Assembly: GCF_000021965.1 (NCBI RefSeq)
Contig: NC_011832.1
Location: 62,001-126,000, forward strand
From: Methanosphaerula palustris E1-9c
GTDB lineage: Archaea; Halobacteriota; Methanomicrobia; Methanomicrobiales; Methanospirillaceae
Length of the DNA stretch: 64,000 bases
Direction of reading: 5' to 3'
Below the pieces are notes generated by a model, which ran no database searches, was not told the origin of the DNA, and was given only the letters and a program-made list of their open reading frames with translations. Of this stretch, positions 1 through 64,000 are shown piece by piece; position 1 is the first letter of the stretch; each line of letters opens with the position of its first letter. A program made the translations under genes and the position numbers.

Positions 1-2
1 AA

Positions 3-860
3 CCCGATTTTTTGGCTGATATAATCAACAATGGGGGTTCGCTCTCTGATATAGAGATGGTATGCCGGAAAAAAGACGGGACCGCCATGCCTGTCAGTGT
101 TTCCGGTTCGGTCATTAGTGATAATGCCCGGAGCATCTCCGGCGTTGTCATCGTATTACGGGACATCACCGAACGGAAACAGGCGGAGAATGCACTGATA
201 CTGGTATTGGAAAAATTGAAAAAAATTAATCTCCTCTCCAGCATCACCCGGCATGATATCCTCAACCAGCTGACTGTACTGAAAGGCTATCTTGAGCTCG
301 CAGAGACACTGGAACATGATCAGGATATCGTCATGTATCTAAAAGAGATGCAGGAGATAACTGATGTGATCGACGAACAGATATCGTTTATGAAGGATTA
401 CGAGGAGATGGGCGTGCGGGAACCTGTATGGCATGATGTTGCTGCAGGAATTCGGCGATCCATTGCCTCCCTCCCGATGCGAAATGTCAGGACGGTGATC
501 GATATGCATGGTGTAGAGGTGTTTGCTGATCCGCTCTTTGAGAAGGTATTCTACAACCTCATCGATAACGCGTTACGGTATGGTGGGGAGAATCTTACCA
601 TAATCCGATTCATGGCCACTGAATCTGGTGCGGGAATCCTACTTGTCTGTGAAGATGATGGCAGCGGGATCTCTCCTGATGACAAAAAAAACCTGTTCAT
701 GAAAGGATTTGGGAAACATACCGGTCTTGGTCTCTTCCTGGTCAGGGAGATCCTTTCGATCACTGGTATCACCATCACCGAGAACGGGGGGTCGGGACAG
801 GGAGCCCGGTTCGAGATCATCGTGCCGCAGGAAGCGTACCGGTTCCCCGACATGCACTAA
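3..860 (+). CDS. PAS-domain sensor histidine kinase, 5' truncated by window edge
   Basis: The reading frame is open to the first base, so the start lies outside the window. The visible part begins inside a PAS domain that ends in the typical DITERKQAEN junction. An H-box follows (TRHDILNQL, the His about 80 residues into the visible part), then the N-box NLIDNALRYGG and the G-boxes EDDGSGIS and GLGLFLVREIL of a HATPase_c domain. No transmembrane segment is visible, so this portion looks cytoplasmic. It should autophosphorylate on the H-box His and pass phosphate to a response regulator. None is encoded beside it, so its partner and signal are unknown. Family assignment is firm. Confidence 0.9.
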   Translation, partial: PDFLADIINNGGSLSDIEMVCRKKDGTAMPVSVSGSVISDNARSISGVVIVLRDITERKQAENALILVLEKLKKINLLSSITRHDILNQLTVLKGYLELAETLEHDQDIVMYLKEMQEITDVIDEQISFMKDYEEMGVREPVWHDVAAGIRRSIASLPMRNVRTVIDMHGVEVFADPLFEKVFYNLIDNALRYGGENLTIIRFMATESGAGILLVCEDDGSGISPDDKKNLFMKGFGKHTGLGLFLVREILSITGITITENGGSGQGARFEIIVPQEAYRFPDMH

Positions 861-1094
861 CGGTGCAACATGTGGGTCCAAAACCCACCTTCACCGGTAA
901 TCCCAAATTGATACACAAAAATCCGCTGAATGGAGCGTTCTGGTCACCGGCTGCGTACATATGACCTGCACCCCTCGTTAGAGATTTCCGCTGCATGTGA
1001 AGAGAACGAAGGCTGTTAGGTAATGGTGCGTTCACCACTCCACCTGTCAGAAAAAGGATGGATCTGTCGGGGGATGAACGTATTCCCGGGCACG

Positions 1095-2531
1095 CTACTC
1101 GTCAGCAGAACTGCTAACCGCCGGGGCAGGTTCTCTTCTCTCCCGTACAATGACTGAGAACACGAAGGTAGCGATGGAGAGTACGAACCCGATCAGCGTG
1201 GAAAAATGGAAGCCATGCATGAATGTGCCAAGATCCAGGTCGGAAAATGCTACAATACCCCCTCCTGCAGTTGTAATCGTAAAAGCCGTTGCATAGAGCG
1301 CAATACCAATAACACTTCCGAGATATATTGCCGTGACCATCAGGGATGATCCGGTCCCTTCTTCGCCAGGGGGGGCATGATCTACAACTCTACTGGCAAC
1401 CGGTCCTCCGGCAAATCCCCAGAACAGGCCCATCAGGATGAGACCTGCTAAGAGCGGAACAACTCCCATCTCCGGGAGAATTATCAGGTAGATTCCGTTC
1501 ACTGCAATCAATACCAGACATGCTGCAAGAGCGAACGGTCTGCGGCCGATACTATCCGACCATCTCCCGAGCGGGATCCCGATGATCGTCGTGAGTGCGG
1601 GTGGAATCAGCAGATACAGACCGCTCATTGCCGTATCGAACTGCATGCCCGCCTGCAGGAAGAACGGCAGGAGGTACAGCATCCCCGCGTATATAACATT
1701 CATGATGAGAAATGCGAGGAATACTGCAGTGAATCTCCATGCGGTAAAGACCCGGATGTTCATCAGCGGCGTTGTACACCGGAGTTCTCGAAGAAGAAAC
1801 GCGATGGTACATACAAGACAGAGAACGGTGCAGATCTGTATTTGCTGATCGGTGATGCCCAGATGGGGAATACGTTCCAGGGTATAAACCCCGAATCCCA
1901 TCATGCCGAAGAGCGCGACAGCACCGAACAGGTCGAACGGCTGTTTTTTCCGGGTGTTGTCCTCTGGAATGACATGCAGGGCAAACGGCAGAGCAAGGAG
2001 TCCTATTGGGATATTGATCAGGAAGACCCAGTGCCAGGAGAGGTAGTGAGTGAGGAACCCGCCGATCGCAGGGCCTGCAGCAAATCCGATGGAGCTTGCC
2101 ATGGTCATGGCACCAAGGGCCATCCCCAGCATGGTTTTTGGGAGGTATGTCACGCAGAGCAGGGGTGCGGATGCAGCGATCATGGCCGCCCCTATTCCCT
2201 GGAATATGCGGGAGACAAGAAGTATTCCAAAATCGGGAGAGAGTCCGCATACGGCGGATCCCAGGGTGAAGATGAGGAGGCCGCCGAGGAATATCTTTCG
2301 GAGAAGACCGCGTTCTGCAACTTTTCCAAAGACGAGAATGAGTCCTGCCATCATCAAGAGATAGGTGATGACGACCCAGGAGACCGTCCCAGTATCGGTG
2401 CCGAATGATTCGGATATCTGCGGGAGGACAACATTCACAATAGAACCATCGAGCCCGTCCAACAGCATCCCGATTGTGGCAGCAATGAGGAGGAGTTTCT
2501 GATACAGGGGGTCGGTGATGATTCTGGACAT
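1095..2531 (-). CDS. MFS drug/proton antiporter, DHA2 (EmrB/QacA-like) family
   Basis: This 478-residue protein has about 14 hydrophobic segments, the number expected for the DHA2 branch of the major facilitator superfamily. TM1 carries DGSIVNVVLPQI, resembling the DxTIVNVALP signature of EmrB/QacA proteins. Loop 2-3 has GKVAERGLLRKIF, a degenerate motif A, and motif C is present around GIGAAMIAASAPLL. It is expected to export hydrophobic compounds from the cytoplasm using the proton gradient. The start is ATG. The next genes on either side are on the opposite strand, so it is probably monocistronic. The substrate cannot be read from sequence. Confidence 0.9.
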   Translation of the reverse strand: MSRIITDPLYQKLLLIAATIGMLLDGLDGSIVNVVLPQISESFGTDTGTVSWVVITYLLMMAGLILVFGKVAERGLLRKIFLGGLLIFTLGSAVCGLSPDFGILLVSRIFQGIGAAMIAASAPLLCVTYLPKTMLGMALGAMTMASSIGFAAGPAIGGFLTHYLSWHWVFLINIPIGLLALPFALHVIPEDNTRKKQPFDLFGAVALFGMMGFGVYTLERIPHLGITDQQIQICTVLCLVCTIAFLLRELRCTTPLMNIRVFTAWRFTAVFLAFLIMNVIYAGMLYLLPFFLQAGMQFDTAMSGLYLLIPPALTTIIGIPLGRWSDSIGRRPFALAACLVLIAVNGIYLIILPEMGVVPLLAGLILMGLFWGFAGGPVASRVVDHAPPGEEGTGSSLMVTAIYLGSVIGIALYATAFTITTAGGGIVAFSDLDLGTFMHGFHFSTLIGFVLSIATFVFSVIVRERREPAPAVSSSADE

Positions 2532-2710
2532 GTGGGAAGAAAGTCTGTTGAGAAGGTTCCTATATGTTTGTGTTATCGGTGTGATGGATGGTCTGTATCG
2601 GGAGGATTTGCTTGATTCTCAAGGGTATGCCGCTTCCCGGGAAAGGGGGCAGGCATTCCTGAACAGATGACGGTGGGGAGATACTCTCCTTCCCATTCTG
2701 AGGCTATATC

Positions 2711-4060
2711 AATGCGGAATAAGGTAACCAGACGAATAACTGCAATTATTTTTTCACTCAACGCCGCACTTATGTCTCTTCTCTGTGTATGATTAACTAC
2801 GACACCGTGCTCTCCCTGATAAGAGCGGATGTACTGGTGTCACAGATGCGAACATGAAAGCCTGCCCATTCAACCTGGTACATACCCGGTTACAATGGGA
2901 CCGGTGTATCCAGGTCTGATCACAATGGCAGAGAAGTTAACAATGGTGAAAGAATGAAGTTCAGATCGAAGTATCTTATGTCAGGGGTTTTGATGCTCCT
3001 GCTGATATCTCTGACCCTGATAGGATCAGTCAGTGCCGAGACAAAGATAAACAGTCTCCCGTACACGATTACATCTCCAGGAAACTATGTCCTGGGAGAT
3101 TATTCCCATGACTACAAGGGTTCCGTGGGTATCACTGTCATGTCCTCAGATGTGACGATAGATGGACAAAACCTTGAATTCAGTGCAGTGGACAAATTGG
3201 ATTCCAACTCCATTGGTATCAAGGTCTCGAGTTACATGAAGTGTGGAGTCCTGTACACGCCCCACAATGTGAAAATTCAGAATTTCAAAATTAGCGGGTT
3301 TGCCACTGGTATCGTCTTCGACAGGGTCAAGGACTCTGTTATTACGAAGAACGAATTCATGGACAACGTCAAAAGTGTAACCCTCAAATCGACCACCCAT
3401 ACTACAATCAATTACAATACCTTCACCAAGGATACAGGGGTCGGGATCACAGCAGAATCCGGATCAACTGAAACAGGTATCCTTACAAACACCTTCAACT
3501 CCGAGAAGCTTGCAATGCAGCTGAACGGTGGTTCGACCACTGCGACGATCAAGGGGAACAAAGTTTTAGCAACCACCGATCCCGAAGATGCCGAGAATAT
3601 CGGGATTAAGATCGACGGATCGAGCGGAAATGCAATCTACAACAACCTCTTCAACACCTTCAACAATGTGAAGGCGACCAACACCGCCAACACCTGGTAC
3701 CTGCCCACTCTTGGAAGGAACATCGTTGGGGGAGATTCGATCGGCGGTAACGCCTGGATGATGCCGGATGATACCGGATTTTCACAGATTAAGTCCGACG
3801 ACAATGGGGATGGATTCGTAGATACACCCTATATCATCAACAACCTGAACAAGGACGTGATGCCACTGAAGGCCTGATGAGAACATAGAAGTACTACCAT
3901 TCTCATATTTGCGATGCCGGCCGGTCCCGTAACCCGGGACTCCGGTCAGGTATCACCTCCTTCTGGTCAATTCTGTTTAGAGAATCTGATTCCTGTAAAA
4001 CACGCTGCCATCAGCAGGAGCGCACCCCGCTTCGCAGGGCTCGCATAGAAACGTCCTCCT
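2711..4060 (+). repeat. Tandem duplication, copy A (intact)
   Basis: This segment holds the upstream region, gene and downstream region of the beta-helix protein at 2954-3877. It matches 4270-5160 in the same order. The upstream parts share a stretch reading GAACGAATAACTGCAATTAT (near 2734 and 4288) that continues for about 50 bases almost unchanged. The downstream parts share TTTGCGATGCCGG followed by similar sequence (near 3908 and 5031). The non-genic bases 2532-2953 and 3878-4269 hold this duplicated flanking sequence and no other gene that I can support. Boundaries are approximate. Confidence 0.7.
2954..3877 (+). CDS. Secreted parallel beta-helix repeat protein
   Basis: This 307-residue protein opens with a basic n-region and hydrophobic core ending in SVSAET, a signal peptide cleaved around residue 28. 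The mature part has short beta-strand turns rich in N, G, T and I (for example VTIDGQNLEF, NVKIQNFKISG and NAIYNNLFNT), as in NosD/pectate-lyase-type right-handed beta-helices. No catalytic residues are evident. It is probably a cell-surface or S-layer-associated protein, an architecture common in Methanomicrobia. The sequence GGTGAAAGA lies just before ATG and may be the ribosome site. A decayed tandem copy lies downstream at 4504-4998. The specific function is unknown. Confidence 0.75.
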   Translation: MKFRSKYLMSGVLMLLLISLTLIGSVSAETKINSLPYTITSPGNYVLGDYSHDYKGSVGITVMSSDVTIDGQNLEFSAVDKLDSNSIGIKVSSYMKCGVLYTPHNVKIQNFKISGFATGIVFDRVKDSVITKNEFMDNVKSVTLKSTTHTTINYNTFTKDTGVGITAESGSTETGILTNTFNSEKLAMQLNGGSTTATIKGNKVLATTDPEDAENIGIKIDGSSGNAIYNNLFNTFNNVKATNTANTWYLPTLGRNIVGGDSIGGNAWMMPDDTGFSQIKSDDNGDGFVDTPYIINNLNKDVMPLKA

Positions 4061-4269
4061 GCTGAACTGCTGAAGAACGCTACCTGACGATGTATCTGCA
4101 GTAACGTCCGGATGATGCCTGATGTCGACGGAGATGGATCTTTTGACAGCACGAACTGCCAGCCGACAGTCACCGCAACACGCTTTTTCACCAGGCAGGA
4201 ACCAGGACCTTCTGCTGAAGTTCCCTGCAGTCGACCAGATCTGAGATGAGAGATTTCAGAACCATTTCA

Positions 4270-5160
4270 ATGTGAAACTGGTAGACTGAACGAATAACTG
4301 CAATTATTTTTTCACTCAACGCCGGACTTATCTCTCTTCTCGTGTATGATTACCTGTGACACGGTGATTCCCGGGATGTTGATGGGAGTCGTGGTGTCAC
4401 GGATATACGCTGAAAAATTGTGTATTCAGCCCGATCACCATGCCCTCTTCCAAGGGGGCTGTCGATATCCTGGTATGAGCACAATGCTGGAGAAGAGTGA
4501 AAAATGAAGATCGGATCACAGTATCTCATATCAGGGGCCCTGATGCTTGCTGATATCCCGACCTCAGTTGGATCGGTCAGTGCCGAAACGGATTTCCGAC
4601 CTCCGCCGTACATGATTACGGATCCGGGCACCTCTGTGCTGGCGGGTACTTTCAAGGATTGTCAGGGTGCTCTGGGTTTCATTGATAGGACGTCAAATGT
4701 GGTGATCGACAGTGAGGTCAGAGAGAACAGACTGGTATCTTGGTCGCGATCATCATGGAATTGTCAGAGCCAATAGATCTCCTCCAATGTGAGCGTTCAG
4801 CATTTCATTCTGGTGAATACAACACCGCCGTCGACACTTTCAATAGAGTGGAGGCGCCAGCACCAGGAGCATGACCACCGAACAGCGCCGGCAGTCCATC
4901 GATCGAGGATGATACCTGATGACAAGTGAGGGTGGATGTGTGGATGCCCCTCTCTCATCATCAACAGGAAGAAGGATGTGATGCTGCTGAAGGTCTGAAG
5001 GGAATGTGAGACTCAGAATCACCTATCTATTTGCGATGCCGGACAGATCCGCAACCTGGGGTCTGACCTGGCACCACCTCCTTGTAGTCGATCCACTTTT
5101 GAAGATACGCTCTTCTCTCAAACGCTTGTCGGGTTCGCATCGAAATGATCCGTCTCTCTG
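4270..5160 (+). repeat. Tandem duplication, copy B (decayed)
   Basis: This is the second copy of the unit at 2711-4060. The promoter-proximal part, signal-peptide coding start, gene terminus and downstream flank all match copy A in order. About 400-450 bases of the gene interior are missing and stops have accumulated. The copy extends to within about 80 bases of the next gene at 5237. Boundaries are approximate. Confidence 0.65.
4504..4998 (+). pseudogene. Decayed duplicate of the beta-helix protein gene
   Basis: The start region encodes MKIGSQYLISGALML then SVGSVSAET, closely matching the signal peptide of the gene at 2954, including the same Ser-Ala-Glu-Thr junction. The frame stops at 4776 after 90 codons. 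Beyond it lie recognisable remnants: near 4788 a stretch matching the VKIQNFKISG region, and at 4960-4998 a segment matching the parent's last codons (KDVMPLKA in the parent, KDVMLLKV here) followed by TGA. An internal deletion and stop codons separate them. The hydrophobic core of the signal peptide is also shortened. It is almost certainly non-functional. Confidence 0.75.
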
Positions 5161-5201
5161 TGCCAGCGAAAAGGACCTTCTCTCTCCAGATCACAACCTG
5201 C

Positions 5202-5211
5202 ACATTTATAC
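5202..5211 (+). promoter_or_regulatory. TATA box for the membrane-protein gene at 5237
   Basis: The sequence ACATTTATAC lies about 30 bases upstream of the ATG at 5237. That is the spacing expected for an archaeal TATA box serving a leaderless or very short-leader transcript, and it supports the downstream start choice. Confidence 0.45.
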
Positions 5212-5236
5212 CACGAAAAGGGAAGATCCTGCTGAT

Positions 5237-6025
5237 ATGTACCCGGGGACAGGAGAACCTCAAAAGAACAGGGTTATCCCCGGCAGCGTGATCCACCTCT
5301 TATGGGGCATGGTTCTTCTTACTATCCCCTTTTGTGCCCTGATCGTGTTTATTCCCCTGGAGATATACCGGTTTTATGGTAATTTCCTTGAGGTGGGCGT
5401 TGCCCTCATCTGCATGATATCCTGCCTGTATGCCTATCGCGCCTGGTCGGAACGAATCATTATCGTACTTGCTGCATTTGCTTTTGGTGAATATGCACTC
5501 TCCAACACGTTCTGGTACCTGTACTCGATCGTGCTCGGGAGACAGAATGTATTCTTTACCATATCTGAACTGGGATTTATAGGATTCATGCTCTTTTTTA
5601 TCGTTGCATTCCGCATCGAATTCCCACAGAAACCCCGCCCGGTTTCATCACGAATCGTGATGGGGTCCCTTTTTTTGTTCATTGCTCTACTGGTTCTGGG
5701 GATATCTGGTGTGACCCTGAACACGGCCCTGTTTATATTCCGTCTTCTGATTCTGACACTGTTCATGGATGGCGCGTTGGACCATGGCGTTGATCAGCAT
5801 CCCCTGCTCTGGCCGGGCATCTGCCTGTGGAGTTCTGCCTCTATCCTTGATGGACTCAGAGATACTGTCGTTATTACGTACGCCGAAAGGGTTGGAGCGA
5901 TACCTTTCACCGCAAACCATCTGACCGCGTATGATCTTTTGAGTATTGTCGGGCCGCTCTTTATCCTCTCCTTCCTTCTGATTCAACTGGGGATTTTCAG
6001 GTATATCAATTCCCAAAAGAACTGA
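5237..6025 (+). CDS. Polytopic membrane protein of unknown function
   Basis: This protein of about 262 residues has roughly seven hydrophobic segments, beginning around residue 16 (SVIHLLWGMVLLTIPFCALI), with short charged loops. The open frame extends upstream to 5006, but that part overlaps the tail of the duplicated unit. I therefore chose the ATG at 5237, which has a TATA-like box 30 bases ahead. I do not recognise a family. The arrangement and size resemble archaeal 7TM sensor-like proteins, but no soluble domain is attached. Its neighbours give no functional clue. Confidence 0.65.
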   Translation: MYPGTGEPQKNRVIPGSVIHLLWGMVLLTIPFCALIVFIPLEIYRFYGNFLEVGVALICMISCLYAYRAWSERIIIVLAAFAFGEYALSNTFWYLYSIVLGRQNVFFTISELGFIGFMLFFIVAFRIEFPQKPRPVSSRIVMGSLFLFIALLVLGISGVTLNTALFIFRLLILTLFMDGALDHGVDQHPLLWPGICLWSSASILDGLRDTVVITYAERVGAIPFTANHLTAYDLLSIVGPLFILSFLLIQLGIFRYINSQKN

Positions 6026-6088
6026 ATTTCTACGGGGATCGTATCAGGGCGATGTGAAATCGATCACTGCCAGATGACAGGGGATCCA

Positions 6089-6748
6089 TTACAGGGAATC
6101 AGTCTTTTTAAACAGGATTGGCAGGTTCACATGGTAGCAGGTGAGCAGAAAGAAGAACAAGACCACCGGGAAGATGAGATCGATGATGGTGCCGATCAAC
6201 TGGTAATGTTCTGATAACAGGTTGAAGATCGCGTGGATTGTTACGGCAAGCGTATAAAACCCGAACAAGAGGATCGGAAGCGCTCCACGGTCAAAATTTT
6301 TGATAAGGACAATGCCATACCCGATGATCCCGCATGTGCACCCATGCATCAGGGAGGTTGAAAACGACCGGGCGAGGATACTCAAAACAGGTACGAGCGT
6401 GAGCTGGAGGGCACTGGGATCGATGACAGTCCAGGTTTCAATGATGGAGAATCCAATGCCTGCAGCCATCGCATAGGTCAGCAGATCTTCGTCGCTGTTC
6501 TTTACACCCATGATAACTGGAATGATGATCGGAAGTGCCTTGAAAAATTCTTCCACGAGAGGGGATACCGTAAGGGAGTAGGGGAGTGTGGGAAATGCAG
6601 GGGAAAATATCGGAAAAAGAAGGTTTACCGGTATGGTTGCTACAATACCCCAGAGGAGATAGATCATGAATTTTTTACCACGGTAGCCTATAAACGCTAT
6701 AAGAAAAAGGATAGGCAGAAGGTAGGCGGCTACAAGGATGATCTCCAT
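6089..6748 (-). CDS. PrsW-like intramembrane protease
   Basis: This 219-residue protein is hydrophobic, with about seven membrane segments. It carries the sequence features of the PrsW family: VEEFFKALPI (the EExxK motif) around residue 66, then GIGFSIIETW with a conserved Glu, then the histidine-bearing segments SLMHG and HAIFNLL. PrsW proteins are membrane-embedded proteases that release membrane-tethered regulators such as anti-sigma factors in bacteria. The substrate in archaea is unknown. The next gene upstream, transcribed divergently, encodes a membrane-anchored HTH regulator, a plausible but unproven target. Confidence 0.75.
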   Translation of the reverse strand: MEIILVAAYLLPILFLIAFIGYRGKKFMIYLLWGIVATIPVNLLFPIFSPAFPTLPYSLTVSPLVEEFFKALPIIIPVIMGVKNSDEDLLTYAMAAGIGFSIIETWTVIDPSALQLTLVPVLSILARSFSTSLMHGCTCGIIGYGIVLIKNFDRGALPILLFGFYTLAVTIHAIFNLLSEHYQLIGTIIDLIFPVVLFFFLLTCYHVNLPILFKKTDSL

Positions 6749-7146
6749 ATCAGTTCTCCTGCAAACGGGGAATCTCTTCAGACAGAATCCGACCCTGCTG
6801 TGAAACAGCGCCGTGACTGGCGTGTGGATCTCTCTCTCACAGATATCAGGTTTTTACAGATAATAAGATCAGGGGTGGATGGTGTCGAGACGACATTGAA
6901 ACGCCCGGATCTGATGAGTGAAATTTTTTTTTCAGTTATCAGCGGGTATTTATGAATTCACAACAAGATTAAGAATCAATGTAATGGCTGGTGTGGTCGA
7001 TGACCGACCCGCCGGCACTGTCATCGATATGAGCGTATGCCTTGCATCATTCAACGGTTCATCACCTGATAAGTCCCTGACAGAAGAGGGCCGGGTGTGG
7101 ACCTGTCGGTTGGGTGATGAATGCAGATATGGTATGGAGTTTAATT
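6749..7146. other. Divergent intergenic region
   Basis: These roughly 400 bases separate the PrsW-like gene (minus) from the winged-helix regulator (plus). A T-rich run at 6925-6935 and a TATA-like GGTATTTATG near 6944 could drive the regulator. An open frame of 78 codons at 6918-7154 has no recognisable features and I do not call it. No RNA gene or repeat is seen. Confidence 0.4.
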
Positions 7147-7842
7147 ATGGATGAAGTAAGGGACGGGGGAGGCATTGTCCAGCGAAGATCGGGGTTTTCA
7201 TTCGGTACCGGGAGATATGCCGATGGTACTGATGAATTTTCGGCAATTGATGAACCTGCCGATATGACGGAAAAGGTGATCTTTCTTGAGCCAGGGGAGG
7301 AGAGAGCCCAGAATATTGTAAAGGCGATGGCTCACCAGAATGCCGGGGACGTCGTTCAGCTCCTCTCACTGGAAGGGCCGCTCCGGCTCTCCATTATTGC
7401 TGAACGGCTGGATATTTCCTTAAATACTGCAAAATATCATATTGAAAACCTTATGAATGCTGGAATCCTGGAGATCTCCGATACCCGGTACAGTGTGAAA
7501 GGGAAGAAAGTCAAGATCTACCGATTGAAGAACCAGGTCTTCATCGTCGCTCCAAAGATGACCTGTCTTGCGGAGGTCCGAAGGGCTCTGACGAAATACT
7601 GCACAGCCCTTGGGATCTTTATCAGTGTATTTGGTGTTGCGCTGGTCCAGCCGTTTGTAGATCTGCCAGCGGTTCCTCTGCAACTATCCGGATCGATTCA
7701 GCCGGGTTCAACGGTCCCGACAGCAGTTCTGACAGATAGTGGTATCATCCCGGCGTTGATCATTGCAGCGGCAGTCACCCTTCTCCTGCTGGTGATCTAT
7801 GAGATGCATACCACCTGGAAGAACCGGCAATCCTGTGTTTGA
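7147..7842 (+). CDS. Membrane-anchored winged-helix transcriptional regulator
   Basis: This is about 231 residues from the ATG at 7147, preceded by GGAG seven bases upstream; GTG at 7114 and ATG at 7117 are alternatives. A winged helix lies in the middle (LSLEGPLRLSIIAERLDISLNTAKYHIENLMNAGIL, broken here only by the recognition helix LNTAKYHIE), followed by a basic wing (KGKKVKIYRLK). The C-terminal half has two hydrophobic segments, LGIFISVFGVALVQ and LIIAAAVTLLLLVIY, separated by a Pro/Ser-rich loop that would be outside the cell. ArsR-like HTH domains tethered to the membrane are common in Methanomicrobia. The target is unknown, though the divergently transcribed PrsW-like protease is suggestive. 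Confidence 0.75.
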   Translation: MDEVRDGGGIVQRRSGFSFGTGRYADGTDEFSAIDEPADMTEKVIFLEPGEERAQNIVKAMAHQNAGDVVQLLSLEGPLRLSIIAERLDISLNTAKYHIENLMNAGILEISDTRYSVKGKKVKIYRLKNQVFIVAPKMTCLAEVRRALTKYCTALGIFISVFGVALVQPFVDLPAVPLQLSGSIQPGSTVPTAVLTDSGIIPALIIAAAVTLLLLVIYEMHTTWKNRQSCV

Positions 7843-7935
7843 CCAGTGGAACCTGATATCGTCAGGGTACTCTCTAAAATAGGGATATTTCGGGTCAGCC
7901 CGTAATTCCCACTTATTTAATTTTAATTCTATTGT

Positions 7936-8529
7936 TCACAGTTGCTTCCAGACGAACCGGAACCGTTGGTAGGCAGTGTAGTGACCGAGCACCCCAAAGA
8001 GGCCGAGTACCCAGCCGAGCTGGGTCAGCCCAAAGTACTGACCCGGGAAGATCATACCGAGGATCCCGGCCAGGATCACCAGCACGAGCCGGTCGGCCCG
8101 GCCGAGCAGCCCGCCGTAGTACCGCCCGACTCCGACGGCCTGGGCCTGGGTACCTAAGTATGACGACATCAGCACCCCGGTCAGGGCGAAGACCCCGATC
8201 TGCCAGGAGACCGCACCGCCCGCGAAGATACCGGTGATGATGAAGATGTCGGCGTACCGGTCGACGGCGTGGTCGAGGAAGTCCCCTTTCTTGGACTGAA
8301 GGCTACCGGCCCTGGCCACCGCCCCGTCCAGCGCATCGAAGACGGCGTTCAGGGCGACCATCACCACTCCAAGGCCGAGTGAACCTTTATAGAATGCGAC
8401 CCCCGCTCCGCCGGCCGCAAAGAACGAGAGGATCGTCAGGGCGTTGGGGGTCAGGTGCAGTCTCTGCGCCAGGGCGACGAACGGGGGGAAGAAACGGGCC
8501 ACATGCGGGCGGTAGGAGTCGAGGGTCAT
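7936..8529 (-). CDS. CDP-alcohol phosphatidyltransferase, probable archaetidylinositol phosphate synthase
   Basis: This 197-residue membrane enzyme has the CDP-alcohol phosphotransferase signature D-G-x2-A-R-x8-G-x3-D-x3-D, read here as DALDGAVARAGSLQSKKGD then FLDHAVDRYAD. It should move the phospho-ether lipid moiety from CDP-archaeol to an alcohol acceptor, most likely inositol phosphate, in polar lipid synthesis at the inner face of the membrane. The start ATG overlaps the stop of the upstream kinase gene (ATGA), so the genes are translationally coupled. The open frame extends further upstream but that part lies inside the kinase gene. The acceptor alcohol is inferred, not shown. Confidence 0.85.
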   Translation of the reverse strand: MTLDSYRPHVARFFPPFVALAQRLHLTPNALTILSFFAAGGAGVAFYKGSLGLGVVMVALNAVFDALDGAVARAGSLQSKKGDFLDHAVDRYADIFIITGIFAGGAVSWQIGVFALTGVLMSSYLGTQAQAVGVGRYYGGLLGRADRLVLVILAGILGMIFPGQYFGLTQLGWVLGLFGVLGHYTAYQRFRFVWKQL

Positions 8530-9038
8530 AGCAGGTCTCCGAGCATCGTCGACCAGTCGATCGATCCGCAGGACGGGGGGACCGTTCCGTTGACGAACCC
8601 CTCGATCAGGTCGGCGCAGTCCTCTGGTGAACGGTCGGTGGTATCGATCTCCAGCAGGTTCTCCTCTCCATGAATATCGTAGGCCTCGGAGAGGATCAGG
8701 TCCATCGCTTCGGCCTCGCAGTTCTCCCGGATCTTTTCGGCACTGTACCCCCGGCTTTCCAGCCTGACGCTGAGCCGGTCGGGCCGGCACCTGAGCACCA
8801 CAATGCGGTCAACGGCGAGGAGATGGACGAGGTGTCCCTCGATGAACGGGGCGGTCGGTGTATACCTGTCAGCCCAGGCATCGGCGTCGACGATCCGGGC
8901 ATCACGTTCCTCGTCCCTGCCGGTGAGGAACGGCTCCATCGTATCGTTCTGCCGGATCACCTGATACCCGCGGCTCTGCAGCACCCCACTGACCACACTC
9001 TTCCCCGTTCCCGGGGTCCCGGTGATTCCACAGGTCAT
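8526..9038 (-). CDS. AK6/Fap7-type adenylate kinase-like P-loop NTPase
   Basis: This is a 170-residue protein with the Walker A motif GTPGTGKS at residues 7-14. The NDT/LAVDRIVVLRCRP core and the short lid segment RLESRGYSAEKIREN are typical of the AK6 (hCINAP/Fap7) branch of adenylate kinases. Archaeal members are annotated as putative adenylate kinases, and Fap7 homologues assist small-subunit ribosome maturation. The ATG overlaps the stop of hisC and the stop overlaps the start of the lipid synthase, both as ATGA, so it sits mid-operon. A nucleotide kinase role or ribosome-assembly role are both possible. Confidence 0.85.
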   Translation of the reverse strand: MTCGITGTPGTGKSVVSGVLQSRGYQVIRQNDTMEPFLTGRDEERDARIVDADAWADRYTPTAPFIEGHLVHLLAVDRIVVLRCRPDRLSVRLESRGYSAEKIRENCEAEAMDLILSEAYDIHGEENLLEIDTTDRSPEDCADLIEGFVNGTVPPSCGSIDWSTMLGDLL

Positions 9039-10090
9039 ATTCTGTTGATCTCTTCGATAAAACGTTCGTTCTCCCATGCATCCCCGATCGAGACCCGGAC
9101 ATAGTGGTCGCCGAGGCCGGGGAACGACCGGCACGACCGGATCAGTACTCCCCTGCCTGCCAGGGTGGCAACGACATCGTCTGCGGTGTGGGGGGCCACA
9201 TCGATCATCAGAAAGTTCGCCTCTGATGGTAGCACCGGGAATCTGACCGCCGAGCGGACTCGCTCCCGCCATTCGAGCATATGTGCCAGCGTTCTCTCCC
9301 GATGCTCCCGGTCGGCAAGGGCCGCCACCGCGGCGGCAGCCGAGACCGACGAGATCCCGGAGAACGGGGTCGCGGCCTTCATATAGAATGGTTCCAGCCA
9401 GGCCGGGATGAACGCATAGCCCACCCGTAGGCCGGCCAGCCCGAAGATCTTGGACATCGTCCTGCCGATGATCAGGTTCTCATACTCCCCCATCAGCGGG
9501 CGGTAGTCGTCCCGGGCAAAGTCCACGTAGGCATTGTCGAGGAAGAGCATGCAGTCGCCGATCCCATCGAGCACCTTCCGCACCTCTGCCGGCGTCGTCA
9601 CCGTACCGGTCGGGTTGTTTGGGGTACAGAGGAACGCGACCTTTGCGCCCGTACAGGCCCGGGTGAAGGCCGGGATGTCGACCGTAAAGTCCTCCTTTCG
9701 CTGGATGTTCTCGACGATCGCTCCCTGCCCGGCTGCGGCGATCCCGTAGAACGAGAAGGTTGGGGTCGAGACGACGACCCGGTCCCCATGCCCTATAAAG
9801 CACCGGAGGACGGTCTCGATGATCCCGTCCATCCCGTTGCCGACGACGAAGGTGTGATCCCCGTGGAGACGTTTCAGCGCCTCGGTCAGATCGGTCATCC
9901 TGTCGTCAGGGTACCGGTTCACGGTCGCAAGAGCCGCAGCACCTGCAGCTATCGCTGCTTCTGACGGCGGGAACGGATTCTCATTGGAGGCGAGGCAGGC
10001 GATCCGGCCCGTTTCCCTGGCTGTCCCAGAGTGTGCAGCGTAGACATACCCGGGACCGGTCCTGAGATAGGATCTAATCGATGGCTGCAC
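9035..10090 (-). CDS. hisC: Histidinol-phosphate aminotransferase
   Basis: This 351-residue PLP enzyme of fold type I is expected to convert imidazole-acetol phosphate and glutamate to histidinol phosphate. Visible marks are the N-terminal SNENPFPPSEAA, CTPNNPTGTVT, the FLDNAYVDFA Asp/Tyr pair, and the PLP lysine in GRTMSKIFGLAGLRVGY; the Arg that binds substrate carboxylate is in YVRVSIG. The start is GTG and overlaps the end of argD by 17 bases. Aminotransferases of this group can also act on aromatic 2-oxo acids, so a broader specificity cannot be excluded. Confidence 0.92.
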   Translation of the reverse strand: MQPSIRSYLRTGPGYVYAAHSGTARETGRIACLASNENPFPPSEAAIAAGAAALATVNRYPDDRMTDLTEALKRLHGDHTFVVGNGMDGIIETVLRCFIGHGDRVVVSTPTFSFYGIAAAGQGAIVENIQRKEDFTVDIPAFTRACTGAKVAFLCTPNNPTGTVTTPAEVRKVLDGIGDCMLFLDNAYVDFARDDYRPLMGEYENLIIGRTMSKIFGLAGLRVGYAFIPAWLEPFYMKAATPFSGISSVSAAAAVAALADREHRERTLAHMLEWRERVRSAVRFPVLPSEANFLMIDVAPHTADDVVATLAGRGVLIRSCRSFPGLGDHYVRVSIGDAWENERFIEEINRI

Positions 10091-11201
10091 GGAGTACTCC
10101 GGTCGCTGTCTCGATCTCCTCCGGGGTGATCACCAGCGGCGGCACCAGCCGGAGGTTACCGTCCGCGGCGCAGTTGATCAGCACCCCGTGCTCTCTGCAG
10201 GTATCCCTGACCTCGGCGCACCGATCCCCGAGGGTGACTCCGATCATCAGCCCCCGCGACCGGGGGTTGTAGGCTGCGAGCGCCTTGTGGAACTGCTCGC
10301 CTTTGGCCGGCACGTCCGGCAGTACCGCTTCGATCACATCGATGGTGGCCAGGGCTGCCGCACAGGCGATCGGTCCGCCCGAGAAGGTGGAGCCGTGCTC
10401 TCCCTTCTTAAACTCGAGGCCATCCCTGGCGACGAGGGCCCCCATCGGGAACCCACTTGCAATCCCCTTTGCGAGGGTCACGATATCGGGCTTTACGCCG
10501 GTATGCTCGATCCCGAGCCATTTTCCGGTCCTTCCCATCCCGGTCTGGACCTCGTCGACGATCATCAGGGCGTCGTGCTCATCGCAGCACTCCCGGATCC
10601 CCTCGAAGAACGAGTCCGGTGGGATCAGCACCCCGGCCTCCCCCTGGATCGGCTCGACGATCACGCCGGCTGTCTGATCATCGACCGCCGCCATCAACCC
10701 ATCCAGATCGCCGTAGTCGACAAAGGTGCAGGCCGGTTCGAGGGGCAGGAAGGGCTCCCGAATCGCAGGCTTGTAGGTGACCGAGAGCGCCCCCATTGTC
10801 CTCCCGTGGAACCCATGGTTGAACGCGATGAACTTCTTCTTTCCGGTACTGATCCGTGCGAGTTTCAGGGCTCCCTCATTCGCTTCTGCCCCCGAGTTCG
10901 AGAAGAAGGCCTTGGCGAAGCCGGTGATCCCGACCAGCCGCTCTGCCAGTTCTGCCTGGTGCGGTACGTAATACAGGTTCGAGCAGTGGATCAGCTCCTG
11001 TGCCTGATCACAGATCGCCTTGACCACAGCCGGGTGGCAGTGGCCGGTGGAGCAGACGGCAATCCCTGCCACGCAGTCGATGTATTCGTTTCCCTTGTCG
11101 TCCCAGACCCTCGAGCCCCTGCCCCGCACCAGCATCATATCGCGGGTGTTGGCAGGCATATAGTAGCGTGCGTCGAGAGCTTTGTAATCCTCTGTAATCA
11201 T
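10074..11201 (-). CDS. argD: Acetylornithine aminotransferase
   Basis: This 375-residue class III aminotransferase has NSGAEANEGALKLAR for cofactor phosphate binding, FHGRTMGALSVT, the VDEVQTGMGRTG segment whose Asp contacts the PLP ring, and the PLP lysine in TLAKGIASGFPMGA. It makes N-acetylornithine in arginine synthesis. It starts with ATG 22 bases after guaAb and overlaps hisC downstream, so it belongs to the same minus-strand transcript. A LysJ-like role in lysine synthesis is possible in archaea, but the full-length match to ArgD features makes arginine synthesis the better reading. Confidence 0.92.
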   Translation of the reverse strand: MITEDYKALDARYYMPANTRDMMLVRGRGSRVWDDKGNEYIDCVAGIAVCSTGHCHPAVVKAICDQAQELIHCSNLYYVPHQAELAERLVGITGFAKAFFSNSGAEANEGALKLARISTGKKKFIAFNHGFHGRTMGALSVTYKPAIREPFLPLEPACTFVDYGDLDGLMAAVDDQTAGVIVEPIQGEAGVLIPPDSFFEGIRECCDEHDALMIVDEVQTGMGRTGKWLGIEHTGVKPDIVTLAKGIASGFPMGALVARDGLEFKKGEHGSTFSGGPIACAAALATIDVIEAVLPDVPAKGEQFHKALAAYNPRSRGLMIGVTLGDRCAEVRDTCREHGVLINCAADGNLRLVPPLVITPEEIETATGVLRAAID

Positions 11202-11223
11202 CCTTGTTCACCAGTTTTTTCGT

Positions 11224-12141
11224 TCACTCGTACTCGATCGTTGCCGGGGGTTTGGGGGTCACGTCGTAGACAACCCTCGCGACCGAAGGGATCTCGGCCG
11301 TGATCCGGGATGCTATCTTAAAGAGGACCGGGTACGGCACTTCGAGCGGGTCGGCGGTCATCCCGTCGCGGGAGTTGACCGCCCTGACCGCCACAATCCA
11401 GCCGTGGAGCCTGATGTCCCCCTTGACCCCGGTCCCGAGTCCGACCAGCGCCGCCAGGCACTGCCATGGGCGGAACTCCTCGACCAGTTCCTCCTCTGTG
11501 ATCGCGTTCGCCTCACGGATCACCGCGACCTTCTCGCGGGTCACCTCGCCGATGATTCTGACAGCGAGTCCCGGGCCCGGGAACGGCATCCGGTGCTGGA
11601 TCTCCCGCGGCAGCCCGAGTGCGCCGGCCACCTCCCGCACCTCGTCCTTGTAGAGGTCGCGGAGCGGCTCGAGCACTTGGGTGAAAGCGATCCCGAGCGG
11701 CATCCCGCCGACATTGTGGTGGCTCTTGATCCCGCCCTCGCTCTCGATTCGGTCGGGATAGATCGTTCCCTGCAGCAGCACCGTCGCCCCGGTCTTCTCG
11801 GCCTCCCGCTCGAAGACCCTGATGAACCGTTCGCCGATGATCTTCCGTTTCGTCTCCGGGTCGGCTACCCCGGCCAGGGCGTCGAGGAATTCATCGGATG
11901 CGTCGACGATTCGGAGGTTCAGGTGGCCGAAGAGGTGGCGGATCCGGTCGGTCTCTCCTTTGCGCATCAGCCCGGTATCGACATAGATCGGTTCGAGCCG
12001 TTCCCCGATCGCCTGTGCGGCCAGGGCTGCACAGACCGAGGAGTCCACCCCGCCTGAGAGGGCCATCACGACCCTGGCATCCGCGGTCAGTTCTCTGATC
12101 TCGCTGACGGCCTGTTGAATAAATCTCTCTGTATTGACCAT
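11224..12141 (-). CDS. guaAb: GMP synthase, PP-ATPase (subunit B)
   Basis: This 305-residue protein carries the ATP pyrophosphatase motif [10 protein letters not shown] near residue 28. The GMP synthase dimerisation half includes RHRMPFPGP-like [15 protein letters not shown], and the terminus is KPPATIEYE. It amidates XMP to GMP using ammonia from a separate glutaminase subunit, the split arrangement usual in archaea; the glutaminase is not in this window. The ATG at 12139-12141 was chosen over the longer open frame, which runs back into pyrG. It lies 19 bases after pyrG. Confidence 0.94.
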
Positions 12142-12160
12142 TGTATGCTTCTCCGCATTC

Positions 12161-13738
12161 TTATGGAGTCTTTTTGTTCTTTCTGCACGCACTGACAAAA
12201 CCGAGAAACGCCGGCGCCGGCCTGGTCGGCCGGGATCGGAATTCGGGGTGGAACTGAGTGGCAAAGAAGAACGGATGGCCGGGAAGCTCGCAGATCTCCA
12301 TCCGTGGACCGTTCAGCCCGGAGAAGACCAGCCCTGCCTCTTCGAGGGCTGATATCTCCTCAGGGTTCACCTCGTACCGGTGCCGGTGCCGCTCAGTGAT
12401 GGTGCTCCGCCGGTACAGTTGTTCTGCGATCGTCCCGGCCTTGACCGTCACCGGGTAGTTCCCGAGTCGCATCGTCCCGCCCAGGTCGTCGACCCCTTCC
12501 TGCTCGGGGAGAATGGCGATCACATGCCGTCCGTCCCCGATCTCCTCAGAGCAGGCATCCTTCCAGCCGAGCACGTGCCGCGCAAACTCGACCACGGCCA
12601 GTTGGAATCCGAGGCAGAGGCCGAGGAAGGGAATGTTATGCTCTCGTGCATACTGAATCGCCCTGATCTTCCCTTCAATCCCGCGGATCCCGAACCCCCC
12701 GGGGATCAGGATCCCGTCCACATCGGCCAGCTGGCAGGGCTCGTAGCGTTCGGCGTCCAGCCAGACGATCTTCACCTCGGTGGCGAGCGCCCTGCCGGCA
12801 TGCTTCAGCGCCTCCTTGATCGAGAGGTAGACGTCCTCGATCCCGTACTTGGAGACGATGGCCACGGTGATCCGCGAGGTGTACTCCCGGGCGACCACGT
12901 TGTACCATTCCTCCAGAGCCTCCCGCCGATCGAGGTGCAGGTGCGTGGTGATCGCATCGGCCAGACCCTCCTTCTCCAGTTCCACCGGCACCTGGTAGAT
13001 ATCGGGGACGGTGGTGGCACTGACCACGGCCTGTGCGGCGACGTCGCAGAACGAGGCGATCTTCCGCTTGGTGTGCAGCCCTATCGGGTGCTCGCTCCTG
13101 CCGACGATCATGTCCGCATAGAGGCCGGCCTCACGGAGCGCCTTCACCGAGTGCTGGGTCGGTTTGGTCTTCATGTCTCCCATCGTGTCCTCAGGGATCA
13201 GGGTTACATGGATCAGCACCATCTCGTCCTCGGGCAGTTCGCCGCGCATCTGCCTGACCGCTTCGAGGAACGGCATCGATTCGATATCGCCGACGGTCCC
13301 TCCGACTTCAACCAGACAGATCTCGGCCGCCCCGTTCTCGTCCCCCTCGGTGGCGGCCTGCTCGATGCGGCACTTGATCTCATCGGTGATATGTGGGATG
13401 ATCTGGACCGTGTCCCCGAGGTAGTCCCCGCGCCGTTCCTTCTCGATCACTGACCGGTAGACCTTGCCGGTCGTGATGTTGTGCGGCCCTGAGAGTTCGA
13501 TGTCCAGAAACCGCTCGTAGTTGCCGAGGTCCAGGTCCACCTCGCTCCCATCGCCCAGCACGAAGACCTCCCCGTGCTGCGCAGGGTTCATCGTCCCTGC
13601 ATCGATGTTCAGGTACGGATCGATCTTGACGGCCGTGACCCGATACCCACGATTCTTCAGGATACGCCCGATGGATGCGGCTGTGATCCCCTTCCCCAGG
13701 CCACTCATCACTCCGCCGGTCACTATGATGTACTTCAC
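12161..13738 (-). CDS. pyrG: CTP synthase
   Basis: This 525-residue enzyme aminates UTP to CTP. The N-terminal synthetase domain starts with [17 protein letters not shown], a classic P-loop, followed by [23 protein letters not shown]. The C-terminal class I glutamine amidotransferase domain shows IPGGFGIRG, the nucleophile Cys in [10 protein letters not shown], and the His/Glu pair in HPEFRSRP. Length is normal. It is the first gene of the minus-strand run that continues through guaAb, argD, hisC, the AK6-like kinase and the lipid synthase, so nucleotide, amino acid and lipid steps share a transcript. Confidence 0.96.
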
Positions 13739-13793
13739 GATCTGTCTCCCAGTGGGTACTCTCTATGCTTTTAATATTCAATTAGTGTTCGCA

Positions 13794-14234
13794 TCAGCGG
13801 GTCTGTTCCTCTCCAGCAGGGGCCTGTCTCGTCACTGCATAGGCTGCGGTGGTGCGGGAGAGCACCTTCTCGGAACCCCTGGCTATGAGCGTCCCCTCGG
13901 CAAAGATCACATTCCTTCCCCGCTTCACGATCTTTCCCCTGGCCACAATCGTCCCTTCGTTCACCCCGTGGAAGAAGTCGGTGGTCGCCGAGATGGTCGC
14001 TATCCCTTCCCTTTCCTGAAGCCCGGGGTAGATGGCCAGCACTATCGCCTCGTCAGCGAGTGCGGTGTACAGACCGCCCTGCAGCCACCCCTCGCCGTTC
14101 AGCATATCAGGTCGGACCACCATCGAGAGTTCGCCGTGCCCTTCCTCCATCGCGACGACCTCGATTCCCATCAGGGTGAAGAACGGGTTGGCCTTTGCCC
14201 CCTGCTGCTCCAGTGCAGTACAGTAATTGTTCAT
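13794..14234 (-). CDS. PaaI-type hotdog-fold thioesterase
   Basis: This 146-residue protein has the hotdog-fold pattern. The motif LNGEGWLQGGLYTALADEA corresponds to the H/NxxGxxxGG helix in PaaI-like acyl-CoA thioesterases, and the strand ATISATTDFFHGVNEG follows it. In PaaI the motif begins HGG; here an N precedes the glycine, so the catalytic detail may differ. It should hydrolyse an acyl-CoA or related thioester in the cytoplasm, substrate unknown. It is transcribed away from the small ORF at 14296, with about 60 bases between them. Confidence 0.82.
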   Translation of the reverse strand: MNNYCTALEQQGAKANPFFTLMGIEVVAMEEGHGELSMVVRPDMLNGEGWLQGGLYTALADEAIVLAIYPGLQEREGIATISATTDFFHGVNEGTIVARGKIVKRGRNVIFAEGTLIARGSEKVLSRTTAAYAVTRQAPAGEEQTR

Positions 14235-14295
14235 CTGATCAGGTTCAGGGGGACGGGGAAAAAAGGTTTACCTGCCGGCCTGCAAAGAGAGATGC

Positions 14296-14535
14296 ATGGA
14301 ATCTGACACCCTGGAGAGGATCGAAGCGATGCTCGGCGACCTCGTCTGGCTGAACGCCGTCATCGCCACAGAACTGATTCAGATCACCGAGAACTCCTCT
14401 TCGATCCTCCGCAAGGAGGCGCCCCCGGAGATCTGTAGAGAGGACCACAATGCCATCCGGGCCGAGGCCCTCCGGATCGTCGGTCAGTACAGCCAGGACG
14501 CGACACTGAGTCGGCACCTGAACCGGCACCAGTGA
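14296..14535 (+). CDS. Small hypothetical protein, 79 residues
   Basis: It begins at ATG after AGAGAG and encodes an acidic, largely helical protein with no cysteine cluster, signal peptide or membrane segment. I do not recognise a family. The regular amphipathic pattern (LERIEAMLGDLVWLNAVIATEL) suggests a coiled coil or helical bundle. It stands divergent to the thioesterase and about 120 bases ahead of the glycosyltransferase operon. Length, start context and codon use agree with a real gene, but nothing more can be said. Confidence 0.55.
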   Translation: MESDTLERIEAMLGDLVWLNAVIATELIQITENSSSILRKEAPPEICREDHNAIRAEALRIVGQYSQDATLSRHLNRHQ

Positions 14536-14658
14536 TCAGATCTGACCGGGCGCATCGATAATGTTAATGAGGTCACCATGCCAACTCTTCTTCAGTATGG
14601 AGCGGCTATCAGCAGCGAGACCTGCTGCCGGGGAAGCGGCAGGACCTGATCCGAGAGG

Positions 14659-15381
14659 GTGCACCCCCTGAGGTCTGCACTGGTGGATGAGCGAGCCTGC
14701 ACGGTGGTCATCCCTGCCTACAACGAGGAGGACCGGGTTCTTCCCCTCCTCGCCGGCCTGGAACAGTTCCACTGGAGGGTGATCGTCGTCTGTGATGGCA
14801 CCGACCGGACGGCCGATACGGTCGAGACCTTTGCGGCTGCCCATCCCGGGATGGCCCTCACCTGCCTCCGGTTCGATCACCGGCTTGGCAAGGGGGGCGG
14901 GGTGCTGGCCGGCATCAGGGCGGCTGAAACGGCGTATGTTGGTTTTCTGGATGCGGATGGGTCCACTGCCCCCGACCAGATGGCCAGCCTCTTCGATCAT
15001 CTCGATGAGGTGGACGGTGCCATCGGTTCGCGGTGGGTGCCAGGGGCGGTTCTTGCAGTACCGCAGGGACTGCTCCGGAGGCTTCAGAGCAGGGCCTTCA
15101 ACCTGCTGATACGGCTCCTCTTTCACCTGAACTACCAGGATACCCAGTGCGGGGCCAAGGTTTTCCGTCGGTCGGTCCTGATCAGGGTGCTGCCCCAGAT
15201 GATCTCGACCGGGTTTGAGTTCGACGTCGAACTCCTCTGGCTTCTCTCCAGGGCTGGATTCCGGGTGAGCGAGGTGCCGATCGTCTGGGCAGATCATGGT
15301 GGCTCCAAGGTCGGTGGGAGCGATGCGTTTCATATGGCAGAGAGTCTGGTCAAACTGAGGTTCTCCGGGCGCAACGTATGA
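14659..15381 (+). CDS. Family 2 glycosyltransferase
   Basis: This 240-residue protein begins with the GT-A nucleotide-binding strand TVVIPAYNEEDRVLPLL. It then shows the DG of VVCDGTDRTADT, the HRLGKGGGVLAGI loop and the metal-binding LDADGSTAPDQM. GAIGSRW and DTQCGAKVFRR are typical of dolichyl-phosphate mannose or glucose synthase-like GT2 enzymes. No C-terminal membrane segments are present. The start appears to be GTG. Its TGA overlaps the ATG of the TPR gene (ATGA), coupling it to the TPR/BrxD-like pair. The donor and acceptor are unknown. Confidence 0.88.
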   Translation: MHPLRSALVDERACTVVIPAYNEEDRVLPLLAGLEQFHWRVIVVCDGTDRTADTVETFAAAHPGMALTCLRFDHRLGKGGGVLAGIRAAETAYVGFLDADGSTAPDQMASLFDHLDEVDGAIGSRWVPGAVLAVPQGLLRRLQSRAFNLLIRLLFHLNYQDTQCGAKVFRRSVLIRVLPQMISTGFEFDVELLWLLSRAGFRVSEVPIVWADHGGSKVGGSDAFHMAESLVKLRFSGRNV

Positions 15382-17183
15382 AGCGGGAGGAAGAGAAGAA
15401 GCGGGCGTTCTCGCTCTATCAGGAGGGAGCGTTCCAGGCGTCGCTCGACCTCTGCACGGTCCTGGCCCGGGACGAAAAGGACCAGTCGCTCGATGTGCTG
15501 GCGGCCACCAACCTCTTCTCCCTCGGCGCGCTCGAGGAGGCGGAGGCCCGGTTTCGGGATCTCGCGCTCCTGACCCCCGACTCCTCGTACGTCCACTCGT
15601 ACCTCGGCAAGGTGCTGGCTGCGGCTGGCAATGAGGAGGCGACCGCCGAGTACATCGAGGCTGTCAGGCTGGACCCTGAGAATCAGGAGGGACTTCGGGC
15701 CTACGGTGCCTACCTGGCCGGGAAGAACGATACGGCGGGGGCCGTCCCGGTTCTCTCCCAACTGGTCCGCCTCTCCGGCCGTGAGGAGGACGTGAAGACG
15801 CTCGCCTCGATGCTGCTCGAGCAGGGGAACGGGGCGGTGGCACTGGACCTGTATGCCCGGTACCCTCCGGCAGGGGACTGGTATATGTATATCGAGGCGC
15901 TGATGGCTACCGATGACCAGGTTGAGGCTCTCCGGGTCGCCGAGCAGGCGTACCGCAAGACTGGAGAACAGCGGTACCTGCATCAGTACCTCTCGGCCCT
16001 CGCGGTGGTCGATCAGTCAAGGGCACTGACCGAATATGCGGTCTACGCCGATGAGGAGGCTGACCCTGCGATCCGGTTCGACTATCTCCTCCTCCTCCGG
16101 TCCAAAGGGGATCTGGAAGGGGCTTTGTCGGTGGCGACAGCCCTGGTCGCTTCGGCGGGAGCGCCGGTCTATCATCTGGTCAGGGCGGAGCTGCTGGCCG
16201 CCCTCGACCGGAAGGACGAGGCAGAGGCCGCGTTCGTTGCGGTGATCAAACAGGAACTCTCGTCGATGGAGGATCCCGAGACCCTGGACCTGCTGATCCG
16301 GCGGTACCGGGAGTTCCTGATGGTAAGGTATGATCAGCAGACAGTGCTGGTCCGGTTTCGGGCCGTGATCGGGGACGGAGCGGATGTGGTCTCTCTGCTG
16401 GCCATGGCGGCCCTGTACACCTCGCTCGACGATCCGGTCGAGGCACGTTCCTGGTATTACCGGGCCTACCGTGCTGACTTCCTGAATGGTGGGCTGCTCT
16501 ATGCAGAGTTTCTGATCGGCACCGGAGATCAGCGCGAGTGTGAGAAGGTGGTGCTCTACCTGCTCGGCACCCTCACCCGGGTTGCCGACCTGGAACGGGT
16601 GGCCGCGGTGGTCCTCGATCAGCGGTACGGCATGTACCGCCTCCCGCGGCTGCTTGAAAAACTGATCGCCTGCTGCGAGGCCTCCCTGCACCTGCTCAGT
16701 TCGGCCGGCAGGGAACTCTGTGCGGTCGCGTTCCTGGTCTCGGCCACCGATGCGTTCGAAGCGGGGCAGTACCCCCGGTGCAAGGAGTGCTGCCTCCGGG
16801 GTCTCGACCTGATGCCGGGCCACCCCCGTTCCCTGCAGCCCGGGGACTTCTTTGCCCTGCTGGTCCGGTGCAAGGAGGAGTCGCTTGCTGATACCCCGGT
16901 GCTCGGGGAGCAGCGTGCACCTGAGGTGCAGGTGGTCGACCAGGCCGGCCCGGAGGAGTCCGGCCCAGACCTCGATCTCGATCCGGTCGAGGAGCAGGTG
17001 GTTGCGTTCCTCCGCACCCATACCCGTGCCGAGGAGCAGGACCTCAGGACGTTGCTTGGAACCCGGCGGGTCTCGGGGATCGTGAACAGGCTGATCCGGA
17101 AGGCCGCCGCCGCCGGGGTGGAGATCATTGCAAAACAGGGTGTTGGGGAGAATGGTGAGATCTATGAGTACGTGGGACGATGA
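15378..17183 (+). CDS. TPR-repeat protein with C-terminal winged-helix-like domain
   Basis: This is a 601-residue soluble protein. Tandem helical hairpins of TPR type fill residues 1 to about 500; clear examples are ALEEAEARFRDLALLTPDSSYVH, broken by EATAEYIEAVRLDPENQEGL. After an acidic Pro/Glu linker (about 510-535), the last 65 residues (EEQVVAFLRTHTRAEEQDL... GIVNRLIRKAAAAGVE) read like a small winged helix. No enzyme motif is seen. It is coupled to the glycosyltransferase upstream by ATGA and overlaps the BrxD-like ATPase downstream, so the TPR protein is the likely scaffold or nucleic-acid-binding partner of that ATPase. Function unknown. Confidence 0.8.
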   Translation: MKREEEKKRAFSLYQEGAFQASLDLCTVLARDEKDQSLDVLAATNLFSLGALEEAEARFRDLALLTPDSSYVHSYLGKVLAAAGNEEATAEYIEAVRLDPENQEGLRAYGAYLAGKNDTAGAVPVLSQLVRLSGREEDVKTLASMLLEQGNGAVALDLYARYPPAGDWYMYIEALMATDDQVEALRVAEQAYRKTGEQRYLHQYLSALAVVDQSRALTEYAVYADEEADPAIRFDYLLLLRSKGDLEGALSVATALVASAGAPVYHLVRAELLAALDRKDEAEAAFVAVIKQELSSMEDPETLDLLIRRYREFLMVRYDQQTVLVRFRAVIGDGADVVSLLAMAALYTSLDDPVEARSWYYRAYRADFLNGGLLYAEFLIGTGDQRECEKVVLYLLGTLTRVADLERVAAVVLDQRYGMYRLPRLLEKLIACCEASLHLLSSAGRELCAVAFLVSATDAFEAGQYPRCKECCLRGLDLMPGHPRSLQPGDFFALLVRCKEESLADTPVLGEQRAPEVQVVDQAGPEESGPDLDLDPVEEQVVAFLRTHTRAEEQDLRTLLGTRRVSGIVNRLIRKAAAAGVEIIAKQGVGENGEIYEYVGR

Positions 17184-18471
17184 ACCAGGGACCGCTGTCA
17201 GTGAACAGGAACGGTCAAAGTGTATCACAATGATCAATGCGCTCCGACGGGGGACCGTCCCTGCGCTGGGGCTTTCCGAGCTGGCAGTAGGGCTTGAGGC
17301 CGAGGAAGGGGTGATCCGGCAGCAGCTCACCTACGTGGCCGGCGGTGGTGGAGACCTGAAGTTTATTCGGGGGGATTACGGGGCTGGCAAGACGTTTCTG
17401 ATCGCCCGTGCCCTCGAACTGGCCACTGAACAGGGGTTCGTGACCGCCCATGTGGTGATCTCAGCAGAGACCCCGCTCCACCGGTTGCGGAGTCTGTACC
17501 AGCGGATCTGTGCGAATATGCGCCTCCCGACGGACGGCCCGGCCTTAAAAACCCTGATCGACACTTGGCTCTTCGGGATCGAGGAACGGGTGATCGCAGT
17601 CAGGGGAACAGAGACCCCTGACGAGGTGCTGGAGGCCGAGACAGTTCGGGCGATCGAGGGGGCACTGGCTGGAGTCAGCGCCGAGAACAGTGCCCTCGCA
17701 GCGGCGGTCAGGACCTACTACCTGGCCAACAACAAAGCCGAGTACCCGCTCGCTCAGGCCGCCCTCGGCTGGATCGCCGGCGAGCCGAATGTCGGCAGAA
17801 CATTCCGGCAGAAGGCCGGGATCAAGGGGGATGTCGACGACTCGGTCGCCCTCTCGTTCCTCCGCGGACTGGTCTCCATCATCTGCAGCGCCGGGTATGC
17901 CGGGCTGGCGGTGGCCTTCGACGAGGTCGAGACGACGCAGGGTCTCGTCCGGGCGCAGCGCGAGAAGGGATACGGCAACCTCCGGCAGCTGGTCGACGGG
18001 CTGGACCGGGGGGAGATGGAGCACTGTTATCTCCTCTTCACCGGGACGCCGGCGTTCTTCGAGGGGTCGCGGGGGATCCGGGCTCTCCCACCGCTGGCCG
18101 ACCGGATCAGTCTACCGGCCTCGGACGGCTACCGGAACCCGCATCAGGCCCAGATCGTGCTGGTTCCGTTCGATGCGCAGAAACTTGAGAAGGTGGCCAT
18201 GCGGGTGGCTGATATCTATGCGGCTGCCTGCGGCCCGGTGGACCGGGAACGGATCTCGCACCGGTTCATCCGGGGGATGATCCGGTCGATGACTGCCAAG
18301 TTCGGCGGCAGGGTCGACGTGATCCCGCGGGTTTTCCTCCGCGAGTTTGTGGACGTGCTCGACAAGTGCGCCCTGTACCCCGAGTACGACCCGGCGACGT
18401 CGTACCAGGAGAGCCGGCTTCCCGAGGACCTGCGCGAAGAGGAGCAGGCCTTCATCAGCATGCAGTTCTGA
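17164..18471 (+). CDS. BrxD-like ATP-binding protein (DUF2791 type)
   Basis: This is about 435 residues from the ATG at 17164, preceded by GGTGAG; ATG at 17152 is an alternative. It carries Walker A GDYGAGKT at residues 70-77 and a Walker B AVAFDEVE around 249-256. The downstream segments YGNLRQLVDGLDRG and LLFTGTPAFFEGSRGI are characteristic of the DUF2791 / BREX ATP-binding family that includes BrxD. In BREX type 2 loci BrxD accompanies PglX, PglZ and a helicase; none of these is present here. It overlaps the TPR/winged-helix gene by about 20 bases. The family call is from motif reading; the biological role is unknown and may not be defence. Confidence 0.8.
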   Translation: MSTWDDEPGTAVSEQERSKCITMINALRRGTVPALGLSELAVGLEAEEGVIRQQLTYVAGGGGDLKFIRGDYGAGKTFLIARALELATEQGFVTAHVVISAETPLHRLRSLYQRICANMRLPTDGPALKTLIDTWLFGIEERVIAVRGTETPDEVLEAETVRAIEGALAGVSAENSALAAAVRTYYLANNKAEYPLAQAALGWIAGEPNVGRTFRQKAGIKGDVDDSVALSFLRGLVSIICSAGYAGLAVAFDEVETTQGLVRAQREKGYGNLRQLVDGLDRGEMEHCYLLFTGTPAFFEGSRGIRALPPLADRISLPASDGYRNPHQAQIVLVPFDAQKLEKVAMRVADIYAAACGPVDRERISHRFIRGMIRSMTAKFGGRVDVIPRVFLREFVDVLDKCALYPEYDPATSYQESRLPEDLREEEQAFISMQF

Positions 18472-18488
18472 TCCGTGCTGCAGTGATC

Positions 18489-18504
18489 TCCACCTCTTTT
18501 TTTA
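18489..18504 (+). terminator. T-rich terminator after the BrxD-like gene
   Basis: The sequence CACCTCTTTTTTTATC lies 18 bases after the stop codon and fits the oligo-T terminators of archaea. Confidence 0.5.
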
Positions 18505-18557
18505 TCCATGATCGAAGACGTTCCGTAGATGCGAAGTGATGATAAAAAGCGAATCGA

Positions 18558-18630
18558 TAGCCCGGAGCAGATTCGAACTGCTGTCGGGGGATCCAGAGTC
18601 CCCCATGATTGACCACTACACTACCGGGCT
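18558..18630 (-). tRNA. tRNA-Gln (anticodon CTG)
   Basis: Read on the minus strand, the acceptor arms AGCCCGG and CCGGGCT pair perfectly over seven bases with discriminator A. The T arm has GTTCGAATC in its loop, and the D arm has AGTGGTCA. The anticodon loop CTCTGGA is closed by GGGGA/TCCCC, placing CTG at positions 34-36. The A1-U72 pair is usual for archaeal tRNA-Gln. CCA is not encoded. In archaea this tRNA is charged through glutamate and the GatDE amidotransferase. No intron is present. Confidence 0.95.
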
Positions 18631-18662
18631 TCTAGCCTTACTCTATTCGCCACGGTGCCTAA

Positions 18663-19397
18663 TTAAGATGACGGCTTTGGGGCTGCCCGATTGCACCCTC
18701 TGCATCGGCAGCAGACCTCCTGGACCGGGTGGAAACGCTCTCCCCTGTTGCAGAATGCTTTCAGATCATCCATGTCGCGCGTGAAGTAGACGTGTGGTAC
18801 CAGGGCGATATGGGTGTACCTCCCGATCCTGACCCCGAGTGCTTCCGCGATCATCAGCTGCAGGTGGACGAGCGCGAACATGTTGGCCCCTGATGCGGTC
18901 AGCATGTCGTTGGAGCGGAAGACCACCTTCATCTGCAGGGCTCCGTCCCTGATCACGCACTGGACCAGCTGCAGACACGGACAGTCCTTGACCTGCTCGT
19001 CGACGACCGGATTCCAGGTGATGGCCAGCGCCCGCCGGGTAGCCGGAGCCTCCTGCAACTTCCTGATGATATACGCGATCTGGTCGACCTGGACCGGTGC
19101 TTCGTCCGCGGCGAGCCGGTCGCCCCAGTTAAAGAGGCGACCGTGGTAGTCATACTCGAAGATCCCGTCCGAGCCGTGCAGCAGATCGGCAGCGTACTTC
19201 TCCATGAACCGTCGCTGGAACCGTGATCCGGTGCTGATCATCGGTTCGGTCGTCGGGTTCTCCACCTGCAGAGCCAGTTCCTCACACTCGATGGTCGCCT
19301 CGCCGTCCTCGGTGCCGAGCACCCATCCCTTCTCAAGGACTGTCTTCACTGCCAGTTCGTGGGCACGTGCCAGGTTCGGGGCGCTGATGATCCGCAT
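18663..19397 (-). CDS. thyA: Thymidylate synthase, archaeal ThyA-related
   Basis: This 244-residue protein has the thymidylate synthase catalytic region WNPVVDEQVKDCPCLQLVQ, with the nucleophile Cys in CPCL. RSNDMLTASGANMFALVHLQ corresponds to the RSxD...xxxFN segment that binds dUMP. It matches the short methanogen-type thymidylate synthases that use a tetrahydromethanopterin-type C1 donor. The ATG at 19397 has a TATA-like AAATATTT about 30 bases upstream, suggesting a leaderless transcript; the longer open frame upstream is not needed. The C-terminal tail EVCCRCRGCNR has four cysteines in eleven residues, which is unusual for this family. Confidence 0.85.
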   Translation of the reverse strand: MRIISAPNLARAHELAVKTVLEKGWVLGTEDGEATIECEELALQVENPTTEPMISTGSRFQRRFMEKYAADLLHGSDGIFEYDYHGRLFNWGDRLAADEAPVQVDQIAYIIRKLQEAPATRRALAITWNPVVDEQVKDCPCLQLVQCVIRDGALQMKVVFRSNDMLTASGANMFALVHLQLMIAEALGVRIGRYTHIALVPHVYFTRDMDDLKAFCNRGERFHPVQEVCCRCRGCNRAAPKPSS

Positions 19398-19843
19398 ATT
19401 AGTAGTAGGTGGGGGGGTCGACCACAAATATTTGTTGAGCTCCCTCATGAGGTCTCTGGGGTTGCGCTGGTTGATCCGGGTCAAACTCAGAGTGGCTGGT
19501 GAGATCTTCTGGAATGATCCTGTCGGCCGATCATCCCACCCCAGATTCATGGAAAATACGTGGTTTAACGCTCAATTAATTGAAAATATGGCCATTAATT
19601 CAAAATCTCCCCGCATCGGAGTATATCGGAATGCCAGTGTTTATATAACAATAATAGATTACGTATAACTCATCAACCGAGGGAGTGATCCAGGGAGAGG
19701 CCAGGTCCTGCAGGCCGAACGTTCTCTTCATATCGACGCCGGATCCGGAGAAGCCCTGCTCATACATGATAGGGGCCCCCTCCCTGCACACCAGCCGCAT
19801 CCTTGCCAGGTGTCTCTGGGGCAGTGAATCAGGAGAATGATCT
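19398..19843. promoter_or_regulatory. Divergent promoter region with TATA box for the esterase gene
   Basis: The region holds promoters for thyA (TATA-like AAATATTT at 19426-19433, minus strand) and for the secreted esterase (TTTATATAAC at 19640-19649, plus strand). The latter would give a leader of about 170 bases before the ATG at 19844. The 19550-19660 stretch is AT-rich compared with its surroundings. No other gene is supported here. Confidence 0.5.
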
Positions 19844-22800
19844 ATGAGGAGTGAGATTCTGTGCTGTTATATCGTGCTTGCCATGCTGCTGGGAGGGTCA
19901 CTCCTGGTCATCCATGCAGATGCGACCGTGAATATCCTGCCGCTTGGCGATTCGATCACGCGGGGCGGGACCACCGCTGACTCTCCGTATCCCAGTTATC
20001 GATACCTGCTCTGGAACTACCTCAAGACCGGCGGCTACGATGTCAACTTCATCGGCTCCACGACTTTTCCCACCTTCAGCTCGTTCTCGTTCGATCAGAA
20101 CCATGAAGGGCATGGGGGGTATACCACCGGTATGGAACTGGCGGGGGACTCCTCCGATGATCCCTCGGCCAAACTCTCCAACTGGCTGAAACTCTATACC
20201 CCTGACATCGTCCTCCTCCACATCGGGACCAACGATGTGATCCAGCAGGTGCCGCTTGCGACGCGGCTGAGCAATGACGCTCAGATCATCGATACGCTCA
20301 GGGCGGACAATCCGAACGTGAAGATCCTGATAGCGCAGATCATACCGACCAGCGATTCGTTCAGGAACACGAACTCCCAGCTGATCGCTTATAATAACGC
20401 GCTTCCGGCTCTGGCGGCCCAGAAGAGCACGGCCCAATCGCCGGTGATTGTGGTCGACCAGTACACCGGGTATAACGGATTTTCGGACAACCAGTACGAC
20501 GGGATCCACCCACAGACCTCTGGTGAGAAGAAGATGGCCGACCGTTGGTATGCCGCACTGGTACCGCTGCTCAGCGGCGGTACAACAGTCGAACCGACAC
20601 CGGTACCAACATCTGCGCCATGGGACTCGCCACAGGCGATCCCTGGTTCGATCCAGGCAACTGACTATGCTTCCGGTGGCGAGGGTGTCGCTTACCATGA
20701 CACGACCACCGGCAACCAGGGTGGTGCCTACCGGAATGACGACGTGGATATCGAGTACTCTTCGGTGGAGCAGGAGTTTGTGGTCGCATATATCCGGTCA
20801 GGCGAGTGGCTCACCTACGATGTGAACATCGCCTCGGGCGGGATCTATACCGTCAACTTCAGGGTCTCCTCCCCCAACACCGGGAGTACCATCGATCTGG
20901 AGGTCGACGGGTCCGAGGTGACGATGATCCAGGTGCCCAACACCGGCTCCTTTGATACCTACACCGCGGTACAGCGGCCGGTCTACCTGCCGAGCGGCCA
21001 TCACACCCTGAAACTCGACTTCAGTGGATCCTCCAATGTGAACTATCTGAAGTTCACGACCGGGATGCCGACGCCGGTGCCGACTGGGACCACAGTCTCA
21101 CCGACACCGACCGGCAGCCAGACGATCACACCGACTGTGACTCCAACCGGGGTGGAGCGGGCCTATGTTTCGCATACCTTCCCCTGCAAAGTCGAAGCTG
21201 AGGACTATGACCTGGGTGGCGAAGGGATTGCGTACCATGACACGACGCCCGGCAATCTAGGCGGTGAATATCGAAGTGACGATGTCGATATCGAGGCGAT
21301 GTCCGGTGGCGGAAGCAATGTCGGGTATATCAAGAATGGAGAATGGCTGGCCTATACGGTGTCCGTCCCAGTCACCAGAACCTACGTCGCGACCTTCAAA
21401 TCGAGTAGCTGGGCTCCGGGCCGTTCGATCCTTGTGCAGGTGGACGGGACACCGGTCACAGCGGTCGGCGTTCCAAACACCAATTCAAGCAACGTCTATG
21501 ACTCCGCTCAGGTCGCGCTTCCGATGACACAGGGAATGCACCGCATCACATTGACCTTCAATGGGGACTGTCAGAACCTGGACTGGTTCGATGTGACCAA
21601 CGACATGCCCACGACCGTCACGACGCCGGTGCCGACCACGGTAGTGACGACGGTACCGACCACCATAGTAACGACGAAACCAACCACCACCACGACCACG
21701 GTGCCGACGACTGCCCCTACAACGGTCGTGACTACGGTGAAGCCGACCCAGACCTCTCTCCCGTACGTGGCTCACCGACCACCGATCAGGGTCGAGGCCG
21801 AGGATTATGACCAGGGTGGCGAAGGGGTCGCATATCATGATACGACGCTCGGCAACCTTGGTGGGCAGTACCGGCAGGACGACGTGGACATCGAGACGAT
21901 AGCAGCCGGCGGGTACGATGTCGGATATATCAAGGACGGAGAATGGCTGACCTATACGATCGATGCGCCCTCCACCTCAGCGTACACCGCAGTCTTCCGG
22001 ATGGCGTCATGGGGTGCCGGCCGATCGATCGGTGTCAGTGTCGACGGCGTTCAGGTCACGACGGTACCGGTTGCCATGACCGGGTCGTACAGCACGTTCA
22101 CACTCTCTGCGGCTTCGTTTACGATGACCCAGGGGACCCATAAGGTCAGGTTGACCTTCAACGGAGACAGCCAGAACCTGGACTACTTCGATCTGATCCC
22201 TGGAAACTATGCGCCGACGACAACCACCGTCACGCCCGTCCCCACAACCGTGATGACCACAGCGACGGTTACGACGACGGCGGCGACCACGACAGTGCCG
22301 ACGACGACACCAACCACTACTGTCCCCACGACGGTCGTGACCACAGGTACCACGACGGTTACGACGACAGCGGCGACCACGACGGTGCCGACCACTGCAG
22401 TAACAACGGTGACAACGACACCAGCCCCGTCAGGCACCGTCTGGCAGATCCCGACCCATATCGAGGCCGAGGATTATGACCAGGGTGGCGAAGGGGTCGC
22501 ATACCATGATACGACGCTCGGCAACCTTGGCGGGCAGTACAGACAGGACGATGTGGATATCGAGGCTATATCCGGCGGCGGGTACGATGTCTGCTACATC
22601 AGGGACGGTGAATGGCTGCGGTATCATATTACGGTCCAGAACACCGGCATTTACACCGCGACCTTCAGGGTCGGAAGCTGGAACCAGGGGAGGGCGATCA
22701 CCATCGGGGTCGACGGTGTTGGGGTAGCCGTGGCCGCGGTCCCGAACACCGGTTCGAGCAGTGCCTATACCACCACTGCGGTGGCGGTTCCACTGGCTGC

Positions 22801-23548
22801 CGGGGATCATATGCTCACCCTGACCTTCAACGGTGATGGCCAGAATCTGGACTGGTTCACACTGGGTAATGGTGTGATCCAGACGACGACACCGACGACT
22901 GTGGCGCCGACGACTGCCCCCACGACGGTGCCTACCACCGTGGTGACGACCGTGAAACCCACGACCACGGTGACGACCGTCACCCCGACGACCATGGCGA
23001 CCACTGTGAAACCCACGACGGTGGTCACGACCACTATTTCCCCGACGATCCCGACGATTCCAGTCAGCACCACGGCGACGACCCTCCCTCTCCCCGATAC
23101 CAAGGCCTACACGAGTCTCTCTCTTCCGGGTCGGCTGCAGGCCGAGAACTATGACAACGGCGGCGAAGGGGTTGGCTACCATGATACCACCCCTAGCAAC
23201 CAGGGCGGTGCCTATCGGAACGATGATGCTGACGTCGAAAGCCTGATCGACAACAGCGGATACGATGTCTGCTGGATCCGGGATGGCGAATGGCTGAAGT
23301 ACACCGTGACCGTCCAGCAGAGCAGAACGTATGGGGCCGCCTTCAGGGTTGCCTCCCCACAGGCCGGGGGGCAGGTCGAGCTGAAGGTCGACGGTACAAG
23401 CGAGGTGACCGTCAACGTCCCGAACACCGGGTCGTTCGACATCTACCAGTCGATCGGCACCCAGGTACCGCTGACCGCTGGACAGCATACGATCACCCTG
23501 GCCTTCCATGGATCACGGATGAACGTCGACTACGTTGACTTCGTCTGA
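19844..23548 (+). CDS. Secreted SGNH/GDSL esterase with five CBM6-like modules
   Basis: This 1234-residue protein has a signal peptide ending near residue 26 (HADA). An SGNH hydrolase domain follows: GDSIT (Ser37), the Gly of EGHGGYTTGM near 91, GTND (Asn130) and DGIHP (Asp219, His222). This is the full catalytic set and resembles carbohydrate esterase family 3. Five modules then begin near residues 270, 449, 650, 873 and 1098, each starting like VEAEDYDQGGEGVAYHDTT and ending in a DWFDV-type strand, as in CBM6. Linkers of Thr/Pro/Val repeats separate modules 2-5 and are likely O-glycosylated. It probably deacetylates a polysaccharide outside the cell. Modules 3 and 4 are nearly identical in places, implying recent duplication. 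Confidence 0.88.
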   Translation: MRSEILCCYIVLAMLLGGSLLVIHADATVNILPLGDSITRGGTTADSPYPSYRYLLWNYLKTGGYDVNFIGSTTFPTFSSFSFDQNHEGHGGYTTGMELAGDSSDDPSAKLSNWLKLYTPDIVLLHIGTNDVIQQVPLATRLSNDAQIIDTLRADNPNVKILIAQIIPTSDSFRNTNSQLIAYNNALPALAAQKSTAQSPVIVVDQYTGYNGFSDNQYDGIHPQTSGEKKMADRWYAALVPLLSGGTTVEPTPVPTSAPWDSPQAIPGSIQATDYASGGEGVAYHDTTTGNQGGAYRNDDVDIEYSSVEQEFVVAYIRSGEWLTYDVNIASGGIYTVNFRVSSPNTGSTIDLEVDGSEVTMIQVPNTGSFDTYTAVQRPVYLPSGHHTLKLDFSGSSNVNYLKFTTGMPTPVPTGTTVSPTPTGSQTITPTVTPTGVERAYVSHTFPCKVEAEDYDLGGEGIAYHDTTPGNLGGEYRSDDVDIEAMSGGGSNVGYIKNGEWLAYTVSVPVTRTYVATFKSSSWAPGRSILVQVDGTPVTAVGVPNTNSSNVYDSAQVALPMTQGMHRITLTFNGDCQNLDWFDVTNDMPTTVTTPVPTTVVTTVPTTIVTTKPTTTTTTVPTTAPTTVVTTVKPTQTSLPYVAHRPPIRVEAEDYDQGGEGVAYHDTTLGNLGGQYRQDDVDIETIAAGGYDVGYIKDGEWLTYTIDAPSTSAYTAVFRMASWGAGRSIGVSVDGVQVTTVPVAMTGSYSTFTLSAASFTMTQGTHKVRLTFNGDSQNLDYFDLIPGNYAPTTTTVTPVPTTVMTTATVTTTAATTTVPTTTPTTTVPTTVVTTGTTTVTTTAATTTVPTTAVTTVTTTPAPSGTVWQIPTHIEAEDYDQGGEGVAYHDTTLGNLGGQYRQDDVDIEAISGGGYDVCYIRDGEWLRYHITVQNTGIYTATFRVGSWNQGRAITIGVDGVGVAVAAVPNTGSSSAYTTTAVAVPLAAGDHMLTLTFNGDGQNLDWFTLGNGVIQTTTPTTVAPTTAPTTVPTTVVTTVKPTTTVTTVTPTTMATTVKPTTVVTTTISPTIPTIPVSTTATTLPLPDTKAYTSLSLPGRLQAENYDNGGEGVGYHDTTPSNQGGAYRNDDADVESLIDNSGYDVCWIRDGEWLKYTVTVQQSRTYGAAFRVASPQAGGQVELKVDGTSEVTVNVPNTGSFDIYQSIGTQVPLTAGQHTITLAFHGSRMNVDYVDFV

Positions 23549-23574
23549 ACGGCAGTCCGGGAGAGGTTCTCTCC

Positions 23575-23600
23575 TCTCTGAAAATCCCTTTTTTTCAGTT
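23575..23600 (+). terminator. T-rich terminator between convergent genes
   Basis: CTGAAAATCCCTTTTTTTCAG follows the esterase gene and has a seven-T run on the plus strand. It probably ends that transcript. Confidence 0.45.
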
Positions 23601-23635
23601 TATCGTTCGATGAAAATAGGATTGCTGGCTTCTGG

Positions 23636-26374
23636 TCATTCCCTACTCTGGATCAACGTCCATGGAATATGTATCGTGAACCTGGTTCCGTCCCTCTCTT
23701 CAAGGTCCACCCGTCCGCGGAGCTGGTGGCAGGCCAGAGCCCTGACGAGTTGGAACCCCAGGGTCTTTGTGGTCGTCCAGTCGAACCGTTCGGGCAGTCC
23801 TGCCCCATTGTCCCCGACCGATAGGATGAACCCGTCCTGGGTCTGCATGAAGGAGACTGTGATGGTACAGGCTTGATCGGTGTCAGCGGGGATCGGCCTG
23901 TCGATGGGAAACGCATATTTCAGGGAGTTTGTGACCAGTTCGTTGACAATGAGTCCACAGGGGACGGCGATCTCGAGGGGGAGGAGGGCCTGGTCGACCT
24001 CATACAGCACCTTCACCGGGGTGGAACCACCCAGCGACTGGATCAGTTTCGGGACCAGGTCCTGCAGATACTGGCCGAAGTTTATCTGCGAGAGATCCCT
24101 GGATCCATACAGAAACTCATGGACCAGTGCCATCGTGGCCACTCTTCCCCGCAGGTCGTGCAACAGTTGAAGGGTCTGTTCGTCGGTGATATCGTCGGCC
24201 TGGAGGTCGATCAGCGAGATGATCACGGCCAGGTTGTTCTTCACCCGATGATGGATCTCCTTCATCATCACCTCCTTCTCTTCGAGCGAGTTCCGTATCC
24301 GGTCCTCTGCAGCGACCCGCTGGATTGCGGTGATCATCTGGGGGGTGACCTCTTCAATCACCACCACCCGGGCAAGGGGAACCCTCTGTTCCCGTCGATC
24401 GGCCAGGCAGATGAGACCGATGACCCGGTTGTTCTGCCAGAGGGGGACAAGGGCGACGGACTCAAAATCTGCCTGGTTGGTGAGGTTCCAGGTCGGGTCG
24501 CCGGCCTCCTTCTGGAGCATGGTCGGTCCTGTCGTGGTGGCGTTGATGAAGAACGAACCGCTGCTGGTGAAGATGGGTAGATCTGGATCGGTGACACCCT
24601 CGATGACCGCAGTGCTGATCGTCTCGTCGACGATCCTCGACAATGGGTTACCGAACGCGTCTCCCGCTCCAGGGTTCCCGCTCCAGATTTCATACGGGGT
24701 CATCCCTGCCTGATCGAAGAGATGGATCCCCACCACATCGCAGCCGGCATACTCCTGGATCACCTGGAGATACTCCTGCAGGAGGACCGGACAGTCCAGT
24801 GGCCGGTTGGCGACCTCGAGCAGGGTATGGGAGAGCCGGATGGTATCCGATGCATGCCTCTGTTCAGTGATGTCAGTGGCGATGCTGATCAGTACCTCCT
24901 CTCCAAAGTACGTCCCTTTGTAGAAGCGGACATCCTTGGGGAAGATCTCTCCATTTTTGCGCACTCCCCAGTATTCTATCTGCTGTGGCTCTCCAGTGAA
25001 CGCCTTCTGGATCAGTTCCTCAATCTTCTTCAGATCATTCATGCCCGGAGCCGAGAGGAACTCTGGATATCTCCCGAGGAATGCCTCCCGGGGATAGCCG
25101 TACATCGACACCGCACCATCATTCGCATCAAGAAACCTCCCTTTCTGATCCAGGATGAAGATCGTCTGTCGGATGGTGTTGAAGAGGCCATGGTAACTCG
25201 CTTCGCTCTCCTTGAGTTCCTCCTCCGCCCGTCTCCGTTCGGTGACATCCCGGGCAATACCCCGGAATCCGGTGACCTGTCCGGTCTTATCCCTGATCTT
25301 TGCAGAGCGGATCTCGATACTGCGTGGCGTCCCATCGGCATGATGCGCCGGGACTTCGAAGGTATTGATCTCCTCCCTGCTCTGCAGGTGTGAGCCGAGG
25401 ATCTTCTGCACCGTGGGAATAAAACTGGGGATTATAAGGAAGAGAATCGGTTTTCCGAGCATCTCCTCAGTGGAATAACCGAGAATATCTCCAATCTGCG
25501 GACTCAGATAGGTGAAGATCCCCCGGGTGTCGATCTCCCAGATCATGTCAGGCGACGTCTCCACTATCGTTCGGAATTTAGTCTCTCTCTCCCTGAGGAT
25601 CTCCTCTGCCTGCTTCTGACTGGTGATATCGGAGAAGAGGGTGGTGAACTCTCCGGGACGGGGGCTATAGACCGTCACTTCATAATATCTGTTCAGGGCC
25701 GCGGTGAACTGTTCAAATGACTGGGACTTCCCGGTGAGTGCTGTTCTGCCGTAGCGTTCGATCCAGAACGGTTCGATATCCGGAAGCACCTCCAGCACGG
25801 TCTTTCCAAGAATCTCGTTCCTTTTCAGCCCGGTCAACCGTTCGAACGCCGGATTGACATCGATGAACCGGTAATCCACCGGCCTGCCTTCGGCATCACA
25901 GATGATCTGATGGTGGGCGAAACCATTGAAGATCGAAGTGAAGAGGGATCGGAACCGCTCCTCGCTCTCCTGCAATGCCACTTTACCCTGCCGGGCCTCG
26001 ATGGCCTGCAGAACCCGGTGCTCCAGCTCGGCGAACTGGGGGCGGGGGTCCCCGCCCTTCTGGACATAGTGATCCACTCCGCTGTCGATCGCCTCGATCA
26101 CCACCTCCTCTCGCCCCCGTCCGGTGAAGAGGATGAAAGGGAGGTCTCTGTACCGGGACCTGACCTCTTTGAGGAAGGTGATCCCGTTCATCCCGGGCAT
26201 CTGGTAGTCGGAGATGACGGCATCGTAGGTCTGGAGGTTCCCGCAGGTCAATGCATCCTCTGCTGACGTTGCAGTATCTATGGTGATCTGATGTGACTGC
26301 TCCAGGAAGATCTTCCCCAAGTTCAGCAGGTCCGATTCATCATCGACGTAGAGTACATGAAACACGGAAGACAC
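23636..26374 (-). CDS. REC-PAS-PAS-PAS-GAF hybrid sensor histidine kinase
   Basis: This 912-residue cytoplasmic protein starts with a receiver domain (LYVDDESDLL, phospho-Asp in AVISDYQMPGMNG, Lys in HYVQKGG). Three PAS domains follow, at about 135-255, 270-385 and 395-505, each ending in a DIT/DVTE-type junction. A GAF domain (about 515-700) and a HisKA_2-type H-box (KEIHHRVKNNLAVI) come next, with HATPase_c boxes NELVTNSLKYAFP and VGDNGAGLPERFD at the end. It begins with GTG. No transmembrane segment is present, so it senses an internal signal. Such receiver-first kinases are abundant in Methanomicrobia. Signal and output are unknown. Confidence 0.9.
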   Translation of the reverse strand: MSSVFHVLYVDDESDLLNLGKIFLEQSHQITIDTATSAEDALTCGNLQTYDAVISDYQMPGMNGITFLKEVRSRYRDLPFILFTGRGREEVVIEAIDSGVDHYVQKGGDPRPQFAELEHRVLQAIEARQGKVALQESEERFRSLFTSIFNGFAHHQIICDAEGRPVDYRFIDVNPAFERLTGLKRNEILGKTVLEVLPDIEPFWIERYGRTALTGKSQSFEQFTAALNRYYEVTVYSPRPGEFTTLFSDITSQKQAEEILRERETKFRTIVETSPDMIWEIDTRGIFTYLSPQIGDILGYSTEEMLGKPILFLIIPSFIPTVQKILGSHLQSREEINTFEVPAHHADGTPRSIEIRSAKIRDKTGQVTGFRGIARDVTERRRAEEELKESEASYHGLFNTIRQTIFILDQKGRFLDANDGAVSMYGYPREAFLGRYPEFLSAPGMNDLKKIEELIQKAFTGEPQQIEYWGVRKNGEIFPKDVRFYKGTYFGEEVLISIATDITEQRHASDTIRLSHTLLEVANRPLDCPVLLQEYLQVIQEYAGCDVVGIHLFDQAGMTPYEIWSGNPGAGDAFGNPLSRIVDETISTAVIEGVTDPDLPIFTSSGSFFINATTTGPTMLQKEAGDPTWNLTNQADFESVALVPLWQNNRVIGLICLADRREQRVPLARVVVIEEVTPQMITAIQRVAAEDRIRNSLEEKEVMMKEIHHRVKNNLAVIISLIDLQADDITDEQTLQLLHDLRGRVATMALVHEFLYGSRDLSQINFGQYLQDLVPKLIQSLGGSTPVKVLYEVDQALLPLEIAVPCGLIVNELVTNSLKYAFPIDRPIPADTDQACTITVSFMQTQDGFILSVGDNGAGLPERFDWTTTKTLGFQLVRALACHQLRGRVDLEERDGTRFTIHIPWTLIQSRE

Positions 26375-26493
26375 CAGGTTTGTGGTTTGATAGTGCCTTG
26401 CCCCCGCAAGATATAAAATAATTGTAATTGTCCCCTCTCTTCACCAGTGCAGATGTCGAGAGCCAGTGCTGGTCTGCCAGGACTTCCGGATGT

Positions 26494-26506
26494 TCTAAAA
26501 AAAGGA
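26494..26506 (-). terminator. Oligo-T terminator after the aIF2-beta gene
   Basis: A run of seven A on the plus strand (CTAAAAAAAGG), read as T on the minus strand, lies just beyond the stop of the minus-strand gene at 26512. Confidence 0.45.
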
Positions 26507-26511
26507 GAGAT

Positions 26512-27123
26512 TCAGGCCCGTTCGGTGAAGACGATCGAACCCGATATCCGGGTGATCTTTATCTTCACGGTCTGCCCGGGCTTGGATTTTGGGACATACA
26601 TGATGTACTTCCCTTCACGGGCAACCCCGTCACCACGCTTGCTGACCGACTGGATCATCACATCCATGATCTTCCCTTCGACCAGCCCCTTGTTGGCGTC
26701 CTCGCTTCTGGCCTTCCGCTTCTTCACCGGCCTGTGGCTACCACAGGCATCGCAGCGGAGGAGCAGGATCCGGTCGTCCTTAACCAGCCGGGTGTCAGGA
26801 CGTCCGCACTCACTGCAGAGGACATAGTCATCGAAGTAACTCTTGACGGCGGCAGTGAACTGCGCAGGGTCGAACTTGCCGTTGAAGACCGCACGGGTCC
26901 CATCGATCTTGCCGGCAGTGCCGAGTTCGCCGACCAGGAACTTCATCAGGTGTTCAGGCTCACGCCGGAGCGTGTCCGCAATCTCGCGGAAGTTCTCAAA
27001 GACCGTGGCCTTCCCCTCGATATAGGACTTCACCTCGGGGATTGTGAACCGTTCTGAGGACTCACTCACCTCAGTAACATGCTCGTACGCTTTCTTGAGG
27101 AGCGTCTCGTACGGATCAGCCAT
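26512..27123 (-). CDS. Translation initiation factor 2 subunit beta with TRAM domain
   Basis: This is 203 residues from the ATG at 27123. The first 135 residues are aIF2-beta: the alpha-beta core around [23 protein letters not shown], then the zinc ribbon CSEC...CDAC. The last 65 residues ([34 protein letters not shown]) form a TRAM domain, an RNA-binding module. aIF2 delivers initiator tRNA to the small subunit, and beta stabilises the complex. The TRAM fusion is known from some methanogen proteins but is not part of the core family. A TATA-like TTATTTAG about 28 bases ahead of the start suggests a leaderless transcript. The upstream 13-codon extension is rejected for this reason. Confidence 0.92.
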
Positions 27124-27213
27124 GGGTAGTATATGGGGGGGCAGGGCTAAATAATCTGGCACCCTGCCCCCTATCAGGATCTATTTTTAGCCTATGCAGG
27201 TGAGGTTGTACAT

Positions 27214-29295
27214 ATGTTATCTGCTGAGGATCTCACGGTGATTCGGGACGCCCTCCAACGCGATCTGACCCCGGTCGAGGCCGCCTGTTTTGAGAACCTC
27301 TGGTCTGAACACTGCAGTTACCGTTCGACCAGACATCTGCTCAAGATGATGCCGACGACCGGGCCGGCGGTCCTTCTCGGGCCAGGGGACGATGCTGCGA
27401 TCGTCTCGTTCAGCGAGACCTGTGCCCTTGCGATCGGGATGGAGAGTCACAACCATCCCTCGTACGTGGATCCCTATGACGGGTCCGCGACGGGAGTCGG
27501 CGGGATCGTCAGGGACGTGATCTCGATGGGGGCGAAGCCGATCGCCCTGATGGATCCGCTCTACTTCGGGCCGCTCACCGACGAGAAGAACCGGTACCTC
27601 TTCTCCCATGTGATCAGCGGGATCAGCGGATACGGCAACTGTATCGGCGTCCCGGTGGTGCGTGGGGAGGTGGTCTTCGATGAGGGCTACAGCGGCAACC
27701 CGCTCGTGAACGTGGTCTGTGTCGGGACCGTCGACCCCACAAAGTACCTGACGGCCCGGGTGAAGGTGCCGGGCAACCACCTGGTGCTGGTCGGGGCCAG
27801 GACCGGTAGGGACGGTCTCGGCGGGGCCTCGTTCGCCTCCCGGGACATCGCCGAGGACGCAGAGGCGGTGGACCGGCCGAGTGTTCAGATCGGCGACCCG
27901 TTCACCGAGAAACTGATCATCGATGCGATGCTTGCGATGGCGGCGACCGGAAAGGTCCTCTCCTGCCGGGACCTCGGGGCGGCCGGGCTGGCCGGCGCCT
28001 CTTCAGAGATGTGCTCGACCTTCGGCGGGATCATCCATGCTGAAAAGGTCCACCTCCGTGAGACCGGGATGACCGCGCTGGAGATCATGCTCGCCGAGAG
28101 CCAGGAGCGGATGCTCCTCGAGGTGGCGCCGGAGGACGTGGCCCAGATCGGCTCCCTGGCCGAGCGGTTCGATCTCTGCTGGTCGGACATCGGGGAAGTG
28201 ACGAGCGATCCGCGGTACGTCGTCGACTTCCACGGTGAGGTGGTCTGCGACCTGCCGATCGATCTGCTGATCGACGGGGCCCCCCGCTGCAGCACCCTCT
28301 CCCAGGAGCGGTATGAGGCGGTGGACCTCTTCACCCGGCCCGTCACCGACCTTCACACCCTGGCCCTGCAGGTCCTCTCCCATCCGGAGGTGGCCTCCCG
28401 GGAGTGGATCGTCAGCCAGTACGACCATGATGTGCAGCTCCGAACCGTTTCGCTCGCCCATGACGCCGCGGTGCTCCGGCTCGAGGACGCCGCTCTCGGT
28501 CTCTCGTGCGGGTGTAACCCCCGGCACATTCACCTCCGACCCTTCGACGGGACTGCCTGTGCTGTCATCGAGAACGCGGCCAACCTGGCCTGTATGGGGA
28601 TTGCACCGCTCTGTATCGTCAACTGCCTGAACTTTGCCAGCCCGCTCGATCCGAAGGTGTACTGGCAGCTCTCGGAGTCGATCCGCGGCCTCTCGATGAT
28701 GGCCGGAGCACTGCAGATCCCGGTCGTCGGTGGGAACGTCTCGCTGTACAACCAGAGCGACGAACAGAACACCCAGATCCTCCCGACCCCGTCGCTCGGG
28801 ATGGTCGGGAAGGGGGCCGTCCGCCGCTTGCAGAAACCAGAGGCAGGGTGGAGGCTGGCCCTCGTCGGAGCGACTCATCCCGACTTCGGCGGCTCGATCC
28901 TCGATACCTTGACCGGCTGTCATGGACAGGCTCCGGGGATCCCGGACCCGGCTGTGGTTGCAGCGGTCAGGAACGTGATGGCGAGGAACCCCGACCTGGT
29001 CACGACCGATCTCTCACAGGGCGGACTGCTGGCAGCGCTCGCAGGGCTCGCCCCCGATGCGACGGTCACGCTCGCCGGCGATCTGCTGACCCAGCTCCTC
29101 TCAGAGACCTACGGCAGGTTCCTGATCGCCACTCCTGACGAGACGATGCTGGCTCCGCTGGAGTACACGCTGATCGGTACCATCGGCGGCGAGGGTCTGA
29201 CGATCACCGGCGAGGGTGAGTCCCTGCATCTCTCCCGCGACGAACTGATCTCTGCAGACCAGACACTGACCCGGACGATGCGCCAGTCCGCCTGA
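27214..29295 (+). CDS. purL: Phosphoribosylformylglycinamidine synthase subunit II
   Basis: This 693-residue protein is the small-type PurL that works with PurS and PurQ. It converts FGAR to FGAM in purine synthesis. Marks are [17 protein letters not shown] (substrate His), [47 protein letters not shown] and, in the second half, [12 protein letters not shown]. PurQ and PurS are not in this window. A T-rich TATA-like stretch at 27180-27190 and GAGGT just before ATG form the start region. Length is normal for archaea. Confidence 0.95.
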
Positions 29296-29415
29296 TCGGC
29301 CGGTAGACCCGATCCTCCACTTTTCTAGTATTCTCTTTTTCGAAGAGCTGCGACGGCGATGGCCCGGACTCTGATAGACAAACCGGATCGATCGTGCTGA
29401 AAAAAAGGAGTGGGA

Positions 29416-30411
29416 TTATGCGTTCTTCTTGAACTGGGGCATCAGACCCCTGATCTCTGCACCGACCTCTTCGAGGAGGTGTTCCTCGTCGTTTCTCTTT
29501 AGAGCGGTGAAGACCGGCCTGTTCACGATGTTCTCGAGCATCCATTCCCTGGCGAACTCGCCGTTCTGGATCTCCTCGAGGATCTCCTCCATCGCGATCC
29601 GTGAATCTTCGCCGATCACCCGCGGTCCCCTGGTCAGGTCGCCGTACAGGGCGGTGTTGGAGATCGAGTCCCGCATATTGGTGAACCCGCCCTCATAGAT
29701 CATGTCCACGATCAGCTTCATCTCGTGGAGCACTTCGAGGTAGGCCATCTCGGGTGCGTACCCGGCGTCGACCAGGGTCTCAAACCCTGCCTTGATCAGC
29801 GAGGTGACCCCGCCGCAGAGCACAGCCTGTTCGCCGAAGAGATCGGTCTCGGTCTCCTCTCTGAAGGTGGTCTCGAAGACAACGGCTCTGGTCGCTCCGA
29901 TCCCCTTGGCGTAGCCGAGCGCGATCGCCTGAGCGTCGCCGGTATAGTCCTGCTCGATGGCGATCAGCGCGGGGACTCCTTTCCCTTCCTCAAAGGTCCT
30001 GCGCACCATGTGCCCTGGCCCCTTGGGTGCCACCATCACCACGTCGACGTTGGGCGGCGGGACGATCTGGCCGTAGTGGATATTGAACCCGTGTGAAAAC
30101 ATCAGACATTTTTTGTCAGCAAGGTACGGGCGGATCTCAGTCTTGTATACGGCCCCCTGCGACTCGTCGGGAAGAAGGATCTGGATGATATCTGCCTTCT
30201 TCACTGCGTCTGCTACGGGAAAGACCTCGAATCCATCCTCAGAGGCCTGTTGGAACGACCGTCCGGGCCGAAGCCCGATGATCACAGAGAGACCGCTGTC
30301 GCGAAGGTTCAGGGCCTGGCCCCGTCCCTGCGATCCATAGCCGATCACTGCGATCTGCTTTCCCTGCACAGCGGCAAGGTCGGCGTCCGACTCATAGTAT
30401 TTCTTGATCAT
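29416..30411 (-). CDS. ilvC: Ketol-acid reductoisomerase
   Basis: This is a 331-residue class I enzyme of valine/isoleucine synthesis. It rearranges and reduces acetolactate with NAD(P)H and Mg2+. The dinucleotide fold [18 protein letters not shown] is at residues 22-40, [20 protein letters not shown] follows it, and the acidic metal ligands lie in [14 protein letters not shown] and the [11 protein letters not shown] helix. It stands divergent to mptA with an AT-rich promoter region of 126 bases between them. A run of seven A at 29400-29406 serves as minus-strand oligo-T terminator just beyond the stop. Confidence 0.96.
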
Positions 30412-30537
30412 TTCGCACCTATTTCCATATCTGCGCGACTACATAAATATAATATCATAAACGATAAACTAAATTACTTTCATTTTTCATATGTGGAAGC
30501 GACAATACAGAGATATACAGACAATTGAGGGTTTATA

Positions 30538-31491
30538 ATGGATTTACCAGATGTCCAGTCCACCTGTCCTGATGTCCGCATCAATCTGACACGGGTCGGG
30601 GTGAAGAATGTCAAGAAACTGGTTGAAGTGATGCGGCCGAACAAACGGCCCATGATCTTCATCTCCAACTTTGATGTCTTTGTCGACCTCCCGGGGTCGC
30701 TGAAGGGTGCCAACCTCTCGCGGAATTTTGAGGTGATCGATGAGGTGCTCCAGCAGGCGATCGATGGCGAGGTGAGCGGGATCGAGGAGCTCTGTTCTGT
30801 TGTAGCACGCAAACTGCTCGATCGGCATGAATATGCCGATCGGACCGAAGTGCAGATGCGATCAGAGTTCATGGTCAAGCGGGAGACCCCGGTCAGCAAG
30901 ACCAGTTGTCACGAGGTCGTGAAGGTACATGCACGGGCCATCGCCCAGCGGACCTTCCACGAACCACTGATCAGGAAGAGTATCGGGGCTGAAGTGACCG
31001 GCATGACCGCCTGCCCCTGTGCGCAGAATATCATGCAGGAGCATGCGCATCATGTGCTGACCGAACTCGGTATCGAACAGGAGAAGATCGAGAAGTTCTT
31101 TGCAGAGGTTCCGATGGCCACCCATAATCAGCGGGGACGGGGCTTCCTCTGCATCGAGACCGATGATGAAGAGCATGTCAACCTTGAGACGATCATCTCG
31201 ATCCTGAAGGATTCGATGAGTGCCCGCACCTATGAACTGCTGAAACGGGGCGATGAGTCGTTTGTGGTGATGGCCGCCCACAAGAACCCGCGGTTTGTTG
31301 AGGACTGTGTTCGCGAGATGGCGAAGCGGGTGCTCGCGGCCTTTGCGTACCTCCCGGGAGACTCCCGAATCACGATCAGGCAGACCAACGAGGAGTCCAT
31401 CCATCAGCATGACGCCTATGCAGAGCGGAAGGCGACGCTTGCAGAACTGATCGTTGAGATGGAAGAGGATAACAATAGAAAAAACCACTGA
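30538..31491 (+). CDS. mptA: GTP cyclohydrolase MptA (type IV)
   Basis: This 317-residue protein belongs to the COG1469 family. It contains the conserved MTACPCAQNIMQEHAHH segment with metal-binding Cys and His, RGRGFLCIET, and PRFVEDCVREM. MptA is the Fe(II)-dependent enzyme that opens GTP to 7,8-dihydroneopterin 2',3'-cyclic phosphate, the first step of tetrahydromethanopterin synthesis in methanogens. The start ATG at 30538 is preceded by GAGGGTTTATA. It is followed by an oligo-T stretch (31494-31503) and then the frh operon leader. Assignment is firm. Confidence 0.93.
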   Translation: MDLPDVQSTCPDVRINLTRVGVKNVKKLVEVMRPNKRPMIFISNFDVFVDLPGSLKGANLSRNFEVIDEVLQQAIDGEVSGIEELCSVVARKLLDRHEYADRTEVQMRSEFMVKRETPVSKTSCHEVVKVHARAIAQRTFHEPLIRKSIGAEVTGMTACPCAQNIMQEHAHHVLTELGIEQEKIEKFFAEVPMATHNQRGRGFLCIETDDEEHVNLETIISILKDSMSARTYELLKRGDESFVVMAAHKNPRFVEDCVREMAKRVLAAFAYLPGDSRITIRQTNEESIHQHDAYAERKATLAELIVEMEEDNNRKNH

Positions 31492-31947
31492 TCTTCTTTT
31501 TTACCACAACGCGCGTGAATAATCCTTCTTTTTCTTCAGATTCTGCTGGGCGAGCCCCTATGGTCCGGGTTACCTCTGGGATCGAAAGCCAGATCTGATC
31601 CGGTCGTCGCTTCACTCCGGGAGATGCCGGTAATATTTGCCTCATCTCGAAATATTCGTTTATTTTGAATATTGAGCATCTTTCTATGGTTTTATTCAGA
31701 ATAATCTCACGGAAGGGATCTGCATGTGATCGATTAACTTGTGGTACTTTCTCTAAGAATTGTATAATTTCCTCCCGATTCTTAAATAGACGGCACTGCT
31801 GGGAATAAAAGGAAAAAAGATATATGCTGGATAGTCAACAGTAAGATTATACGTACAATGTACGTCCAAATCTTCCCGATTCATGGAAAATTTGTCGATT
31901 GTATTGTATCGAACGAAGAACAACTCAATTCATATGAGGAGATTTAA
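31492..31947 (+). promoter_or_regulatory. Upstream region of the frh operon, with TATA box and ACGTAC palindrome
   Basis: After the mptA terminator-like T run (31494-31503), the region is AT-rich. A TATA-like AGATATATG lies at 31818-31826 and another candidate, CTTAAATAG, near 31780. An inverted repeat ACGTAC-AAT-GTACGT occupies 31851-31865, at the start site predicted from the first TATA, and could be an operator. The leader ends with GAGGAGAT, the likely ribosome site for frhA. A 29-codon open frame within the leader is listed separately. Confidence 0.5.
31858..31947 (+). CDS. Possible leader peptide upstream of frhA, 29 codons
   Basis: An ATG within the ACGTAC palindrome opens a frame encoding MYVQIFPIHGKFVDCIV then SNEEQLNSYEEI, ending in TAA directly against the TTG start of frhA. 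It is in the same frame as frhA, so the leader and the hydrogenase subunit are separated only by the stop codon. No family is recognised. It could be chance, a translated leader that couples initiation, or a remnant of a longer N-terminus. Confidence is low. Confidence 0.3.
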   Translation: MYVQIFPIHGKFVDCIVSNEEQLNSYEEI

Positions 31948-33315
31948 TTGTCGAAAGTTGTAGAGATATCCCCAACGACGAGACACGAGGGACATTCCAA
32001 GCTCGTTTTGAAGGTAGACGACGCGGGCATCATTGAGCGTGGTGACTGGCTCAGTATCACCCCGGTCAGGGGTGTCGAGAAACTGGCAATTGGCAAGACG
32101 ATGGATCAGGTGCCAAAGATCGCATCACGGGTCTGTGGTATCTGTCCGGTTGCACACACCATTGCAGCGACCGAAGCGATGGAAGCATCGATTGGATGTA
32201 TCATCCCTGACGATGCCTACCTGCTTCGTGTGATCATGCAGTGTGCCAACCGTGCCCACTCGATTGCACTGCACAACATCCTTTCCCTGCCGGACATGTA
32301 CCTGCCAGGGACTGACACCAAGATCAACCCGTTCAGCCCAGAGGAACCGGTCAGATCGGTTGCCAAGCGGATCCAGCGGATCCGTGAGATCAGTCAGACG
32401 ATCGGAGAGATCGCCGGTGGCGAAGCGGTTCACCCCAGCAACACCCGTGTTGGTGGTATGTTCGTCAACGTCAGCCCACGGGCCAAGGCCAAGATGTACG
32501 ATCTCGCCAAGGAAGGGCTCGCCCTTGCTCGCGACCAGATGGAGTTCATGATCGCAATCTTCAGGAACTACCAGAAGCGTGACTGGGCAGAGGTCGGCGG
32601 CATGAAGGTCGACATTCCCGAGACGCTCGGATACCACAACCAGGGATACATGGCGACTGACCCGATCTATGGATCGAGCAGCCTCGATGAGAACCCAACC
32701 TGGGACATCTCGCGGTTCAACGAAGTCCGCCCCTGGGACTGGTATATGGGTGAGATGGAAGTCACCGACGACTATCCAGACTATCCAGTCGGCGGCACCA
32801 CCGCGAAGGGGACCAAGACCTGGCCACAGATGGAAGCAAACACCGGTGTGCCACTGTACGACGGACAGCCTGTTGAGGTTGGACCCCGTGCCCGTATGGT
32901 CACGTTCAAGAACTTCGATGAGAAGGGAACGATCGGTCAGCAGGTCGCACGTCAGATGGAATACACTGACTCCTTCTACAAGTTGATCGAGTGCCTGGAT
33001 GCACTGAACACGAACGGCAAGGTCTTTGTGGACGAGCTCCCAACAGGCGACGGTTCACTCGGTTGGGCAGCCAACGAGGCTCCCCGTGGCAGCGATGTCC
33101 ACCTGGCCCGTGTCAACAACGGCAAGGTCGAGTTCTTCTCGATGCTGGTCCCGACGACCTGGAATTTCCCAACCTGCAGTCGTGCCCTGACCGGTGCACC
33201 CTGGCAGCTCGCAGAAGTTATCATGCGCGGGTACGACCCGTGTGTATCATGTGCCACCCACATGATTGTTGTAGACGAAGATCAGAGGATAGTAGCCCAG
33301 AAGCTCATTCAGTGA
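31948..33315 (+). CDS. frhA: F420-reducing [NiFe]-hydrogenase, large subunit
   Basis: This 455-residue subunit carries the Ni-Fe site. The N-terminal motif RVCGICPVAH gives Cys63 and Cys66; the C-terminal motif DPCVSCATH gives Cys432 and Cys435. About 17 residues after the final His are expected to be removed by FrhD during maturation. All four nickel ligands are cysteine; there is no selenocysteine codon. The start is TTG after GAGGAGAT. Frh oxidises H2 and reduces coenzyme F420, supplying two reducing steps of CO2 methanogenesis. It heads the frhADGB operon. Confidence 0.96.
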   Translation: MSKVVEISPTTRHEGHSKLVLKVDDAGIIERGDWLSITPVRGVEKLAIGKTMDQVPKIASRVCGICPVAHTIAATEAMEASIGCIIPDDAYLLRVIMQCANRAHSIALHNILSLPDMYLPGTDTKINPFSPEEPVRSVAKRIQRIREISQTIGEIAGGEAVHPSNTRVGGMFVNVSPRAKAKMYDLAKEGLALARDQMEFMIAIFRNYQKRDWAEVGGMKVDIPETLGYHNQGYMATDPIYGSSSLDENPTWDISRFNEVRPWDWYMGEMEVTDDYPDYPVGGTTAKGTKTWPQMEANTGVPLYDGQPVEVGPRARMVTFKNFDEKGTIGQQVARQMEYTDSFYKLIECLDALNTNGKVFVDELPTGDGSLGWAANEAPRGSDVHLARVNNGKVEFFSMLVPTTWNFPTCSRALTGAPWQLAEVIMRGYDPCVSCATHMIVVDEDQRIVAQKLIQ

Positions 33316-33322
33316 GTGTAAT

Positions 33323-33871
33323 GTGATGTTGTTTTCTGAGATCGTGGTGGTCGGTTGTGGCAATCCCCTCTTTGCGGATGACGGGTACGGACCCGCTGTG
33401 ATAGAGGCATTGCAGAAACTACCGCTTCCTGAGAACGTCAAGGTGATCGATGTCGGCCTGGGAGGTCCGCACTTCGTCTTCACGCTTCTCGATGATACGG
33501 TCACCAAGAAACTGGTGATCGTCGATATTGCAGACTTTGGTGCCGCGCCAGGTTCCCTTACCAAGTTAAGGGTTGAAGACCTGCCGCCGGGCAGTTATCG
33601 TGACGCTCATTCGTGGGATCTCGCCGAACCACTGCAGCGCATCAAGGATACAATAGACATCACGGTCATTGGATGCCAGCCAAAACGCGTTACCGCGCCC
33701 GAATTTGAGATTGGGCTCACTGAAGAGGTTCGAAAGGCAATACCCAGAACGGTAGAGTTAATACTCCAGGAGGTTGGAGTCGATCATGGGACTGCTATCA
33801 AACATCTTCAATATCTTCAAGAAGAAGAACGTCACGGTGGAGACCCCGCAGCAGACTGCACCAGCACCTGA
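33323..33871 (+). CDS. frhD: Hydrogenase maturation endopeptidase
   Basis: This 182-residue protein of the HycI/HoxM family shows VGCGNPLFADDGYGP at the N-terminus and a nickel-sensing His in RDAHSWDL; the acidic ligands sit in GNPLFADD and VDIADFG. It trims the C-terminal tail of FrhA once nickel is in place. It lies seven bases after frhA, starting at GTG 33323 or ATG 33326. Its last 28 codons overlap the start of frhG by 86 bases, an unusually long overlap explained by the N-terminal extension of FrhG. Confidence 0.92.
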   Translation: MMLFSEIVVVGCGNPLFADDGYGPAVIEALQKLPLPENVKVIDVGLGGPHFVFTLLDDTVTKKLVIVDIADFGAAPGSLTKLRVEDLPPGSYRDAHSWDLAEPLQRIKDTIDITVIGCQPKRVTAPEFEIGLTEEVRKAIPRTVELILQEVGVDHGTAIKHLQYLQEEERHGGDPAADCTST

Positions 33872-34805
33872 GCGGCCTGAAAAGACCGCGCCGGCGCCAG
33901 CGGCCCCCAGTGCTCCAAAGAGCAGTACGCCAAAGAGCAGTACTCCAAAGAGCACCCGGGTCAAGATGCAGAGACCTGCACAAAATCCCCCTGATGTTAA
34001 CGTAAAGAAATCGGCGGAATCAGAGAAAAAGGAGGAAAAACCTGTGTCAAACAAGATTAGTGTCGGCCATGTGCACATGAGTGGATGCACCGGCTGCCTT
34101 GTATCCTTCGCGGATAATTATGGTGGATTATTAACAATTCTCGACAAGTATGCAGACCTTGTATACTGTCTGACACTTGCCGACGTCAGGCACATCCCTG
34201 AGATGGATGTCGCCCTGGTCGAGGGCTCGGTCTGTCTTCAGGACAAGACAGCAGTCGAGGAGATCAAGGAGACCCGTGAGCGGGCCAAGATCGTTGTAGC
34301 ACTCGGCGGATGCGCCTGCTACGGAAACATCACCCGGTTCTCCCGCGGTGGTCAGCAGAACCAGCCACAGCACGAATCATATCTCCCAATCGGAGATCTG
34401 ATCGATGTCGATGTCTACATCCCCGGATGTGCGCCGACACCCCAGATGATCAGAAACGTCTGTGTGATGGCCTACCTGCTCCTCAAGGGCAACGACGACC
34501 AGAAGAAACTCGCAGCAGAGTATCTCAAGCCACTGATGTCCCTTGCAAAGGCCTGCACCTCGTCCTGCGGTTGCGACATCATGGACAGTGTGATCAACCA
34601 GGGACTCTGCATGGGCTGTGGCAGCTGCGCAGCATCATGCCCAACCCGTGCGATCACGATGCAGTACGGCAAACCGAACGTCGACCGCGAACAGTGCATC
34701 AAGTGTGGCGCCTGTGTTTCACAGTGCCCACGGTCCTGGTTCAGTTTCGATGTTGTCAGCCAGTTTGAGGGCATCACCGATGCGATCAATGGAGCCATGG
34801 AGTGA
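33786..34805 (+). CDS. frhG: F420-reducing hydrogenase, small iron-sulfur subunit with N-terminal extension
   Basis: This subunit of about 339 residues contains the proximal cluster region ([31 protein letters not shown]) and two ferredoxin-type clusters near the C-terminus ([12 protein letters not shown] and [12 protein letters not shown]). It passes electrons from FrhA to FrhB. The ATG at 33786 follows AGGAGGT by 11 bases. This start adds about 90 residues ahead of the usual beginning near [11 protein letters not shown]: an amphipathic [14 protein letters not shown], then a Pro/Ala stretch, a repeated SSTPK sequence and a charged segment. The family is normally about 230-280 residues. The extension may tether or order the complex; this is inference. 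Confidence 0.92.
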
Positions 34806-35686
34806 GTAAGATGGTATCAGATAATTTCCTCGGAAACTACGCATCGGTTGTTGCAGCACGCAGCACTGATAAGAGCATCCTCAAGGGTGCACAGGACGGC
34901 GGGATCGTTACCCAGCTCTTTGCCTATGCGCTCGAAGAGGGTATCATCGACGGCGCGATTGTAGCAGGGCCTGGCGACGAGCCATGGAAGCCCGTCCCGG
35001 TCGTCGCAACCACCGTTGAAGAGCTGCTCGCAGCACGCGGCACCAAGTACAACATCAGCCCGAACATGCAGCTGATCAAGGAAGCGACCAGATCCTACGG
35101 GCTCGACAAGGTCGGTATCGTCGGCACACCCTGCCAGATCCAGGCGCTCCGCAAGGGGCAGCTCTATCCGGTCGGCCTGCGGGACGTCCCCGACAAGATC
35201 GCCCTTGCAGTCGGTATCTTCTGCATGGAGAACTTCCCGTACCAGTCGATCGTTCAGCTGGTCGAGGACCACGCGAACACCAAGCTCGAGAATGTCACCA
35301 AGATGGACATCGGGAAGGGCAAGTTCTGGGTTTACACCGGCCGCGGCGCATCCGTGCAGCTGCCTCTGAAGATCACCCACAAGTACGAGCAGGCAGGCTG
35401 CCACGTCTGCCTTGACTACGTCTCCAACCTTGCGGATGTCTCGACTGGTTCAGTCGGCACGCCAGACGGCTGGTCGACGGTCTTTGTCAGGACAAAGAAC
35501 GGCGGGGACATCTGGGCAAAGGCTATTGCAGCCGGATGCTTCGAGACCAAGCCGATGGACTCTGTCAAGCCAGGGCTTGACCTGGTCACCAAGCTGGCCA
35601 CCGAGAAGATCACCAAGAACCAGAAGACGCTCGCAGAGCGTGCAACGTTCGGTGTCGGCAAGGGTCTCCGGAACCCTTACATCTAA
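34802..35686 (+). CDS. frhB: F420-reducing hydrogenase, F420-binding subunit
   Basis: This 294-residue subunit binds FAD, one [4Fe-4S] cluster and F420, and hands two electrons as hydride to F420. Conserved segments include [42 protein letters not shown] and [20 protein letters not shown]. The start is GTG at 34802 or ATG at 34811, overlapping the frhG stop (GTGA), so translation is coupled. It ends the operon and is followed by a T-rich terminator. Confidence 0.95.
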
Positions 35687-35706
35687 TCTTTTTTTCTTTT
35701 CTCAGT
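35687..35706 (+). terminator. T-rich terminator of the frh operon
   Basis: TCTTTTTTTCTTTTCTC follows the frhB stop directly, a clear archaeal oligo-T terminator. Confidence 0.6.
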
Positions 35707-35792
35707 TCGTCGTTCTGTCTCGTCTGTCTGCTCTCTTGAGAGCCATCGCTGTACTGCCGAGAATTTTTAACGTTGGTAAAAAGAGGGAGTGA

Positions 35793-36644
35793 TTATCTTC
35801 GCCTGGCGGCAATGCACCAGCCGGCAAGGACGAGGGCCAGGATCGGTACGGCGATGGGGAGCGGGGATCCCCGGGTGGTGGTCTGGGTGGTTGCGGTTCT
35901 CCGCGGGTCGGTCAGGCTCGCGTTCACAAACGATTCGTTTGCTTCCTTGTAGAGGGAGAGGTTCTGCAGGGCCAGCCCCCGGTTGTTCCAGGCCACTGAG
36001 TCGTTCATGTTCAGGGCGAGGACATGGTCGTACGAGGTGACGGCATCGCTGTCCAGCAGGAGGGTCTGCTGGGTGACGCCCCGGTTGAACCAGGCCTTCG
36101 AGTAGTTGCCGTCGATGGCCAGGGCCTGGTCGTACGAGGCGATGGCGTCAGAGTACCGCGAGAGGTTCACAGCCAGGGTGTTGGCCTGATTGAACCAGGT
36201 CAGCTTGTTCTTCGGGTCGAGGGTCAGGGAGCGGTTGTACGACTTCAGCGCCTCTTCAGGCTGGCCTGCCGCCTTCTGGGTGTTGCCCAGGTTGAACCAG
36301 GTGACCGAGGAGTTGGGATCGATGCTGACCGCCTTCTGATAGGCTTCCACAGCCCCGGTGTAGTTGCCCTGGGTCGTGAGGTTCGCACCGAGGGTGGACC
36401 AGCGCTGGGCCTCCTGGTTGGTGGAGACGTTCAGCATCATCACGTTCCCCTGCGAAACGTTCGCCTGTGCGGCGGTCTGGTTCGCATCCATGCTGCCGGA
36501 TGCTGTGATGTTGGATGTGCTGTTCAGAAGTGTAATGCCCTGATCTGCGAGCGCCGGCCCTGCAGAGAGAGCGATGCAGGCCATGATCAGGAGGACCATG
36601 GCCAGAGATCGCTGTACCATGGAGAGAGGTCTCCTTCTGGTCAT
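35793..36644 (-). CDS. Exported TPR protein with C-terminal membrane anchor
   Basis: This 283-residue protein has an N-terminal signal (VLLIMACIALSAGPALADQ), about five tetratricopeptide repeats of the type AVEAYQKAVSIDPNSSVTWF, and a C-terminal hydrophobic segment with RRR at the end, which would anchor it with the repeats outside the cell. The repeats carry several N-x-S/T sites consistent with surface glycosylation. Such proteins are frequent in methanogen genomes and serve as protein interaction scaffolds. No partner is evident; the DedA gene is divergent. Confidence 0.8.
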   Translation of the reverse strand: MTRRRPLSMVQRSLAMVLLIMACIALSAGPALADQGITLLNSTSNITASGSMDANQTAAQANVSQGNVMMLNVSTNQEAQRWSTLGANLTTQGNYTGAVEAYQKAVSIDPNSSVTWFNLGNTQKAAGQPEEALKSYNRSLTLDPKNKLTWFNQANTLAVNLSRYSDAIASYDQALAIDGNYSKAWFNRGVTQQTLLLDSDAVTSYDHVLALNMNDSVAWNNRGLALQNLSLYKEANESFVNASLTDPRRTATTQTTTRGSPLPIAVPILALVLAGWCIAARRR

Positions 36645-36742
36645 AAATAAATGTACTGCCCGGGCGGTCTTCCCCTTCGTTGCCAGTCCAGGTTTGTGAC
36701 TGGAATGACTTTATACTCTGGGGTAAGATCTCTATCATAACG

Positions 36743-37387
36743 ATGGATATATTGCTCTTTCTCATCGATTTCATCCTCCATATCGATACTCATCTGAACC
36801 TTTTGATCCAGCAGTACGGGATCTGGACGTACTTGCTGCTGTTTCTGGTCATCTTTATCGAGACCGGGGCGGTCGTGACTCCGTTCCTTCCAGGGGACTC
36901 GCTCCTCTTCATCGCCGGGGCGCTCTCGGTGACCGGTTCGCTGAAGGTGGAGATCCTGATCCCGCTGCTGATCGTGGCAGCGGTTCTCGGTGATCACACC
37001 AACTACTGGATCGGTCACCGGCTCGGGGGCGCGTTCCTCACCGGTGAGCATCGGTTTGTCAAGAAGGAGTACATCGAGCAGGCTGAATTTTTCTTTGCGA
37101 AGCATGGGTCCAAGGCGATCTTCTTCGCCCGGTTCGTCCCGTTCGTTCGGACCTTCATCCCATTCCTCTCAGGGGTCGGGCAGATGAACTACCGGGTCTT
37201 TACCATCTATGAACTGATCGGATCGGTCTCCTGGGTGGTGCTCTTCGTCCTCGGTGGATACTTCTTTGGGAACGTCCCCGTGGTCAAGGATAATCTGACC
37301 CTCACGATCATCCTGATCCTGATCGTTACGGTTGGAATTGCAGTCATTGGGGGCGGGAAGGCGATGGTTCTGAAGCGGAAGAACTGA
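36743..37387 (+). CDS. DedA-family (VTT domain) membrane protein
   Basis: This is 214 residues from the ATG at 36743. The family signature is clear: TPFLPGDSLLFIAGALS early, and FFARFVPFVRTFIPFLSGVGQM later, containing the Phe-x-Arg-x-x-Pro and Arg-Thr of DedA proteins. Recent work on the family points to lipid scrambling or flipping of carrier lipids across the membrane and to maintenance of proton motive force. It is monocistronic, with an oligo-T stretch (37397-37405) after it. The upstream 21 codons of open frame are not counted because the ATG has a better context. Confidence 0.88.
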   Translation: MDILLFLIDFILHIDTHLNLLIQQYGIWTYLLLFLVIFIETGAVVTPFLPGDSLLFIAGALSVTGSLKVEILIPLLIVAAVLGDHTNYWIGHRLGGAFLTGEHRFVKKEYIEQAEFFFAKHGSKAIFFARFVPFVRTFIPFLSGVGQMNYRVFTIYELIGSVSWVVLFVLGGYFFGNVPVVKDNLTLTIILILIVTVGIAVIGGGKAMVLKRKN

Positions 37388-37499
37388 ACAGTTCACCTTT
37401 TTTCGATACTGCGACCCCCCGGCCGGAACGCGGTAAATCTCGCACATTTTTTCGTTATTTGTTGAATGAGAACCTCACGTGCCTGGGTTGCGAAGAAGA

Positions 37500-37610
37500 C
37501 TATTCATAGTATAGCCCGTATATTCAGTACAACACTCTGGAGAGAGCGTTGCCGCTGGGGGTGAGAGCCCCATGAACTGGGTAGGGAGATTACGATGGAT
37601 ATGACAGGGG
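37500..37610 (+). promoter_or_regulatory. Promoter and possibly structured leader of the NRAMP operon
   Basis: TATA-like TTCATAGTATAG (37503-37514) is followed by a GC-rich leader of about 70 bases. It contains the hairpin GGGG-GTGAGAG-CCCC near 37557-37572 and a purine-rich GGTAGGGAGAT just before the gene. The leader does not match a riboswitch class I can recall, but a metal-ion transporter operon with a structured leader is a reasonable place for one. Confidence 0.35.
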
Positions 37611-38897
37611 ATGACGCAGATGAACCTAATAGCACGCTCGTACTACAACTACCGGAGATTCTCCAAGGCCTTCAAGCTCTATCTCCTCCTCGCCGGGCCG
37701 GGGCTGATCGTGATGATCGCGGACAACGATGCCGGCGGGATCACCACCTATGCGACCACCGGTGCCCAGTACGGGTATAACCTGATCTGGTTTCTCGTAC
37801 TGCTGCTCCCGGTCGCCTATTTTGTCCAGGAGATGACGGTCCGTCTCGGGGCTGTCACCAAGCACGGGCATGCCGAGGCGATCTTCGACGCGTTCGGTTC
37901 GTTCTGGGGCTGGTTCTCACTCTTCGATCTTGGGCTTGTCAACTGGCTGACTCTGATCACCGAGTTCATCGGGATGACGGCAGCGCTGAGCATCTTCGGC
38001 ATCCCGGCGCCGCTGACGATCGCGATCGTCTGTCTGGTGATGTTCGGCATGGTGCTGCAGGGGCGGTACTGGACCTGGGAGAAGATCGCGATGGTCTTCT
38101 GTGTTTTAAACCTGGTCTATATCCCGGCTGCGTTCCTGGTCCACCCGTCAGTCCCTGATATCATCAGCCATGGGCTGATCCCGAACTTCCCCGGCGGCCT
38201 CTCAGGGGACCTCTTCTTCATCCTGATGGCGAACATCGGGACGACGATCGCGCCCTGGATGGTCTTCTTCCAGCAGAGCGCGGTTGTCGACAAGGGGATG
38301 AGCGAGAAGGACATCCCCTGGGGGAAGTTCGATACCCTGCTCGGTTCGTTCGTCACGGTGATCGTGGCGATCTTCATCGTGCTGGTGACCGGGACGGTCC
38401 TCCGCGGGACGGTGGTGGATTCGGCAGCCCAGGCCTCGGTTCTGTTGATGACGGTCCACCCCTTTGTCGGGACGATGCTCGCGATCGGCCTCTTCAATGC
38501 CGGGTTCCTCGGTGCGATCTGTATCTCGCTGGCCAGTTCCTGGGCGTTCGGGGAGGTCTTCGGATGGGCGCACTCGCTCAACAACAAGGTGCGGGAGGCG
38601 CCGTGGTTCTACGTGATGTATCTCGCGACCCTGATCACGGCCGGCCTGGTGGTGCTGATCCCGAAAGCCCCGCTGGTGGTGATCACCCTCTTCGTCCAGG
38701 TGATCGCAGTCACGCTGCTGCCGGCGGCGCTGGTCTTTCTGATCCTGCTCCTCAACAATGAGGAGATCATGGGGAAGTACAGGAACACGCTCCTTCAGAA
38801 TGTGGTCAGTTATGCGATCGTGGCGCTGATCATCGTCCTCTCGACGATGTATGCGATCAACACCCTCTTTCCGGGGATCTTCGGCGGTGCATCATGA
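37611..38897 (+). CDS. NRAMP-superfamily metal transporter with altered ion-site motifs
   Basis: This 428-residue protein has about 11 membrane segments. It begins in the usual NRAMP way (LLLAGPGLIVMIADNDAGG). In canonical NRAMP the TM1 motif is DPGN; here it is Asp40-Ala-Gly-Gly. In TM6 the canonical MPHN is replaced by Ala214-Pro-Trp-Met (NIGTTIAPWMVFFQQ). Loss of the site methionine is a feature reported for NRAMP-related Mg2+ transporters, so magnesium rather than manganese or iron is the likely substrate (inference). Its stop overlaps the start of a small membrane protein, and an MgtE_N/CBS protein follows, which supports a magnesium link. Confidence 0.88.
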   Translation: MTQMNLIARSYYNYRRFSKAFKLYLLLAGPGLIVMIADNDAGGITTYATTGAQYGYNLIWFLVLLLPVAYFVQEMTVRLGAVTKHGHAEAIFDAFGSFWGWFSLFDLGLVNWLTLITEFIGMTAALSIFGIPAPLTIAIVCLVMFGMVLQGRYWTWEKIAMVFCVLNLVYIPAAFLVHPSVPDIISHGLIPNFPGGLSGDLFFILMANIGTTIAPWMVFFQQSAVVDKGMSEKDIPWGKFDTLLGSFVTVIVAIFIVLVTGTVLRGTVVDSAAQASVLLMTVHPFVGTMLAIGLFNAGFLGAICISLASSWAFGEVFGWAHSLNNKVREAPWFYVMYLATLITAGLVVLIPKAPLVVITLFVQVIAVTLLPAALVFLILLLNNEEIMGKYRNTLLQNVVSYAIVALIIVLSTMYAINTLFPGIFGGAS

Positions 38898-39100
38898 CCG
38901 GCCCTGACCACATCGATGGGCAGGGGGTCAAGGGGTGGCTGGCCAGACGGTTCGCGCCGATCACCGAGATCAATCGGAAGTACCGGCACCCACGGATCAA
39001 GATGACCCGGATGGTCAGCGTCGTGCTGCTCTTTCTGCGGCTGTACCTGATCTTCCTGGTGGTGCTGCTGGGGTACAAGTTCGTGACGCTGCTGGTGTAG
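38894..39100 (+). CDS. Small single-span membrane protein in the NRAMP operon
   Basis: This 68-residue protein is coupled to the transporter by an ATGA overlap. It has a charged, basic N-terminal half (LARRFAPITEINRKYRHPR) followed by one strongly hydrophobic segment, residues about 41-66 (VSVVLLFLRLYLIFLVVLL). The N-terminus would be cytoplasmic by the positive-inside rule. No family is recognised. Its place between a transporter and a soluble MgtE-type regulator suggests a small accessory subunit linking the two. Confidence 0.7.
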   Translation: MTGPDHIDGQGVKGWLARRFAPITEINRKYRHPRIKMTRMVSVVLLFLRLYLIFLVVLLGYKFVTLLV

Positions 39101-39114
39101 AGGGGGTGAAAGGA

Positions 39115-40392
39115 ATGACAGATGCTGAAATGAAGGTACAGACCGGAACGGATCAGGAGATATTTCTGAGCGAGGTGATCGGGCGGCGGGTGACCGGCAG
39201 GAAGAAGATTGGGAAGCTGTCGGACCTGGTCATTCAGGAGACCGAGCCGCTGCCGCAGGTGACGCATATCGTGGTCTCCAGACCGTTCGGCCATCATCAA
39301 CTGCTGATTCCGATCGACAGGGTCTCTGCGATCGGGTCGCAGGGGGTGCAGGTTGCGGTGGAGAGTCCTGATGCGTTCGAGCAGGACCCGGCGGCCGGTG
39401 CCGTCCTCCTCAAGGATTATGTCCTCGACAAGAAGGTGATCGATGTCGACGACAAGGAGGTGGAGATGGTCTACGATGTTCGGCTGGTCAGGAGGAACGG
39501 AGTCGTCTATGTGACCGATGTGGACACGAGCCGGTTCGGGTTGCTCCGCCGAATCGGGCTGAAGTGGCTGGCCACGTACATCTATGCCCATGGCGAGGGG
39601 ATGGACGAGGAGATGATCTCCTGGCGGTTCATCCAGCCGCTCCCCTCCACCATCACCGGGTTTCGGGGGAATGTGAAGCTGAAGGTGCTGAAGGAGACGC
39701 TCGAGAAGATCCATCCGATGGACCTGGCCGACATCCTTGAGGAGCTGGATCCGGATCAGCGGGTGATGATCTTCTCTGAGCTGGAGACCGAGACGGCCTC
39801 GGATGCGCTGGAGGAGATCGAGCCGAATGTGCAGCGCGAGCTGGTCTCGTCGCTGAGCCGGGATCGGGTGGTGCAGCTGATCGATGAGATGACCCCCGGC
39901 CAGGCCGCCGACCTCCTCTCAGTGTTGCCGCATACCGAGGCGAACGAACTCCTCGAACTGCTCGATACGGTGAATGCGCGAAAGATCAGGGCGATCCTCG
40001 AGAAGCAGGAGGAGACGATCCTGAACTATGCGACGATGAATTGCCTGATGGTGCCGCCGGATAAGACGGCCGAGCAGGTGCGGGTGGAGTACCAGACGGC
40101 GGCCCGGGGGATGGATGTGGTGATGTACCTGTACATCGTCGACTCGGACCAGCATCTGATCGGGGTGCTGGATATCAAGGAACTGCTCGTGGCCGGGGAC
40201 GAAGCACTGATGCGGGAGATCATGATCCCCGAGGTGATCGCCCTGACCCCGGAGAGCACGCTGAAGGAGGCGTATACGCTCTTCGAACGGTATAATCTCC
40301 GGGCCCTGCCGATGGTCGACGGGGAGGACCGGTTGCTCGGGGTGATCCCGTTCCGGGATATCATGAACTTAAAGCACAACTTTCTGGAGTGA
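39115..40392 (+). CDS. PRC-barrel/MgtE_N/CBS regulatory protein without membrane domain
   Basis: This is about 425 residues from the ATG at 39115, preceded by GGGGGTGAAAGGA. Two PRC-barrel-like units are at about 12-75 (SEVIGRRVTGRKKIGKLSDL) and 95-155. The helical MgtE N-domain follows (HPMDLADILEELDPDQRVMIFSEL, broken here; about 195-300), then a pair of CBS domains to residue 420. In MgtE channels these cytosolic domains sense Mg2+ and gate the pore, but here the pore domain is absent. The partner is probably the NRAMP-like transporter two genes upstream. The stop is followed by an oligo-T terminator (CCTTTTTTTGATGG, about 40403-40416). Confidence 0.85.
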   Translation: MTDAEMKVQTGTDQEIFLSEVIGRRVTGRKKIGKLSDLVIQETEPLPQVTHIVVSRPFGHHQLLIPIDRVSAIGSQGVQVAVESPDAFEQDPAAGAVLLKDYVLDKKVIDVDDKEVEMVYDVRLVRRNGVVYVTDVDTSRFGLLRRIGLKWLATYIYAHGEGMDEEMISWRFIQPLPSTITGFRGNVKLKVLKETLEKIHPMDLADILEELDPDQRVMIFSELETETASDALEEIEPNVQRELVSSLSRDRVVQLIDEMTPGQAADLLSVLPHTEANELLELLDTVNARKIRAILEKQEETILNYATMNCLMVPPDKTAEQVRVEYQTAARGMDVVMYLYIVDSDQHLIGVLDIKELLVAGDEALMREIMIPEVIALTPESTLKEAYTLFERYNLRALPMVDGEDRLLGVIPFRDIMNLKHNFLE

Positions 40393-40570
40393 GCGGGCCG
40401 GCCCTTTTTTTGATGGAGGTGTCTCTCTGGTCTGTAGTTGGATGAAAGGCTATTCTGAGGAACGTGTGGTCATGTCGGTGATATCATGATCACGCTGAGG
40501 ATCCCGATCAGTTCTCCATGATCAGCAATAGGAAAGGTTTGCCGGGATCGATAGGGGATGATCCCTACAA

Positions 40571-40616
40571 TTGCCGCAAGTTCCGGGAAAACCGGTAATT
40601 TTCGCCAATTATTGCT
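40571..40616 (+). promoter_or_regulatory. Shared upstream element, copy 1 (D-K operon)
   Basis: This 46-base element begins TTGCCGCAA and continues with TTCC, CGGTA, GCCAA and TTGCT blocks. About 33 of 46 positions match the element at 43709-43754 without gaps. It ends about 15 bases before the TATA-like CTTTATCTG at 40630, which lies 41 bases ahead of the D gene ATG. TTGCCGCAA is itself a palindrome with a one-base centre. Confidence 0.6.
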
Positions 40617-40670
40617 GGTTGGACAGCCGCTTTATCTGCACCAGGAGACTGTTTTACCAGTGATCGCCAG

Positions 40671-42206
40671 ATGGTAACCATTGAAGAACCGTTGATCCAA
40701 AAGATTGATCTCTCCCAGCCCACCTCTCCGAACCGCGAGCAACGGGCCTCCGGGATCAATGTCTACTACGGAAAGGCAAGCCAGCTTACGGAGGATGCAC
40801 GGAACGGATGCCTGAGAGGTCATAATCGTAAATTTCAGCAGACCTCGGGATGTGCCCTGAACTTCTACCTCTCTGTTCGGATCGGTACGATTCGGGATGC
40901 AGTCGCGATCTACCATGCGCCGGTCGGTTGCTCTGCCGCGGCCCTCGGGTACCGGGAGATCTACCGGGGGGTCCCGGTGGAGCTTGGCAGACCTGCAAAC
41001 TTTGAACTTCACTGGATCACGACGAATCTCCGTGAGAACGATGTGGTCTATGGTGCAGGAGAGAAACTGAAGGAAGCTATCCGGGAAGCCGAGCGGAGGT
41101 ACTCCCCCAAGGCGATCTTCATCATGACCTCCTGCACCTCAGGGATCATCGGTGAGGATATCGAAGGAGTCGTCGCAGAGATGCAGCCGGTGACCAAGGC
41201 CGTGCTGGTCCCGATCCACTGTGAGGGGGTCAGGTCCCGTCTGGTCCAGACCGGGTACGACGCGTTCTGGCATGGCGTGCTGAAGTATCTGGTCAGAAAA
41301 CCGGAGAAGAAGCAGAAGGATCTCGTCAATGTGGCGAGTATGCTCTCCTATACCTGGCAGGACCGGCTTGAGATCAAGCGGCTGCTCACCAAACTCGGTC
41401 TTCGGGTGAACTTCATCCCGGAATTCGCCACCGTCGAGGAACTGCAGCAGCTCTCCGAGGCCGCGGTCACCGCCCCGATCTGCCCGACCTACACCGATTA
41501 TCTCTCCCGTGGTCTTGAACAGGAGTACGGAGTTCCGTTCTTCCTCTATCCCTCGCCGATGGGGATTGCAAATACAGACGCCTGGCTGCGGGAGATCGCA
41601 AAGTACACCGGCAAAGAGGTCGAAGTCGAGCAGTTGATCGAGGAGGAGCATAAGCGCTGGGTTCCGCAGATCGAGCGGATCAAGGACGAACTGGCCCATA
41701 TCAAGAAGGACGGTTCGAAGATCTCTGTACTCGGCTCACTCGGACAGGGGAGGTTACTTGCTCAACTTCCCTACTTCGACGAACTCGGGCTTTCATCTCC
41801 TGCGGCGATGTGCCAGGACTTCGATAACCTGATCCTCGAGGAGCTCGAAGGGCTGATCAAAAAGTACGGGGACTTCAACATCCTGGTCAACACCTTCCAG
41901 GCTGCAGAACAGTCCCATATCACCAGGGAGCTCGACCCGGATATCACCCTGACCTGCCCGTTCCAGGGCGGGGCCTTCAAACGGAAGAAGGGGGTGACCA
42001 GGATCCATGCGCTCCGTGGTGACGCAAGCCCCTGGTCCACCCAGTCGGGCTATGCCGGGGCCGTGGCCTTCGGCAACTTCCTGCTTCAGGCACTCAAGAG
42101 TGGTGCATTCCAGGAGTTGATGCTCAAAAAGACCGAGGACAGTTACAAGCAGTGGTGGTATCAGCAGCCCGATCCGCTCCACTACCTCGCCAGGGAGGAA
42201 GAATGA
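40671..42206 (+). CDS. Nitrogenase-like component 1 alpha (NifD-like) subunit
   Basis: This 511-residue member of the nitrogenase component 1 superfamily has cysteines matching the three NifD P-cluster ligands: Cys61 (TSGCALNF), Cys87 (HAPVGCSAA) and Cys155 (MTSCTSGIIGEDI). Cys271 (APICPTYTDYLSRGLEQEYG) and His446 (TRIHALRGD) fall where NifD has the FeMo-cofactor ligands Cys275 and His442. By the same by-eye alignment, NifD Gln191 and His195 are replaced by Val192 and Tyr196, arguing against N2 reduction. It is longer than CfbD, which works without a K partner. It probably pairs with the next gene. The start follows CAGGAG. Substrate unknown; a methylthio-alkane reductase-like role is one possibility. 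Confidence 0.85.
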   Translation: MVTIEEPLIQKIDLSQPTSPNREQRASGINVYYGKASQLTEDARNGCLRGHNRKFQQTSGCALNFYLSVRIGTIRDAVAIYHAPVGCSAAALGYREIYRGVPVELGRPANFELHWITTNLRENDVVYGAGEKLKEAIREAERRYSPKAIFIMTSCTSGIIGEDIEGVVAEMQPVTKAVLVPIHCEGVRSRLVQTGYDAFWHGVLKYLVRKPEKKQKDLVNVASMLSYTWQDRLEIKRLLTKLGLRVNFIPEFATVEELQQLSEAAVTAPICPTYTDYLSRGLEQEYGVPFFLYPSPMGIANTDAWLREIAKYTGKEVEVEQLIEEEHKRWVPQIERIKDELAHIKKDGSKISVLGSLGQGRLLAQLPYFDELGLSSPAAMCQDFDNLILEELEGLIKKYGDFNILVNTFQAAEQSHITRELDPDITLTCPFQGGAFKRKKGVTRIHALRGDASPWSTQSGYAGAVAFGNFLLQALKSGAFQELMLKKTEDSYKQWWYQQPDPLHYLAREEE

Positions 42207-43555
42207 CTTTATCAGAATCTGACGAGCAGCAGACCAGCACAGAGACGACCTCGTCGTCGATCATGGAGGCACCGCGGTACTCCTGCGCCCTTGCCGGCGC
42301 GTACGCCACAGCCACCGGGATCTACGGTGTGGTTCCGATCCTTCATTCCGGAGCGGGCTGTGGTATCGCCCAGCTCTTCGGCCAGTTTTACGCCGCAGGG
42401 CAGAACGCCGGCGGGCCGATCGGAGGGACCAACACTCCCTGCTCGGGGCTGGTCGAGGAGCACGTGATCTTCGGCGGGGAGAAGAAACTCCGCCAGCTCA
42501 TCCAGTCGACGACGGAACTGATGAATGGCACCTTCTATGCGGTCATCGCCGGGTGTGTCCCGTCCCTGATCGGAGACGACATGGCCTCGGTGGTCGGGGA
42601 GTTTCGGAAGCAGGTTCCGATCGTCTTCGTCAACACCAGCGGGTTCAAGGGGACCTCGTACGATGGGTACGAACTCTTCTTCACCTCGGTCATCGACCAG
42701 TTCCTGACGGAGTTACCGGTGGAGAAGGGGACCGTCAACGTCTTTGGAATCGTCCCAGACCAGCATATCTTCTGGAAAGGAGAGTCGCGGGTGATCAAGG
42801 AGACCCTCGCAGAGATCGGGGTGAAGGCGAACGTGATCCTGACCGAACCGGACGGTCTTGAACGGCTGAAGGCCATCCCTGCGGCCGAGTACAACCTGGT
42901 CCTGTCACCATGGAACGGGCACGCGATCGCAGAGCTCCTCAAGGAGAAGTTCAACACCCCGTACCTGACCTTTCCCGGCGTGCCGATCGGCCCGAAGCAG
43001 ACCTCAGTCTTCCTCCGCACCATTGCAGAGACGCTGGGCATCCCCTCAGACCGGGTCGAAGCGGTGATCAAAAAAGAGGAGAAACGTGTCTATCGGGTGA
43101 TGGAACACCTCGGTGATATGCACCTGCTCGTTCGTCCGCACCCGTACTTTGCGGTGGTGGCCGATGCGGGCACGGCAGTCAGTATCACCAACTATCTGAC
43201 CAACGAGATGGGGTACCTGCCGGAGATCGTCCAGATCACCGACAGCCCTCCTGACGAGGTTCGGGACGCGATCGTCGATGCGATCGCGGGCCACCTCGAA
43301 ACTCCGGTCAGACCAGAGGTGATCTTCGAGGCAGATTCGTACAAGATCCGCCAGAACCTGAAGGGACGGTCCTTCATGTTCCTGTACGCCAGTTCTCTCG
43401 AAGCACCGACTGCTATGGAGGAGTTCTCGGCCCTCTCGCTGAGCGTGGCCTTCCCAACCCTGAACCGGCTGATCCTTGAACGGAACTATGCCGGCTTCTC
43501 GGGAGGTCTGACTCTGATGGAGGACAGTATGAGCCCGTTCGCCGGTCCGCTCTAG
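42203..43555 (+). CDS. Nitrogenase-like component 1 beta (NifK-like) subunit
   Basis: This is 450 residues from the ATG at 42203, which overlaps the stop of the D gene (ATGA) and follows GGGAGGAA. The three P-cluster-type cysteines are Cys28 (PRYSCALAG), Cys53 (SGAGCGIAQ) and Cys118 (IAGCVPSLIGDD); Cys80 in NTPCSGLVEEHVIFGG is a further conserved-looking cysteine. The pattern IAGCVPSLIGDDM is the familiar nitrogenase-superfamily turn. No FeMo-cofactor ligand pair is expected or seen. Together with the D subunit it should form an alpha2beta2 catalytic protein reduced by the H protein. Confidence 0.85.
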   Translation: MTLSESDEQQTSTETTSSSIMEAPRYSCALAGAYATATGIYGVVPILHSGAGCGIAQLFGQFYAAGQNAGGPIGGTNTPCSGLVEEHVIFGGEKKLRQLIQSTTELMNGTFYAVIAGCVPSLIGDDMASVVGEFRKQVPIVFVNTSGFKGTSYDGYELFFTSVIDQFLTELPVEKGTVNVFGIVPDQHIFWKGESRVIKETLAEIGVKANVILTEPDGLERLKAIPAAEYNLVLSPWNGHAIAELLKEKFNTPYLTFPGVPIGPKQTSVFLRTIAETLGIPSDRVEAVIKKEEKRVYRVMEHLGDMHLLVRPHPYFAVVADAGTAVSITNYLTNEMGYLPEIVQITDSPPDEVRDAIVDAIAGHLETPVRPEVIFEADSYKIRQNLKGRSFMFLYASSLEAPTAMEEFSALSLSVAFPTLNRLILERNYAGFSGGLTLMEDSMSPFAGPL

Positions 43556-43708
43556 ATCTGGTCCTGAAGAGATCCCTTCAGGGGGATTTCCTCTATTTTT
43601 TGTATATCTGGTGTCCAAAGGGTTGTTCCCCGATGCAGATCGCCCTTTACGTCTTTTACCACTCTTCTCTCATCTCCTGGATCAATCTCTGGGGACAGTC
43701 ACAGGATC

Positions 43709-43754
43709 TTGCCGCAATATCCCGAAATATCGGTAGTACGAGCCAAATTTTGCT
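43709..43754 (+). promoter_or_regulatory. Shared upstream element, copy 2 (H gene)
   Basis: It is the counterpart of the element at 40571-40616, starting TTGCCGCAA, with CGGTA and GCCAAATTTTGC blocks in the same positions. Its start is 97 bases before the H gene ATG (100 bases for the D gene) and 59 bases before the TATA-like TATTTATC at 43768, the same spacing as at the D gene. The D-K and H transcripts are therefore probably under one regulator. Confidence 0.6.
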
Positions 43755-43805
43755 CAATTCTGACCGTATTTATCAATTCAATCCCAATAATCGTATGGTG
43801 ACCAG

Positions 43806-44705
43806 ATGACAGCATCACGTAATATTGCCATTTATGGAAAAGGAGGTATAGGAAAGTCGACGACCTCATCAAATCTCTCTGCAGCCCTCTCTGAACTGGG
43901 CCTCACTGTCATGCAGATCGGGTGCGATCCCAAGGCCGACTCGACCAACAACCTCCGTGGCGGGGAGTCGATCCCCTCGGTGCTGGACGCCCTGCGAAGT
44001 GGAAAGAAGATCGAGATCGGAGATATCGTCTTCAAAGGATTCAATGGGGTTCTCTGTGTCGAGGCCGGCGGGCCCGAGCCCGGAGTCGGCTGCGCAGGCC
44101 GGGGAATCATCACGGCCATCGAACTGCTGAAACAGAAGAAGGTCTTTGAGGAGTTCTCCCCTGATATCGTGCTGTACGATGTGCTCGGCGATGTGGTCTG
44201 CGGTGGTTTCTCTGTCCCGATCCGGGAAGGAGTGGCAGAGCAGGTCTATACCGTCGCCTCTTCCGACTTCATGGCTCTCTATGCCGCCAATAATCTCTTC
44301 AAGGGGATCAAGAAGTATGCGAACAATGGTGGAGCTCTCTTCAGCGGGATCATCGCAAACTCGATGAGCAAGCCGGTCCAGCGGGAGATCATCGATGATT
44401 TCGCCGTTCATACGTCGACGACCGTCGCAGGCTACGTGGAGCGATCTCTGGCCGTGACCAGGAGTGAACTCCGGGGGCAGACGGTCATCGAACGGGATCC
44501 TGACTCCCCCCAGGCCGATGTCTATCGAAGGCTTGCGAAGGGGATTGTCGAGAATCAGAAGCGGTATGTTCCCGCTCCGCTCGATGCCGAAGAACTCAAA
44601 AAGTGGGCTTCCAGCTGGTCTGATCGGATCATCGGGCAGGACGCTGACGAGGAGGCCCCCAAGAGCACATCATATCCACCAGCAGGGAGTGAGGGACTCA
44701 GTTAA
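43806..44705 (+). CDS. Nitrogenase-like reductase (NifH-like) iron-sulfur ATPase
   Basis: This 299-residue protein has P-loop GKGGIGKST at residues 11-19, switch [10 protein letters not shown], and the two [4Fe-4S] ligands Cys96 (GVGCAGRG) and Cys132 ([12 protein letters not shown]). GCAGRG retains the Arg that is ADP-ribosylated in NifH. It should transfer electrons, at the cost of ATP, to the D-K protein encoded upstream. The tail after residue 265 is acidic then Ser/Pro-rich and unlike NifH. It has its own promoter: a TATA-like TATTTATC lies 38 bases before ATG, so the leader is very short. It is not CfbC by context, because a two-subunit D-K partner is present. Confidence 0.88.
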
Positions 44706-44855
44706 TCTCTTTCCCCTCTCTGATGAACATCTATTTTTGTATATCCTCAGGGGGTTCTGTAGATATTATCATGGATTTACTCAGCACGGTGTGCACCGCG
44801 GGGATGATGATCCCTGTCCTCTGAACGACTGATCTCCAGGACAGATCAGTATCGG

Positions 44856-45104
44856 GTGCTGATCGATCAACAGGGGACCGGGCATATCCGGATCACGAGG
44901 CGGGTGAACTTCCGGGTGATCCTCTCTCTGCTGGGCGATCTCTTCACCACGCTTCAGGATGAGGGGAAAGATCCGGTGATCACCCTGTATCTCACCCAGT
45001 CACTCTGTGCCGATATGTCGGATAACATCTCTGCGTTCATCGAATTCTGTAACCGCTGTCTTGCAGGGACGGTCAGTCTGGTGGTCATCGATCAGGAGCC
45101 ATGA
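44856..45104 (+). CDS. Hypothetical protein, 82 residues, next to the nitrogenase-like genes
   Basis: A GTG start opens an 82-codon frame with an alternating hydrophobic/charged pattern (HIRITRRVNFRVILSLLGDL, then DPVITLYLTQSLCADMSD, ending VSLVVIDQEP). The predicted beta-alpha-beta pattern and length recall a small STAS- or Clp-like fold, but I cannot name a family. It follows the H gene by 150 bases with no clear promoter, and is followed by the 22-bp palindrome. It may be real because the frame is well used and the next gene starts immediately after. Confidence 0.5.
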   Translation: MLIDQQGTGHIRITRRVNFRVILSLLGDLFTTLQDEGKDPVITLYLTQSLCADMSDNISAFIEFCNRCLAGTVSLVVIDQEP

Positions 45105-45112
45105 CCTGCAGA

Positions 45113-45134
45113 TCACAATTGTTAACAATTGTGA
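45113..45134. promoter_or_regulatory. Perfect 22-bp palindrome, probable operator
   Basis: The half-site TCACAATTGTT is followed directly by its exact reverse complement, AACAATTGTGA, giving a 22-base perfect palindrome. It lies 31 bases before the GTG at 45165 of the winged-helix gene. This is where an autoregulatory operator would be expected. Its symmetry fits a dimeric winged-helix protein. Confidence 0.65.
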
Positions 45135-45164
45135 ACTCCTAGATAGTAGTGTGAGAAATCATGA

Positions 45165-45443
45165 GTGATCGTTTTTGTCTCCGCACATGAAAATCCCGTG
45201 AAGAGCTCTGCAGACCGAATGATCCACCTGCCCCCTTCGGCGAAGCTCGTGTACAGGGTGATCGAGACGGATGGTGCACAGACCCAGAAGGATCTGATCC
45301 AGAAGACCACGCTCCCTTCCCGGACTGTCAGGTATGCAATCAGCAGATTGCGGGAAGCAGATATCATATCAGAGCGGTTTCACTTCATCGATGCTCGTCA
45401 GAGTCTCTATGGGTTGAAGGTCGCTTCTGACCGGGGGGTATGA
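45165..45443 (+). CDS. Small winged-helix (MarR/TrmB-like) DNA-binding protein
   Basis: This is up to 92 residues; the DNA-binding domain is residues 19-86. The segment LPPSAKLVYRVIETDGAQTQKD is followed by the recognition helix LPSRTVRYAISRLREADII and a wing ending SLYGLK. Starts at GTG 45165, GTG 45198 or ATG 45219 are all possible; the last begins exactly at the domain. It is preceded by the perfect palindrome at 45113-45134, suggesting self-regulation, and sits 460 bases downstream of the NifH-like gene. It may control the nitrogenase-like cluster, but this is inference. Confidence 0.72.
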   Translation: MIVFVSAHENPVKSSADRMIHLPPSAKLVYRVIETDGAQTQKDLIQKTTLPSRTVRYAISRLREADIISERFHFIDARQSLYGLKVASDRGV

Positions 45444-45704
45444 AGTACCCGTGCCGGTCATATCAGAACCTGGTGCCGATCTATCGGTAATCATCACGAA
45501 AATTCCTTTTTTTTTCGCGCTCTCCGTCTGGCGCATGGTTTAACCCACCCGTGGCTTCCTGACGGAGCCGGCTGATTCAAGCGACATATGGATACGGGGG
45601 GTTTGGATGCCTACCTCGATAGCCCCCTGCAATGAGGAGAGAGCGAATCCCTCCTCAATCTTTTTCTCAGATCAGTGTTTCAGATCACTGTACCAGGAGA
45701 TTGC

Positions 45705-46448
45705 ATGGATATCGGAGATCGGATACAGTCATGTGCGGAATCGCTCGGAGTCGACTATGTCGGTGTCGCGGACCTGACAGAGGCCCGGGAGTTCATCATC
45801 GAGCAGGGCGGGCCGGCGATCGGTCAGTACCCGTTCGGGGTGACGATGGGAATAGCCCTCATCGATCCCATCGTCGACCTGCTGCCCGACCGGGAGCGGA
45901 ACGGAGGCGGGATTCTCTATAAGCACCATGCCTATGATGTGGTGAACACTACGCTCGATCAGATCGCCATGCGGGTGGCGAACAGACTCCAGCGGGAGGG
46001 ATACCGGGCGTTGCCGGTGCCGGCATCGAAGAGGACCGATAACGATCGGATCTGCGGGCCGTTCTCACAGAAGCTTGCCGCCCATCTCGCCGGTTTTGGA
46101 TGGATCGGCAGGAGTTGCCTCCTGATCACGCCTGACCACGGGCCCCGGGTCCGCTGGGTGACGGTGCTGACCGATGCACCCCTGACCCCGACCGGTTCCC
46201 CAATGGAGAGCCGGTGTGGGACCTGCCAGGCCTGTGTGACGGCCTGTCCGGTGCAGGCGTTCACCGGGCGGGGCTTCGACCCGGACGAACCCCGAGAGGC
46301 CCGGTATGATGCAGCGGCCTGCGAGCGGTTCTTTAAGGCGGAGGAGGAGCGGACCGGCAATGCGGTATGCGGGATGTGCGTCTGGGTCTGCCCGTATGGA
46401 CAGGGTCGGCCGGCGCCAGTTCCTGATAGTTCGGCTTTTCAAAAGTGA
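45705..46448 (+). CDS. QueG-like double [4Fe-4S] cluster protein
   Basis: This is 247 residues from the ATG at 45705, which follows CCAGGAGA. The N-terminal half resembles the cobalamin-binding part of epoxyqueuosine reductase QueG and of reductive dehalogenases (AAHLAGFGWIGRSCLLITPDHGPRVRW). The C-terminal half has two [4Fe-4S] motifs, CGTCQACVTACPVQAF and CGMCVWVCPYG. Archaea do not make queuosine, so its substrate must differ; corrinoid-dependent reduction of another compound is plausible. It lies near the nitrogenase-like genes but is separated by 260 bases (45444-45704) that hold a T run near 45507 and no other gene. Confidence 0.8.
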   Translation: MDIGDRIQSCAESLGVDYVGVADLTEAREFIIEQGGPAIGQYPFGVTMGIALIDPIVDLLPDRERNGGGILYKHHAYDVVNTTLDQIAMRVANRLQREGYRALPVPASKRTDNDRICGPFSQKLAAHLAGFGWIGRSCLLITPDHGPRVRWVTVLTDAPLTPTGSPMESRCGTCQACVTACPVQAFTGRGFDPDEPREARYDAAACERFFKAEEERTGNAVCGMCVWVCPYGQGRPAPVPDSSAFQK

Positions 46449-46545
46449 CAGGTGACAGGGAGTGACACCTGTTTTGTATATGTTCTCCACAGGAGTACCC
46501 TAGAGAAGTTATCCAAAAAAGGTGTCACCACCTGTCACCTGTCAC
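46445..46545. repeat. GTGACA-rich inverted repeat, possible replication-initiator site
   Basis: Arms at 46445-46470 and 46520-46545 are reverse complements at 24 of 26 positions, separated by 49 bases. Each arm holds three GTGACA hexamers (starting 46445, 46452 and 46462, and mirrored in the right arm). The right arm lies seven bases beyond the stop of the P4-type primase gene; the left arm overlaps the QueG-like stop. The TGTCACC core resembles the TGTTCACC repeats bound by phage P4 alpha protein, as I recall them. Confidence 0.6.
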
Positions 46546-46552
46546 CAGATAA

Positions 46553-49033
46553 TCAGAGGGGGATCTGGTAACTCGCATCCCCCGACTCCAGTTCTTTTTC
46601 AAAATCAGCCAGTTCCCTGGAATTTTTAAGTCTGATCCCGACAAAGTACCGCCCGAATTTACCTCGTTTCTCCTCGAAATTGTGATCACGCAGCGCCTGA
46701 TAGAAGTCTTTGGGCTGGAGCGTCTCTTCGGAATATTTCGCACACCATGCGGCGTATTCATTATGGAGCTCGGTTCTCAGGCATCGCTCCTCCCCTCCTG
46801 TGATACACCGCTCCGGGATGAATCCCTTGAGAATATCCTGCTGTGCCCGGTAGGCGTTGGTGTTCGCCACCAGTTCAGGGGGTTTGGCGAGTGTGCCGGC
46901 TGTATGGTATCTCCGGAGACCAGCGAGCATCCAGTTCAGGATGCCGCTCCCCTCCCCGGCGAGCCGCTGATCATAGTTCGGGATCTTCTGATCATCAGGG
47001 ATCTCGACGGTGAACGGCCAGAGCCGGATCCGTCTCCAGATGGCACCATCCATCCCCCGGATGACGGGGGCGTGGTTGGTGGCCAGGATCGGCGTAAACA
47101 GTGGGGGAAAGGTCTCCTGATTCCGAAAGAGTTCGCGGGCGGAGATCGGGTCGCCACCGGTCATGGCCTTGATCTGTCCCTCGGCCAGCCGCCTTCCCTG
47201 ATCGGTCTCCACGGCGGTGACCAGCCTGGCTCCGCGGAGGGACATCAGGTCGGGGCGGGCCGAGGCGCTATTCTGCCGGCTCTCCATGAAGGTATCTGCT
47301 GATATGTGACATGCATACGCCCCGAAGACGGCTCGAAGCGTGGAGAGAGTGACGGATTTGCCGTTGCTGCCGGTGGCCCCATGCCAGATCTCAAAGACAT
47401 TTTCAGGGTTGGTGTCCAGGAGGCAGTATCCGGTGTGTTCCTGAAACGCCTGGATCAGGTCCTCCTTCCCCCCGAAGATCAGCCGGAGGTGAGCGTCCCA
47501 GAGGGGGCAGGCCGCCGCCGGGTCGTAGGCCACGCCGGCAACCTTCGTGAGCAGGTCCTCCTTCCGGTGCTCCCTGAAGGTGAGCGTATCCAGTTCAAGG
47601 GTCCCGTTCGTCAGGTTGAAGAGGTTGCCGTCTGCATCGAGTTCGTCGGACAGGATCCCGATCGTCTCCTCGCTCGATGCCATGAAGAGCATGTCATCCA
47701 GCCGTTTCTTCCCCTCGCTGATGACAGCCCATTTCGCCAGGGCCGGCCTCTTCGCGTCGTCGCGTTCACGATCAGCCTCGCGATAAATTGCCCGTGCGGT
47801 CTCCTTCGCACGACGGTATACCGCCCGCTTCGGGTCTTCACGCCAGCGCGTACCGTCCCATTCGAGCCATATCTTTCTGGGATGGCAGTACCTCGTCGTC
47901 TCTCCCCATCGAGCGGCGAACCGTTCCCCGTTGCCGGCATCTGTCATCGGGTAGTCCTTGCACTGCCGGTCGAGATCCTCGCCGGCCGCCTCCGTCTCGT
48001 TCGCCGGTGTTGCAGGGGAGATCCGGGTGGACGATGAGAGGGCTGTGTCGATGGTGATCCCGCCGTAGGTCTCCTGACCTCGCCGTTCATCCCACTTGGG
48101 ACGCATGAGTGCCGACCTTCGGAAGATACGATCGATCTGGTTCCGATCCCTTGTCCAGAAGGCCAGGATCGTACAGAGGGCCAGGTCTGCTGCCGAGTGG
48201 TCTCCTCTGTACTCCCCGAGGTCGCCGGCCCGGAAGAGTGCGGTGAACTTTTGTCCGTTCAGGGCTGACGCTGCCCGCCGGATCACCTCGGCATCCTCCA
48301 GGTGAACCGGAAGAGCGGAGGGCCTCGCCGGGGGCCGGACGGTGTGACGGCCGGGATCGATCTGTTGATACAGGGTCTCCAGCGTTCCGGTTGCGGCCTC
48401 CTGCACGTCGGCCGGGGTCTGTGGGATGTGCCGGCCTGTCATCACAAAGAACCTGCCGGCATCGTAGATCTCGAGGTCTCCGCTCCGGCATCGTGTGCCC
48501 GGTTTCTCACCGAGCAGGATCACGTGGGCGCCGGTCCCGGATTGCGAGATCTCAGCGTAGGAGGCGAATGAGCGGATCTTCTCCAGTATCCCGTCCTCCC
48601 ACCGGCCGGTGACGGGATCGCGCTGATGGTCCAGGTCGATGCCGACGATGCCGTCCCCTTCGACAAAGACGAATCCGATCCCGCTGACCAGGTCGAACGC
48701 GACGAATTTCTCGAACGCTTCCCGGATCTTATCGAAAGAACTCCAGGTCGCGGGATCGGTGGTGCTCGCCGGCCTCACCTGCATTCCGTCGTCCGTCGCC
48801 TCGACGCAGTATGGTACTTTCGTGGGTTTCCCCGCTCGGTACTCCAATCTCCAGAGAATCCACTGGTCACGTGCCTGGAGAAGAGCCGGGATCGCGCCGA
48901 AGTCCGGGGCTGCCGGTCGCTGGTTTTTCCTCTCTGCCGGTGCCGCTGCCAGTGTCGGAGCCGGCTTCTCCTTCTGTGCCGCAGTGATCACCCATCCGAG
49001 CGCCTCCGCTTCAGCCATGTCATTCATGTCCAT
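46553..49033 (-). CDS. P4-type primase-helicase of mobile element origin
   Basis: This is a protein of about 826 residues. The N-terminal part resembles an archaeo-eukaryotic-type primase-polymerase: GIDLDH near residue 136 (acidic motif), QSGTGAHV near 170, and DAGRFFVMTGRH near 195. The C-terminal half is an SF3 helicase of the D5/P4 type, with Walker A GATGSNGKS near 560 and RARLVTAVETDQGRRLAEGQIKAM-like segments (GARLVTAVETDQG). Such proteins start replication of plasmids and viruses. No integrase, capsid or partition gene is found beside it, so it may be the remnant of an integrated element. Start choice is uncertain: GGGGTGATC lies ahead of ATGs at 49033 and 49027. Confidence 0.85.
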   Translation of the reverse strand: MDMNDMAEAEALGWVITAAQKEKPAPTLAAAPAERKNQRPAAPDFGAIPALLQARDQWILWRLEYRAGKPTKVPYCVEATDDGMQVRPASTTDPATWSSFDKIREAFEKFVAFDLVSGIGFVFVEGDGIVGIDLDHQRDPVTGRWEDGILEKIRSFASYAEISQSGTGAHVILLGEKPGTRCRSGDLEIYDAGRFFVMTGRHIPQTPADVQEAATGTLETLYQQIDPGRHTVRPPARPSALPVHLEDAEVIRRAASALNGQKFTALFRAGDLGEYRGDHSAADLALCTILAFWTRDRNQIDRIFRRSALMRPKWDERRGQETYGGITIDTALSSSTRISPATPANETEAAGEDLDRQCKDYPMTDAGNGERFAARWGETTRYCHPRKIWLEWDGTRWREDPKRAVYRRAKETARAIYREADRERDDAKRPALAKWAVISEGKKRLDDMLFMASSEETIGILSDELDADGNLFNLTNGTLELDTLTFREHRKEDLLTKVAGVAYDPAAACPLWDAHLRLIFGGKEDLIQAFQEHTGYCLLDTNPENVFEIWHGATGSNGKSVTLSTLRAVFGAYACHISADTFMESRQNSASARPDLMSLRGARLVTAVETDQGRRLAEGQIKAMTGGDPISARELFRNQETFPPLFTPILATNHAPVIRGMDGAIWRRIRLWPFTVEIPDDQKIPNYDQRLAGEGSGILNWMLAGLRRYHTAGTLAKPPELVANTNAYRAQQDILKGFIPERCITGGEERCLRTELHNEYAAWCAKYSEETLQPKDFYQALRDHNFEEKRGKFGRYFVGIRLKNSRELADFEKELESGDASYQIPL

Positions 49034-49409
49034 TGGGATCACCCCGCCCGGTCTGCTGTGCGATCCGGTGGAGAGCAGATCATTTCGTGGGGAAGCGTGA
49101 TCCTTCCGCTGGTTGTTCTGATCGTGATCGCCGGGCTCGGTGCTTTCCGGAGGGCGGCCACTCGTCGATTCATGAAATGGCCTGAGGCACCGATCGGCGT
49201 TGCGGTCTTCTCTGAGGATCTGTGTACGAACGTTTCCATACTGGACTATCGACCTGGATCCTCGATAAGCAATAATCCGAATTCCTGCTGGCTTTCACCT
49301 CTCCGTTCTTTCCCTGATCAGATACTATTTAGCGAACGGATCAGATTCGGGCCGGTCGGCTTTTTGGGAGAGTTAAACGGTAGGATGGTGATCGATAAAA
49401 ATGGGGGAA
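49034..49409. other. Region upstream of the primase and beyond the PKD-protein gene
   Basis: These about 375 bases lie between the primase gene start and the end of the next minus-strand gene. A 66-codon minus-strand frame at 49039-49239 overlaps the primase start but shows no recognisable motif, so I do not call it. An AT-rich patch occurs at 49260-49330. No attachment site or tRNA is visible. Confidence 0.35.
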
Positions 49410-52400
49410 TCAGGGGAGGAGCTGATAGGTGCCGGTGCTTCCGATGATATAGATGTCGGCGCCAACCTGAAGGTTGAGCCCTCCATCAGTGCCGGTGGTG
49501 ACGTTGTACAGGTTGATGATCCGGTTGTCGTTCTGGCCCGGGATGACCTGTCCACCGTTCACCGTGAAACTGGTCCAGACATTCTGCGAGGGAACGGTCA
49601 CTGCCAGGGTCGACTGGAGGGTGTCGAATCCGTGGATGGCGATCCCGGTTACGGCACCTCTCTGGATGACGACGCCGTTGATCGAGAGGGTCGCGTCCGG
49701 AGCTGTGAAGGTCCAGATCCCTCCGCTCGAGATCTGGATGTTTGCACTCCCGCTCTTCTCGATGGTCAGTCTGACGATATCGTCCTGGTTGATCTGGTGG
49801 AAGGTGCCGTCGATCGAGACCCCGGTCGACCCGGACCAGGCGACGGTGTCCCTGAACTGGAAGTAACCGCCGCTCACCAGGGATCCCGGTTTGGCAGCGT
49901 TCAGCGTGATGGGTCCGCCTGGAGAGACCGGCTTGTAGTAGTTCCAGAAGTTGGTGTTCGTGTAGGCACTCTTGCTGCCCGGGTTGATCTGAACTGAACC
50001 GGTGGTTCCACCTGCCGGGTTCGTTCCCCTCCAGCCCATCGGAAGCACCTCCACGACGGTGTAGCCCTTTGCATTGTCCAGCCCGTAGAATGCATAGGCT
50101 CCGTTTGCATCGCTCGTCGTCGTTGCGATGACATTTCCGTTCAGGAACAGGTTGATCGTCCAGCCGGCGAGCTTCGGGTCAGCGGTGTTCGCCACGCCGT
50201 CGCCGTTCTGATCGTTGTAGATCGTTCCGTTGATCAGCCCTCCTGCCGGGGTCGGCGTCGTCGCTGGCGCGTTGACGGTGATCGTTCTCGTGGCCTGGGT
50301 GCTCTGCCCGAACGGATTGGTGACGACCAGGGTGGCTGTGTAAGTGCCTGGCGTGTTGTAGGAGTGGCTCACGTTCTGACTGATCCCTGTCTGGCTGCCG
50401 TCGCCGAAGTTCCAGGTCCAGGCGATGATGTTGTAGCCGGTCGAGGTGTCGGTGAAGTCGACCTGCAGCGGGGCATATCCGGTGGTCGCGGTCGTCGTGA
50501 AGTTGGCGACCAGCGGCGGGTAGACGGTGATGTACCCGGTTTTGGTGGTCGTGCCGCTTCCATAGGCGTTGGTGACAGTCAGGGTGACATTGAACGTCTT
50601 CGGGATGGTTCCCTGGTTGGTATACAGGTGCTGCGGGCTCCTGGTGGTGGCGGTGTTTCCGTCACCGAAGGTCCAGGCCCAGGTGATGATGCCGTCCCCG
50701 GTGGACTGGTCGGTGAACGTGACGTTCGCCTGCCCGTTGCCGACGGTCGGTGTGCCGGTGAAGGCGGCGACCGGTGGGTTCAGGACGGTGATGTAGTTGG
50801 TCCTGATCGTGGTGGTGTTTCCATACGGGTTGAACGCGGTCAGGGAGACCGTGTAGTTCCCTGCGGTGGTGTAGGTGTGGGTCGGGTTCTGGGCTGATGT
50901 CGTGGTGTTGTCGCCGAAGTTCCATGACCAGCCGTTGATCCCGCTCCCGGTCGAGGTGTCGGTGAACTGGACCGGGAACTGTGCGTTGCCGGCCGTCCTG
51001 TTGGCGGTGAAGTTCGCGACCAGCTGCGGCAGGACCGTGACGAAGGCCGGCTTTGAGATGCTGGCGGTGCCATACGCGTTGGTGATCGTCAGGGTGACGG
51101 TGTAGTTCCCTCCGGCGGTGTAGGTGTGCTGCGGGCTCTGGCTTGTTGAGGTGGTGCCGTCGCCGAAGGTCCAGTTCCAGCCGCTGATGGTGAACCCGGT
51201 GGATTGATCTACGAACGAAACATTGAGCGGTGCGTTGCCGAGGAGCGGTGCTCCGCCGAAGGCCGCGACGAGCGGTGGGTAGACGGTGATGTATCCGGTC
51301 CTGGTGACCGTACCGTTTCCATAGGCATTGCCGGCGGTCAGGGTGACGGTGTAGGTGCCCGGCGTGGTGTAGGTGTGGGTCGGGTTCTGGAGGGTGGAGG
51401 TGTTCCCATCGCCGAGGTTCCAGGTCCAGGTGGTGATCGAGGTGCCGGTGGTGGTGTCGGTGAACTGGACCGGGACCTGTCCGTTGCCGGCGGTTCTGTT
51501 GGCGGTGAAGTTCGGCACCAGCGGCTGGAGGACGGTGATGTAGGCGCTCTTCGTGGTGGTGTTGGTGAACCCGAGGCTGGTGTTGGAGACGGTCAGGGTG
51601 ACGGTGTAGATTCCGGGTGTCGTGTAGGAGTGGGTTGGGCTCTGGGTGGTGGCGGTGCTGTTGTCCCCGAAGTTCCAGGTCCAGGCGTTGACGGCAAGGT
51701 CGCTCGTCGTGGTGTCGGTGAAGAGGACCGGGAGTGGTGCGTTGCCGATCGTCCTGTTTGCGGTGAAGTTCGGGTTCAGCGAGTGGACGGTGATCGTCTT
51801 CGTCGTTGAGGCGCTGGCATAGGGGTTGGTGACGGTCAGGGTGACGTTGTAGGTACCCGGCAAGGTGTAGGTGTGGGTTGGGTTCTGGATGGTGGAGGTG
51901 GCACCGTCGCCGAAGGTCCAGGACCAGTTCGAGATCCCGTTTCCGGTGGAGGTGTCGGTGAACCCGACTGCGAGCGGGGCGATGCCGGTGGTCGGATTCG
52001 CGGTGAAGTTCGCGGCCAGGGCCGGCCCGACGGTGATGTAGTCTTTCTTCACGACTGTTCCGCTCTGGTTGGCGTTCCCGGCGGTCAGCATCACCTTGTA
52101 GGTACCCGGCAAGGTGTAGGTGTGGGTTGGGTTCTGGATGGTGGAGGTGGCACCGTCGCCGAAGTCCCAGAACCACCTGTTCACCGTTCCTGTTGATGTG
52201 TCGTTGAACTGGACCGGGAGCTGTGTGTTTCCGATCGTCTGGTTGGCGGTGAAGGCCGGCGAGACCCAGGTCGAGGCGGGGGCGATGCCGATCGCCGCGA
52301 TCATCGGCTGTCCGGTGGTGCCCTTCAGGACGACATGGATCAGGTTGTCGATGACGGTCACGTTCGAGTACAGGTCTGCCGTGGAGTTGGCTCCGACGGT

Positions 52401-54413
52401 GCCATAGACGTCAAAACTGGAGGCCACCGGGTTATTGTTGACAGTGACATCGAACTTCCTCGGGTTGCCGGCGTTGATGCTCGTGTCGGTCTCTGCAAAC
52501 TTTAACTGCACATTGTAGTTCCCGTTCGGTACATTGAACTGATAGTCGACCGTTCCGGTGGTGGACCACCTGCTGGTCCGATACAGGGCTGGGTCTGATG
52601 TGTTGGCGATGGATCCATTCACCGAGTAGAGCGGGGCTCCGGTCGGGCTGTAGCCCCACATGCCTGAGGTGTACTCCCGATCTGCCAGCCAGACATTGCC
52701 CAGGCAGTCGGTGGAGTTTGCACCGTACCCGGCGTCGACCCGGATCGTGTTCTGGTTGTTGTACACCATGACTGTCTTCGTCGCCGTGCTGTTTCCGACT
52801 GCGTTGCTGACCGTCAGGGTGACGGTATAAGCACCTGGCGTGGTGTAGGTGTGGGTCGGATTCTGGAGGGTGGCGGTGTTCCCGTCACCGAACGACCAGT
52901 TCCAGGTAGTCGGGGTGTTGGTTGACGTGTCTGTGAAGGTGACCAGGAGCGGTGCTGTGCCGTTCATCGGGGTGGCCGTGAAGTTCGCGACCGGCGGTGC
53001 CAGCGGTGGAGCGGTGACGGTGATCGTCCTGCTCGTCGTACTGGTGTTGGGGCCGGGGAGGGTGTTGCTGACTGTCAGGTTGACGGTGTAGTTCCCTGCG
53101 GTGGTGTAGGTGTGCTGCGGATTCTGGCTGGTGAACGTGGTGCCGTCGCCGAAGTCCCAGAAGTAGGAGAGGAGATATCCCTGTGAACTGTTGCTATCGA
53201 AGGAGACCGTGAGCGGCGCCGGTCCGGTCATCGGGGTGGCCGTGAAGGCGGCGATCACCTGCGGATGGACTATGATGACCCGCTGAAAGGGGTCGCTGCT
53301 CTCATGAGGGTTGTCTCCCAGGTCAACATTGGCGATCAGGGAAGCGGTGTAGTTCTGCTGGATCGATCCGGGGTTGTAATAGGTGTAGGGGAAGGCCGGT
53401 CTTGGATAGGCGTTTGTTGTTCGATTCTCGTCACCGAAGTCCCAGGAGAGGCTGGTCTCATATCCGGTGGTGGTGTTGGTGAACCAGACCTCCATCCCTG
53501 AGTTCCCCTCCAGTGGGGAGGCGTCGAATCCAGCGATGGGAGATTTATAGACCGAGATGTAATTTTGCCTGGCCAGGGAGTACGGGGTCAATACATCGCT
53601 CTCGTCGGTCAGGTTGAGGGTGACGGTGTAGTTCTTGATGTAGGGCCAGTCTGTCGGTGCTTGATAGTAGGGATACGTGTATGGGTTGGTCTGATCGGTG
53701 ATGACGTTTGATCCACTATCACCAAAGTTCCAGGATCTCTTGTACGATGACGACCATCCATGGTAATCGGTCAGGTCGGTGAAGTTGATCGGCACCGTCC
53801 CGTTGGTCGCGGTGATGTTCGCGATGAAGTAGACCCACGGGGCCGTGGGGTTCTGCGTCGGCTGCGTCCAGGTCGGCCCCTCAGATGGGTATGGGAATGT
53901 GATCGGCACGGCCCCGGTGACGGCTGCCGGCGGGTTCCTTCCGCTGCTGCTGTCCGGCGACCAGGCCCCGAGCAGCACCGCTCCACCGCCGCCGGTCATG
54001 CTGGCCAGACCGGTGCCGGGCCAGATCAGCTGCACCTGATCGATCTTCCTATCGGCGGTAAAACTCAGGTTGTCCCCGATGGAATAAAGTTCAGGTGTAG
54101 TAGAAGAGAGGCGTGTAGATAATCCGGAGGAGTTAGTGAGGTTGAACGCTGATGTTTTGTCCTGGGCGGTTGAATCGCCGCTGTAGAGGACCATCAACTT
54201 CGCACCCGAGAGGTTCAGCGTCTCGCCGCCGCGGTGGATCAGCGAGATGTTGGTGTGGCTGTCATCTGCCCAGAAGTCGAGGGCCACGGCCGGCACCTTC
54301 TCCGGTTGCGGAGCTGAGAGCATCGTGATCCCCATCAGCCCGACGGCTGCGACGAAGATCGCGATCAACAGGACGACCCCCATGATCTCAGCGTTTCCCT
54401 CGTTATTCACCAT
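49410..54413 (-). CDS. Giant PKD-repeat surface protein with pilin-like N-terminus
   Basis: This is about 1667 residues from the ATG at 54413. The N-terminus NEGNAEIMGVVLLIAIFVAAV has the archaeal type IV pilin signature: short charged leader, then a hydrophobic helix with Glu near its start. About a dozen PKD domains follow, each with a WNFGDG-type turn (for example TWNWSFGDGNTAT and HTYTTPG). A malectin-like unit (VDAGYGANSTDCLGNVWLADR) sits between PKD repeats in the first half of the protein. Near the C-terminus an SdrD B-type segment (GTIYNDQNGDGVANTADP) is followed by a beta-rich tail. It is probably a secreted adhesin or pilus-like stalk processed by prepilin peptidase. Some PKD units are nearly identical. 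Confidence 0.88.
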   Translation of the reverse strand: MVNNEGNAEIMGVVLLIAIFVAAVGLMGITMLSAPQPEKVPAVALDFWADDSHTNISLIHRGGETLNLSGAKLMVLYSGDSTAQDKTSAFNLTNSSGLSTRLSSTTPELYSIGDNLSFTADRKIDQVQLIWPGTGLASMTGGGGAVLLGAWSPDSSSGRNPPAAVTGAVPITFPYPSEGPTWTQPTQNPTAPWVYFIANITATNGTVPINFTDLTDYHGWSSSYKRSWNFGDSGSNVITDQTNPYTYPYYQAPTDWPYIKNYTVTLNLTDESDVLTPYSLARQNYISVYKSPIAGFDASPLEGNSGMEVWFTNTTTGYETSLSWDFGDENRTTNAYPRPAFPYTYYNPGSIQQNYTASLIANVDLGDNPHESSDPFQRVIIVHPQVIAAFTATPMTGPAPLTVSFDSNSSQGYLLSYFWDFGDGTTFTSQNPQHTYTTAGNYTVNLTVSNTLPGPNTSTTSRTITVTAPPLAPPVANFTATPMNGTAPLLVTFTDTSTNTPTTWNWSFGDGNTATLQNPTHTYTTPGAYTVTLTVSNAVGNSTATKTVMVYNNQNTIRVDAGYGANSTDCLGNVWLADREYTSGMWGYSPTGAPLYSVNGSIANTSDPALYRTSRWSTTGTVDYQFNVPNGNYNVQLKFAETDTSINAGNPRKFDVTVNNNPVASSFDVYGTVGANSTADLYSNVTVIDNLIHVVLKGTTGQPMIAAIGIAPASTWVSPAFTANQTIGNTQLPVQFNDTSTGTVNRWFWDFGDGATSTIQNPTHTYTLPGTYKVMLTAGNANQSGTVVKKDYITVGPALAANFTANPTTGIAPLAVGFTDTSTGNGISNWSWTFGDGATSTIQNPTHTYTLPGTYNVTLTVTNPYASASTTKTITVHSLNPNFTANRTIGNAPLPVLFTDTTTSDLAVNAWTWNFGDNSTATTQSPTHSYTTPGIYTVTLTVSNTSLGFTNTTTKSAYITVLQPLVPNFTANRTAGNGQVPVQFTDTTTGTSITTWTWNLGDGNTSTLQNPTHTYTTPGTYTVTLTAGNAYGNGTVTRTGYITVYPPLVAAFGGAPLLGNAPLNVSFVDQSTGFTISGWNWTFGDGTTSTSQSPQHTYTAGGNYTVTLTITNAYGTASISKPAFVTVLPQLVANFTANRTAGNAQFPVQFTDTSTGSGINGWSWNFGDNTTTSAQNPTHTYTTAGNYTVSLTAFNPYGNTTTIRTNYITVLNPPVAAFTGTPTVGNGQANVTFTDQSTGDGIITWAWTFGDGNTATTRSPQHLYTNQGTIPKTFNVTLTVTNAYGSGTTTKTGYITVYPPLVANFTTTATTGYAPLQVDFTDTSTGYNIIAWTWNFGDGSQTGISQNVSHSYNTPGTYTATLVVTNPFGQSTQATRTITVNAPATTPTPAGGLINGTIYNDQNGDGVANTADPKLAGWTINLFLNGNVIATTTSDANGAYAFYGLDNAKGYTVVEVLPMGWRGTNPAGGTTGSVQINPGSKSAYTNTNFWNYYKPVSPGGPITLNAAKPGSLVSGGYFQFRDTVAWSGSTGVSIDGTFHQINQDDIVRLTIEKSGSANIQISSGGIWTFTAPDATLSINGVVIQRGAVTGIAIHGFDTLQSTLAVTVPSQNVWTSFTVNGGQVIPGQNDNRIINLYNVTTGTDGGLNLQVGADIYIIGSTGTYQLLP

Positions 54414-54788
54414 GGTTATGGTACACCTGCAGCCCGGGCGGCAGGGCTGCCATTGATCCAATGATAGTAGTCCGTACTGCCTGATAACCCTCTCTGATTG
54501 AGCAGATCTGTCCGGTGTACACCCGCTGGTGCATTCCGTTCTTCAGCCCGACCCCGTTCCGACCCCGGCTGGAAACCGGGTATCTCTCTGTCTGCACGAT
54601 CGGAGAACCGATGATGACCAGACAAGAGCATCACCGGTACCCCGGCCGGCAGGAAATGATTGGTTTCATCACCGGGTGCCGGTTCGCCCCCGACCATGCA
54701 GGGAGGATACGCCGGCTGATCCGGATCCGACGGCACACACTGCAGGCGGATGGGCATCGTTGAAAAAAAGGTTGAGAGAGTACCTGGT
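54414..54788. other. Intergenic region between two surface-protein genes
   Basis: These 375 bases hold the promoter side of the PKD-protein gene and a minus-strand oligo-T run (plus-strand AAAAAAAGG at 54764) read toward lower coordinates. Three overlapping short open frames on both strands show no motif and are not called. Confidence 0.35.
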
Positions 54789-57700
54789 TCAGGCAGTGAA
54801 CAGATCATAGGTTCCACTGCAGACCAGGTAGGTTCTCCCATTCTGGTAGTTGAAGTTCAGCACGTTGCTATAGGGGGCACTCTGTGGAGCAATCGCATAC
54901 ACATTGACACCCCAGTCCTGGTATGGCCACCAGGGCGGGTTGATGATATTCGTCCCGTTCACCACGAACTGGGCCCCCGAGTTGTAGGAACTCATCACGT
55001 AGGTGAGCGTGGACTGCCAGTTGGTATATCCATTCACCCAGATACCCGTGATCTTACCTGTGGCGACCAGGTTCCCGTTGAAGTACACCTTGACATGGTC
55101 GAACTGGTAGGTGCTGATCTGAGTGTTGGAGATGTAGATCTGCCCGTTTGCCTGATCCCCGTCCATCATGATCGTAACCTGAGTCTGCCAGGGGATCCTG
55201 AACTTATTTCCACTAACGATATCCAGTCCGGATGCGAGGGTGGCTGAGGAATCCATTTCAATCCAGTCATCGGTATGGGCGGGCTGTGGCCATTCGCGCC
55301 AGGTGGTTCCAGTGAACCGGATGTAGGTCCCGTCCTTCAGCACCCCGATGTTCATCGGGTTGTTCAACAGGATCTGGTTTCCTGCGGTGGCGGTCATGTG
55401 GTTTCCGAAGTTGTCCCCGGTCACCTGCTGGTGTTTGTCCGCCCGTCCCTGGTTCAGGTTCTCGACATCGTAGTATTTCGGACTGATCGGGTAGGTCTGG
55501 TTCCAGCCGGATTGTTGCACCTCGACCACGTGGTAGTGGTCCTTGGGGAGATTGCTGATGATATAGTAACCGGTGCTGTCGGAGACCGTCTGGTTCACCA
55601 CGTGCCAGTCCTGGGCCGTCCCCTTGCCCTGGGCCTGAACGGTCCAGCCGGCCAGTGGCGGTTCGCCACTGTCCCAGACTCCGTTATTGTTCTGGTCGTT
55701 CCAGATATACCCGGCGATCGAGTAGGGTCCGACCCCGTTGATGTCGAAGTAGGCCTGGATCGTGTGGTTCCCGTTCACCTGCGTGAAGTTGAATGAACTG
55801 GCCTGGCCGATCGAGATGCCGTCGACGACCACATCATCGATGGTGTTGCCGCTGCCGGCCGCGATCGTGTAGACCTGATTGTCTCCGTAGTTCACCGAGG
55901 TGATCCCGGCTGGTGTTATGCTGCCACCGCTGCCGGCCGTTGCGGTGATCGTGTAGACATTCTTTGCGAAGTCAGCCGTGATGGTGTGGTTCGCTTCGAG
56001 CGGGGCGAACGTATAGTTCGGGGCCGGCCCCTGCATCGCTCCGTCGACGATGATGTTGACGATATGGTAGCCAGGGATGGCGCTTACGGTGAACGACGGG
56101 ATCGCATGGTAGGCATACCCCAGTGACCCGGACGGGGTGATCGTCCCGAGCGGTCCGGTGTTCGCGGTGATCGTGTATATGACCTGCGTGAAGGTGGCCG
56201 TGATGGTGTGATCGCCCTGGATGTTGGTGAGTGCGTAGGTCGTAACCGCTCCCTGTGAGACCCCGTCGACCGTCACATCAGCGATCGTATACCCGGTCGC
56301 CGGCGTGATAGTGAAGGTTCTGGAATCTCCGTAGTTGGCCGTCTGCGTGCCGTTCGGCGTGATCGTTCCATGATCCCCTGCGGTCGCGTTGATCGTGTAG
56401 GTGTTGATCGCGAAACTGGCGTTGATGGTGTGACTCGCCTGGATGTTGGTGAAGGTGTAGAGGTACGAGGTGTTGCCTGCCGGAATGGTCTGGGGCGTGC
56501 TGTCGACGGTCACACTGTTGATATGGTATCCGGTGTTCGCGGTGATGGTGAAGTCCTTCGATTCACCGTAATTGGCCGGAACTGCGCCGTTCGGGTTGAT
56601 CGTCCCATGGTCCCCTGCCGATGCGTTGATGGTGAACGTGTCGACCACAAACGTCGCAGCCAGGGTGTGCGGCCCGGTGACTGGCGGGAACGTGTAGGTG
56701 TTCCCGGCCGGGGTGACCGATGTGCCGTCGACCGTCACCGTGCCGAGGTGGTATCCCGCCTCAGGGGTGAAGGTGAAGGTTGGCGTGTCGTTGTAGTCGA
56801 CCATCTGCGTGCTGTTCGGAGTGATGCTGCCGTGGACTGGTGGGGTGACGGTGATGGCGAACCGGTCGACTGTGAAGGTCGCGACGACCGTGCAGTTGCT
56901 CGTGATACCCGGGAGTGTGGAGGTGGTGTTGTCGACGATCGGCAGCTGCTTCTGGCTGCCGTCCTCGGCGGTGTAGGTCACGGTGTCGATGTGATGGCCG
57001 GTGGTTGGCAGGTAGGTGAAGTTCACCTCTCCGTTGTAACCGACGTTGACCGTTCCGGAAGTGCCGGCCGCGACCGTCTGGTCGTTCGCCCGGACCGAGC
57101 CGTTCAGGCCGGAGGTGACGTTCACCGTGTAGACATTGGCTGTGAATGTTACCGTGGCAGTGTAGTTCTGGTCTACACCCGTGGAGAATGTGTATGGGCT
57201 CGTTGTCACTGTAGTGGATGCGCCTTTGTCCCCGCTGATGATTGCCTTGTCGAATTTGAACCCTGCGATGTTTGTGAATGTGAGCGTTGGCGTTTCTCCT
57301 GCGGTAAGATCGAATGGACTATTGTTCACTAACGAAGTGCCATTGCAGGTGATACTTCCCTTCAGTGAATCGAATATCGGGGTGATGGTGTAATGTGCTG
57401 GCGCAGGTGGTGCTATCTCTGCGAATGTTACCGTGACAGTGTAGTTCTGGTCTACACCTGTGGTGAATGTGTATGGGCTCGTTGTCACTGTAGTGGATGC
57501 GCCTTTATCCCCGGTGATGATTGCCTTGTCGAATTTGAACCCTGCGATGTTTGTGAATGTGAGCGTTGGCGTTTCTCCTGCGGTAAGGTCGAATGGACTA
57601 TTGTTCACTAACGAAGTGCCATTGCAGGTGATACTTCCCTTCAGTGAATCGAATATCGGGGTGATGGTGTAATGTGCTGGCGCAGGTGGTGCTATCTCTG

Positions 57701-58733
57701 CGAATGTTACCGTGACAGTGTAGTTCTGGTCTACACCCGTGGAGAATGTGTATGGGCTCGTTGTCACTGTAGTGGATGCGCCTTTGTCCCCGCTGATGAT
57801 TGCCTTGTCGAATTTGAACCCTGCGATGTTTGTGAATGTGAGCGTTGGCGTTTCTCCTGCGGTAAGATCGAATGGACTATTGTTCACTAACGAAGTGCCA
57901 TTGCAGGTGATACTTCCCTTCAGTGAATCGAATATCGGGGTGATGGTGTAATGTGCTGGCGCAGGTGGTGCTATCTCTGCGAATGTTACCGTGACAGTGT
58001 AGTTCTGGTCTACACCCGTGGTGAATCTGTATGGGCTCGTTGTCACTGTGGTGGATGCGCCTTTGTCCCCGCTGATGATTGCCTTGTCGAATTTGAACCC
58101 TGCAATGTTTGTGAATGTGAGCGTTGGCGTTTCTCCTGCGGTAAGGTCGAATGGACTATTGTTCACTAACGAAGTGCCGTTGCAGGTGATACTTCCCTTC
58201 AGTGAATCGAATATCGGGGTGATGGTGTAATGTGTCGATGCTGACGGTGGGTTATCTGTTGAGTTTGAACCCGAAGAAGGCTCCCCGACATCGCTGCCCT
58301 GGTCTCCCATGACGACCGACCGGAGTGCCGTCTCGCCGGCTCCGTTGCCGGTGTAGACCAGGGTCACCTTGGCTGGCTGTGATACGGCCGGGAAGGTGAG
58401 TGGACTGCCGGACGACCAGTCTTTAGTGGCGTTGAATGTTTGAGATTTTGTACCGTCCAGGTACTGCACGACAAACTTGTAATCCCCGTTGGGGAGGGTA
58501 TCCCCTCCGGTATGATACAGGGTCAGGTTTCCCGGGTTGTAATTCGCCAGGAAGTTCACATTCGGGATCTCCTTGGGCGCTGGCTGAGAGAGGAGCTGTG
58601 TCCCGACGACGGTGCCGCCGACGACCACGAGGGAGAGGAGGAGGACGACACCGATCACCTCAGAGACACCCCACTCGTGCCATCGCTGCCGTTCTTCACC
58701 GGATGAACCCCGGCGATCCTTATTGGTTTTCAT
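54789..58733 (-). CDS. Large repeat-rich surface protein with pilin-like N-terminus
   Basis: This 1314-residue protein has a pilin-type leader and helix (HEWGVSEVIGVVLLLSLVV). Residues about 168-530 are four 93-residue repeats, each starting HYTITPIFDSLKGSITCNG and almost identical in sequence. Next come about seven units of another repeat, of the type DHGTINPNGAVPANYG with ITANTGYHINSVTVD, resembling InlB-B/Flg_new-type bacterial surface repeats. Near residue 1000 there is an SdrD B-type segment (GYIWNDQNNNGVWDSGEPP). The final 200 residues are beta-rich and related in layout to the tail of the neighbouring PKD protein. It is probably an adhesive surface filament. Confidence 0.85.
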   Translation of the reverse strand: MKTNKDRRGSSGEERQRWHEWGVSEVIGVVLLLSLVVVGGTVVGTQLLSQPAPKEIPNVNFLANYNPGNLTLYHTGGDTLPNGDYKFVVQYLDGTKSQTFNATKDWSSGSPLTFPAVSQPAKVTLVYTGNGAGETALRSVVMGDQGSDVGEPSSGSNSTDNPPSASTHYTITPIFDSLKGSITCNGTSLVNNSPFDLTAGETPTLTFTNIAGFKFDKAIISGDKGASTTVTTSPYRFTTGVDQNYTVTVTFAEIAPPAPAHYTITPIFDSLKGSITCNGTSLVNNSPFDLTAGETPTLTFTNIAGFKFDKAIISGDKGASTTVTTSPYTFSTGVDQNYTVTVTFAEIAPPAPAHYTITPIFDSLKGSITCNGTSLVNNSPFDLTAGETPTLTFTNIAGFKFDKAIITGDKGASTTVTTSPYTFTTGVDQNYTVTVTFAEIAPPAPAHYTITPIFDSLKGSITCNGTSLVNNSPFDLTAGETPTLTFTNIAGFKFDKAIISGDKGASTTVTTSPYTFSTGVDQNYTATVTFTANVYTVNVTSGLNGSVRANDQTVAAGTSGTVNVGYNGEVNFTYLPTTGHHIDTVTYTAEDGSQKQLPIVDNTTSTLPGITSNCTVVATFTVDRFAITVTPPVHGSITPNSTQMVDYNDTPTFTFTPEAGYHLGTVTVDGTSVTPAGNTYTFPPVTGPHTLAATFVVDTFTINASAGDHGTINPNGAVPANYGESKDFTITANTGYHINSVTVDSTPQTIPAGNTSYLYTFTNIQASHTINASFAINTYTINATAGDHGTITPNGTQTANYGDSRTFTITPATGYTIADVTVDGVSQGAVTTYALTNIQGDHTITATFTQVIYTITANTGPLGTITPSGSLGYAYHAIPSFTVSAIPGYHIVNIIVDGAMQGPAPNYTFAPLEANHTITADFAKNVYTITATAGSGGSITPAGITSVNYGDNQVYTIAAGSGNTIDDVVVDGISIGQASSFNFTQVNGNHTIQAYFDINGVGPYSIAGYIWNDQNNNGVWDSGEPPLAGWTVQAQGKGTAQDWHVVNQTVSDSTGYYIISNLPKDHYHVVEVQQSGWNQTYPISPKYYDVENLNQGRADKHQQVTGDNFGNHMTATAGNQILLNNPMNIGVLKDGTYIRFTGTTWREWPQPAHTDDWIEMDSSATLASGLDIVSGNKFRIPWQTQVTIMMDGDQANGQIYISNTQISTYQFDHVKVYFNGNLVATGKITGIWVNGYTNWQSTLTYVMSSYNSGAQFVVNGTNIINPPWWPYQDWGVNVYAIAPQSAPYSNVLNFNYQNGRTYLVCSGTYDLFTA
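57142..58230 (-). repeat. Four tandem 279-bp repeats inside a surface-protein gene
   Basis: Units meet at 57393, 57672 and 57951, spaced exactly 279 bases, so the frame is kept. The units are nearly identical in DNA, with only a few single-base differences (for example GGAGAATGTG versus GGTGAATGTG near 57183, 57462, 57741 and 58020). Each codes for 93 residues. The lowest-coordinate unit is slightly shorter. Confidence 0.9.
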
Positions 58734-58739
58734 TATTGG

Positions 58740-59795
58740 TCACTCCATCATGGACTGCACATTCTGCAGGTGTGCAATGTAGTCTGCCTGCGATACGGTC
58801 AGGTTCACGGAGGAATCCTGAGGGGCGTCGATTGTGATCCGGGCGTCGGTGGTGTTTATGATGGTGGCCAGGGGGCCGGGCAGTGTGGCGGTGCTGTTGG
58901 CAAGTCCGCTTCTGACTGCGTTGTTGAAGGTGTCGACCCACATCTGGGCATAGGGTGCACTTCGCGTGTGGGCGGTCAGCGTAACGCTGGTGAAGGTTTT
59001 GTTGGCTATCACATAGTCCGGAGGGTCGTTCAGCCAGGTCCTGACCATCACCGGCGAGGAGGTGCCGATCGCTCCTTCAGTGGTCCCGGCCATGTTGACC
59101 AGCATGAGGTTCACCTCTGGACTGGTGGTTGCATTGACGATCGAAATCGCCGGATAGGCCAGCACCGAGATGTCGGCATTACCACTGGTGGCATTCTGGA
59201 CCAGGAAGACCCCGCCGTCCTGGTAGGTGTAGGTCTGCTGGATCCAGTAGTTGTTCTGCGATTGGAACTCCAACCCCCGCAGGGATACATTGGCATAGTC
59301 ACTGGTGCTGTTGGTGGTGATCGTAAAGTTCTCCCCGTATTCGGGAAGCCCGACCCTGGCCGACGAGCGGATCGGGGCGAGGATTGGAATGAACATCCGG
59401 GCAGGTGTCGTGCCGCTACCGGTGGCCGGGTCGAGAACCTGGGAGAGGGTCGTCCCGCCGGAGGTTATGTCGAACAGTTCTGTCTGGTTTGTATACAACC
59501 AGCTCAGAGCATCCATAGAACTGGCATCCTGAGAACGAGGGTAGTGATAGGATGGAGATAAGGTGTCAAACGGTGAAGGGACATGCGGCGGACTGTTCAT
59601 CCAGAGCGTGTCCACCTGGGTCTTGTAGTTGACGAACCAGTCCCGCACCTGGGTCATCTTCTGGATCTCGTCCTCGCGCCCCTGGGCGGGCACAACATAC
59701 GTTATATAGAGCGAAATTGCAGCCATTACAAGCGCAAGAATCAGAACAAACCCGACAACTTCTGATAGCGCTTCATCATCCAGACCAGGGGACAT
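58740..59795 (-). CDS. Pilin-like secreted protein, 351 residues
   Basis: The N-terminus LSEVVGFVLILALVMAAISLY is an archaeal type IV pilin-like helix after a short acidic leader. It is followed by VVPAQGREDEIQKMTQVRDWFVNYKTQVDTLW, broken here at VPAQGREDEIQKM. The rest is beta-rich with many N-x-S/T sites. It is paralogous to the protein at 61946-62962, sharing the leader, the GREDEI segment and length. The next gene on the same strand starts seven bases after its stop, so the pair form one transcript with the repeat-rich protein. It is probably a minor pilin or tip adaptor for that adhesin. Confidence 0.8.
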   Translation of the reverse strand: MSPGLDDEALSEVVGFVLILALVMAAISLYITYVVPAQGREDEIQKMTQVRDWFVNYKTQVDTLWMNSPPHVPSPFDTLSPSYHYPRSQDASSMDALSWLYTNQTELFDITSGGTTLSQVLDPATGSGTTPARMFIPILAPIRSSARVGLPEYGENFTITTNSTSDYANVSLRGLEFQSQNNYWIQQTYTYQDGGVFLVQNATSGNADISVLAYPAISIVNATTSPEVNLMLVNMAGTTEGAIGTSSPVMVRTWLNDPPDYVIANKTFTSVTLTAHTRSAPYAQMWVDTFNNAVRSGLANSTATLPGPLATIINTTDARITIDAPQDSSVNLTVSQADYIAHLQNVQSMME

Positions 59796-59904
59796 TCTTC
59801 AGCAGTGTACCTAAGCATCCGTAAAATATATAATACTTGAGTTTTCGCCGTGCAGGTTGATATGCAGATGCGGGTGGCGGAACCTGGGATAGGTTCTGCC
59901 CTGC

Positions 59905-61959
59905 TCAGGAGGGCCTGAGATCGTAGGTATTTCCACTGCCGGCCTGGTTGATGATCTGCGGGGAATTCTTATCCGCGGTGATCTGGATATATGAGTCGGT
60001 CACTGGCAGTTGGTACCGCGAATCATCCTTGTACCACCCGAGGATCGACTGGGTCTGGGTTCCAAAACCCGTCCCTCCAGTGACATTGAGCTGTTGGAAG
60101 TTCTTCACCTGCAGGTTCTCGGTGAACGCGGTCCAGAGGGCGAACCTTGGATTGTCCTTCGAGATGCAGTTGTCGATGGTGATGTCGCTTGACCCCTTGA
60201 TCACGAGGAAGCCGGTGTTCTTGCTTCCGGTGTCCGTGCAGTTGACGAACTGGGAGTTGATACCGCCCTGGACATAGAACCCGGCGTTGGCGTTGTCAAC
60301 CGAGGTGCAGTTGGTCAGCGTGGTGTTCCGCGAGAGGTAGTAACCGGATTGGAAGAAAGCGCCGCTATAGGTCGACCGGCCGTTGTCGATACTGGTGCAG
60401 TTGTCCAGTGTGACATTCTCTGACCTGGTCCGTGGCCCGATATCCTCTCCGTTATCACCATACCGGGCACCGGGCTCGAAGTGGAATCCCGACTCCCAGT
60501 TGTTGTCTGCATAACAGTTGTATACGTGACATTCGATCAGGTCCTGCCATTCGTGCAGGTCGAACCCGGTGATCCACTCGGACCGGGATTGATGTTCTGC
60601 TGAAACGGTACTGGTTGAACCATTGATATAGTTGACCGTGTCCCCGGCTGATCCATATCCACAGTATGAGGCCACGCAATTTACAAAGAGCGTATTGCTG
60701 ATGGAATATGGCACATTGTTCCAGTTCTGATTCATGTTCCAGCCGTGGGTGTTGCATTCGCGGGCTGTACAGTTGAAAAATTCAATGTTTGAAAGAGGCT
60801 GGCCGTCAGCCCATACAAAGAACATCCCGTTGATTGGAGCTTTGTTCGCTGGCGGCTCGTTCGGGTCGTGATTCGCGGAGAGTTCACCATGGTTTCGACT
60901 GGTTACATTCACACCCTGAACACTGACATAACTCGAAACGATCTCAACACCTCCAGTTCCCTCAAGGTTGAGCCCGCTGATGATCACATTCGGGGCACTC
61001 ACCTTGATGTAACCATCGTTGTAAGAAGGTCCATTCATGGGGAGATAGACCGTACCTGGATTCTGAGCCATGAGTATCTTGTAACTGTTGTCGAAACGGA
61101 TTGGCCCGTTGCAGACATAGACACCGTCGAGCATCACCACCCTGCCATAATTGTGCAACTCATCATTGATCGTGTTCACATCAGTGAATCTAAACAGATT
61201 TGGGGCACTCATACCACCTGGGACTGTGCTTGTGATAACGTCAGGTGGGGTATCATAACTACTGTCGGAGTTGCCTGAGGTATAGATATAGGCAGTGGTG
61301 TTCATCCATTCTGACTGACCGGCCCAGTCGGTGTAATCGATACGCGGCTGAATGTTCGACCAGTTGTATGGTCCGACCGGCGGGTAATGGGTCACCTGCT
61401 GGGTTGGGAGCGGCACGATCCCCTCCGGGTACTGCTCCGGGTGCTTCCCCAGGATGTACTCGAAGAGTGACGAGAAGAACCCGTAGCCTCCTTCCCCTGT
61501 CCCGACAGCGTTCACCGAGGTGATCGTGACGTTCCCTGAACTGCCCGAGTACACGACCGTGACATTGTCGGTCAGGTTCGCATCGCTCCCCCTGAGGGTC
61601 AGCGAGTTCCCCACCGACCAGACCGTGGTGTCCGCCGGGGTACTAGTATTGTTGTTGACGAAGCTCTTATTCAGAGGCCAGGGTGTCTGGTCCAGGTAAA
61701 CCAGGTACTGGCCGGGGTTCAGTGCTTCCCCGCCATTGTGGACCAGGGTCACCGTCCCGTTCTGGTCTGCCCCGATGACGATATTCACCTTCGGCACCTG
61801 GGTCGGGAGCGGCTGCGAGAAGAGTGCCACCCCGACCAGGGTTCCGCCGGCGACGACGAGGGCGATCAGCAGCACGGCTCCGATGATCTCGGAGACCCCT
61901 GCGTCGTGCTCGATATGGCGTCCGGCCGGCCCCGGGATGCCCCGGTTACTGCCCGACAT
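59905..61959 (-). CDS. Beta-helix surface protein with pilin-like N-terminus
   Basis: This 684-residue protein has a pilin-type helix (AGVSEIIGAVLLIALVVAG). A beta-sandwich-like segment runs to about residue 150, and a right-handed parallel beta-helix follows from about 270 onward, rich in turns such as NVTLDNCTSIDNG, NTTLTNCTSVDNANAG and DITIDNCISKDN. The C-terminal part (NNWESGFHFEPGARYG) is clearly paralogous to the truncated protein at the window edge. Its start overlaps the stop of the preceding pilin-like gene by 14 bases. Likely cell-surface polysaccharide-binding or structural protein. Confidence 0.85.
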   Translation of the reverse strand: MSGSNRGIPGPAGRHIEHDAGVSEIIGAVLLIALVVAGGTLVGVALFSQPLPTQVPKVNIVIGADQNGTVTLVHNGGEALNPGQYLVYLDQTPWPLNKSFVNNNTSTPADTTVWSVGNSLTLRGSDANLTDNVTVVYSGSSGNVTITSVNAVGTGEGGYGFFSSLFEYILGKHPEQYPEGIVPLPTQQVTHYPPVGPYNWSNIQPRIDYTDWAGQSEWMNTTAYIYTSGNSDSSYDTPPDVITSTVPGGMSAPNLFRFTDVNTINDELHNYGRVVMLDGVYVCNGPIRFDNSYKILMAQNPGTVYLPMNGPSYNDGYIKVSAPNVIISGLNLEGTGGVEIVSSYVSVQGVNVTSRNHGELSANHDPNEPPANKAPINGMFFVWADGQPLSNIEFFNCTARECNTHGWNMNQNWNNVPYSISNTLFVNCVASYCGYGSAGDTVNYINGSTSTVSAEHQSRSEWITGFDLHEWQDLIECHVYNCYADNNWESGFHFEPGARYGDNGEDIGPRTRSENVTLDNCTSIDNGRSTYSGAFFQSGYYLSRNTTLTNCTSVDNANAGFYVQGGINSQFVNCTDTGSKNTGFLVIKGSSDITIDNCISKDNPRFALWTAFTENLQVKNFQQLNVTGGTGFGTQTQSILGWYKDDSRYQLPVTDSYIQITADKNSPQIINQAGSGNTYDLRPS

Positions 61960-62962
61960 TCTGGAGGGTCACCCTGTATTCAGCCTGCGTCAGATCGAGG
62001 TACACATGATAGGGATCGTTGGGATCGGCGGCATTCGACCCGGCTTTGATATTCATAATTGCGGTTTTATCGTTAATCGGGGTGTTGTTGAATGTTCCAC
62101 CAGGAGAGATGAAACTTATATTATTATACTGGAGCGACATCTGTCTCCCGGCGTTTCGAAATGCTTTGTCCCACAACTGGGCAGCGGTTGGTGAGTTCAT
62201 GACCGCTATGACCGTCACATTGGAATATTGTTTGTTGGTGGTATCGACGAGATTTTCGGTCAGCCGGGTGTCCACCCGGAGAGGACCGGTCCCACCGATC
62301 GATCCGCGACCCTGGATCTTAAGACCGGCGATGGAGACCTTGGGCATGATATATTTGGTGGTTTCGTTAACTGAAACAGTGACGTTGTACACCGAGATCG
62401 CTGGTGCAGAGACGATAGAGACTCCGTCTGACTGATTCAGAAAGACCCCGCCCATCTGGTAGTAGTAGGTCTGCTGGATCCAGTAGTTGTTCTGAGTCTG
62501 GTACGACATCGACCCCATGGGGATCGAGACATCCAGAGGTGTTGTGACTGTTCCATTGGTATCGGTCTGACTGCCGATAACCCGCAGCGTCCCGTCCAAG
62601 TTCGGCTGCCCGACCGACATCAGCGCCGGCGACCCCTGCGGCTTCATGAATGACAGAAAGACCCCGCCGGCCTGGGTGTTCCCCCCCGCCGTCCCGAGGT
62701 CGAACGAGGTGCTGATCATCGTCCCTGCCAGCCGGTGATCGGTCAGGTTCGAGATCGAGTTCATCCAGAGGGAGTCGAGCGTCCCCTTGTAGTCCACGAA
62801 CAGATCCTTCACCTGGTTCATATGGACGATCTCGTCCTCGCGCCCCTCCGCTGGGACGACATAGAGCAGGTACAGTGTGGAAGCCACCACAATCAGCCCG
62901 AGTATCAGCACAAACCCGATGATCTCAGAGAGGCCGTCCTCGTTGCGCCCGGATGTTGGCAA
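61946..62962 (-). CDS. Pilin-like secreted protein, 338 residues
   Basis: The N-terminus GLSEIIGFVLILGLIVVASTLY is a type IV pilin-like helix, followed by VVPAEGREDEIVHMNQVKDL as in its paralogue at 58740-59795. The start appears to be TTG. The remainder is beta-rich with several N-x-S/T sites. It overlaps the beta-helix adhesin gene downstream by 14 bases. The pair repeats the layout small pilin-like protein then large adhesin that is also seen at 58740-59795 and 54789-58733. I recognise the family only as archaeal pilin-like secreted proteins. Confidence 0.8.
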   Translation of the reverse strand: MPTSGRNEDGLSEIIGFVLILGLIVVASTLYLLYVVPAEGREDEIVHMNQVKDLFVDYKGTLDSLWMNSISNLTDHRLAGTMISTSFDLGTAGGNTQAGGVFLSFMKPQGSPALMSVGQPNLDGTLRVIGSQTDTNGTVTTPLDVSIPMGSMSYQTQNNYWIQQTYYYQMGGVFLNQSDGVSIVSAPAISVYNVTVSVNETTKYIMPKVSIAGLKIQGRGSIGGTGPLRVDTRLTENLVDTTNKQYSNVTVIAVMNSPTAAQLWDKAFRNAGRQMSLQYNNISFISPGGTFNNTPINDKTAIMNIKAGSNAADPNDPYHVYLDLTQAEYRVTLQNVGQ

Positions 62963-63395
62963 TAGAAGAGAGTCCGTCTGGAAATTATATAAGACAATGC
63001 GAGAGCGTCTCGACAGGAAGCCGAGAACATCGACCGTCTCTGACCATCAGAACGACCCGGTTGCTCTGGTCCCGGTGCGATTACCCGGACCAGGTCGACA
63101 ACAGGAGGGTATAGAGCAGAATGAATCTGGTGAACAACACCCCTGGGTTCCTTGCGGTATCAGGAGCGTATCATCAAAAAATGGGGGTATCGATAAAGGA
63201 GGTTATCATGCGATGTACACCCCGAGCTCACTAGGTGCTGGTAGACTCTTCATCCCCAGTCACTGCTCAGTGTTGGTGAAACAGGTATATTGTTCTTCCT
63301 GCGTAATACCGTGAGATCCAGCAATATTCTGTCGACCTGAAGACGGTGGGGTTCTCCCCACCTCGAAGAAAACCCGTCAGCATCCTCCGCGCCCT
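62963..63395. other. Intergenic region with a strong hairpin
   Basis: These 433 bases lie between the truncated beta-helix gene (ending at 63396) and the next minus-strand gene. A hairpin with stem GGTGGGG / CCCCACC is at 63345-63362, close to the stop of the truncated gene. AT-rich bases near 62985-62995 could hold the promoter of the pilin-like gene. No other gene is supported. Confidence 0.4.
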
Positions 63396-64000
63396 TCAGG
63401 GGGTTAACGTATACCGGTTTCCATCCCCTTCCTTTGTGATCGGCGAGAGGGATCCTCCGCCCGTGGTGGTGATCTCAAAGGTCGAGTGGGTCACCGGCTT
63501 CTGGTATGTCTCCTCGTCCCGGTACCACCCGAGCATCGCGAGCGTCCCCCGGGCTCCACCCGGTGAGACCTGCGTGAACCCGTTGAGGGTCAGGTCGTCC
63601 GTCGACGAAGCCCAGAGCGACCAGATCCTCGGGTGGTCGGCAGTGCAGTTCGAGAGCGTGATCCCTGACGACGACTTGATCACCAGCCAGCCGTACGTGG
63701 ACTGCTCGTCCTGACATCGATCGAAGGTCAGGTTCGAACCACTCTGCACAAAGTAGCCGGCGTTCCGGTTGTGAACCGCCCGGCAGTTGGTCAGCACCGT
63801 ATTCTTGTGCACGTAATACCCGGCCATGAAATAATGGGCCGGGTTGGTGTTCCGGTAGCCGTTGTTCTCTGAAAGACAGTTCTGGAGAACGACCCCGACG
63901 GTCCTGGTCGCCGGCCCGATCTCCTTGCCGCTGTCGTCGACCCGTTCGCCGGGCTCGAAGTGGAATCCCGACTCCCAGTTGTTGTCGGCGATGCAGTTGA
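63396..64000 (-). CDS. Beta-helix surface protein, 5' part beyond window edge
   Basis: The minus-strand frame is open from the window edge to the stop at 63396, giving about 200 visible residues. It includes NNWESGFHFEPG near the edge, then NTVLTNCRAVHNRNAGYFV, SGITLSNCTADHPR and GWYRDEETYQKPVTHSTFEI. These match the C-terminal region of the protein at 59905-61959 in order and spacing, including a YRD/YKD motif and the final Thr/Pro end. It is a paralogous parallel beta-helix protein. The N-terminus, presumably pilin-like, lies outside the window. Confidence 0.85.
   Translation of the reverse strand, partial: NCIADNNWESGFHFEPGERVDDSGKEIGPATRTVGVVLQNCLSENNGYRNTNPAHYFMAGYYVHKNTVLTNCRAVHNRNAGYFVQSGSNLTFDRCQDEQSTYGWLVIKSSSGITLSNCTADHPRIWSLWASSTDDLTLNGFTQVSPGGARGTLAMLGWYRDEETYQKPVTHSTFEITTTGGGSLSPITKEGDGNRYTLTP

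Follow-up and report, generated by a model that had tools for sequence, protein, structure and literature searches.

A 46-bp element as a putative operator of a sulfur-scavenging regulon common to Methanomicrobiales, Methanosarcina and Methanoperedens

Results

Group IV nitrogenase-like genes at the locus

The DNA analyzed here, referred to as the window, is a 64,000-nucleotide stretch of Methanosphaerula palustris E1-9c (positions 62001-126000 of a single 2,922,917-bp contig). Two neighboring transcription units on one strand encode the nitrogenase-like proteins D and K and the NifH-like reductase H, and are followed by genes for a small conserved protein and a winged-helix protein (Table 1). 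When compared with solved chains, D matched 9fmg_A (3.7e-77) far better than the best Nif chain (3.7e-33), H behaved likewise (8.6e-119 for 9fmg_D against 9.8e-85), and D, K, and H all missed the nifD, nifE, and nifH equivalog cutoffs. From their sequences, D-K-H are assigned to the group IV nitrogenase-like proteins, on the Mar/Isr/Nfa side, whose substrate may be a thioether, a sulfonate such as isethionate (PMC11423573), or another compound. Structures 9fmg and 9d9u represent the methylthio-alkane reductase MarBHDK of Rhodospirillum rubrum, with 9fmg_A and 9d9u_A being MarD (PMC12552129). Although chains of this enzyme are the best solved relatives of D and H, the arrangement in M. palustris differs in that D-K and H are separate transcription units and no MarB was recognized beside them.

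Table 1. Features of the D-K-H locus (window coordinates)
Feature	Position	Strand	Remarks
46-bp element upstream of D-K	40571..40616	+	left half TTGCCGCAA 40571-40579, right half GCCAATTATTGCT 40604-40616
TATA-like box TTTATCTG before D	40631..40638	+	element position 61; read from sequence
D, nitrogenase component-1 alpha-like (group IV)	40671..42206	+	nearest solved chains 9fmg_A, 9d9u_A
K, nitrogenase component-1 beta-like partner	42203..43555	+	overlaps D end
46-bp element upstream of H	43709..43754	+	left half TTGCCGCAA 43709-43717, right half GCCAAATTTTGCT 43742-43754
TATA-like box TTTATCAA before H	43769..43776	+	element position 61; read from sequence
H, NifH-like reductase	43806..44705	+	nearest solved chain 9fmg_D
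Small conserved protein (about 95 aa in relatives)	44838..45104	+	recurs in operons behind element
Palindrome TTAACAATTGTGAA before winged-helix gene	45122..45135		second motif, differing from element
Winged-helix protein, 92 aa, sulfur-island clade	45165..45443	+	candidate regulator

A shared element in the two promoters

The first-pass annotation had claimed that the two 46-mers agree at about 33 of 46 ungapped positions, and realignment returned 33, with the blocks TTGCCGCAA, TCC, CGGTA, GCCAA, and TTGCT common to both; similarity drops to background on either side. Over 2000 Markov shuffles of the intergenic regions, which are 278 and 250 bp long, the best 46-mer match had a mean of 23.9 and a maximum of 30; none reached 33, and chance was rejected as the source of the match. 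The proposed phasing with the TATA box is indeed identical in both promoters, but the distance from element start to TTTATC (40631 and 43769) is 60 bases rather than the 59 originally given; the ATG follows at 100 (D) and 97 (H) bases, in keeping with the earlier figure of about 100.

A genome-wide search with the 27-base core of the motif retrieved exactly two sites at ≤3 mismatches in the whole 2.92-Mb genome, whereas the reversed control retrieved zero; random matches of equal quality do not occur genome-wide. Further genome-wide searches employed consensus patterns, which at ≤2 mismatches gave 8 matches in the M. palustris genome versus 6 controls, mostly background, and we therefore claim just three strong sites in this genome, the third lying on the minus strand at contig positions 1162345-1162390. 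The proximity of the element to the start codons would fit a role as RNA, in a leader or riboswitch, but its location upstream of the TATA box at fixed phasing, together with the lack of any Rfam match in 40380-45700, makes this reading most improbable.

Anatomy of the element

The element can be written as TTGCCGCAA-N26-CCAA-N3-TTGCT(GATT); the consensus of 32 curated sites begins with TTGCCGCAA and continues, after the intervening bases, with (G)CCAA-N3-TTGCTgaTT. The spacing between TTGCC and TTGC is invariant at 41 bp: TTGCC occupies position 1, and TTGC position 42, each in 31 of the 32 sites. Since 41 bp corresponds to approximately four helical turns, the two TTGC cores lie on the same DNA face. 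Each half includes a palindrome: a small one, TTGC-C-GCAA, on the left and CAAT-N-ATTG on the right. The 3' end is located just upstream of the BRE/TATA region; the best TATA start falls at element positions 57-61 in 23 of the 32 sites, and an ungapped alignment of 12 promoters from three lineages spans the element and everything up to the TATA box.

With 12 D/H sites as its training set, a weight matrix scored 50 sites higher than 15 bits across 632 kb of loci, many of them outside that set, compared with 0.6 in shuffles; because some of these loci had been fetched for matching the pattern, we take the control counts of the pattern searches, given below, as the unbiased measure. A simplified MsvR-type box (TTCG..CGAA) was sought in the 32 elements and found in none.

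Conservation in other archaea

D orthologues sharing about 65-79% identity occur within the class, and orthologues are also present in Methanosarcina, Methanothrix, Methanobacteriales, Methanoperedens, and a small number of bacterial metagenome-assembled genomes. A recurrent layout, TTGCCG-N35-TTGCT, always spanning 46 bp, precedes D and/or H orthologues in Methanomicrobiales, Methanosarcina, and Methanoperedens, and the element is thus kept upstream of orthologues, a point that the first-pass annotation had proposed to check. The pattern TTGCCG-N29-CA-N4-TTGCT, with the reversed pattern as a control, gave 11 matches versus 0 controls (about 1 expected) in the nine genomes of the class defined as D bearing by a match at E ≤ 1e-60, one of which has a 41% relative only; the remaining 223 genomes of the class gave 12 matches to the same pattern versus 22 controls (hand-counted), which is background. 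In 112 Methanosarcinaceae genomes there were 19 matches versus 1 control, and those strong ones for which the downstream gene could be identified precede H, with 96-97 bp from element start to likely ATG. A related pattern gave 24 matches versus 0 controls in 34 Methanoperedenaceae genomes.

Variation is evident at some sites: those before H in G078, G080, and G114 have a poorly matching right half, and those before H in G207 and G200 end in TTGCA. The element is absent upstream of the D and H orthologues of Methanothrix and Methanobacteriales. In Methanothrix, both D and H are preceded by another element, GCAATATTTGCAYRTTTCTTC, which recalls just the right half (L019), and AACAATTGTT is present before D/H in the Methanobacteriales orthologues. 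Genome G158 carries three D-K sets in 20 kb (L032 and L033): in two of them D has an element of its own in front, and the third set follows an H gene that is itself preceded by the element. One contig labeled Planctomycetota (L016) holds a D gene and an element nearly identical to Methanosarcina copies, and is probably misbinned.

D-K and H are neighbors on one strand, and the 33/46 match could in principle be a relic of a duplicated promoter that no longer has a function. However, the flanks share no similarity, and in other families and orders the same element with the same spacing stands in front of genes of unrelated kinds; because the element is conserved, we regard a duplication remnant as refuted for practical purposes.

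Other targets of the element

The gene behind the third M. palustris site encodes an ABC-transporter ATPase that scores best against families of nitrate/taurine/sulfonate-type importers; genes for an NMT1-type binding protein and a member of the sulfite/nitrite-reductase family are found no more than 10 kb away. The same type of ABC operon stands behind the element in G158, G204, G179, G182, Methanosarcina, and Methanoperedens; the best families of these element-led transporters are of the SsuA/SsuB/TauC type, and an SsuA-family binding protein is present in the operons where it was scored. In Methanoperedens, the element also precedes an O-acetylhomoserine sulfhydrylase gene followed by MetX, and a DsrE-DsrE operon with TusA nearby, an arrangement kept in several genomes of that family. 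In G080, G078, and G158, the element precedes the gene for the small conserved protein, which is followed by the winged-helix gene. There are exceptions, namely, one Methanoregula-like site before an amino-acid permease-like gene and one Methanoperedens site before a gene for a BadF/BcrAD-type ATPase. Homology-based annotation thus identifies co-targets independent of D and H as sulfur-acquisition genes, and sulfur acquisition is the common theme of the targets as predicted from sequence. As a separate observation, contig C57 of Methanoperedens G235 (L115-L117 and L027) carries about ten elements in 60 kb, a region with two D-K types, several SsuABC-like systems, HGD-D/BcrAD-type genes, and DsrE/TusA/heterodisulfide-reductase-like genes.

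In methanogens, nif genes are under NrpR control, and D-K and H are nif homologues, so an NrpR-type nitrogen regulator might be expected to control them as nif-like genes. The element and the NrpR operator are alike in being archaeal sequences near nif-type promoters, but the NrpR consensus GGAA-N6-TTCC, which serves nitrogen regulation of nif and gln genes, is absent from all 32 elements, and the co-targets are sulfur genes; control by NrpR is accordingly very unlikely.

The winged-helix gene and a second palindrome

A candidate reader of the element is the winged-helix protein encoded next to H, which might bind the 46-bp sequence and autoregulate through it. Members of its clade are found 1-8 kb from the element in M. 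palustris, G080, G078, G158, G182, G179, Methanosarcina, and Methanoperedens, with the order element, small protein, winged-helix gene at part of these loci; the clade is present in 8 of 9 D-bearing genomes versus 26 of 223 others (p about 8e-7, uncorrected for kinship), and in genomes lacking D it adjoins metX/metY. Against this, nearly all copies examined are preceded by another conserved palindrome, TTNACAATTGTNAA, which is more likely to be the protein's own operator and occurs in 0 of 32 elements, and many genomes have the winged-helix protein without the element. Because the palindrome fronts its genes and is absent from the elements, the winged-helix protein more probably reads the palindrome, with the element having another reader; direct binding of the element by this protein is doubtful, and the two sequences more probably form one circuit with two readers.

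The palindrome clusters strongly in the sulfur-gene islands of several methanogens, with 9 of 9 copies within 29 kb in G080 and 8 of 8 within 35 kb in G114; further copies lie at G000:C1 positions 1182273, 1197721, 1204903, 2054731, 2058361, and 2565172. A fold search with the winged-helix protein gave generic winged-helix, MarR, and Lrp-like matches, none with an E value below 0.001. Some of its relatives give a weak score for the family of MsvR, an archaeal redox/sulfur-linked regulator of methanogens, but these scores are far below the family cutoff. In most genomes, the winged-helix frame has no ATG, GTG, or TTG at the conserved IVFV start (window 45150-45185; L034, L069, and L118-L129); an in-frame TGA directly precedes GGG ATC GTT TTT GTC, and the frame of a conserved ATG is a different one, raising the question of an unusual start codon or a programmed frameshift. 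The small conserved protein belongs to no Pfam family, and a confident model of it gave no significant fold match; in M. palustris, no in-frame start codon precedes its conserved part (window 44706-45104), and this copy may be decayed or have an unusual start.

Discussion

The first-pass annotation had suggested that one transcription factor controls both D-K and H, and the genome-unique element, the identical TATA phasing, and the conservation, at invariant spacing, before D and/or H in other genera and orders all back that proposal. It was, if anything, too modest: the element also stands before transporter, sulfhydrylase, and sulfur-relay genes, and the sequence comparisons therefore support a putative regulon. 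We propose, with a probability of roughly 0.78, that the 46-bp element is the operator of a sulfur-scavenging regulon common to Methanomicrobiales, Methanosarcina, and Methanoperedens. A single transcription factor would contact the half-sites TTGCCGCAA and (G)CCAA-N3-TTGCT, probably in the form of two dimers or a tetramer, and would sit on a single DNA face, at a site that stops a few bases short of the BRE/TATA box. Archaeal activators commonly bind just upstream of the BRE/TATA region, and because the element ends there, we infer activation in preference to repression: when reduced sulfur is scarce, the bound factor would most likely activate transcription, so that D-K, H, the SsuABC/TauABC-type importers, homocysteine synthase, and the sulfur relay would be switched on together.

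The recognition and activation sites of LysR-type regulators are two half-sites at fixed spacing upstream of the promoter, and the element, with its own pair of fixed-spaced half-sites, resembles such sites closely enough for an activator akin to bacterial CysB or SalR to deserve consideration. A PF00126 search that was positive in control genomes, including Methanosarcina acetivorans, nevertheless found no LysR protein in G000, G158, G078, G080, G114, G179, G182, G200, G204, or G207, and binding of both half-sites by a LysR-type activator is hardly credible. The parallel with bacterial organosulfur regulation, exemplified by CysB/Cbl and ssu, lies instead in the pairing of SsuABC-type importers with a group IV nitrogenase-like reductase, as in Rhodobacter capsulatus, in which isethionate induces isrBHDK, with SsuCAB uptake (PMC11423573). 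The systems differ in that the promoter here is an archaeal TATA promoter, the DNA motif is different, and the element-bearing genomes of the class have no LysR protein.

In an extended form of our proposal, to which we give even odds, the element would be the site of an undescribed sulfur-status regulator, D-K-H would act in organosulfur scavenging through C-S cleavage of thioethers or sulfonates, and TTNACAATTGTNAA, as a second, palindromic operator and the likely target of the winged-helix protein, would make this a two-tier sulfur circuit. The first-pass annotation knew of no archaeal operator of such sequence, and the open-access literature likewise yielded none; nor did we find there the motif, the regulon, or a link of methanogen group IV nitrogenase-like genes to sulfur importers.

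Since the same switch with the same spacing is found before sulfur genes elsewhere, the element is probably the mark of a single network of sulfur-scavenging genes, undescribed to date, that methane-making and methane-eating archaea have in common. Knowledge of sulfur sensing and scavenging in methanogens and Methanoperedens is scant. The putative operator and its target list predict that D-K, H, and the co-target genes respond to the sulfur source; the element could serve as a probe with which to fish out the regulator, and the motif could be used to annotate more sulfur genes across archaea, including uncharacterized transporters and a new family of small proteins.
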